In this document: positions 1 through 28,162 of the stretch, piece after piece
How the letters are laid out: each line of letters opens with the position of its first letter
Position numbering within the stretch: position 1 is the first letter of the stretch
DNA from: a virus
IMG/VR virus record: IMGVR_UViG_3300032086_003011
Location: 1 to 28,162 of that record
Reading direction: 5' to 3' (one strand)
Length of the DNA stretch: 28,162 nt
Position numbers and translations under genes: made by a program
The notes under the pieces: generated by a model
Databases searched by the model: none
What the model was told of the DNA's origin: nothing
What the model saw: the letters and a program-made list of their open reading frames with translations, nothing else

Positions 1-710
1 AAGTTGTAGCCTTTGCCGATAGGGCAGCCGAACTCAACGCCATCGTCATCTTGCATAAGAAACTTACCGATTAGACCGGTAAACTTGCCTTTGCCCGCTT
101 CATAACCAATAATAGTAGCCTCAGTGTCGTGAAAGTCTTTAAACTTTTGTAGGTTATACGAACGTTTGCATTCGTACGGACGGTCAAGACGAAGTATAGA
201 GCCTTCGTAACCGCTTGCTAAAAACCCATCAGTGTGCAAATTCAAAGCTTCTTCGTATTTGTTAACTTCATATGTGCTAACAAACTTAACGCAGTAACTT
301 ACTGGCAATTCCGCTTCAAGCCAAACAATACGGCTAGAAAATTTTGCCCGACGTAAAGCAGGGCCCGGAATGTAGTCGTAACAGTGAAATTGTACGTAAC
401 CAGCAGACTCAACACGATCACCTTCTTGAGGTTTCGTTTTGCGAACAAGTGAGATAATTTTTTCGAAATCATCTTTTAGTTCATGGTTGTACAATTCGCC
501 GTCGAGTACTACGTCTGGGTATTTTTCGAAGAACGGTTCAAGATTAGCAGTGATGTGGTGAATGTTCAGCCACTCTTTGCCTGTTCGTGAATAAGCACCG
601 TCTTTAGATATTACACAGCGTACGCCGTCTAGCTTTGGTTGCATAAAGACCTTCTCGGACCAGTCGACTTCTTTCTTGCCTACTTTGTATGCGAGCATTG
701 GTTGTATCAT
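1..710 (-). CDS. ATP-dependent DNA ligase (C-terminus beyond window)
   Basis: Seals nicks in duplex DNA through a lysine-AMP intermediate. The 236 visible residues carry the nucleotidyltransferase motifs in order: motif I K26-L-D-G-V-R31 (K26 is the adenylated lysine), a following S-R-T-G at 41-44, motif III L-D-G-E-L around 69-73, motif IV E169-G-S-I and motif V L-Q-K-F-K with K189 and K191. The start of the OB-fold domain follows (E-A-T-I-I-G-Y, about residue 197 on) before the left edge cuts it off. The start codon overlaps the stop of the upstream gene (ATGA), so it is translationally coupled as the last visible gene of the unit led by the promoter at 1229-1264. Family assignment is firm; the short size suggests the compact phage type that needs no extra DNA-binding domain. 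Confidence 0.93.
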   Translation of the reverse strand, partial: MIQPMLAYKVGKKEVDWSEKVFMQPKLDGVRCVISKDGAYSRTGKEWLNIHHITANLEPFFEKYPDVVLDGELYNHELKDDFEKIISLVRKTKPQEGDRVESAGYVQFHCYDYIPGPALRRAKFSSRIVWLEAELPVSYCVKFVSTYEVNKYEEALNLHTDGFLASGYEGSILRLDRPYECKRSYNLQKFKDFHDTEATIIGYEAGKGKFTGLIGKFLMQDDDGVEFGCPIGKGYN

Positions 711-991
711 AATTTACTTAATTTATTTTGTATTATTCTAATTTTGTTTTGTACTATTGAACACTTTTCGTACTCTTGCTTTTCTTCGTACTGCGACAAT
801 AGCGTCATAAGTCTAGCGAGTTCGGCTAATAACAATTGCTCTTGATCCTGCATTTGTACATAGCCGCCGCCAAACATTTTTTCTACGTCTGAGGTGAATT
901 GCTGATCCCATTCTTTTTGCTTTTCTATTAAGCCTTCCATAACAAGGGTAGCTACTCTCTCAGCTAGATAATCTAATTCTTTGTGCGTCAT
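707..991 (-). CDS. Hypothetical protein, UVR-like helical C-terminus
   Basis: A 94-residue mostly helical, charged protein of unknown function. The last 40 residues (A-R-L-M-T-L-L-S-Q-Y-E-E-K then E-Y-E-K-C and I-I-Q-N-K-L) resemble the helical hairpin of UvrB/UvrC-type UVR motifs; this is a pattern similarity only. It lies between the KTSC gene (TAATG stop/start overlap upstream) and the ligase (ATGA overlap downstream), which suggests co-translation in a small DNA-metabolism unit. Confidence 0.75.
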   Translation of the reverse strand: MTHKELDYLAERVATLVMEGLIEKQKEWDQQFTSDVEKMFGGGYVQMQDQEQLLLAELARLMTLLSQYEEKQEYEKCSIVQNKIRIIQNKLSKL

Positions 992-1215
992 TAAGCTATT
1001 TTCTTATATTGCCATTGGCCAATGATATGGTTATTAATGAATTTACCTTTAGATGTAGCATTAAATAAGCCATGCCAATAAAAAGCTGGTACACGCTCAT
1101 AGCTATATATACCACCACTTTTGTAAAATAGTTTTAGTCGCTTAGTTACATTGTTATATTGTGCATCATGTATACACTCGGAGTCAACTAAGACTTTTTC
1201 AATTATATTACTCAT
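991..1215 (-). CDS. KTSC-domain protein
   Basis: A 74-residue protein matching the KTSC domain across its whole length: an N-terminal strand with D-A-Q-Y, then L-K-L-F-Y-K-S-G-G-I-Y-S-Y (28-39), V-P at 42-43, and A-T-S-K-G-K-F-I-N near residues 53-61. KTSC domains occur alone in many phage genomes or fused to nucleic-acid enzymes; their biochemical role is not established. First gene of its unit: the promoter element at 1229-1264 ends 13 bases before the ATG, and the leader is purely AT-rich with no Shine-Dalgarno. Confidence 0.85.
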   Translation of the reverse strand: MSNIIEKVLVDSECIHDAQYNNVTKRLKLFYKSGGIYSYERVPAFYWHGLFNATSKGKFINNHIIGQWQYKKIA

Positions 1216-1228
1216 AGTTTTAATTTAT

Positions 1229-1264
1229 TATATTATCGATTGTACTTCGTATTAAGTTTGTAAA
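1229..1264 (-). promoter_or_regulatory. Phage promoter element P1
   Basis: Minus-strand TTTACAAA-N3-AATACGAA-N6-TCGATAATATA, a perfect match to the consensus of nine copies. Contains TAATACGA, identical to the upstream box of T7-class promoters, but with a longer gap to the TA-rich box. Leads the unit KTSC gene - 707..991 - DNA ligase. Confidence 0.85.
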
Positions 1265-1266
1265 TT

Positions 1267-1881
1267 TTAATGGAATACTAATCCCACTTTATGGTTTTTA
1301 CTGAACCACTTCGTTGCGTATAGATCTATGCTAGAAGCATCCACATAGCCACTAGAAACGAGGCTGCTAGTAGCAGTAAATATTTTTGTATGTCGGTGTT
1401 TTCGTTCATTTATTAAATGTTTTTGTTTTCCTGAATCGGAAAAAATTATATCATAATTATCTGGTAATGAGGTTTTTAGCATCATATCTACCATATTGGT
1501 GTAACTGTAAAACCTTACGTTTGGGTTGTGTATAGCAACTTCAATCCACTTTTTTAGATATGCGGGTGAATAGTAATCTCCGCTATCATGGACTCTGACG
1601 TAATCAGGTTTCTTCTTACGTATTTCAGCATTCATAGCTTCAACAAAGTTGTCAGTCTTTGTTAACTCATAACGCTTTTCAAACGCAGGCTTTACGTTAC
1701 TCCAGATGTAGGCTCCCTTCTTGGCATAGCAGAACTTTACGCAAGTATCCGCCATGGGGCACGTCAGTTTTCCGCTGGCACTTTTGTACGCGGGTATACC
1801 GAAGTTAAATACCCTGAGCCCTAATTCTTTACTGGTCTTTTTTAATTTACTATTTTGTGTCAGTAGATTCATAGTAGTCAA
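1267..1881 (-). CDS. Gp88-like phage protein (Cys cluster, HDSGD motif)
   Basis: A 204-residue protein resembling the mycobacteriophage gene product 88 family. Visible signatures are F-G-I-P near 27-30, a cysteine cluster C41-P-M-A-D-T-C47-x3-C51-Y-A, V-R-V-H-D-S-G-D-Y at 95-103 and F-Y-S-Y-T-N at 124-129. Three closely spaced cysteines plus conserved H/D residues suggest a metal site; function is unknown. It overlaps the end of the upstream gene by about 30 bases in another frame; the second Met (1872) is an alternative start. Last gene of the unit led by P2, ending just before P1. Confidence 0.8.
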   Translation of the reverse strand: MTTMNLLTQNSKLKKTSKELGLRVFNFGIPAYKSASGKLTCPMADTCVKFCYAKKGAYIWSNVKPAFEKRYELTKTDNFVEAMNAEIRKKKPDYVRVHDSGDYYSPAYLKKWIEVAIHNPNVRFYSYTNMVDMMLKTSLPDNYDIIFSDSGKQKHLINERKHRHTKIFTATSSLVSSGYVDASSIDLYATKWFSKNHKVGLVFH

Positions 1882-2050
1882 TTATTTTTTCAATATCATC
1901 TTCCATATCCACAATCTCCCGTGCTAATTCTAACACGTTTTTGAATCCACGTAATTCATAATCACTGAATTCATATACGTCACGCTCTTCGATCGCGTAA
2001 ACGCAGTCTTGCATATCTTTCGCCGTGTTCTCGAAGCGGCAGTAACTCAT
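1850..2050 (-). CDS. Conserved small phage protein (MSYCRFEN type)
   Basis: A 66-residue acidic protein starting M-S-Y-C-R-F-E-N, a beginning I recall from small hypothetical proteins of aquatic phages. I therefore prefer this start to an upstream in-frame ATG at 2059. No catalytic motif is visible. The C-terminal half is helical and acidic (D-M-E-D-D-I-E-K-I-I-D-Y-Y). Its 3' end overlaps the Gp88-like gene. Confidence 0.75.
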   Translation of the reverse strand: MSYCRFENTAKDMQDCVYAIEERDVYEFSDYELRGFKNVLELAREIVDMEDDIEKIIDYYESTDTK

Positions 2051-2069
2051 ATTTGGCATAATTTTAGTA

Positions 2070-2342
2070 TTAGTCTAGCAATACCATATAGGCTTCAATA
2101 TTGTTTTTCTGAAACCAACGTAGTGCTTTATGAAAATCATTAATTTGTTTACTTGTTACAGTTTTTGGTGCAACTTCCATTACATACTGGCTACCCATAA
2201 TAAAATCGTACATAGATAGCTCAATACCGTTTAATGTATATCTTTCACCGCTAAACGGATTTGTTACGGTTTCACCTTTATCGTATATCGTGCCTTGAAA
2301 CCATTTAGGCACTGACTGTTTCGTCTTCTGTTTCGTACTCAT
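2070..2342 (-). CDS. Hypothetical protein
   Basis: About 90 residues, basic N-terminus (S-T-K-Q-K-T-K-Q) then a compact region with V-P-K-W-F-Q-G-T-I-Y-D-K-G and N-P-F-S-G. Unknown function. I chose the ATG at 2342, preceded by an A/G-rich stretch (GAAGAAGG); an in-frame ATG at 2354 is the alternative. The start lies inside the 3' end of the upstream gene (38-base overlap), typical of this tightly packed unit. Confidence 0.7.
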   Translation of the reverse strand: MSTKQKTKQSVPKWFQGTIYDKGETVTNPFSGERYTLNGIELSMYDFIMGSQYVMEVAPKTVTSKQINDFHKALRWFQKNNIEAYMVLLD

Positions 2343-2766
2343 AACCTTCTTCAATTAATTCGTTTTCAATTTCTTTTTTCTTATCATTATAATAGTCGTC
2401 GTATACTTCTTCAACCACTTCTTGAAAAGCATAGTCTTCGTCATCAAGCTGGTCGTAGTATATACTAGCGCCATCGATCATAGCGTCAGCCATTTTTTCT
2501 AGCCAGTCGTTATCGTAATAGTATATGTCTTCGCTCACATTTGGGTTACGATCATTGTCGGTTGCAATCCATACTTCATAGCCATCAGCAGTTGTTTCAG
2601 TATAAAACATCATGTCAGGTCGGTTTGGCCAGTTGCTAGTTATCTTAAAATCAAAGTGATTAGCTATAGTTTTAAGCATGTAATCATGGTCTAAGTCTTC
2701 TCTCTCGAGTACGTTAATTTTACGTAGTCTTGTCTCGATCAATTCGTCAGTTAGTATCTTACTCAT
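2305..2766 (-). CDS. Hypothetical acidic protein
   Basis: A 153-residue strongly acidic protein with many Asp/Glu and Tyr residues in its second half (for example Y-Y-Y-D-N-D and Q-L-D-D-E-D-Y-A). The charge pattern is reminiscent of DNA-mimic or binding-inhibitor proteins, but no family is recognised and that is only a guess. It overlaps the upstream gene by 8 bases and the downstream gene by 38. Confidence 0.75.
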   Translation of the reverse strand: MSKILTDELIETRLRKINVLEREDLDHDYMLKTIANHFDFKITSNWPNRPDMMFYTETTADGYEVWIATDNDRNPNVSEDIYYYDNDWLEKMADAMIDGASIYYDQLDDEDYAFQEVVEEVYDDYYNDKKKEIENELIEEGYEYETEDETVSA

Positions 2767-3013
2767 AGTCTTTGGATATTAAAATGTTATCACCGTATTT
2801 AAAATCCCACGCTGAAACTCTCATAAGTTCAATGTTGGCAAATGTGTATAGCGAGCTAATGTCACTAATTTTTAGGTCCATGTAAAACGTAGTGCTTGAA
2901 AACGCTTTAACTATAGAGTCTATAGATGATTCGTACTTGTCATTGTCGGGCGAATGTAATGCCTCTTTGATTTCAGGCTTTAGCCTTTCGTAAATTGTAA
3001 GTCTTTTACTCAT
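2759..3013 (-). CDS. Hypothetical protein
   Basis: 84 residues (starts M-S-K-R-L-T-I-Y-E-R-L), no recognised domain. First gene of the five-gene unit led by P2. The promoter TA box ends 16 bases before the ATG, leaving a short A/T-only leader. Confidence 0.75.
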   Translation of the reverse strand: MSKRLTIYERLKPEIKEALHSPDNDKYESSIDSIVKAFSSTTFYMDLKISDISSLYTFANIELMRVSAWDFKYGDNILISKDYE

Positions 3014-3028
3014 ATTTGTTTTAATTTA

Positions 3029-3235
3029 TTATATTATCGATTCTTGTTCGTATTGAATTTGTAAATTTTCTAACGCTATTTTATAGCCATACTGGATAGC
3101 CATTTGCATTAGTATTAGTGAGCCTTGACCGCATCCGTCGGCAAAGTTCTCTAATTGTTCCCTGTTTTCAGGCGTTGCTACAATAACTCGATCAAGCTTC
3201 GCCATTTCGCTTTTTATATATTTATTTATTTCCAT
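3029..3235 (-). CDS. Hypothetical protein following the tRNA-like element
   Basis: 68 residues (M-E-I-N-K-Y-I-K-S-E-M), helical, unknown function; central P-E-N-R-E-Q-L-E and a G-C-G-Q-G turn. The start codon lies only two bases after the discriminator base of the tRNA-like element at 3238-3332, so cutting of that element at its 3' end would leave a nearly leaderless message. The C-terminus is encoded by promoter P2. Confidence 0.7.
   Translation of the reverse strand: MEINKYIKSEMAKLDRVIVATPENREQLENFADGCGQGSLILMQMAIQYGYKIALENLQIQYEQESII
3030..3065 (-). promoter_or_regulatory. Phage promoter element P2
   Basis: Minus-strand TTTACAAA-N3-AATACGAA-N6-TCGATAATATA, all boxes perfect. It lies entirely within the 3' coding end of the gene at 3029-3235, whose last residues (Q-I-Q-Y-E-Q-E-S-I-I) are encoded by the promoter. 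Leads the unit 3013 to 1267. Confidence 0.85.
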
Positions 3236-3237
3236 AG

Positions 3238-3332
3238 TGGACGTGGCAGGAATCGAACCTGCGTTATTGTTCTGTCAGCTCCGGCGTACTCACCTTCATA
3301 GCCCAGTGCTACAATCTAACCATTTCACGCCC
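3238..3332 (-). ncRNA. tRNA-like element (acceptor stem and T arm, no canonical D/anticodon arms)
   Basis: On the minus strand the 3' end has a perfect T arm (GCAGG, loop TTCGATT, CCTGC) followed by CACGTCC and discriminator A. The 5' end GGGCGTG pairs with CACGTCC over all 7 positions (one G-U). The 63 bases between do not form a normal D arm or a 7-base anticodon loop. Instead ATTGT-AGC can pair with GCT...ACAAT, leaving AAATGGTTAG as an unpaired D-loop-like linker, and GGTG-AGTA-CGCC forms an inner hairpin. An acceptor-T arm half with a long helix in place of the anticodon arm recalls the tRNA domain of tmRNA, but I see no tag reading frame. Alternatives: a decayed tRNA, or one with an insertion. 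CCA is not encoded. Confidence 0.6.
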
Positions 3333-3689
3333 ATATTCCCTCACTTGTTTTCAACCTAAAAGGCTTGGTGCTTTGTAGCACATGTTTCCCGTGAGGGACG
3401 GCTGCACACCGGTATGCATGCCGATTTCAAGTATGCTCGTATGTTTTTCGGTCGAGTTACAGCACCACACTCGTGCCCATACCTGTATATTTGAGAGGCG
3501 GACGGGACTGGAATGTTAGGAATGCACGTCATTTACTAGTATGTACCCTGACTTATATCCTTTTCTCTGTTTTATCCCGTCTTTCTGGCAATTCACTTAT
3601 GTGGTTTCCCCTAATTAAGCTACTCGTCCTTCCAACCTTAAACCTCTCTTTAGTGTGTCAAACATCCTTTCTGCTGAGTGGGAAACACA
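3333..3689 (-). ncRNA. Gene-free stretch, possible structured RNA
   Basis: About 357 bp between the zinc-finger gene and the tRNA-like element, with no convincing reading frame on either strand and visibly more G+C than the flanking genes. Inverted repeats: TAGTGTGT/ACACACTA (3651-3658 with 3685-3692), a 7-bp pair 3501-3507 with 3575-3581, CGAGT/ACTCG (3453-3457 with 3469-3473), and a 7-bp stem 3338-3344 with 3391-3397 enclosing GTGCT/AGCAC (3368-3372 with 3377-3381). Individual 7-bp pairings are not rare by chance, so this is a candidate only. The strand is inferred from the tRNA-like 3' end and from a G-U pair that works only on the minus strand. It would be transcribed from P3. Confidence 0.4.
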
Positions 3690-3878
3690 CTATTTACGCC
3701 GCCAAGCTCTGTGTACTGATGCACTTACTTCTTGGCTGACAATTTGTATTGTATTACCTGTTTTGTGAGTTATAATCGGTACATAACTGTAGTCTTCAAC
3801 AGTACTACAAGGTACACATGTTTTATAACCATATTCTAATCTAATAGGGTGCACTTCAGTGCCACATTTACAATACAT
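3690..3878 (-). CDS. Small DksA/TraR-type zinc-finger protein
   Basis: 62 residues with a four-cysteine zinc-finger pattern C3-x-C5-G ... C21-V-P-C24 and the spacing and sequence flavour (C-G-T-E-V-H-P-I-R-L-E) of DksA/TraR zinc fingers, followed by I-T-H-K-T-G-N-T-I-Q-I-V and a basic tail R-A-W-R-R-K. DksA-like proteins bind the RNA polymerase secondary channel. This one lacks the long coiled coil, so it may instead be a nucleic-acid-binding finger. First gene after P3; its stop codon forms part of an 8-bp inverted repeat that begins the non-coding stretch. Confidence 0.75.
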   Translation of the reverse strand: MYCKCGTEVHPIRLEYGYKTCVPCSTVEDYSYVPIITHKTGNTIQIVSQEVSASVHRAWRRK

Positions 3879-3900
3879 AGTTTTGTTTTTTTGTTACATA

Positions 3901-3936
3901 TATATTATCGATTTGTGTTCGTATTAGCTTTGTAAA
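3901..3936 (-). promoter_or_regulatory. Phage promoter element P3
   Basis: Minus-strand TTTACAAA-N3-AATACGAA-N6-TCGATAATATA, perfect boxes, includes TAATACGA. Begins at the stop codon of the upstream 45-residue gene. Leads the zinc-finger gene, the non-coding stretch with the tRNA-like element, and the gene at 3029-3235. Confidence 0.85.
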
Positions 3937-4074
3937 TTATTTTGAGTCACTTATCATTCTTCGTACGGCATTGCGTTTAAAATAATCTAACTCTGATTTC
4001 ATTTGTTTAATTTTTTGGTTAAGGTTAAAAACCTCAGTCTCTAGAGCCTTGACTCTTGCTTCGTTGTATTCCAT
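3937..4074 (-). CDS. Small coiled-coil protein
   Basis: 45 residues, starting M-E-Y-N-E-A-R-V-K-A-L-E. Heptad-spaced hydrophobics (V-K-A-L-E-T-E-V-F-N-L-N, then I-K-Q-M-K-S-E-L) predict a coiled coil, followed by a basic end (F-K-R-N-A-V-R-R). Function unknown. The start is 3 bases after the stop of the upstream gene, and the stop abuts P3. Last gene of the unit led by P4. Confidence 0.65.
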   Translation of the reverse strand: MEYNEARVKALETEVFNLNQKIKQMKSELDYFKRNAVRRMISDSK

Positions 4075-4077
4075 AAC

Positions 4078-4212
4078 TTATTGATATTGTGCGGCTTGCC
4101 ACTGTGGCATACCAGAATTATACCTTTCCCAATATTGTCTTTCTAACGCTTCGATCTGCGCTCTCGTTATTTTGTGATGCGAAAATTTACGTTTTTTTCT
4201 TCGTTTGTTCAT
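4078..4212 (-). CDS. Small basic hypothetical protein
   Basis: 44 residues. The N-terminus is very basic (M-N-K-R-R-K-K-R-K), then a predicted helix R-A-Q-I-E-A-L-E-R-Q-Y-W-E-R-Y. Likely nucleic-acid binding, by charge only. I chose the ATG at 4212 because it overlaps the 3' end of the upstream gene slightly; longer in-frame starts would run through that gene. Confidence 0.6.
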   Translation of the reverse strand: MNKRRKKRKFSHHKITRAQIEALERQYWERYNSGMPQWQAAQYQ

Positions 4213-4378
4213 ACATTTTAGCGATTGCGACGCGCATGACGTGGCTGTGTATAGCATTGTAGTCATCTCCGTCTTGTTCAAAATCCGATAGTTGCCAATC
4301 GACACTATCATACATCAATTCCATTGTGACGTCCGCAATACCTTGTGCGATTTCGTCAAGTTCTTTCATTTTACTCAT
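4187..4378 (-). CDS. Hypothetical acidic protein
   Basis: 63 residues (M-S-K-M-K-E-L-D-E-I), helical with an acidic centre (S-D-F-E-Q-D-G-D-D-Y) and a lysine-rich tail. Unknown function. The ATG overlaps the stop of the upstream gene (TAATG), indicating coupling. Confidence 0.7.
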   Translation of the reverse strand: MSKMKELDEIAQGIADVTMELMYDSVDWQLSDFEQDGDDYNAIHSHVMRVAIAKMYEQTKKKT

Positions 4379-4623
4379 TAGTTGCCATTTTCTACAAATT
4401 TATATTTGCTTACCATCCAATCACAGTTTTTAAGTCTATGGCCCGCACCGGTTAAAAATGCTTCTATAACCTCGCTGTTATCATCAAGGTCGCTTATGTC
4501 ATAACGAAACACTCTATTGCCTTCGTCATAATCAAACACAAATACATACTGTGCTTTTTGGTGGTATGGCGTTGAATTATTTTCTTCTTGCATCTCGTGC
4601 CATTTAGTTATTGTATCACTCAT
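4378..4623 (-). CDS. Hypothetical protein
   Basis: 81 residues with an alternating hydrophobic strand Y-V-F-V-F-D-Y-D and an acidic loop D-I-S-D-L-D-D-N. No recognised family. Starts two bases after the upstream gene stops and overlaps the next start (TAATG). Confidence 0.7.
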   Translation of the reverse strand: MSDTITKWHEMQEENNSTPYHQKAQYVFVFDYDEGNRVFRYDISDLDDNSEVIEAFLTGAGHRLKNCDWMVSKYKFVENGN

Positions 4624-4625
4624 AA

Positions 4626-4892
4626 TTAGTCTCCTGTGTAATCGCCGGGTTTTTTACTTGCATAATATGCTTCACATCCGGCATCGTGCAGCTTACGCAG
4701 TCTCACATACTTGTCGTGATTGTCGATAAAGTCGTCAATACGAGCTTTCATTTCTTCTTCCGATTGGGCAGGCAAGTAGCTAACATTGTATGGCGAAAAA
4801 TTAAATTCTGTACAACCATAGCCGCTAGCTTGCTCACCGCTCCAAGTCGTCCACTCTTTGTAGTGGTACGGAATACCCCTATGCAAAAGCAT
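4626..4892 (-). CDS. Hypothetical protein
   Basis: 88 residues, rich in Tyr and Trp (G-I-P-Y-H-Y-K-E-W-T-T-W-S-G), with a helical middle (S-E-E-E-M-K-A-R-I-D-D-F-I-D). No known domain. The start lies 14 bases inside the end of the upstream gene. Confidence 0.7.
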   Translation of the reverse strand: MLLHRGIPYHYKEWTTWSGEQASGYGCTEFNFSPYNVSYLPAQSEEEMKARIDDFIDNHDKYVRLRKLHDAGCEAYYASKKPGDYTGD

Positions 4893-5085
4893 CCCAAATA
4901 GTCTTTTTGTCTTCTACATAAGTTAGGCCTTTGTAGTTGAACCATTGATAAATTCCGTCTTTATCTTTGTCTTCATCGTATTTGAAACCAAATGAAGGTG
5001 GTAAGCTACCGATAAGATAAGGTTTGTAAGTAACTCCGTTGAGTTTAATTTTTTTGTTTGTGGTAAATTTAATTGTATTTTGCAT
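4879..5085 (-). CDS. Hypothetical protein
   Basis: 68 residues, beta-rich with K-L-N-G-V-T-Y-K-P-Y-L-I-G and repeated K-D-K-D. Unknown function. First of six tightly packed genes driven by P4; the leader between promoter and ATG is about 26 bases of A and T. Confidence 0.7.
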   Translation of the reverse strand: MQNTIKFTTNKKIKLNGVTYKPYLIGSLPPSFGFKYDEDKDKDGIYQWFNYKGLTYVEDKKTIWDAFA

Positions 5086-5111
5086 AGTAAATTATTTATT
5101 TTTTATTCAAT

Positions 5112-5147
5112 TATATTATCGATTTGTATTCGTGTTTAGTTTGTAAA
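5112..5147 (-). promoter_or_regulatory. Phage promoter element P4
   Basis: Minus-strand TTTACAAA-N3-AACACGAA-N6-TCGATAATATA (one change in the middle box). It overlaps the last codons (S-F-T-N-stop) of the gene at 5136-5387. Leads six genes from 5085 to 3937. Confidence 0.83.
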
Positions 5148-5387
5148 ACTTCCATCGTGATACATAGTGTGAACTCTTTCCGATCGCCCTTGAGCCTCCC
5201 ATATTTTGTTATGAGAGTAGGAACGACCCTTGCTACCTGCGCCTTTGCCTTTAATGTACATTCGGTTGTACTCTTTTTCAGTTAGACCTCTGCATTGACC
5301 TTCATTGGCATGCTTAATTCGGTGCTTTCTATTTCGTTCACTTCTTGAGTTTTTAACGTACTCACACGCTTCTTTCATTGTCATCAT
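5136..5387 (-). CDS. Hypothetical basic protein
   Basis: 83 residues, basic and polar (S-R-S-E-R-N-R-K-H-R-I-K-H), with G-K-G-A-G-S-K-G-R in the middle; probably nucleic-acid binding by composition. Three Met codons lie close together at the start; 5387 overlaps the upstream stop (ATGATGA). The last residues S-F-T-N are encoded by P4. Confidence 0.68.
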   Translation of the reverse strand: MMTMKEACEYVKNSRSERNRKHRIKHANEGQCRGLTEKEYNRMYIKGKGAGSKGRSYSHNKIWEAQGRSERVHTMYHDGSFTN

Positions 5388-5533
5388 AGTTTAGTTCTTA
5401 TAGTTTTACACGCGTCTAACCGTTCTTGCCACTCATCACCGCATTCCCGCTCTTCCATTAAATATTGTATGTGTTCTTCCATATGGTCTAAAGCGACCAG
5501 CAACACATTTTTTTCTATATTCGTTAGTTTCAT
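5384..5533 (-). CDS. Small helical hypothetical protein
   Basis: 49 residues: M-K-L-T-N-I-E-K-N-V-L-L-V-A-L-D-H-M-E-E and so on, ending T-I-R-T-K-L. A two-helix acidic protein of unknown function. The start overlaps the upstream stop (ATGA), the end overlaps the next start. Confidence 0.68.
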   Translation of the reverse strand: MKLTNIEKNVLLVALDHMEEHIQYLMEERECGDEWQERLDACKTIRTKL

Positions 5534-5787
5534 TTTACATTTCGTTTTACCCAGTTAATAATATATTCAAGGCGATCGAGTTCGTTAGGTATAAGTATAC
5601 GCTCATACATAGGAAAGTAATTACCTTTTGTTTTAGGTGGTACTTTTCGTACTCGATTTATTTGGTACAATCGGTCGTGACGTTTACAGTCAATTCGGAC
5701 ATAACCTGATTGGTAAGATTTTAGTTTGCGACCGTCATTTAGTAAGAACGTAGCGGTTCCGTTATTATTTATTTCTATTAGTTTCAT
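5530..5787 (-). CDS. Hypothetical protein
   Basis: 85 residues, beta-rich N-terminus (M-K-L-I-E-I-N-N-N-G-T-A-T-F-L-L) and a basic central part (C-K-R-H-D-R-L-Y-Q-I-N-R-V-R-K). Unknown function. An in-frame ATG at 5793 lies within the TA box of P5, so 5787 is the more plausible start even though it leaves almost no leader. Confidence 0.68.
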   Translation of the reverse strand: MKLIEINNNGTATFLLNDGRKLKSYQSGYVRIDCKRHDRLYQINRVRKVPPKTKGNYFPMYERILIPNELDRLEYIINWVKRNVK

Positions 5788-5792
5788 ACACA

Positions 5793-5828
5793 TATATTAT
5801 CGTTAGGTAATCGTATTATCTTTGTAAA
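5793..5828 (-). promoter_or_regulatory. Phage promoter element P5
   Basis: Minus-strand TTTACAAA-N3-AATACGAT-N6-ACGATAATATA, includes TAATACGA. It encodes the last residues (Q-I-Y-K-D-N-T-I-T) of the gene at 5803-6000. Leads three genes (5787 to 5136). Confidence 0.83.
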
Positions 5829-6000
5829 TTTGATTCATCAAATCCTCAATTAACATCTCTTCAGTTTCTCCATCTTCTAAGTCACATTCGTACTCTACGA
5901 ATAAGGTTACATCTTGTAATACTTTGTCTTTGCTATCATAGACACTTTGGAGTTTAAAGTGGTCTAAGGTATCTTCATTCCAATAAAACTTATTTTCCAT
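5803..6000 (-). CDS. Hypothetical acidic protein
   Basis: 65 residues, starting M-E-N-K-F-Y-W-N-E-D, acidic (D-L-E-D-G-E-T-E-E-M-L-I-E-D-L). Start chosen at 6000, one base after the stop of the upstream gene; a longer frame would overlap that gene. The C-terminal residues come from promoter P5. Confidence 0.68.
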   Translation of the reverse strand: MENKFYWNEDTLDHFKLQSVYDSKDKVLQDVTLFVEYECDLEDGETEEMLIEDLMNQIYKDNTIT

Positions 6001-6001
6001 A

Positions 6002-6136
6002 TTATTTAAATTTAGCCGCAACTTCGCGAATTTCTTGTTTGTCTTCGCTATCTAAACCTTCAGTTTGATTAGCGTACATTCTTAATACATAGTGTACAAA
6101 GGCAGCATCGGATTCAGTGAGTTTAATAGTTCTCAT
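6002..6136 (-). CDS. Small hypothetical protein
   Basis: 44 residues (M-R-T-I-K-L-T-E-S-D-A-A-F-V-H-Y and so on, ending V-A-A-K-F-K). Helical, with a cluster E-G-L-D-S-E-D-K-Q-E-I. Unknown function. ATGA overlap with the upstream gene and one base before the next start. Confidence 0.65.
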   Translation of the reverse strand: MRTIKLTESDAAFVHYVLRMYANQTEGLDSEDKQEIREVAAKFK

Positions 6137-6267
6137 TTGTTAGTGGATTTATAGTAGTTAATTCTTTCTTGAACTTCTTCGCGAGTTATATCACCTTTCA
6201 TTTGGCGTAAAATATCGCTACTCATATCAATCTGTTTTCCATTTTCACAAGTAAGTATAAATTGCAT
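6133..6267 (-). CDS. Small hypothetical protein
   Basis: 44 residues (M-Q-F-I-L-T-C-E-N-G-K-Q, then M-K-G-D-I-T-R-E-E-V-Q-E-R-I). Unknown function. First gene of the unit led by P6, with a 23-base A/T leader; its stop overlaps the next start by ATGA. Confidence 0.65.
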   Translation of the reverse strand: MQFILTCENGKQIDMSSDILRQMKGDITREEVQERINYYKSTNK

Positions 6268-6290
6268 AGTAGTTATTTTTTAAATTCATA

Positions 6291-6326
6291 TATATTATCG
6301 AAACTAGTTCGTATTTAGTATGTAAA
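6291..6326 (-). promoter_or_regulatory. Phage promoter element P6
   Basis: Minus-strand TTTACATA-N3-AATACGAA-N6-TCGATAATATA (one change in the first box). Leads three small genes (6267 to 5803). Confidence 0.84.
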
Positions 6327-6327
6327 A

Positions 6328-6672
6328 AATATATACTTCGTTTGTAAGTAAAAATAGTAGTGAGGGTATAACCCCAATTCTCCAAGTACCTAAAAAATAA
6401 TGTACTCGAGACACACTAACAAACGGTAACCAAAAAAGTGCGACGTTAGGGTGTTATATTAGTTATAGTAAGAGGCTATTGTCGCATTTTTCCGATCGAT
6501 CGCGATTTACCGAATGTATAGCATTTTGCTTAAATTACCGTGTTTTTCGTTTTGTTGTAGGTCGTTGCTATACACATCAGTTACGATGCATATTAGGTGA
6601 TCTGTTCAACGTTATTTATACTGGTGATGGTACACATCTCAACGCGCCAGTCCCGTTAGGGAGAGAACTAGA
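6328..6672. other. Gene-free stretch of 345 bp
   Basis: No convincing gene on either strand. A rightward frame beginning with TTG at 6479 runs through part of it and into the opposite gene, and is rejected. It holds the promoter variant R1 (6464-6488), a small hairpin GGGT-ATA-ACCC (6364-6374), a hairpin TCCC-GTTA-GGGA near 6652-6663, and palindromic CGATCGATCG near 6492. It may be the untranslated end of the gene at 6673 plus a short leftward transcript from R1. Confidence 0.5.
6464..6488 (-). promoter_or_regulatory. Promoter variant R1 (AATGCGACAATAG type)
   Basis: Minus-strand AATGCGA-N11-TACTATA, the same two boxes and the same 11-base gap as AATACGA-N11-TAATATA in P1-P9, but without the upstream TTTACAAA box. 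It shares AATGCGACAATAG-N5-TACTATA with R2 at 7812. No gene follows for about 200 bases leftward. Confidence 0.5.
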
Positions 6673-6987
6673 TTACTTTACTTCATCTAGTTCAACTCTT
6701 TCGATTACTACATTTCGAACATTCGAAGGCATATCGGTAGATTGAGACCAATAACCTCTTTTAATCCAACAAGGCATAATGTTTAGTTTAGGTAACATTA
6801 CTTTAAGTACTTCATCGTGATTGTAAGTAATTTTTTGATTTTTGTTATTTACAAAGGTGATGATTTGATTACGACCATACCAAGATTTACGGACTACGAA
6901 GTTCTTACGTTCGATTGGTGGGAAGATTTCATTTAGTTCTTCTTTAGATAGTTTTGAAATTGCTTCGTTTAATTTAGAATTTGACAT
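6673..6987 (-). CDS. Hypothetical protein
   Basis: 104 residues: helical start (S-K-L-N-E-A-I-S-K-L-S-K-E-E-L), then a beta-rich part with F-V-V-R-K-S-W-Y-G-R-N-Q-I-I-T-F-V-N-N and C-W-I-K-R-G-Y-W. Unknown function; probably a compact two-part domain. Sole gene of the unit led by P7. Confidence 0.72.
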   Translation of the reverse strand: MSNSKLNEAISKLSKEELNEIFPPIERKNFVVRKSWYGRNQIITFVNNKNQKITYNHDEVLKVMLPKLNIMPCWIKRGYWSQSTDMPSNVRNVVIERVELDEVK

Positions 6988-7020
6988 ATTTATTATTTTA
7001 ATTATTTATTTATTTACATT

Positions 7021-7056
7021 TATATTATCGAATACTATTCGTATTGAGTTTGTATT
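7021..7056 (-). promoter_or_regulatory. Phage promoter element P7
   Basis: Minus-strand AATACAAA-N3-AATACGAA-N6-TCGATAATATA. Leads the gene at 6673-6987 with a 33-base A/T-rich leader. Confidence 0.83.
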
Positions 7057-7058
7057 TT

Positions 7059-7217
7059 TTAGTTATAGATTCCATAGCTAGCGCTTGCGAAGTCGCCCAT
7101 TAGGAGGCCTATGATGCAGCGTATGATCCCTGCAGTAGCTAAAGCTGTTAGTCCTGCAATGTATGTTGTTAGCACGATGTTTACAATTTTGTTGTGAGAG
7201 AATTTAGGTAATTTCAT
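7059..7217 (-). CDS. Small membrane protein
   Basis: 52 residues (M-K-L-P-K-F-S-H-N-K then a hydrophobic stretch). Residues 11-40 (I-V-N-I-V-L-T-T-Y-I-A-G-L-T-A-L-A-T-A-G, then I-I-R-C-I-I-G-L-L-M) predict one long or two short membrane segments, preceded by a basic N-terminus. Could act at the host inner membrane during takeover or superinfection exclusion; that is only inferred from topology and position. Own promoter, P8. Confidence 0.68.
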   Translation of the reverse strand: MKLPKFSHNKIVNIVLTTYIAGLTALATAGIIRCIIGLLMGDFASASYGIYN

Positions 7218-7245
7218 ATTGTTATTTGTTTATTTGTTATTCGTT

Positions 7246-7281
7246 TATATTATCGAGTGTAGCTCGTGTTAGTCCTGTAAG
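7246..7281 (-). promoter_or_regulatory. Phage promoter element P8
   Basis: Minus-strand CTTACAGG-N3-AACACGAG-N6-TCGATAATATA, the most diverged copy, with spacing unchanged. Overlaps the 3' end of the gene at 7269-7433. Leads the membrane protein gene. Confidence 0.78.
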
Positions 7282-7433
7282 ATCTCGATCCCGATAACCT
7301 TGCTGGTCATTTCATTCCTGTAGCATTTGCTGAGGTAGTTGTCCAGATGCTGTTGATTCTGGAAGTGGTTAACTCTGCTGTTGTAATTGCCTAACCAGTT
7401 CTTTGTGTCTATTCGTACTAACATTGTTATCAT
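7269..7433 (-). CDS. Hypothetical protein, first leftward gene
   Basis: 54 residues (M-I-T-M-L-V-R-I-D-T-K-N-W-L and so on, ending V-I-G-I-E-I-L-Q-D), a small alpha/beta protein of unknown function. Start chosen at 7433, 12 bases past the TA box of P9; the longer frame would run through the promoter itself. Being closest to the control region it is probably among the first genes expressed. Confidence 0.65.
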   Translation of the reverse strand: MITMLVRIDTKNWLGNYNSRVNHFQNQQHLDNYLSKCYRNEMTSKVIGIEILQD

Positions 7434-7445
7434 TTTAAATTCATA

Positions 7446-7481
7446 TATATTATCGAATACCAATCGCATTAGGTATGTAAA
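7446..7481 (-). promoter_or_regulatory. Phage promoter element P9
   Basis: Minus-strand TTTACATA-N3-AATGCGAT-N6-TCGATAATATA. The rightmost of the nine; reads leftward from the control region. Confidence 0.82.
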
Positions 7482-7505
7482 AATGCTATACATAATCTCA
7501 CACAA

Positions 7506-7639
7506 CCAGGACCAGGACCAGCAGACCAGGACCAGGATCTCACAGCCAGGACCAGGATCCCAGACAGCACAGCCAGGATCCCGGATAATATCCAGAAATC
7601 CTGCTGAAATATCCAGGAACGCTGAAACATATCCCAGGA
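7506..7639. repeat. CCAGGA iteron cluster (possible replication origin or control region)
   Basis: Nine copies of CCAGGA in 134 bp (starts 7506, 7512, 7526, 7532, 7546, 7552, 7573, 7613, 7634), five continuing as CCAGGAT into GGATCTCAC or GGATCCC. The plus strand is nearly free of T between 7501 and 7580, unlike anything else in the window. It sits between the divergent gene blocks, where phages often keep replication origins or operator clusters. The frames crossing it are repeat-driven and not credible genes. Confidence 0.6.
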
Positions 7640-7740
7640 TCTCACGAAAACAGGGGGACTCGGCAAAATGTAAACGATTTTCTGTGAAGAGCGGACAGTG
7701 TAAAAGTAGTAGGCAGCCCCAAAACCCTAAATATCTGATA

Positions 7741-7778
7741 AAAAAAATAAAAACATACCCCCTAATTTATTTGGGTAT
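7741..7778 (-). terminator. Leftward intrinsic terminator
   Basis: On the minus strand ATACCC (7778-7773) pairs with GGGTAT (7760-7755) across a 12-base loop and is followed by a T-rich tract (GTTTTTATTTTTTTT). The tract exists only in this direction. It would end transcripts started at R2 and shield P9 from read-through. Confidence 0.6.
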
Positions 7779-7811
7779 CTAAAATATGTGACATTAGCCT
7801 ATTAATGTATA
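7741..7811 (-). ncRNA. Candidate small leftward RNA between R2 and terminator
   Basis: Leftward from the TA box of R2, the roughly 65-base interval contains the hairpin ACATTA-ATAGGC-TAATGT (7808-7791) and then the terminator hairpin with its T tract; there is no reading frame. A promoter, a stem-loop and a terminator in that order look like a small RNA gene. The transcript start is unknown, and the first hairpin may instead be an operator. Confidence 0.35.
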
Positions 7812-7848
7812 TATAGTAGCACCCTATTGTCGCATTCAGGCTTGTAAA
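7812..7848 (-). promoter_or_regulatory. Promoter variant R2
   Basis: Minus-strand TTTACAAG-N4-AATGCGA-N11-TACTATA: the same boxes as P1-P9 with one extra base in the first gap. Shares AATGCGACAATAG with R1. If active it drives only the short interval up to the terminator at 7741-7778. Confidence 0.5.
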
Positions 7849-7880
7849 AACGGTAAAAAGTGTGTAAATTGTATAATATA
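7844..7880 (+). promoter_or_regulatory. Candidate late rightward promoter
   Basis: A perfect TATAAT (7872-7877, within GTATAATATA) lies 18 bases before the first late start codon, preceded by three GTAAA repeats at 7844, 7853 and 7864. No good -35 at the usual distance, so it may need an activator or use a different polymerase. It partly overlaps the upstream box of R2 on the other strand. Confidence 0.45.
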
Positions 7881-7895
7881 CAAAAAACGAATTAA

Positions 7896-8138
7896 ATGGG
7901 TAAACAAAAGTTATCACCAGCAGCTGCGAAACGCAAGAAAGAACGTGATTTGAAGCATGCTAATAGTCCTGATCGCAAAAAGAAACGTGCAGATAGCCAA
8001 AAGAAGAGGAGAGATGCTAAGAAAAATGGTAAAAACCTTGCAGGGCTAGATTATGACCACTACACGGGTACTTTTGTTACCGCGCATAGAAATAGGGGAG
8101 GTATGAATCCTCGTAAAAATGGAACAAAAAACGAATAA
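7896..8138 (+). CDS. Small basic protein, first late gene
   Basis: 80 residues, about a third Lys/Arg, with a long basic helix (A-A-K-R-K-K-E-R-D-L-K-H and K-K-K-R-A-D-S-Q-K-K-R-R-D) and an ordered tail G-L-D-Y-D-H-Y-T-G-T-F-V-T then N-R-G-G-M-N-P-R-K-N-G-T. Probably binds nucleic acid or is a minor virion protein; I know no family with proven function. It abuts the fibre gene directly. Confidence 0.75.
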   Translation: MGKQKLSPAAAKRKKERDLKHANSPDRKKKRADSQKKRRDAKKNGKNLAGLDYDHYTGTFVTAHRNRGGMNPRKNGTKNE

Positions 8139-11100
8139 ATGCCGTCGATTTACACATATCCAAGAATTGACGAACTATCGTTAAAAAATTTACTGATAGT
8201 ATCAGAGGCTGGAGGGCGAAACTCCAGAGGTGTTGTGTATTCTACCAAATCTACTACTTTAGGAGAGATTGTAGAGCTAGTTGTTGATACATTAGCCGTT
8301 GGTGATTTTGATGAGGGTATTAGAAATAGTCAAATTGATATACAAACAGACTTACTTAGCCTTAAATCTGATACAACGATCCTTAAATCTAGAATAGATG
8401 ACGTAGAAGGCGGAATGTCCACCTATGCTACAAATACAAGGGTGGATGAGGTAAAGTCCACGCTAGAGGGATCAATAGCATCGTCAACACTATCGCTAGA
8501 AGCAGGGTATAGGTCATACACGGATGATGCGCTGACTAGCTATTCTACATCTACTGCTACTCAACAGCTGATAGCGGAGGCTACTGCGGATAAAGCCACA
8601 TCACAAAGCGTCACAGACTTATCATCTGAAATATACGGTGAGTTGGGCAATTACAGTACAACAACTGCTACGCAATCTTTAATAACAGCGGCAACACAAG
8701 ATAAAGCTACAGCGCAAAGTGTTACGGATTTGTCAGCTGAAATATACGGGGAGCTTGGTAATTATAGCACTACAACAGCAACTCAGGCGTTAATTACAAC
8801 GGCGACAGCGGACAAAGCTACGTCACAAAGTGTAACAGATTTATCAAGCCGGATATTTGACCCGACAACCAATACACTATCTCAATCTTTTGCAAATAGT
8901 GTAATGACCACTGAAAGTACAACTGATTATGCCGAGGCGTCTGATGTAACAGAATTGCAATCGCAATTTACATTTGACACTACTGGCAGTATTACGGGAA
9001 CTTCTGGAGCGTTAAACACAGAGATTGCTGCAGCTTCTGCCAATACGTCTCAAGCGTTCGCTACCAAGGTGGCAAATCTGGAAGCCCAGTTTGCACTTAA
9101 CAACGGTGTCCCCGACGGTCTTAGCTCATCAAATATACAGGCTATTCAAACCGTTATTGCGGGAGATGGCTATGCTACATCAACAGATATAACAACTTTA
9201 AATTCTGCTATTGGCCAAAATTCTGCGGATATTTCCACGGTTAACACGACTATTGCAAATGAAACGTCCGCAAGGGTTTCAGCTATTTCTGCTTTACAAA
9301 CCGACGTTAATGGTAATACTGCCGATATAAGCAGTAATACTACAGCAATATCAAACGAGACAGCGGCAAGAATATCCGCCGATCAAACATTGCAGACAGA
9401 CGTTAATAATAATACTGCAGGTATAAGTAATAATGCCACTCTTATATCTAATGAGACCTCAGCAAGGGCAAGTGCAATATCTGCTCTACAAACTGATGTA
9501 AATGGAAATGCAGCAGACATAGCCAGTAATCTCACGGCTATTTCTAATGAAACCTCGGCTAGAGTAGCGGCAGTTCAAACGCTAACTACGGATGTAGCCG
9601 GGAACGCTGCTGATATAAGTAGTAATACCACGGCTATATCGAATGAAGAGTCAGCGAGAATATCTGCCGATCAAGCGCTACAGACAAGCGTTGATGGCAA
9701 TACTGCGAATATAAGTAACAATGCTAGCGCCATATCGACCGAGACTTCGGCTAGAGCAAGTGCAATAAGCGCACTTCAAACAACTGTGAATGGTAACACC
9801 GCGAGTATTACAAGCAATGCAACTGCAATATCGAATGAAGCATCTGCTAGGGCATCGGATGTAAGCGGGTTACAATCATCAATAAACGGGAATACCGCTA
9901 GCATTGGAGTAAACCAAAGTACTATAGCTACCGTAGACGGTAAGCTAAATTCCTCTTATGCAATAAATGTAGATGCAAATGGAGTAGTAGCTGGGTTAAA
10001 ATTATTATCTAATGGTACAACTTCCGATATGGAATTTGCCGCGGATAAATTTAAGTTTACTAATGGCTCTGGTACACTTACACCATTCTCAATAGACACT
10101 GTAAATAATAAGATAAACTTTACAGGTGATGTTGTATTTAGTTCTAGCTATGGAGATTCAGACGTGCAGTCGTACATTGATACTGTAGGAGAGATATTCA
10201 CAACAACAACAACAATAAGCGGCGGGCAAATTGAAACAGGGTTAATAAAAAATAGTACATACCCTCACTCTGCTGGGCACTCAGGCTATGCTACAACAGG
10301 GATGGCTGTTGACTTAGATAACGGATCTATACATGCTGAGAAGTTTTATATAAACGCGGATGGTACCTCCAATTTTAAAGGTATACATGAAGCTGGTAGA
10401 TTAGGTAATTGGGTTGTAACAAATAACGCTTTAAAATCAGGATATAATAACCCTGCTATAGTATTAGACCCTACTGGCAATTACCCTAAAACGGGCTATG
10501 GCGAAATTACTATAGCCGCTACAAACTTGCCGTCTATAACTCCGGTCAGTTATGTAAATACGCAGTTTACGGGAAATCAAGGGAATATGGCTACTGCTAG
10601 CACTATTAATAGCAGCGGTAATATTGTATTTAGTGATATTGTGGAATATGCGCAAGCTAGTGTGGCTGATAATACCACTTATAATACAACTTCAAGCTCT
10701 GTAATATTTAAATTTACAGGTTTTACCCCTCAAAAAAGGGGAGCAATAAATTTGGATATACCCTTAGACTTGGTTGCTAGTGGCTATGAACAGGGATACA
10801 CTAATCAACAAACGTGCGAACCTGAGCACCCTGACGTTAATATTAGTGCACCTATTTCTTACGACTACAAACTAACCGCTGAAATAATATTTACAATTAC
10901 TAGACCTGATAGCTCTACATATACTCAGTCATATAACCAAATACTAGCTGATAGAAATACCCAAAAAGATGTTGGGTCTACGATTTCGCCTGACAATGGC
11001 ATATGGGCTGATTACGCTGGCACATTCGACCAATACGGGGAACCAAACTCTTGCGGGCCATGGGATTTTTCCTACGATGATGTATATGGTGGCACGTTTG

Positions 11101-11825
11101 CGGGCCCTGCGGACGCAATAGAAGGGACACTTAATAACCTAGAAATAAACAGTCAGATAAAAGTTACACAGTTTAAGCTAAAGCACGAGTGGAAAAACCT
11201 TACTGTAGAAACTATACAAAGTTCGTCGTATACTGGACCTAAAACAGTTACCGCCTCTGCTCACTTGAGTGAAAATAGTGGCCTGCAACCAGTTGTATTT
11301 AGAGAAAATTCAGGAACTGATAAACGGGTTGTATTAGCTGAAAATGGTTTGCAAGTTAAAAGTAATGATGGTTATGCTGCGATTGGGGATATTACGGCAG
11401 GAGAAAATGTAGCAGAATTTTGGGGAGATATACAAATAGCCGGGGATACATCTTCTTATACAACAAGCGTCTTAGCGGCTAGCAGTTTTTCAGACAAAAG
11501 ACTTAAAGAAAATATAAAAGAAATTGAAGACCCAATTAATATAGTAAATCAGCTGGCTCCGGTTAAGTATGACTGGAAATCAAATTTATCAAGCAGAAAG
11601 GATTTAAGTGTTAAATTGGAGGATAAGTACGGCTTTTTGGCTCAGGAAGTTAAAGAAGTTATACCAACAGCTATACTACAAAATAAAAATAAAATTCATG
11701 GTATAGAAAATCCTCTTAGCGTGGAGTACAATAATATAATTGCTATCAATACTGCAGCTATAAAAGAGTTAATTACCAAAATAAACGAATTAGAAAAAGA
11801 AATACAAACATTAAGAAATACATAA
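8139..11825 (+). CDS. Giant tail fibre/spike with S74 intramolecular chaperone domain
   Basis: 1228 residues. An N-terminal anchor (I-Y-T-Y-P, about 1-50) is shared with the next gene; then three repeats of about 37 residues (134-239), seven repeats of about 32 (373-604) that look like a trimeric coiled fibre shaft, a long beta-rich part with probable receptor-binding modules, and a C-terminal S74 domain. The domain begins S1118-D-K-R-L-K1123 and later has G-F-L-A-Q-E-V-K-E-V-I-P. In S74 proteins the Ser-x4-Lys pair cuts just before the Ser after trimer folding, releasing the chaperone, which would shed the last 111 residues here; both residues are present. The final 25 residues form a coiled coil. 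Confidence 0.92.
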   Translation: MPSIYTYPRIDELSLKNLLIVSEAGGRNSRGVVYSTKSTTLGEIVELVVDTLAVGDFDEGIRNSQIDIQTDLLSLKSDTTILKSRIDDVEGGMSTYATNTRVDEVKSTLEGSIASSTLSLEAGYRSYTDDALTSYSTSTATQQLIAEATADKATSQSVTDLSSEIYGELGNYSTTTATQSLITAATQDKATAQSVTDLSAEIYGELGNYSTTTATQALITTATADKATSQSVTDLSSRIFDPTTNTLSQSFANSVMTTESTTDYAEASDVTELQSQFTFDTTGSITGTSGALNTEIAAASANTSQAFATKVANLEAQFALNNGVPDGLSSSNIQAIQTVIAGDGYATSTDITTLNSAIGQNSADISTVNTTIANETSARVSAISALQTDVNGNTADISSNTTAISNETAARISADQTLQTDVNNNTAGISNNATLISNETSARASAISALQTDVNGNAADIASNLTAISNETSARVAAVQTLTTDVAGNAADISSNTTAISNEESARISADQALQTSVDGNTANISNNASAISTETSARASAISALQTTVNGNTASITSNATAISNEASARASDVSGLQSSINGNTASIGVNQSTIATVDGKLNSSYAINVDANGVVAGLKLLSNGTTSDMEFAADKFKFTNGSGTLTPFSIDTVNNKINFTGDVVFSSSYGDSDVQSYIDTVGEIFTTTTTISGGQIETGLIKNSTYPHSAGHSGYATTGMAVDLDNGSIHAEKFYINADGTSNFKGIHEAGRLGNWVVTNNALKSGYNNPAIVLDPTGNYPKTGYGEITIAATNLPSITPVSYVNTQFTGNQGNMATASTINSSGNIVFSDIVEYAQASVADNTTYNTTSSSVIFKFTGFTPQKRGAINLDIPLDLVASGYEQGYTNQQTCEPEHPDVNISAPISYDYKLTAEIIFTITRPDSSTYTQSYNQILADRNTQKDVGSTISPDNGIWADYAGTFDQYGEPNSCGPWDFSYDDVYGGTFAGPADAIEGTLNNLEINSQIKVTQFKLKHEWKNLTVETIQSSSYTGPKTVTASAHLSENSGLQPVVFRENSGTDKRVVLAENGLQVKSNDGYAAIGDITAGENVAEFWGDIQIAGDTSSYTTSVLAASSFSDKRLKENIKEIEDPINIVNQLAPVKYDWKSNLSSRKDLSVKLEDKYGFLAQEVKEVIPTAILQNKNKIHGIENPLSVEYNNIIAINTAAIKELITKINELEKEIQTLRNT
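8540..8855 (+). repeat. Three 37-residue coding repeats in the fibre
   Basis: Units begin with Y-S-T-x-T-A-T-Q and pass through D-K-A-T-[SA]-Q-S-V-T-D-L-S; units one and two end with E-I-Y-G-E-L-G-N. Protein identity is high but third codon positions differ, so the copies are not recent. Confidence 0.8.
9256..9950 (+). repeat. Seven 32-residue coding repeats in the fibre shaft
   Basis: Core N-E-T-S-A-R-x-S-A-I-S-A-L-Q-T-D-V then N-G-N-T-A-x-I-S-x-N-x-x-A-I-S, repeated about seven times. Regular Asn and hydrophobic spacing suggest a trimeric fibrous fold. DNA copies are diverged at synonymous sites. Confidence 0.85.
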
Positions 11826-11826
11826 C

Positions 11827-13992
11827 ATGGCAATAATCTATAGTTACCCTACAGCGACGCCGGTTGGCAGTGATACCATGATCGGTACTCAACAAGCGGT
11901 AGATGAGAGCGGGGACAATTTAACCGTGACGTTTACAGTAGCGTCGATAGCAAACTTTACAAAAGAAAGTATATTTCCGACCCCTGGCACAGTAGGTTAC
12001 TTGCCTGTATTCAGCGGAGGAAGAGCTCTCGCGGATTCGCCTATATTTGTAGATTCATTCGGCTCACCTACTGTAACCACAGTTGACACAAACTTAACTA
12101 TTACAGGTGGATCTTCTGTAAATAATGATTTAACGGTTGGTGGGCAAACTTTAACGGGCACACTGGAAGTAACGACCTCCGCTGGAATACAAGGTGAACT
12201 ATCAATGGATAGTAATATTGATATGACTTTTGATAACCGTATCATTAATCTCCAAAATCCAGTTGATCCGCAAGATGCAGCTACTAAAGCATACGTCGAT
12301 GCCGGAGATGTGGAGTCAGAATTTGCTATCACTTTGCGACAACCAGCCAGGTTCACCGTCGCGGTACAGCCCGGTGATCCAGTTTATATTACAGGATTCA
12401 ATATAGGACAAGGAAGATACGAGGTTGATTTAGCTCAGGCTGGTGATCCAGCTAGAATGCCAGCGGTTGGTGTTGCGGCCGATACATACGGTGCGAATGA
12501 CAACGGGTATATTATAACACATGGAGCCGCCGACGGTATTAATACGAATGCTTTTAATGTTGGTGATACCGTATGGATTGCTCAAGCCGGGGGTTTAACA
12601 AACGTAAGACCAAGCGGAACTAACCTTGTGCAGAATGTCGGTGTCGTTGGGAAGAAGTCAGGTGGCGCAGGCGAGATTGAAGCAATTGCACTTGGCAGAA
12701 CAAATGATGTGCCGAATATCCCAAGAGGCTCTATATGGGTTGGAGATGTTAATGGGGTTGCTAATCCATTGCCAATTGGTACAACCGGACAGATACTAGT
12801 TTCAGACGGAACCGACGTAAACTGGCAGGATGACGATTATATTGATGGCTCAGGTACAGTTAATACTATTTCTTTATTTACAGGAGCGGCTACTATAGGT
12901 GACTCTGCTATTAAACAGCATGATGGTAACAATATTACTATAGGGGCAAACGTAGGCACTGCAACAGGAGCTAACTATACTTTATCTGTGGGTAACAACA
13001 ATAACGTTTCTAGTGGCACAGCAAGAGTTTTAGCTGTAGGGGCTAATAATGCAACAACAGGAACGCCTGTGGACTCAACTGTTATAGGTATAGATAATTC
13101 AGCTAACAGTAGCTATTCATTAACCGTTGGGCAAAACAATCAAACGAATAGCGGAACTAGCTTTGTGGCTGGTATTGATAATATTACTTCTTCAAACGTT
13201 CCAAGACAATTTGTAATCGGTAGAGCAAATAATGTAGATTCTGTCGACACTATTGTTTTAGGTGACAGAAATACAGTTGCGGAAACAGGTGCTGGTTTTG
13301 GGTCTATGATGGTATTTGGGCACTTAAACAATGTTTTAGGCGATCGTATACTTTGTTTAGGTACGTTTAATACTGTAAACAGCGATAACCAAGGAGCCTA
13401 TATTATTGGTGTTAATAGCAGCTCTACTGCTGATAGAACATATTCAGTTGGTCAACAAAATGCAATTACTGGTAATGAGTCATACGCTTTTGGAAAGTCT
13501 AATACAATTGCCGCCGCCGCATCTGCAGCCGTTGGTACTAACAATAGCATATCTGCTGTTGAAAAAGCATATGCATTTGGTTTTGGAAATGATAATATTA
13601 ATTTTAAATCATTTGCAATAGGGGATAATAACGATGTTTTAAGTACGCAAAGAACTTATTTAATCGGTAGAGAAAATAAACCCGCTACAGACAATACCAT
13701 TATTTTAGGGCAATTTTCTGATCCTACTGTCCTTAGAACGAATAACACAAACGGCAGGTCAACCGTAGCTTTTGCAGTTGGTTCAAACAATGGAGCAAGA
13801 CGAACAGCTTGGGAATTCAGAGGCAAACAAACATCCACGGGAGGCACAAGTGCGGGAGACTCTATGCAGATTATGGCGTGGGCTTTATTGTATAGTACCT
13901 CTTACGCAGACGATACAGCAGCAGCAGCAGGTGGTGTTGAAGTAGGACAATTATATAGAACTGGAAGTACGGTTAAAATAAGAATGACATAA
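11827..13992 (+). CDS. Second fibre/adhesin protein with YadA-like beta-roll repeats
   Basis: 721 residues. N-terminal anchor I-Y-S-Y-P-T-A-T-P-V-G-S-D resembling the preceding fibre, then a linker with D-A-A-T-K-A-Y-V-D (147-155), common in phage fibres. A beta-rich domain (about 165-300) with V-Q-P-G-D-P-V-Y-I-T-G follows. From about 373 to 655 come many short repeats of the type x-x-[AV]-x-G-x-x-N-x-[VIA] (S-V-G-N-N-N-N-V, A-V-G-A-N-N-A, A-F-G-K-S-N-T-I, A-I-G-D-N-N-D-V), which match the left-handed beta-roll of YadA/Hep-Hag adhesin heads. No S74 domain. Likely part of the host-binding apparatus together with the upstream fibre, one base away. Confidence 0.85.
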   Translation: MAIIYSYPTATPVGSDTMIGTQQAVDESGDNLTVTFTVASIANFTKESIFPTPGTVGYLPVFSGGRALADSPIFVDSFGSPTVTTVDTNLTITGGSSVNNDLTVGGQTLTGTLEVTTSAGIQGELSMDSNIDMTFDNRIINLQNPVDPQDAATKAYVDAGDVESEFAITLRQPARFTVAVQPGDPVYITGFNIGQGRYEVDLAQAGDPARMPAVGVAADTYGANDNGYIITHGAADGINTNAFNVGDTVWIAQAGGLTNVRPSGTNLVQNVGVVGKKSGGAGEIEAIALGRTNDVPNIPRGSIWVGDVNGVANPLPIGTTGQILVSDGTDVNWQDDDYIDGSGTVNTISLFTGAATIGDSAIKQHDGNNITIGANVGTATGANYTLSVGNNNNVSSGTARVLAVGANNATTGTPVDSTVIGIDNSANSSYSLTVGQNNQTNSGTSFVAGIDNITSSNVPRQFVIGRANNVDSVDTIVLGDRNTVAETGAGFGSMMVFGHLNNVLGDRILCLGTFNTVNSDNQGAYIIGVNSSSTADRTYSVGQQNAITGNESYAFGKSNTIAAAASAAVGTNNSISAVEKAYAFGFGNDNINFKSFAIGDNNDVLSTQRTYLIGRENKPATDNTIILGQFSDPTVLRTNNTNGRSTVAFAVGSNNGARRTAWEFRGKQTSTGGTSAGDSMQIMAWALLYSTSYADDTAAAAGGVEVGQLYRTGSTVKIRMT

Positions 13993-14002
13993 AACAAAGC
14001 AA

Positions 14003-14317
14003 ATGGCAAATTGGAAAGTATTAGAAATGAATCACCGAGTATCAGATGGATATGTAGTAGAAGTCACTACGGCGTGTGAGAAAAAAGACGGCCCTGGTTA
14101 TGCTCGTAAGGTGTTTATTAGTGAGTACGAGGGCATGCCGGAAACTGGCTATATCCCTTATGAAGATCTTACTGAAGAAGTAGTATTGAGCTGGGTTAAA
14201 GATGATCTGGGGGCTGGGGTTGTTTTACAAACAGAAACAAATATAGACGCAGCAGCTTTAGCTAACAAGGAAGCTATTGTGAATGCCCCGCTTAAAAGTG
14301 GGATGCCATGGGTGTAA
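14003..14317 (+). CDS. Conserved phage protein near fibre genes (DUF7936-like)
   Basis: 104 residues: D-G-Y-V-V-E-V-T-T-A-C-E-K (15-27), then I-P-Y-E-D-L-T-E-E-V-V-L-S-W-V-K-D-D-L-G and a C-terminal L-K-S-G-M-P-W. This layout matches small proteins conserved next to fibre genes in many aquatic phages. Function unproven; possibly a fibre-assembly or connector component. Confidence 0.75.
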   Translation: MANWKVLEMNHRVSDGYVVEVTTACEKKDGPGYARKVFISEYEGMPETGYIPYEDLTEEVVLSWVKDDLGAGVVLQTETNIDAAALANKEAIVNAPLKSGMPWV

Positions 14318-14397
14318 AAACCGATAAAAACCGGTAATATATAAAATATACCCTGCTCGGGATAGAGCAAACCATTAATAACATAAAACCAAAACCA
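14318..14397 (+). promoter_or_regulatory. Possible regulatory intergenic stretch
   Basis: 80 bp with ACCG...CGGT (14320-14335), an AT-only run containing TAATATATAAAATATA, then the hairpin TGCTC-GGGATA-GAGCA (14354-14369). It could be an internal promoter or a processing hairpin; there is no T tract for an intrinsic terminator. Confidence 0.3.
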
Positions 14398-14679
14398 ATG
14401 ACACTATTTTATTCGACTAGTACGTGGAGTAGTCAACCACAAGTATCCGATGAAACCAAAGCCTTATGGGAACAAGCGACCCAAAAAGTAAATTGGCGCA
14501 TTGTGCAATTGCCAAATGGTTATTATCAAACCGAGTTTAAAAAAGACGACGAATGGGTTGATGTAACTCGGCGCGAAACAATAGAGGGCGCAGAGCAAGC
14601 GATCGATGCTTCTATTGACCATTACAGCAAAAAGCTTGGATTTTTAAAAGGCCCTAAGGTTGTAAAAACTTTTGAATAG
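14398..14679 (+). CDS. Hypothetical protein
   Basis: 93 residues, starting M-T-L-F-Y-S-T-S-T-W, with L-P-N-G-Y-Y-Q-T-E-F and T-I-E-G-A-E-Q-A-I-D-A-S-I. A small alpha/beta domain of unknown function lying directly before groEL, separated by a 33-base AT-rich leader. Confidence 0.75.
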   Translation: MTLFYSTSTWSSQPQVSDETKALWEQATQKVNWRIVQLPNGYYQTEFKKDDEWVDVTRRETIEGAEQAIDASIDHYSKKLGFLKGPKVVKTFE

Positions 14680-14712
14680 ACTAATTCATAATATAATTTA
14701 ATTTAATCTAAT

Positions 14713-16254
14713 ATGTCTGACGCAATAGTTAAGAATTTAAACTTTGGCAGCGAAGCTAAAGAAAAAATCTTTAATGGAATAACAAAATTAACAAAGGCCG
14801 TAAGTTCTACACTCGGAGCAAGCGGCCAATGTGTAATCCTTGAAGATGATAGAGGAAAGCCTGTTATCACCAAAGATGGTGTTACCGTAGCGAACAATAT
14901 AATTTTACTAGACCCAGTAGAAAATATGGGAGCTACTCTAATTAAGCAGGCTGCACAGCGAACAGTAAGCGAGGCTGGTGATGGAACCACCACAGCGACG
15001 GTGCTGGCGCACGCTATACTTGAAAAAGCATACCAAGCGCTTAAGTCACAAAGCTCTCGTAATTTAAAGGGTGGTATTACCACTGGCGTTGAAAAAGTAA
15101 TAAAGCACCTAGAAAAAAACGCAATTGAAGTAACAGATGATATGATTGATCAGGTTGCTACAATATCTGCTAATAATGATGCTGAACTGGGTAAAACTAT
15201 AAGTGACGCATTTAAGGCTGTAGATAAAACAGGTATTGTCATAATGCAGGAGACAGACCAACCCAATACCACGATAGAACTGGTTGATGGCTTGCAGTAT
15301 GATAAGGGTTTAAAAACACATCACTTCATTACTAATAAAGATTCTGGTAGTGCTGTTTTAGAAAAACCACTTGTGCTTATAGTAGAGTCGCCAATACCAA
15401 ACATACGCAGAATACAAAATATACTGGAGTATGTAATTAAAAATAAAAGATCATTGCTTATTATTGCAGATGTGGAGCCACAGGTTCTAAATACTCTCGC
15501 GATGAACAAGGTTAAAGGAAATCTTAATATAAATATTATTGATCTTCCCACATATGGTATAAGCCGAAAAGAAATGGCTATGGACTTAGCAATGATGACG
15601 GGAGCTAAAATAATTAATGAAGAGCTTGGCGATGATATGGATTTTATCAATCCGGAGTTTTTAGGCGAATGTGTAAGAGCTACGACCACTAATGATGAAA
15701 CTATATTGCAAGTTAATCGTAATAGCGAAGAAATAGACGAGCAAATAGCAAGTATTAAAGAGGAGCTTGAAAAACCTTCGCTTGCTGGCGTTAGAGTCCG
15801 GCTTGAAAAACGATTAGCCCGACTAACAGCTAAAATGGCTGTAGTAAAAGTCGGTGCAAATTCCGAAGTAGAATTAAAAGAAAAACGCGATAGAGTAGAA
15901 GACGCTATATGTGCTACGAAAGCCGCAATAAAAGAAGGTATTGTACCTGGAGGAGGTATTGCTTTGCTTAATGCATTTAATGCTATTACAGCTAAAAACG
16001 AGGGCGAAGAAGTTTTGTTTGAAGCAATTAAAGCTCCATATGAAACAATCCTCAAAAATGCAGATTTAGATATTGTTTATCCCCAAACAAAAAATAAGGG
16101 GTTAAATGTTGTTACAGGTAAAGACGTGAATATGGTGCGCGCGGGCATTATCGATCCTTTATTGGTTACTAAAAGTGCACTTCGAAACGCGGCTTCAGTA
16201 GCTACAACAATACTATCAACTGATTGTGTAATTAATAACTTAAGAGTACAATGA
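14713..16254 (+). CDS. groEL: Phage chaperonin GroEL (Cpn60)
   Basis: 513 residues, a complete group I chaperonin. ATP-site features are present: I-T-K-D55-G-V-T, G-D90-G-T-T-T (ATP/Mg binding), R-V-E-D397 (catalytic Asp equivalent), V-P-G-G-G (411-415) and A-G-I-I-D-P near 477-482. The apical domain (about 190-380) keeps the N-I-R-R-I and N-I-N-I-I-D segments at lower similarity. It lacks the Gly-Gly-Met C-terminal tail of bacterial GroEL. Its stop overlaps the groES start (ATGA), so the two are coupled. Among fibre, holin and head genes, its likely clients are the large fibres or the capsid protein. Confidence 0.95.
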   Translation: MSDAIVKNLNFGSEAKEKIFNGITKLTKAVSSTLGASGQCVILEDDRGKPVITKDGVTVANNIILLDPVENMGATLIKQAAQRTVSEAGDGTTTATVLAHAILEKAYQALKSQSSRNLKGGITTGVEKVIKHLEKNAIEVTDDMIDQVATISANNDAELGKTISDAFKAVDKTGIVIMQETDQPNTTIELVDGLQYDKGLKTHHFITNKDSGSAVLEKPLVLIVESPIPNIRRIQNILEYVIKNKRSLLIIADVEPQVLNTLAMNKVKGNLNINIIDLPTYGISRKEMAMDLAMMTGAKIINEELGDDMDFINPEFLGECVRATTTNDETILQVNRNSEEIDEQIASIKEELEKPSLAGVRVRLEKRLARLTAKMAVVKVGANSEVELKEKRDRVEDAICATKAAIKEGIVPGGGIALLNAFNAITAKNEGEEVLFEAIKAPYETILKNADLDIVYPQTKNKGLNVVTGKDVNMVRAGIIDPLLVTKSALRNAASVATTILSTDCVINNLRVQ

Positions 16255-16511
16255 AAGCAGTAGGTAGATATTTAGTTGTAACAAAAGAAAAAGATAAACC
16301 AGCAGAAACAAAAGGTGGTTTACTATTAGCGCAATCGCAAAAAGAAGATATAAGATATTCAGAAGCTACGGTAATATCCGTAGGAGATGAAGTAATTGGT
16401 ATTTCAGAAAACGATCGTATATATTATGATCGGCATGCTGGGCATCAAATAGAATTTGATGAAGTTATATACCAAGTAATCAAAGCGCAAGATGTAGTCG
16501 TTATATTATGA
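16251..16511 (+). CDS. groES: Phage co-chaperonin GroES (Cpn10)
   Basis: 86 residues, caps the GroEL ring. The mobile loop (about 14-30) carries A-E-T-K-G-G-L-L-L, where L24-L26 replaces the usual hydrophobic I-V-L contact with GroEL. The core has V-I-S-V-G-D-E-V, D-R-I-Y-Y-D and Y-Q-V-I-K-A-Q-D-V-V-V-I-L typical of Cpn10. It lies after groEL, the reverse of the common bacterial groES-groEL order. Confidence 0.92.
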   Translation: MKAVGRYLVVTKEKDKPAETKGGLLLAQSQKEDIRYSEATVISVGDEVIGISENDRIYYDRHAGHQIEFDEVIYQVIKAQDVVVIL

Positions 16512-16951
16512 AAAAAATAAAGGCTTCAGATCTGCGTGATTCGAAAGTATTGAAGCATTACCGTATTGTGCGTAAATGGATATGTAGAAACTACGGAATA
16601 AATGATGCGGATTTGGAGCTTTTAGTTTTTTTAGATTGTCAAGGTTTTTTTAGCAAAACAGACTTTAAGCTTGATACATATGCGTACAGCTGGGACAACA
16701 ATCGTTTTTCCAGGTTATTAAAAGAAGGGTGGATAGTTGTATGGCGTCATGGCAATAAAAAGCTACGTCAGGGAAGCTTATATAAGGTTTCTTTGAAAAC
16801 AACTCAGCTACTGTCTCGCATGTACCGAATATTGACCGGGGAAGAAGATATTCCGACCGGCGCCACGCAAAATGTAATTAAAAGTAAAGCATATACAGAC
16901 AGAATGCTCCAAGTCGCAATAAAAAGAATAAACAACGATAAACATAAATGA
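16508..16951 (+). CDS. Winged-helix (MarR-like) DNA-binding protein
   Basis: 147 residues. Y-G-I-N-D-A-D-L-E-L-L-V-F-L (30-43), then D-N-N-R-F-S-R-L-L-K-E-G-W-I-V-V-W-R and a wing G-S-L-Y-K-V-S resemble the helix-turn-helix plus wing of MarR-like domains. A basic C-terminal tail follows. Possibly a late-gene regulator or a minor virion DNA-binding protein. ATGA overlap with groES. Confidence 0.7.
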   Translation: MKKIKASDLRDSKVLKHYRIVRKWICRNYGINDADLELLVFLDCQGFFSKTDFKLDTYAYSWDNNRFSRLLKEGWIVVWRHGNKKLRQGSLYKVSLKTTQLLSRMYRILTGEEDIPTGATQNVIKSKAYTDRMLQVAIKRINNDKHK

Positions 16952-16952
16952 T

Positions 16953-17249
16953 ATGGCTTATAATAAAAGCAACAACCCAATTATGCGCTTAGGCGGAGAA
17001 CTTCCGGTTGACCCTTTAACGGGGATGCCTGTTCAAACAACTTTAACACCGCCTAGGGTATCTCCAATTGCTGGTGGTTTTTCTGAAAACACTCAAGGGA
17101 CTATACAGAATCTTATGGGAACTTCTGATATGCGTCAATACGCAGCGGGAGGCACAAACGCTCCGTTGTTTTTCAAAGACCAAACAGGTGACGGGAAAAT
17201 AACCAGAGCAGACGTAATAAAAGCTAGAACAGAAGGATATAAAAAATAA
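16953..17249 (+). CDS. Small late protein with EF-hand-like calcium loop
   Basis: 98 residues. An unstructured Pro/Gly-rich N-terminal two thirds (M-R-L-G-G-E-L-P-V-D-P, T-L-T-P-P-R-V-S-P) then D-Q-T-G-D-G-K-I-T-R-A-D, which fits an EF-hand or dockerin-type calcium loop (positions 1, 3, 5, 6, 8 and 12), followed by a helix. Perhaps a virion component that docks through calcium; no family recognised. Confidence 0.7.
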   Translation: MAYNKSNNPIMRLGGELPVDPLTGMPVQTTLTPPRVSPIAGGFSENTQGTIQNLMGTSDMRQYAAGGTNAPLFFKDQTGDGKITRADVIKARTEGYKK

Positions 17250-17255
17250 ATAATT

Positions 17256-17450
17256 ATGGCAAAACAGGATTATAAAAAGCCCTTACAGGGTACTGTAGGA
17301 GAATCTCATGTATGGGATGGGCCTATAGATTTGGATCAATTCCCAAAAGGCAAAGGAAGTAATCGTGGGCCACAGGGGATGCAAATTAGTAAAGCGGACT
17401 GTGGGTGTGACGGTTTAAAAGGGCCAATTACTCAACGAGCAAAAGGATAG
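17256..17450 (+). CDS. Small hypothetical late protein
   Basis: 64 residues, Gly/Lys-rich, with a C-G-C near the end (K-A-D-C-G-C-D-G-L-K-G). Probably largely unstructured; unknown function. Closely spaced in the late string. Confidence 0.65.
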   Translation: MAKQDYKKPLQGTVGESHVWDGPIDLDQFPKGKGSNRGPQGMQISKADCGCDGLKGPITQRAKG

Positions 17451-17452
17451 TT

Positions 17453-17770
17453 ATGGCTTATATTCAGCATAATTCACCGTTTCTTAAAAAGGGCGATGCT
17501 CCGTCTAGAAAAAAATCTAAGGGGTATTACGCGGATGTAAAAGAAGGTGGCGGTACAGGATCTAAAGCTGGTGGCGGTATGACTGAAAAAGGTGTTAAAA
17601 AATACCGCAAGGACAACCCCGGTAGTAAACTATCAACAGCGGTAACAACGCCTCCATCAGAACTTAAAAAAGGAAGTAAAGCGTGGAAGCGTAGAAAATC
17701 ATTTTGCGCAAGGTCTAAAGGCTGGAAGTCTGAAAGAGGTAGAGCTGCGCGAAGAAAATGGAATTGTTAA
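17453..17770 (+). CDS. Basic Cys-containing phage protein (DUF6321-like)
   Basis: 105 residues, basic. The C-terminal block W-K-R-R-K-S-F-C-A-R-S-K-G-W-K then R-A-A-R-R-K-W-N-C matches a motif I recall in aquatic phage proteins annotated DUF6321, with two conserved cysteines. Gly-rich centre (G-G-G-T-G-S-K-A-G-G-G). Likely nucleic-acid binding or a minor virion protein; function unproven. Confidence 0.75.
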   Translation: MAYIQHNSPFLKKGDAPSRKKSKGYYADVKEGGGTGSKAGGGMTEKGVKKYRKDNPGSKLSTAVTTPPSELKKGSKAWKRRKSFCARSKGWKSERGRAARRKWNC

Positions 17771-17771
17771 T

Positions 17772-18092
17772 ATGGCATTTAAAATGAAACCATCTCCGTT
17801 TCGAATGAACGAGACACCCGTATATTACGTGGACATGGAAGATGGTGTTTTAGGAAAAGCTAATAATAACGGTACAATTATAATTGATCAGAACCTATCG
17901 CCAATTAAGGCCAAGGAAGTGATTAATCATGAGCAAGTGCATATAGATCAAATGCGCAGAGGCGATCTTGATTATGATGATAAAAATGTATATTGGAAGG
18001 GTAAGGTAATACCTCGCTCTAGTATTAAAGAAGGAGCAAAAAACTTACCTTGGGAAAAAGAAGCATATAATAAATCAAAACAACAAAAATAA
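17772..18092 (+). CDS. Small HExxH protein (putative metallopeptidase)
   Basis: 106 residues. V-I-N-H53-E-Q-V-H57 is a zincin HExxH motif within a helix; the downstream W-E-K-E-A-Y (94-99) offers Glu95/Glu97 as a third zinc ligand. The size is that of a minimal zincin core. Could process virion proteins or attack the cell wall during entry, but the activity is inferred only from motifs. Confidence 0.72.
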   Translation: MAFKMKPSPFRMNETPVYYVDMEDGVLGKANNNGTIIIDQNLSPIKAKEVINHEQVHIDQMRRGDLDYDDKNVYWKGKVIPRSSIKEGAKNLPWEKEAYNKSKQQK

Positions 18093-18098
18093 AACAAA

Positions 18099-18893
18099 AT
18101 GGGATACACTCAAAAGTATGGCTCTGTAGCCAAAATGAACAGTAAAAAAGCCGGACTTGGCCATAGCGATTCGGTGGCTTTGCAAACAGATCCGCCAGGA
18201 GATAAGAAAAAAGACAAATTGCCTTCTTATGAAACAACAACTTATGAAGCTAGCGCTTCTGGAGGTGGTAGCGGTCAAAAGACAAAAAAAGTAACAAAAG
18301 AAGTTTATACTCCACCTACCAGAACTAAGGCGGGGGATGAAGCTTACGCTAAGCTTAGCCCTCAACAAAGAAAAGCGCAAGATGCTAAGTATAAAAAACT
18401 AGCTACAAAAAAGGTGACCACTGAAGTTCCTGTTTCTAGCAGTGACCAAACTAAAGAAAAGCTATCAACTAAAAGGACTACTATTGGAACTCAAACAATG
18501 GGGCAAGTCGAAAAAGCAGGTCAAATTCAAGCAAAGAATAGAGCAAGCAAAATGAGGGCACAAAAAGAAGCTGCTTTAATACAAGCTAAAAAAGATAGTA
18601 TCTCTGCAGCTAACAAAAAAATGGCTTCATTTCCTACCGATGTGGCTAGGGCATCTGAACAAGGGCGTAGAATTGCTACAGCAGCTGGCGAAAAAGCGGG
18701 ATACGCTTCTTTGCGTAGGAGTGGTTCTTATGACGCTGGTCAAGCAAGAGAACAATTTAACCCTCGTTTCGGCCAAATGAAATATGACACTAAGGTTGTA
18801 CAAGAAAAAGGGCTTTTCAAAAAAGAAAAGAAACAAAAAATCAAACTCGGCCGGGACATGAAAGTTGGTAAATCCGGCGGCTATGCTAAATAA
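18099..18893 (+). CDS. Lysine-rich low-complexity late protein
   Basis: 264 residues, strongly basic and poor in large hydrophobics, with several Lys/Thr stretches (K-T-K-K-V-T-K-E-V, K-L-A-T-K-K-V-T-T-E-V) and a long helix (K-M-R-A-Q-K-E-A-A-L-I-Q-A-K-K). Resembles internal or ejected virion proteins in composition; no domain recognised. Its stop overlaps the holin start (TAATG). Confidence 0.7.
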   Translation: MGYTQKYGSVAKMNSKKAGLGHSDSVALQTDPPGDKKKDKLPSYETTTYEASASGGGSGQKTKKVTKEVYTPPTRTKAGDEAYAKLSPQQRKAQDAKYKKLATKKVTTEVPVSSSDQTKEKLSTKRTTIGTQTMGQVEKAGQIQAKNRASKMRAQKEAALIQAKKDSISAANKKMASFPTDVARASEQGRRIATAAGEKAGYASLRRSGSYDAGQAREQFNPRFGQMKYDTKVVQEKGLFKKEKKQKIKLGRDMKVGKSGGYAK

Positions 18894-19291
18894 TGAAAAA
18901 ACTTATTCAATTAATAACCGGAGGTCTTATTAAAGACATTGGTAATGTAATAGACAAACTTACTACAACCGACGAGGAAAGACTTGCGGCTAAACAAAAA
19001 ATTGAAGAGTTATTAGAGCAGGCGGATAAAGACGCTCAAGATCAAGTAACGAAAAGATGGGAGTTGGATATGCAATCCGACTCCTTCCTTTCGAAAAATA
19101 TCCGACCGCTTGTGCTTATATACTTAACCTTTATATTCACTATATTATCTTTTTTTGATGGCAATATAGGCGGATTCCAGGTTGATGAAGCATATATCCC
19201 AATTTTTCAATCATTGCTTATAACTGTATATGGCGCTTATTTTGTTGGGCGTACCTGGGAAAAAAGCAGGAAAGTAAGTGATAATAAGTAA
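18893..19291 (+). CDS. Holin (3TM-type)
   Basis: 132 residues. N-terminal amphipathic region (L-I-Q-L-I-T-G-G-L-I) and a charged helix (20-55), then W56-E-L-D-M-Q-S-D-S and N-I-R-P-L, followed by two hydrophobic segments at about 72-88 and 101-120 and a basic tail. The signature before the membrane segments fits the Holin_3TMs family, which makes the lesion in the inner membrane that starts lysis. No endolysin is evident beside it. Confidence 0.85.
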   Translation: MKKLIQLITGGLIKDIGNVIDKLTTTDEERLAAKQKIEELLEQADKDAQDQVTKRWELDMQSDSFLSKNIRPLVLIYLTFIFTILSFFDGNIGGFQVDEAYIPIFQSLLITVYGAYFVGRTWEKSRKVSDNK

Positions 19292-19320
19292 GTTACTAAT
19301 AATTAATTAAATTAAATCAA

Positions 19321-19557
19321 ATGACAAAAATTAAAGACGAACAATTAACTAAAGTGCGTGAGCAACAAACCAAACTAAATGAGTTACTAAATCAAATGGG
19401 TTACTTAGAAGCTCAAAAACACGGGTTGCTACACGAATTCGCTAATGTAAACAAAGAGGTTGAGGATTATAAAAAAGAACTTGAAGCAGAATATGGTCAA
19501 GTAAATATTAATCTCGAGACCGGGGAGTATACGGAAATCAAGAAAGAGAATGCATAA
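19321..19557 (+). CDS. Coiled-coil late protein
   Basis: 78 residues. A heptad helix (L-T-K-V-R-E-Q-Q-T-K-L-N-E-L-L) and a second helix (V-N-K-E-V-E-D-Y-K-K-E-L-E), then Y-G-Q-V-N-I-N-L-E-T-G-E-Y-T. Proteins of this shape are common in late regions of aquatic phages; role unknown. An AT-only leader precedes it. Confidence 0.75.
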   Translation: MTKIKDEQLTKVREQQTKLNELLNQMGYLEAQKHGLLHEFANVNKEVEDYKKELEAEYGQVNINLETGEYTEIKKENA

Positions 19558-19777
19558 CGTTATAAGAAAGATCAGTATTGGGTCTGACTACAAGAATGAC
19601 GCTATGCATTATTCTATTGGGCAGCAAGTGTACGGTGGTCATGAAATAGCGGACATATTGTTTGAAGATAGTGATTCTTCTTATAATATATACATAAAGA
19701 AAAACAATGAGGTATTGCCATGGAAGAAGTTTAATTCTAACATGGCCATATCTATTGAGTATGACCTAGAGTATTGA
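19550..19777 (+). CDS. Conserved small phage protein
   Basis: 75 residues starting M-H-N-V-I-R-K-I-S-I-G, with Y-K-N-D-A-M-H-Y-S-I-G-Q and Y-N-I-Y-I-K-K-N. Compact beta-rich protein, function unknown. Overlaps both neighbours by a few bases. Confidence 0.72.
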   Translation: MHNVIRKISIGSDYKNDAMHYSIGQQVYGGHEIADILFEDSDSSYNIYIKKNNEVLPWKKFNSNMAISIEYDLEY

Positions 19778-20382
19778 TGAAGAGTTTATATAGCTTTATT
19801 GTTAAACCCTATGATAAGCGGTATAACAATACAAAGAAAGTGGGTGACAATAGCCTCTTACTAAATAATAATATAGAAAGCTTTCGTCACATAAGTAAAA
19901 AAGCTATTGTTGTTTCTGTTCCTGCAGCGTATAAAACGCCAATAAAGGAAGGGGATACAGTAATGATCCACCATAATATATTTAGAAGATATTATGATCA
20001 TAATGGAAGAGAGAAAAACGGAAGTCTTTATTTTAAAGAAAACCTGTATTTCACTCAGATGGATCAGGTTTATGCTTATAATGACGGCAATGGGTGGAAG
20101 TCCCATTTGAATTATTGCTTTATAAAACCAATAAAACAAACAAGCTCATATTCGCTTGAAAAAGAGCAAAAGCATATTGGTATACTAAAGTATGGTAATA
20201 GTGCCTTAGAAGCGCTTAAAATTAACCCTGGTGATCTAGTCGGATACACTCCTTATGGCGAATTCGAGTTTATCATAGATAATGAAAGGGTTTATTGTAT
20301 GAAATCAAATGATATAGCCTTAAAGTATGGACGTAAAGGAAACGAAGAGGAATATAATCCGAGCTGGGCAAAAAGCAGTTAA
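19774..20382 (+). CDS. Phage protein with probable GroES-like fold
   Basis: 202 residues. The C-terminal part (about 137-190) has I-G-I-L-K-Y-G-N-S-A-L, I-N-P-G-D-L-V-G-Y, E-F-I-I-D-N-E-R-V-Y and S-N-D-I-A, laid out like the Cpn10 core of this phage's own GroES (N-D-R-I-Y-Y, I-E-F-D-E-V-I-Y, A-Q-D-V-V). The N-terminal part has V-V-S-V-P-A-A-Y-K-T-P-I-K-E-G-D-T-V-M-I-H-H-N, a similar beta-barrel style. I infer one or two GroES-like folds, without a clear mobile loop. It lies just before the packaging genes. Confidence 0.6.
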   Translation: MMKSLYSFIVKPYDKRYNNTKKVGDNSLLLNNNIESFRHISKKAIVVSVPAAYKTPIKEGDTVMIHHNIFRRYYDHNGREKNGSLYFKENLYFTQMDQVYAYNDGNGWKSHLNYCFIKPIKQTSSYSLEKEQKHIGILKYGNSALEALKINPGDLVGYTPYGEFEFIIDNERVYCMKSNDIALKYGRKGNEEEYNPSWAKSS

Positions 20383-20602
20383 GGAGCTTGTGAAAGTTGC
20401 TGAAGAAATGATTATCACTAACACAGAGGATGATGTTTCAGCAGACAGACTTAAAAATGCAGCAGCAACTAAAAAGTTAGCAATTTTTGACGCATTTGAA
20501 ATACTTAACCGTATTGAAGAAGAAAAAGCGTTGCTAGAGGGTGCAGATAAAGCAACCAAAGCTAAATCATTTAAAGGGTTCGCAGAAGGAAGATCGAGAT
20601 GA
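20327..20602 (+). CDS. Protein upstream of TerL, possible small terminase subunit
   Basis: 91 residues, fully helical: K-A-V-K-E-L-V-K-V-A-E-E-M then A-D-R-L-K-N-A-A-A-T-K-K-L-A-I-F-D-A-F-E-I-L-N-R-I. Position (ATGA overlap with TerL) and size suit a terminase small subunit, but no DNA-binding motif is clear. The ATG start overlaps the upstream gene by 56 bases; a GTG at about 20390, preceded by AAGGAG, is an alternative shorter start. Confidence 0.65.
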   Translation: MDVKETKRNIIRAGQKAVKELVKVAEEMIITNTEDDVSADRLKNAAATKKLAIFDAFEILNRIEEEKALLEGADKATKAKSFKGFAEGRSR

Positions 20603-22812
20603 CTTATACGCAAACGTTACTCGAAGTTCTGCCTGACTATATAGACAAGAAAACCCTTAACAAAAAGAATAGATATAAGCAATGGAAATATGGCTATGAT
20701 AAAGACAGTGATGTAATTGTCATTAGTAAGACAGGCCAGATTGGGGATGTGTATAGCATACAAAATTTAAAAATAGCTTTACCAAAAGCTGATGATCCAA
20801 AAAAGTTTAAAGGCGAAAAGTGGGGTAGGGAGGAATACCCGAAAGAGCTTGATAAGATAAAAAGTGTATTTGAATGGAATCAAAAGCCAGAGTATTTTAA
20901 AGAAAAGTACTATGACTATATTGATGAAGAATTCAAAAGACGTGATGAAGGATTCTGGTTTATCAATAAAGGCAAACCTACTTATATTACCGGTACACAT
21001 TATATGTATCTTCAGTGGTCTAAAATTGATGTAGGAGCCGCGGAGTTTAGAGAGTCAAATAGATTGTTTTTTATTTTTTGGGAAGCATGTAAAGCAGACC
21101 AAAGATGTTATGGCATGTGTTATCTTAAAAACCGTCGTTCTGGTTTTTCATTTATGGCGTCTGGCGAAACAGTTAATCAAGCAACAATATCATCCGATTC
21201 GCGTTTTGGTATATTATCAAAATCCGGTGGTGACGCAAAGAAAATGTTTACAGATAAGGTAGTGCCAATATCAGTTAACTATCCTTTTTTCTTTAAACCA
21301 ATACAAGACGGTATGGACCGTCCAAAAACAGAATTAGCTTATAGAGTTCCAGCTTCAAAATTAACTAGAAGAAAACTAGATACTGGCGATAACCCAGATG
21401 AATTAGAAGGGCTGGACACAACTATTGACTGGAAGAATACAGGTGACAACAGTTATGATGGTGAAAAATTAAAGCTGTTAGTACATGATGAATCTGGTAA
21501 ATGGGAAAGACCTGATAATATATTGAATAACTGGCGTGTAACTAAAACCTGTTTAAGGTTAGGTTCTCGTATTGTTGGAAAATGTATGATGGGTTCAACC
21601 TCTAACGCATTAGACAAAGGAGGTGCAAATTTTAAAAAGCTATATGATGATTCAGACGTTACTAAACGAAACCGCAACGGACAGACTGCTTCGGGATTAT
21701 ACTCTCTGTTCATACCTATGGAATGGAACTACGAAGGATTCATTGATTCTTATGGACACCCTGTCTTTGATACACCGCCAGAGCCAATTGAAGGACCGTA
21801 TGGCGAATTAATTGATCAAGGAGTTATAGAGCATTGGCAAAATGAAGTTGATGGTCTAAAACAAGATCAAGATGGTTTAAACGAATATTACCGCCAATTC
21901 CCAAGAACTGAGCAGCACGCCTTTAGAGATGAGGCCAAAGAGTCTTTATTCAATCTTACTAAAATATACGAGCAAATAGATTTTAATGAAGAGTTTGGTG
22001 TTCGGGAATATATAACAATTGGTAACTTCCAATGGGAAAATGGAAAACAAGATACTCGCGTACAATTCTACCCAAATAAAACCGGAAGATTTAAAGTATC
22101 CTGGGTGCCACCTAAAAATCTGCAAAACTGCGTAATAGTAAAAAACGGAGTTAAGTCTCCAGGTAATGAGCATATAGGTGCATTCGGATGTGATAGCTAC
22201 GATATATCTGGTACCGTGGATAAAAGAGGGTCTAAAGGATCTTTGCATGGTTTAACAAAATTTAGTATGGAGGACGCACCCCCTAACTCATTTTTTTTAG
22301 AATATATTGCGCGACCACAAACAGCTGAAATATTTTTTGAAGATGTATTAATGGCCTGCGTATTTTATGGCATGCCGTTACTTTGTGAAAATAACAAACC
22401 CAGATTGCTTTATTATTTTAAAAGAAGAGGGTATAGAGGCTTTTCAATGAATAGGCCTGATAGAGTATGGAATAAGCTTTCCGTAACAGAAAAAGAAATT
22501 GGTGGAATACCAAACTCAAGCGAAGATATAAAGCAGGCGCACGCGGCCGCGATTGAAAGCTATATTGAAACATACATTGGCCAAGTAAAAGAAGGCCAGT
22601 ATGGTAATATGTATTTTCAAAAAACATTAGAAGACTGGGCTGGTTTTAATATTAATAATAGAACAAAGTTTGATGCTACAATTAGTTCAGGCTTAGCTAT
22701 TATGGCTTGCAATAAAGACAGATATAGGCCAATCGCTGAAAGAACAATAAAATCAGTTTCGCTTGGATTTAAAAAATATGATAATAAAGGTTATAGTTCA
22801 AAAATAATATAA
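20599..22812 (+). CDS. terL: Terminase large subunit
   Basis: 737 residues; the motor and nuclease that packages DNA into the prohead. ATPase: a Walker A-like L176-K-N-R-R-S-G-F-S (the usual Lys before Ser/Thr is missing; R/K cluster instead), Walker B L-L-V-H-D-E (293-298), motif III M-M-G-S-T-S (330-335). Linker Y-R-Q-F-P-R-T-E (431-438) is typical of large terminases. The nuclease starts G-A-F-G-C-D532-S-Y-D535. A long N-terminal extension of about 150 residues precedes the ATPase. Followed by portal, scaffold-like and capsid genes. Confidence 0.9.
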   Translation: MTYTQTLLEVLPDYIDKKTLNKKNRYKQWKYGYDKDSDVIVISKTGQIGDVYSIQNLKIALPKADDPKKFKGEKWGREEYPKELDKIKSVFEWNQKPEYFKEKYYDYIDEEFKRRDEGFWFINKGKPTYITGTHYMYLQWSKIDVGAAEFRESNRLFFIFWEACKADQRCYGMCYLKNRRSGFSFMASGETVNQATISSDSRFGILSKSGGDAKKMFTDKVVPISVNYPFFFKPIQDGMDRPKTELAYRVPASKLTRRKLDTGDNPDELEGLDTTIDWKNTGDNSYDGEKLKLLVHDESGKWERPDNILNNWRVTKTCLRLGSRIVGKCMMGSTSNALDKGGANFKKLYDDSDVTKRNRNGQTASGLYSLFIPMEWNYEGFIDSYGHPVFDTPPEPIEGPYGELIDQGVIEHWQNEVDGLKQDQDGLNEYYRQFPRTEQHAFRDEAKESLFNLTKIYEQIDFNEEFGVREYITIGNFQWENGKQDTRVQFYPNKTGRFKVSWVPPKNLQNCVIVKNGVKSPGNEHIGAFGCDSYDISGTVDKRGSKGSLHGLTKFSMEDAPPNSFFLEYIARPQTAEIFFEDVLMACVFYGMPLLCENNKPRLLYYFKRRGYRGFSMNRPDRVWNKLSVTEKEIGGIPNSSEDIKQAHAAAIESYIETYIGQVKEGQYGNMYFQKTLEDWAGFNINNRTKFDATISSGLAIMACNKDRYRPIAERTIKSVSLGFKKYDNKGYSSKII

Positions 22813-22815
22813 TAG

Positions 22816-25221
22816 ATGATCAAAACTAATTATAATAGCTCGTTTCCCGATCAGGTAGTACCTAATGAGGAAAAGCAAACTTTAGACTATGGTTTACAGG
22901 TAGCAAGGGCTATTGAAAACGAATGGTTCAGAAATAACCGCGGTGGTGATAGATTTACGGCTAACTTTCAGGAGTTTCATAAACGTAGGCTTTATGCGCG
23001 TGGAGAGCAATCAATTCAAAAATATAAAGATGAATTATCTGTTAACGGTGACCTATCTTATCTAAACTTAGACTGGAAACCAATTCCAGTTATACCAAAG
23101 TTTGTTGATATTGTTGTAAATGGAATGTCGCAGCGTAGTTATGAAATAAAAGCGTTTGCGCAAGATCCGATCGCAAGAGAAAAGAAAACAAGATACGCAG
23201 AGACGGTATTATCAGATATGTTCAATCGTCAAAGCTTACAACAATTAACTGACCAAACATCTGTTAACTTCTTTTCTGTAGCTGATCCTTCAACATTGCC
23301 GCAAGATAAAGAAGAGTTTGAAGTTTACATGCAGCTTAACTATAAAGAGTCTGTAGAGATTGCTGTAGAAGAGTTAATTAATAATTGTCTTGATAAAAAC
23401 AAATATACGGAAACCCGCAAGCGTTTTATATACGATTTAGCTGTATTAGGAATTGGAGCAGCTAAAACAGAATATAATAAATCAAACGGGCTTAGAGTTA
23501 AATATGTAGACCCTGCAAATTTGGTTTATTCTTATACAGAAGATCCTAACTTTGACGATTTATATTATGTAGGTGAGGTGAAACAAATTAGTTTACCAGA
23601 GCTCGCAAAACAATTTCCTCACTTAACAGCAGAGGACTTAAAGGAGATTCAAAAATATCCAGGTAATAGTGATTATGTAAAGAATCAGTATGGTCAAAAT
23701 GACAGTGACACTATAAGTGTTTTGTATTTTGAATATAAGACATATATGAATCAGGTCTTTAAAATTAAAAAGACTGAGTTTGGCCTTGAAAAATCTCTTG
23801 AAAAAACTGACACTTTTGATCCACCTCCAAGTGACAATTTTGATAAGGTAGGTAGAACAATAGAAGTTTTATATACTGGCGCTAAAATATTAGGGCACGA
23901 AAAAATGCTTTCTTGGAAATTAGCAGAAAACATGACAAGACCATTTGCTAATTCACCAAAAGTTGAAATGAATTACACCCTTGCGGCGCCTAGGATGTAT
24001 AAAGGACGGATAGAATCCATCGTAAGCAGGATCACAGGTTTTGCAGATATGATTCAATTAACGCATTTAAAACTTCAGCAAGTGATGTCTCGTATAGTAC
24101 CAGATGGTGTATATGTTGACGTTGATGGTTTGAATGAAGTTGATTTAGGTAACGGTACAAATTATAATGCGTCAGAAGCATTGAATATGTATTTCCAAAC
24201 TGGTAGTATCGTTGGTAGGTCATATACTGGTGAGGGCGATTTAAATGCTGGTAAAGTTCCGATTCAAGAACTACAAACGTCTTCTGGGCAAGGTAAGATT
24301 GCATCGTTAATTAATACGTATCAATATTATCTACAAATGATACGTGACGTGACAGGGCTTAATGAAGCAAGAGATGGCAGTACACCTGATAAGAATGCTT
24401 TAGTTGGATTACAAAAACTTGCAGCTGCAAATAGTAACACAGCAACAAGACATATATTACAGTCGGCTTCCTATATAACACTTAGGCTATGTGAGAATAT
24501 CGCGTTAAAAGTAAAAGACATATTTGAATTTGCGTTAACAGAAGAAAGCTTAATACAAAGTATAAACGAGTTTAATGTAAACACACTCAAAGAAACATCG
24601 TCGTTGCACCTGCATGACTTTGGTATTTATTTAGAATTAGAGCCTGACGAAGAAGAAAAACAAAGCTTAGAAGCGAATATACAAGCTGCATTACAAACCG
24701 GTTCTATTTATTTGGATGATGCTATAGAAATACGTAATATTAGTAATATTGGTTTAGCTAATAAGTACTTACGTATCAAACGTCAAAAGAAACAAAAAGA
24801 AGATCAGCAGGCGCAGCAAGCAAACATTCAAGCACAAGCTCAAGCAAACGCTCAGGCGTCAGAAGCCGCTGCATTAGCAGAATTACAAAAACAGCAGGCG
24901 CTCACCGAATCTAAGTTACAATTAGAGCAAGGTAAAACTAATTTTGAAATAACTAAGCTAGAACGAGAGGCTGAGATCAAAATGCGCTTGATGGAGTTAG
25001 AATTTAATTTCAATAAACAATTAGCTGAAGCGCAAGCTGAGGCTGTAAAAGCAAAAGACTCTTATAAAGAAGATCGTAAAGACGAAAGAACTAAAATACA
25101 AGCAACGCAACAATCAGAATTGATTGATCAGCGTAAAAACGATACGCTACCAAAAAACTTTGAATCTGCTGGATTTGATGTATTGGGCGGGTTTGGGTTA
25201 GAACAGTTTGAACCTAAATAG
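22816..25221 (+). CDS. Portal protein
   Basis: 801 residues; forms the ring through which DNA passes. The N-terminal part has L-S-Y-L-N-L-D-W-K-P-I-P-V-I-P-K-F-V-D-I-V-V-N-G-M, typical of portals of the crAss-like and related type. The core is mixed alpha/beta with G-L-N-E-A-R-D-G-S near residue 515. The last 140 residues are a Gln/Ala-rich coiled coil (Q-A-Q-A-N-A-Q-A-S-E-A-A-A-L-A-E-L) that would form a long barrel inside the capsid. Position right after TerL supports the call. Confidence 0.87.
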   Translation: MIKTNYNSSFPDQVVPNEEKQTLDYGLQVARAIENEWFRNNRGGDRFTANFQEFHKRRLYARGEQSIQKYKDELSVNGDLSYLNLDWKPIPVIPKFVDIVVNGMSQRSYEIKAFAQDPIAREKKTRYAETVLSDMFNRQSLQQLTDQTSVNFFSVADPSTLPQDKEEFEVYMQLNYKESVEIAVEELINNCLDKNKYTETRKRFIYDLAVLGIGAAKTEYNKSNGLRVKYVDPANLVYSYTEDPNFDDLYYVGEVKQISLPELAKQFPHLTAEDLKEIQKYPGNSDYVKNQYGQNDSDTISVLYFEYKTYMNQVFKIKKTEFGLEKSLEKTDTFDPPPSDNFDKVGRTIEVLYTGAKILGHEKMLSWKLAENMTRPFANSPKVEMNYTLAAPRMYKGRIESIVSRITGFADMIQLTHLKLQQVMSRIVPDGVYVDVDGLNEVDLGNGTNYNASEALNMYFQTGSIVGRSYTGEGDLNAGKVPIQELQTSSGQGKIASLINTYQYYLQMIRDVTGLNEARDGSTPDKNALVGLQKLAAANSNTATRHILQSASYITLRLCENIALKVKDIFEFALTEESLIQSINEFNVNTLKETSSLHLHDFGIYLELEPDEEEKQSLEANIQAALQTGSIYLDDAIEIRNISNIGLANKYLRIKRQKKQKEDQQAQQANIQAQAQANAQASEAAALAELQKQQALTESKLQLEQGKTNFEITKLEREAEIKMRLMELEFNFNKQLAEAQAEAVKAKDSYKEDRKDERTKIQATQQSELIDQRKNDTLPKNFESAGFDVLGGFGLEQFEPK

Positions 25222-25254
25222 AGTAAATTTTTAATTATCTAATTATATTATATT

Positions 25255-26469
25255 ATGGCTGAAGTAAAGCAAGAAGGGGAATTTAAAGTTAAATCCCGCA
25301 AAATGAAAAAGCTGGCAAAAGAAGATAAAGGGCCAATTAAGGTTGATCTTACTGCCAAAAAAGAAGAAGAGGTTCAAATAGAAGAACCTATTAAAGTAGA
25401 CTTAACAAAGAAAAAAGAAGAAGATGCCGTTCAAACACAAGAGACAAATGATAGCGATGCTGTTGTCGAAGAACCAAAAGACAGTAGCGACAGCGAAGCA
25501 GTGGTTGAAGAAATACGGCCCTCCGAAGAAAAACTAGAAGAGGAAGTACGACTAATTCAAGAAATAACAGAAGAAGAAGTTCAAGAACAAGTTGAAGAAC
25601 TTACCGAGCAAGTTGAACAAGCTATAGTTGAGTCGGATGCTGGTATTGAGCTGCCAGAAAATATTCAAAAAGTTGTAGACTTTATGAATGAAACCGGCGG
25701 AACACTACAAGATTATGTTCGTTTGAACGCAGATTATTCTAATATTTCAGAATCGGCATTACTAGAGGAATATTACGCTAAAACAAAACCATATTTGGAG
25801 CGTGAAGATATTAGCCTTTTATTAGAAGATTTTTCATATGATGAAGAATTAGACGATGAAAGAGATGTACGCAAAAAGAAAATTGCGTATAAGGAAGAAA
25901 TTGCAAAAGCCAAAAACTATTTGGAAGGCTTAAAGAGTAAATACTACGACGAGATCAAGTTGAGACCGGGCGTAACTCAAGAGCAGCAAAAAGCTTTGGA
26001 CTTTTTCAATAGATACAACGAAGAACAAACGCTTATAAAGCAACGTACAGAAAATTTTCAATCTCGTACAAAAAACTATTTTGACAATGATTTCAAAGGT
26101 TTTGATTTCAATCTTGGTGAAAAGAAGTTTAGATACGGCTTAAAAGATAATTCTTCTGTCGCAAACACTCAATCAGATATTAATAATTTTGTTAAGAAGT
26201 TCTTAAATGATAAAGGTGAATTATCTGATTTAGGTGGATACCATAAAGCTTTATATGTAGCTAACAATCCTGACCGTGTTATTAATCATTTTTACGAACA
26301 AGGAAAAGCGGACGCAATTCGCGAAATGACTGCTAAGTCTAAAAATATTAGTAGTGATGTACGCCAAACGCAATCGCCAGATGTTTTTGTAAATGGGTTA
26401 AAGGTTAAGGTTCTTAGTGGTAATGATTCTTCAAAACTTAAAATTAAAAAAATTAAACTTAACAGCTAA
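25255..26469 (+). CDS. Probable scaffolding protein
   Basis: 404 residues. The first 125 are extremely Glu/Lys/Val-rich and helical, with a duplicated P-I-K-V-D-L-T-x-K-K-E-E-[ED]; a helical body and the basic end K-L-K-I-K-K-I-K-L-N-S follow. An acidic coiled body with a basic tail, placed between portal and capsid, is the pattern of capsid scaffolds. No protease is visible that would remove it. Preceded by an AT-only leader. Confidence 0.78.
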   Translation: MAEVKQEGEFKVKSRKMKKLAKEDKGPIKVDLTAKKEEEVQIEEPIKVDLTKKKEEDAVQTQETNDSDAVVEEPKDSSDSEAVVEEIRPSEEKLEEEVRLIQEITEEEVQEQVEELTEQVEQAIVESDAGIELPENIQKVVDFMNETGGTLQDYVRLNADYSNISESALLEEYYAKTKPYLEREDISLLLEDFSYDEELDDERDVRKKKIAYKEEIAKAKNYLEGLKSKYYDEIKLRPGVTQEQQKALDFFNRYNEEQTLIKQRTENFQSRTKNYFDNDFKGFDFNLGEKKFRYGLKDNSSVANTQSDINNFVKKFLNDKGELSDLGGYHKALYVANNPDRVINHFYEQGKADAIREMTAKSKNISSDVRQTQSPDVFVNGLKVKVLSGNDSSKLKIKKIKLNS

Positions 26470-26481
26470 AAATTTAACAAA

Positions 26482-27927
26482 ATGGCTTTAACACCTTTAT
26501 TTGGGAGTATTGTCCCAACAGCAAAACCCCAAGCTCTCCAGAGTAATTACATTGATTTTACTAGCGGAGCTGGGAATGACTTCTCACAGCAATATTTGCC
26601 TGAGATTTACGAAGCAGAAGTAGAGCGATATGGTAATCGTACACTTTCTGGCTTCCTTAATATGGTAGGCGCTGAAATGCCTATGACTTCTGACCAAGTT
26701 GTATGGTCTGAGCAAAACCGTTTGCACGTATCTTATGATGCTTGTACATTGGCTGGCGTTTCTGATGCTACACTTACTATTCAAGATGCGGATGGTAAAG
26801 TTGGTGCCGGAGCTGGTCAGCATGCTCACGCTATCCGTGAAAACCAAACAATTGTTGTTTTTGATCCAGCTACTGGAACAGAGCAAAAAGCGATTGTTAG
26901 TGGTGCTCCTGACGCAACATCTGTAGAGGCTTATCCTTTCGATGCTAATGCTTGGGATGCCGCTTTGGTTGGTGCTGCTGCGCTTAAAGTATTCGTATTC
27001 GGTTCTGAATTTGGAAAAGGAACTAATGGAATGACTGGCGCTGTAGATGCATCTTTCACTCAGTTTAGCAATTCACCAATCATCATTAAAGATAAGTATG
27101 AGGTTTCTGGATCTGATGCTTCTCAAATTGGTTGGGTAGAAGTTGCTACTGAAGATGGAACTTCTGGATACCTATGGTATTTGAAAGCTGAATCAGAAAC
27201 TCGCCTACGTTTCCAAGATTATCTTGAAATGGCTATGGTAGAGGCTGAGCCTGCTTCTCAAGCTACTGGTGGTATTTCTGCCGCTTCTGTTGGCGCAAAA
27301 GGATCTGAAGGTCTTTTCTACGCTATCGAAGATCGTGGAAATGTACATACTGGTGGTATCGGTACTGTAGATGGTGATTTCGATCCTATCCTTAAAAACT
27401 TAGATACTCAAGGTGCTATCGAAGAAAACATGCTTTTCTTAGATCGTACTACTAACCTACAGTTCGACGACATGCTTGCTGGCTTGTCTTCTGGTGCTGA
27501 TGGTGGTACTGCTTATGGATTGTTTGAAAACTCTGAAGAAATGGCTTTGAATCTTGGATTTAGCGGTTTCCGTAGAGGATCTTACGACTTCTATAAGACT
27601 GACTGGAAATACTTAAATGACGCTTCAACAAGAGGAAATACTTCTCAGCTTACTGCTGCAGGTACTGACTCTATTGACGGTGTACTTATTCCAGCTGGTA
27701 CTTCAACTGTATACGATCAAATCCTAGGTACTAATATTCGTCGTCCATTCTTGCACGTGCGTTACCGCGCTTCGCAAGCTGATGACCGAAGAATGAAGTC
27801 TTGGATCACTGGTTCAGTTGGTGGTGCTTACACATCTGATCTTGACGCTATGGAAGTACACTTCCTTTCTGAAAGATGTTTATGTGTACAAGGTGCTAAC
27901 AACTTTGTATTGTTGAAAAACGCATAG
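26482..27927 (+). CDS. Major capsid protein
   Basis: 481 residues. N-terminal P-L-F-G-S-I-V-P, then F-S-Q-Q-Y-L-P-E-I-Y-E-A-E-V-E and N-R-T-L-S-G-F-L-N-M-V-G-A-E-M-P-M, with V-V-W-S-E-Q-N-R-L next; a C-terminal part with R-R-P-F-L-H-V-R-Y-R and S-E-R-C-L-C-V-Q-G-A-N-N-F. Length and position suit an HK97-type shell protein. Codons look restricted (many GCT, ACT, GGT, CTT) compared with neighbours, as expected for the most abundant protein. A strong terminator follows. Confidence 0.9.
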   Translation: MALTPLFGSIVPTAKPQALQSNYIDFTSGAGNDFSQQYLPEIYEAEVERYGNRTLSGFLNMVGAEMPMTSDQVVWSEQNRLHVSYDACTLAGVSDATLTIQDADGKVGAGAGQHAHAIRENQTIVVFDPATGTEQKAIVSGAPDATSVEAYPFDANAWDAALVGAAALKVFVFGSEFGKGTNGMTGAVDASFTQFSNSPIIIKDKYEVSGSDASQIGWVEVATEDGTSGYLWYLKAESETRLRFQDYLEMAMVEAEPASQATGGISAASVGAKGSEGLFYAIEDRGNVHTGGIGTVDGDFDPILKNLDTQGAIEENMLFLDRTTNLQFDDMLAGLSSGADGGTAYGLFENSEEMALNLGFSGFRRGSYDFYKTDWKYLNDASTRGNTSQLTAAGTDSIDGVLIPAGTSTVYDQILGTNIRRPFLHVRYRASQADDRRMKSWITGSVGGAYTSDLDAMEVHFLSERCLCVQGANNFVLLKNA

Positions 27928-27939
27928 TAACCTAAATGT

Positions 27940-27990
27940 AGTAATTACCCTCGTTGAACTGACGGGGGTAGTTATTACTCTTAATATTTT
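27940..27990 (+). terminator. Strong intrinsic terminator after the capsid gene
   Basis: AGTAAT (27940-27945) pairs with ATTACT (27974-27979) and TACCCTCG (27946-27953) with CGGGGGTA (27963-27970), with a 3-base bulge and a 9-base loop, followed by a T-rich run (TTAATATTTTTATTTTA). Would boost the capsid message and lower expression of what follows. Confidence 0.85.
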
Positions 27991-28004
27991 TATTTTATTA
28001 TATC

Positions 28005-28162
28005 ATGGCAAAAACAAAAACAACTAAGGTAGACGGTTGGGAAGTTAAAAACCGCACCTATTACTTAAAAGGTCGAAGAACACCTTTAACATATACAATT
28101 CCTGTAAGACATAAAGCAAATAGACCATTGCTTTGGTTTGATCCGGAAAAAAACGAACAACG
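28005..28162 (+). CDS. Hypothetical head-region protein (partial, runs off the right edge)
   Basis: 52 visible residues: M-A-K-T-K-T-T-K-V-D-G-W-E-V-K-N-R-T-Y-Y, then P-L-T-Y-T-I-P-V-R-H-K and L-L-W-F-D-P-E. The frame stays open to the end. Placed after the capsid terminator with an AT-rich leader; probably a minor virion or head-completion protein, but not recognised. Confidence 0.75.
   Translation, partial: MAKTKTTKVDGWEVKNRTYYLKGRRTPLTYTIPVRHKANRPLLWFDPEKNEQ

Follow-up and report, generated by a model that had tools for sequence, protein, structure and literature searches.

A probable tagless tmRNA relative, reduced to its tRNA-like domain and fitted with exchangeable inserts, in marine phages

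The locus and its features

The stretch of DNA that we analysed (28,162 nucleotides of IMG/VR record IMGVR_UViG_3300032086_003011, here called the window) comes from a phage whose terminase is akin to terminases found in phages of Flavobacterium, Cellulophaga and Tenacibaculum. The same record encodes phage GroEL and GroES homologues (PHROG) and a GP88-family protein (PF17338), at window positions 14713-16254, 19774-20382 and 1267-1881. On the minus strand, between two small proteins, lies a tRNA-like element; read along that strand, the features of the locus are:

3901..3939, minus strand: early-promoter-like motif TTTACAAAnnTAATACGAA-n5-TCGATAATATA, with about nine copies upstream of minus-strand genes
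3690..3878, minus strand: upstream small protein, 62 aa, apparently on the same transcript; no Pfam match and only a weak PHROG match
3650..3691, minus strand: hairpin module that is the insert of the tRNA-like domain in loci L157 and L203 (88% over 42 nt, 96% over 27 nt)
3585..3640, minus strand: second RNA scaffold, GACGAGTAGCTTAATTAGG - short loop - ACATAAGTGAAT, with a closing stem; outer and inner stems covary
3433..3480, minus strand: module that is the insert of the tRNA-like domain in locus L111 (83% over 48 nt)
3338..3397, minus strand: RNA element closed by CCCTCAC/GTGAGGG, predicted from its fold, directly upstream of the tRNA-like domain and conserved in L147, L199, L282 and L110
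3238..3332, minus strand: putative tRNA-like-domain-only tmRNA relative (acceptor, tmRNA-type D loop, insert-bearing P2, T arm, A73), made up of the next eight features
3326..3332, minus strand: acceptor 5' strand GGGCGTG, with G3 of G3.U70
3316..3325, minus strand: D-loop-like segment AAATGGTTAG without a D stem; its GG is invariant among the relatives compared
3311..3315, minus strand: P2 helix 5' strand ATTGT, its register fixed across relatives
3271..3310, minus strand: 40-nt exchangeable insert in place of a message domain; this version is absent from the other loci compared
3266..3270, minus strand: P2 helix 3' strand ACAAT
3246..3262, minus strand: T arm GCAGG-TTCGATT-CCTGC
3239..3245, minus strand: acceptor 3' strand CACGTCC, with U70, pairing with GGGCGTG
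3238, minus strand: A73, followed by CTA in place of CCA
3029..3235, minus strand: downstream small protein, 68 aa, whose ATG begins 3 nt downstream of A73 (two bases between), so that CTA overlaps ATG

Copies of the promoter-like motif lie on the minus strand at window positions 1237, 3038, 3909, 5120, 5801, 6299, 7029, 7254 and 7454, upstream of early genes. We also note that antisense open reading frames over the T arm (3237-3359 on the plus strand of the window, and 5066-5479 on the minus strand of L344) yield M(V)DVAGIEP... on translation, typical of a spurious protein.

Direct inspection of the letters gives a 95-nt RNA on the minus strand, a strand that the initial annotation had left unspecified. 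It runs from 3332 to 3238 and is closed, as that annotation had described, by a perfect T arm and a 7-bp acceptor: all five T-arm pairs and all seven acceptor pairs form, with a single G.U at 3:70. The same annotation held that the interior lacks the usual D and anticodon arms, and neither arm is present. Three nucleotides (AAC) separate the 3' strand of P2 from the T arm. When the window's copy is folded as a single sequence, the acceptor and T arm form with a probability of about 1.0; the comparative ATTGT/ACAAT register reaches only about 0.1, and a shifted P2 register is better by 2.2 kcal/mol. Because the register accounts for only about 10% of this ensemble, P2 in the window's copy rests on comparison. 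From the pairing of the letters alone, this helix could be extended by AGC/GCT.

Kinship with tmRNA

ARAGORN calls neither a tRNA nor a tmRNA in the window, and nothing there passes the Rfam gathering cut-offs. At a relaxed threshold, the tmRNA model RF00023 aligns with the element from one model end to the other, apart from the middle, which the element lacks (35.6 bits, E 1.8e-12, cut-off 47). As a limit on this score, the same model reaches about 27 bits at unrelated places in one bacterial genome, probably tRNAs. Relatives of the element score 63-71 bits, above the cut-off, again with the message domain missing, and their matches span the model ends (1-374) in mostly 66-82 nt. The window's element lacks the marks of a tRNA (D and anticodon arms; a call by ARAGORN or RF00005) and those of a full tmRNA (a tag reading frame and a pseudoknot-bearing message domain). 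A normal or intron-bearing tRNA, which would have refuted the initial annotation, is rejected, since ARAGORN and Rfam find none and the D and anticodon stems are absent. The annotation had also proposed covariance-model searches for GOLLD and ROOL, large noncoding RNAs of elaborate structure that are associated with phages and tRNAs; these gave no Rfam match in the window or the loci scanned. Separately, ARAGORN reports the 186-nt element at L236 4285-4470 as a tmRNA; this element is tagless and bears a large insert, and the call is likely wrong.

Covariation served as a test of the fold. We condensed 47 relatives to the acceptor, the D loop, 7 nt from each end of the insert and the T arm, and set the P2 register by position (directly after GGTNAG and 3 nt before the T arm) and not by fit. 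Changes on both sides occur in all seven P2 pairs, and the covariation score is 0.428 against 0.112 for shuffled data (reached in 0 of 500 shuffles), with slid structures scoring 0.05-0.10. P2 has at least 5 bp in 62 of 84 relatives, compared with a mean of 12.5 (maximum 18) when the 3' halves are swapped. The helix that takes the place of the anticodon arm is fixed in position and unrelated in sequence among relatives, and the ATTGT/ACAAT pairing that had been proposed from the window alone coincides with it and withstands this comparison among homologues. Relatives were selected for a paired acceptor and T arm, and therefore the 100% pairing of these stems is not evidence in itself. Acceptor pair 4:69 does vary (C-G, A-U, G-C).

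The pair G3.U70 is the identity element by which AlaRS recognises tRNA-Ala and tmRNA. Among 60 elements from loci fetched without any domain-specific pattern, position 3:70 is G.U in 50, A-U in 5 and something else in 5, and the pair is rare in the phage tRNAs of the same loci. Judged from sequence, we hold it highly probable that the element is a tRNA-like-domain-only relative of tmRNA. The initial annotation's likening of the layout to the tRNA domain of tmRNA without a tag is borne out by the tmRNA match, relatives that exceed the cut-off without a message domain, the D loop, G3.U70, the covariation of P2 and the lack of coding capacity.

Relatives and exchanged modules

At comparable positions, syntenic relatives have T-arm elements whose sequence ends in ACTA. 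The 19-mer GACGAGTAGCTTAATTAGG, just upstream of the window's element, occurs in 57 viral contigs, and 45 of the 57, whose retrieval made no use of the domain, contain it. A further pattern scan yielded additional relatives; besides these, ARAGORN called about 20 tmRNAs with this 3' end on phage contigs, the majority full-length. In all, 84 distinct relatives were parsed from phage contigs; some contigs are present twice under different loci, so our counts are of distinct element sequences and not of genomes. The acceptors fall into the classes GGGCGTG/CACGTCC, GGGAGTG/CACTTCC and GGGGGTG/CACCTCC, the last with a tmRNA-type D loop (GGTTTTGAC), about 65-66 bits against the cut-off of 47 and no message domain. 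Searches of whole records (24 of 30 matched) give one convincing copy per phage record with a match. No element was seen in 80 terminase loci because these cover another part of the genome, and one whole record from that set carries it. In the named relatives elemo (MT497065) and MW202828 the tmRNA model finds none.

For the genomes of 84,980 cellular species there are just 5 matches, each of them to a metagenome-assembled genome. We examined one of these, L344, which lies on a contig bearing the phage's own genes; the same assembled genome also contains a genuine 142-bit tmRNA. Cultured phages carry similar elements: a model built from our alignment detects an unannotated copy, situated amid tRNA genes, in Microbacterium phages Gack, Celaena, FlameThrower, Bachaco, Skylord and Eden (28-43 bits; E-values of this model are rough, and the window is among its training sequences). 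These copies keep GGGCCTG/CAGGTCC, that is G3.U70, and their T arm and inner stems covary. BLAST with the Gack copy finds 29 Microbacterium records, in part through flanking sequence.

Two other matches in named phages are not this element. In Mycobacterium phage MrMagoo (NC_053515.1, L323 187-530) the match is a full-length tmRNA of 101.5 bits, unannotated in the record; in Vibrio phage BUCT194 (MZ447858.1, L322 412-526) it is a tRNA-like gene, likewise unannotated, whose anticodon loop carries a long insert.

Other T-arm elements were seen along the way. Tiny ones (L100, L108, L128, L279 and others) join an acceptor and a T arm by about 10 nt, with no third arm and no G3.U70, in the layout AGACATAATGGTTAAT-T arm-CATGTCT ACTA; variants in L124, L137, L160 and L164 bear a 35-nt insert. 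In a further class, AACTAGG...CTAGTT (L005 3090-3390, L087, L092, L118), the inserts are exchanged and the T arm is preceded by a conserved strand, ACCGACGGGTA or ACTGACGAGTAT.

What is an insert of the tRNA-like domain in one phage can reappear, up to 100% identical, within the second scaffold of other phages, which we call the GACGAG scaffold. Examples are 47 nt at 100% (L286 in L112), 51 nt at 96% (L109 in L127) and 31 nt at 97% (L089 in L123), and in the cross-matched modules the scaffold sequence differs on both sides. At E<=1e-5 a cross-match exists for 12 of the 97 inserts from domains and for 17 of the 42 from scaffolds; shuffled inserts produce 2 matches in total at E<=0.01. The GACGAG scaffold has no Rfam match in the window or the smaller loci scanned, and in the literature found (most subscription papers lay outside the search) neither it nor the module exchange is described; as a kind of RNA it is apparently undescribed. 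It is possible, although we regard the idea as doubtful, that these phages run a combinatorial RNA system in which small structured modules, kept as a pool, change places between at least two conserved sockets (the tagless tmRNA and the undescribed scaffold). Selection for diversity would drive it, for instance to counter host defences that sense RNA or cut tRNAs. That structured modules pass from one RNA scaffold to another is unusual and merits separate study.

Proposed function and known systems

What might such an RNA do? We lean, without much assurance, towards a decoy that competes with host tmRNA; this function is inferred, and there are no expression, charging or SmpB-binding data. The inference of competition is made because the element has no resume codon. 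The promoter-like repeats suggest that the element would be transcribed early along with its neighbours; the transcript would then be trimmed like a tRNA, receive CCA and be charged with alanine, SmpB and EF-Tu would bind the charged RNA, and host tmRNA would be outcompeted, so that trans-translation is damped during infection. The target is most likely SmpB, or other tmRNA partners, early in infection, which again is inferred and not shown. A precedent is the tRNA-like-domain-only (TLD-only) tmRNA of phage DS6A; a molecule of that type is a strong inhibitor of tmRNA, whether chargeable or not, perhaps through SmpB titration (PMC4131195, PMC11915505). Among the functions that the initial annotation had offered, trapping of host factors fits best, and there is no evidence for priming of replication. 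It counts against the decoy that large exchangeable inserts are unnecessary for it, and that G3.U70 is missing from some of the related T-arm elements which these phages carry.

In the main rival, the tRNA-like domain is a stabilising chassis that provides processing and protection to an inserted hairpin, the working part. tRNA scaffolds are used in the laboratory for stabilising inserted RNAs, and here the same modules occur in the domain and in the GACGAG scaffold, with inserts that vary in length from 22 to 135 nt. However, a chassis does not require the conservation of G3.U70, and relatives with almost no insert exist (L234 is a bare hairpin). We think this explanation unlikely while still giving it real weight; it is compatible with the decoy, and both can be true.

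Three further explanations fare worse. The position of the downstream ATG, 3 nt past A73 in the window and in about a dozen other loci, would suit a cis-acting processing or regulatory element in which a cut at the tRNA-like end leaves a leaderless mRNA, but in most relatives a tRNA or a gap and not an immediate gene ATG comes next, and we consider this improbable. A tmRNA that has shrunk yet still functions, adding only a very short tag, is even harder to sustain. Tags of 2 aa are known in some bacteria (PMC11915505), and the frame of L248 ends in ALA; against this, a tag-like frame is found in only 1 of 84 relatives and many inserts are bare hairpins, with at most 24 nt between the P2 strands in 36 of 74. 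We therefore reject a coding tag in the insert, and as far as the letters can tell no tag frame is plausible. Least credible of all, and contradicted by the evidence at hand, is a decaying tRNA gene of which only the ends are retained: an intact tRNA-Met(CAT) or tRNA-Gln does lie nearby in many relatives, but P2 and acceptor pair 4:69 covary, G3.U70 is present, and the intact tRNA-Met coexists with the element in the same locus.

The tagless phage tmRNA in the literature that we found is from a single phage. Here the form is in scores of marine phage contigs with a conserved alanine signature, which suggests that phages may commonly interfere with the rescue of ribosomes. Cultured phages of Microbacterium foliorum with an unannotated copy make this testable now.

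Compared with tmRNA itself (RF00023, ssrA), the elements share the G3.U70 acceptor, the stemless D loop, the T arm and the position of P2; they differ in having no pseudoknots, resume codon or tag frame, and in being roughly 65-180 nt long as opposed to about 370. Full-length phage tmRNAs are also known (PMC9004378). With the large, ornate GOLLD and ROOL RNAs (PMC12286853) they share the character of structured noncoding RNAs tied to phages and tRNAs, but neither the window nor the loci scanned gave an Rfam match. Mitochondrial and plastid tmRNAs without a coding sequence likewise keep a tRNA-like domain and no tag frame; these are organellar, the mitochondrial genes are usually permuted, and exchangeable inserts are not mentioned in the passages of PMC11915505 that we consulted. 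The closest known system is the TLD-only tmRNA of mycobacteriophage DS6A (Mao et al. 2009, as cited in PMC4131195 and PMC11915505). The tRNA-like-domain-only form is therefore already known, and as far as these citing papers describe it, the DS6A molecule is also phage-encoded, tagless and little more than the tRNA-like domain of tmRNA. What is new is that the form is widespread and that its hairpins are exchanged with a second scaffold: unlike DS6A's, as described there, the present element belongs to a different and abundant phage group, carries exchangeable inserts and stands beside a second module-bearing scaffold.
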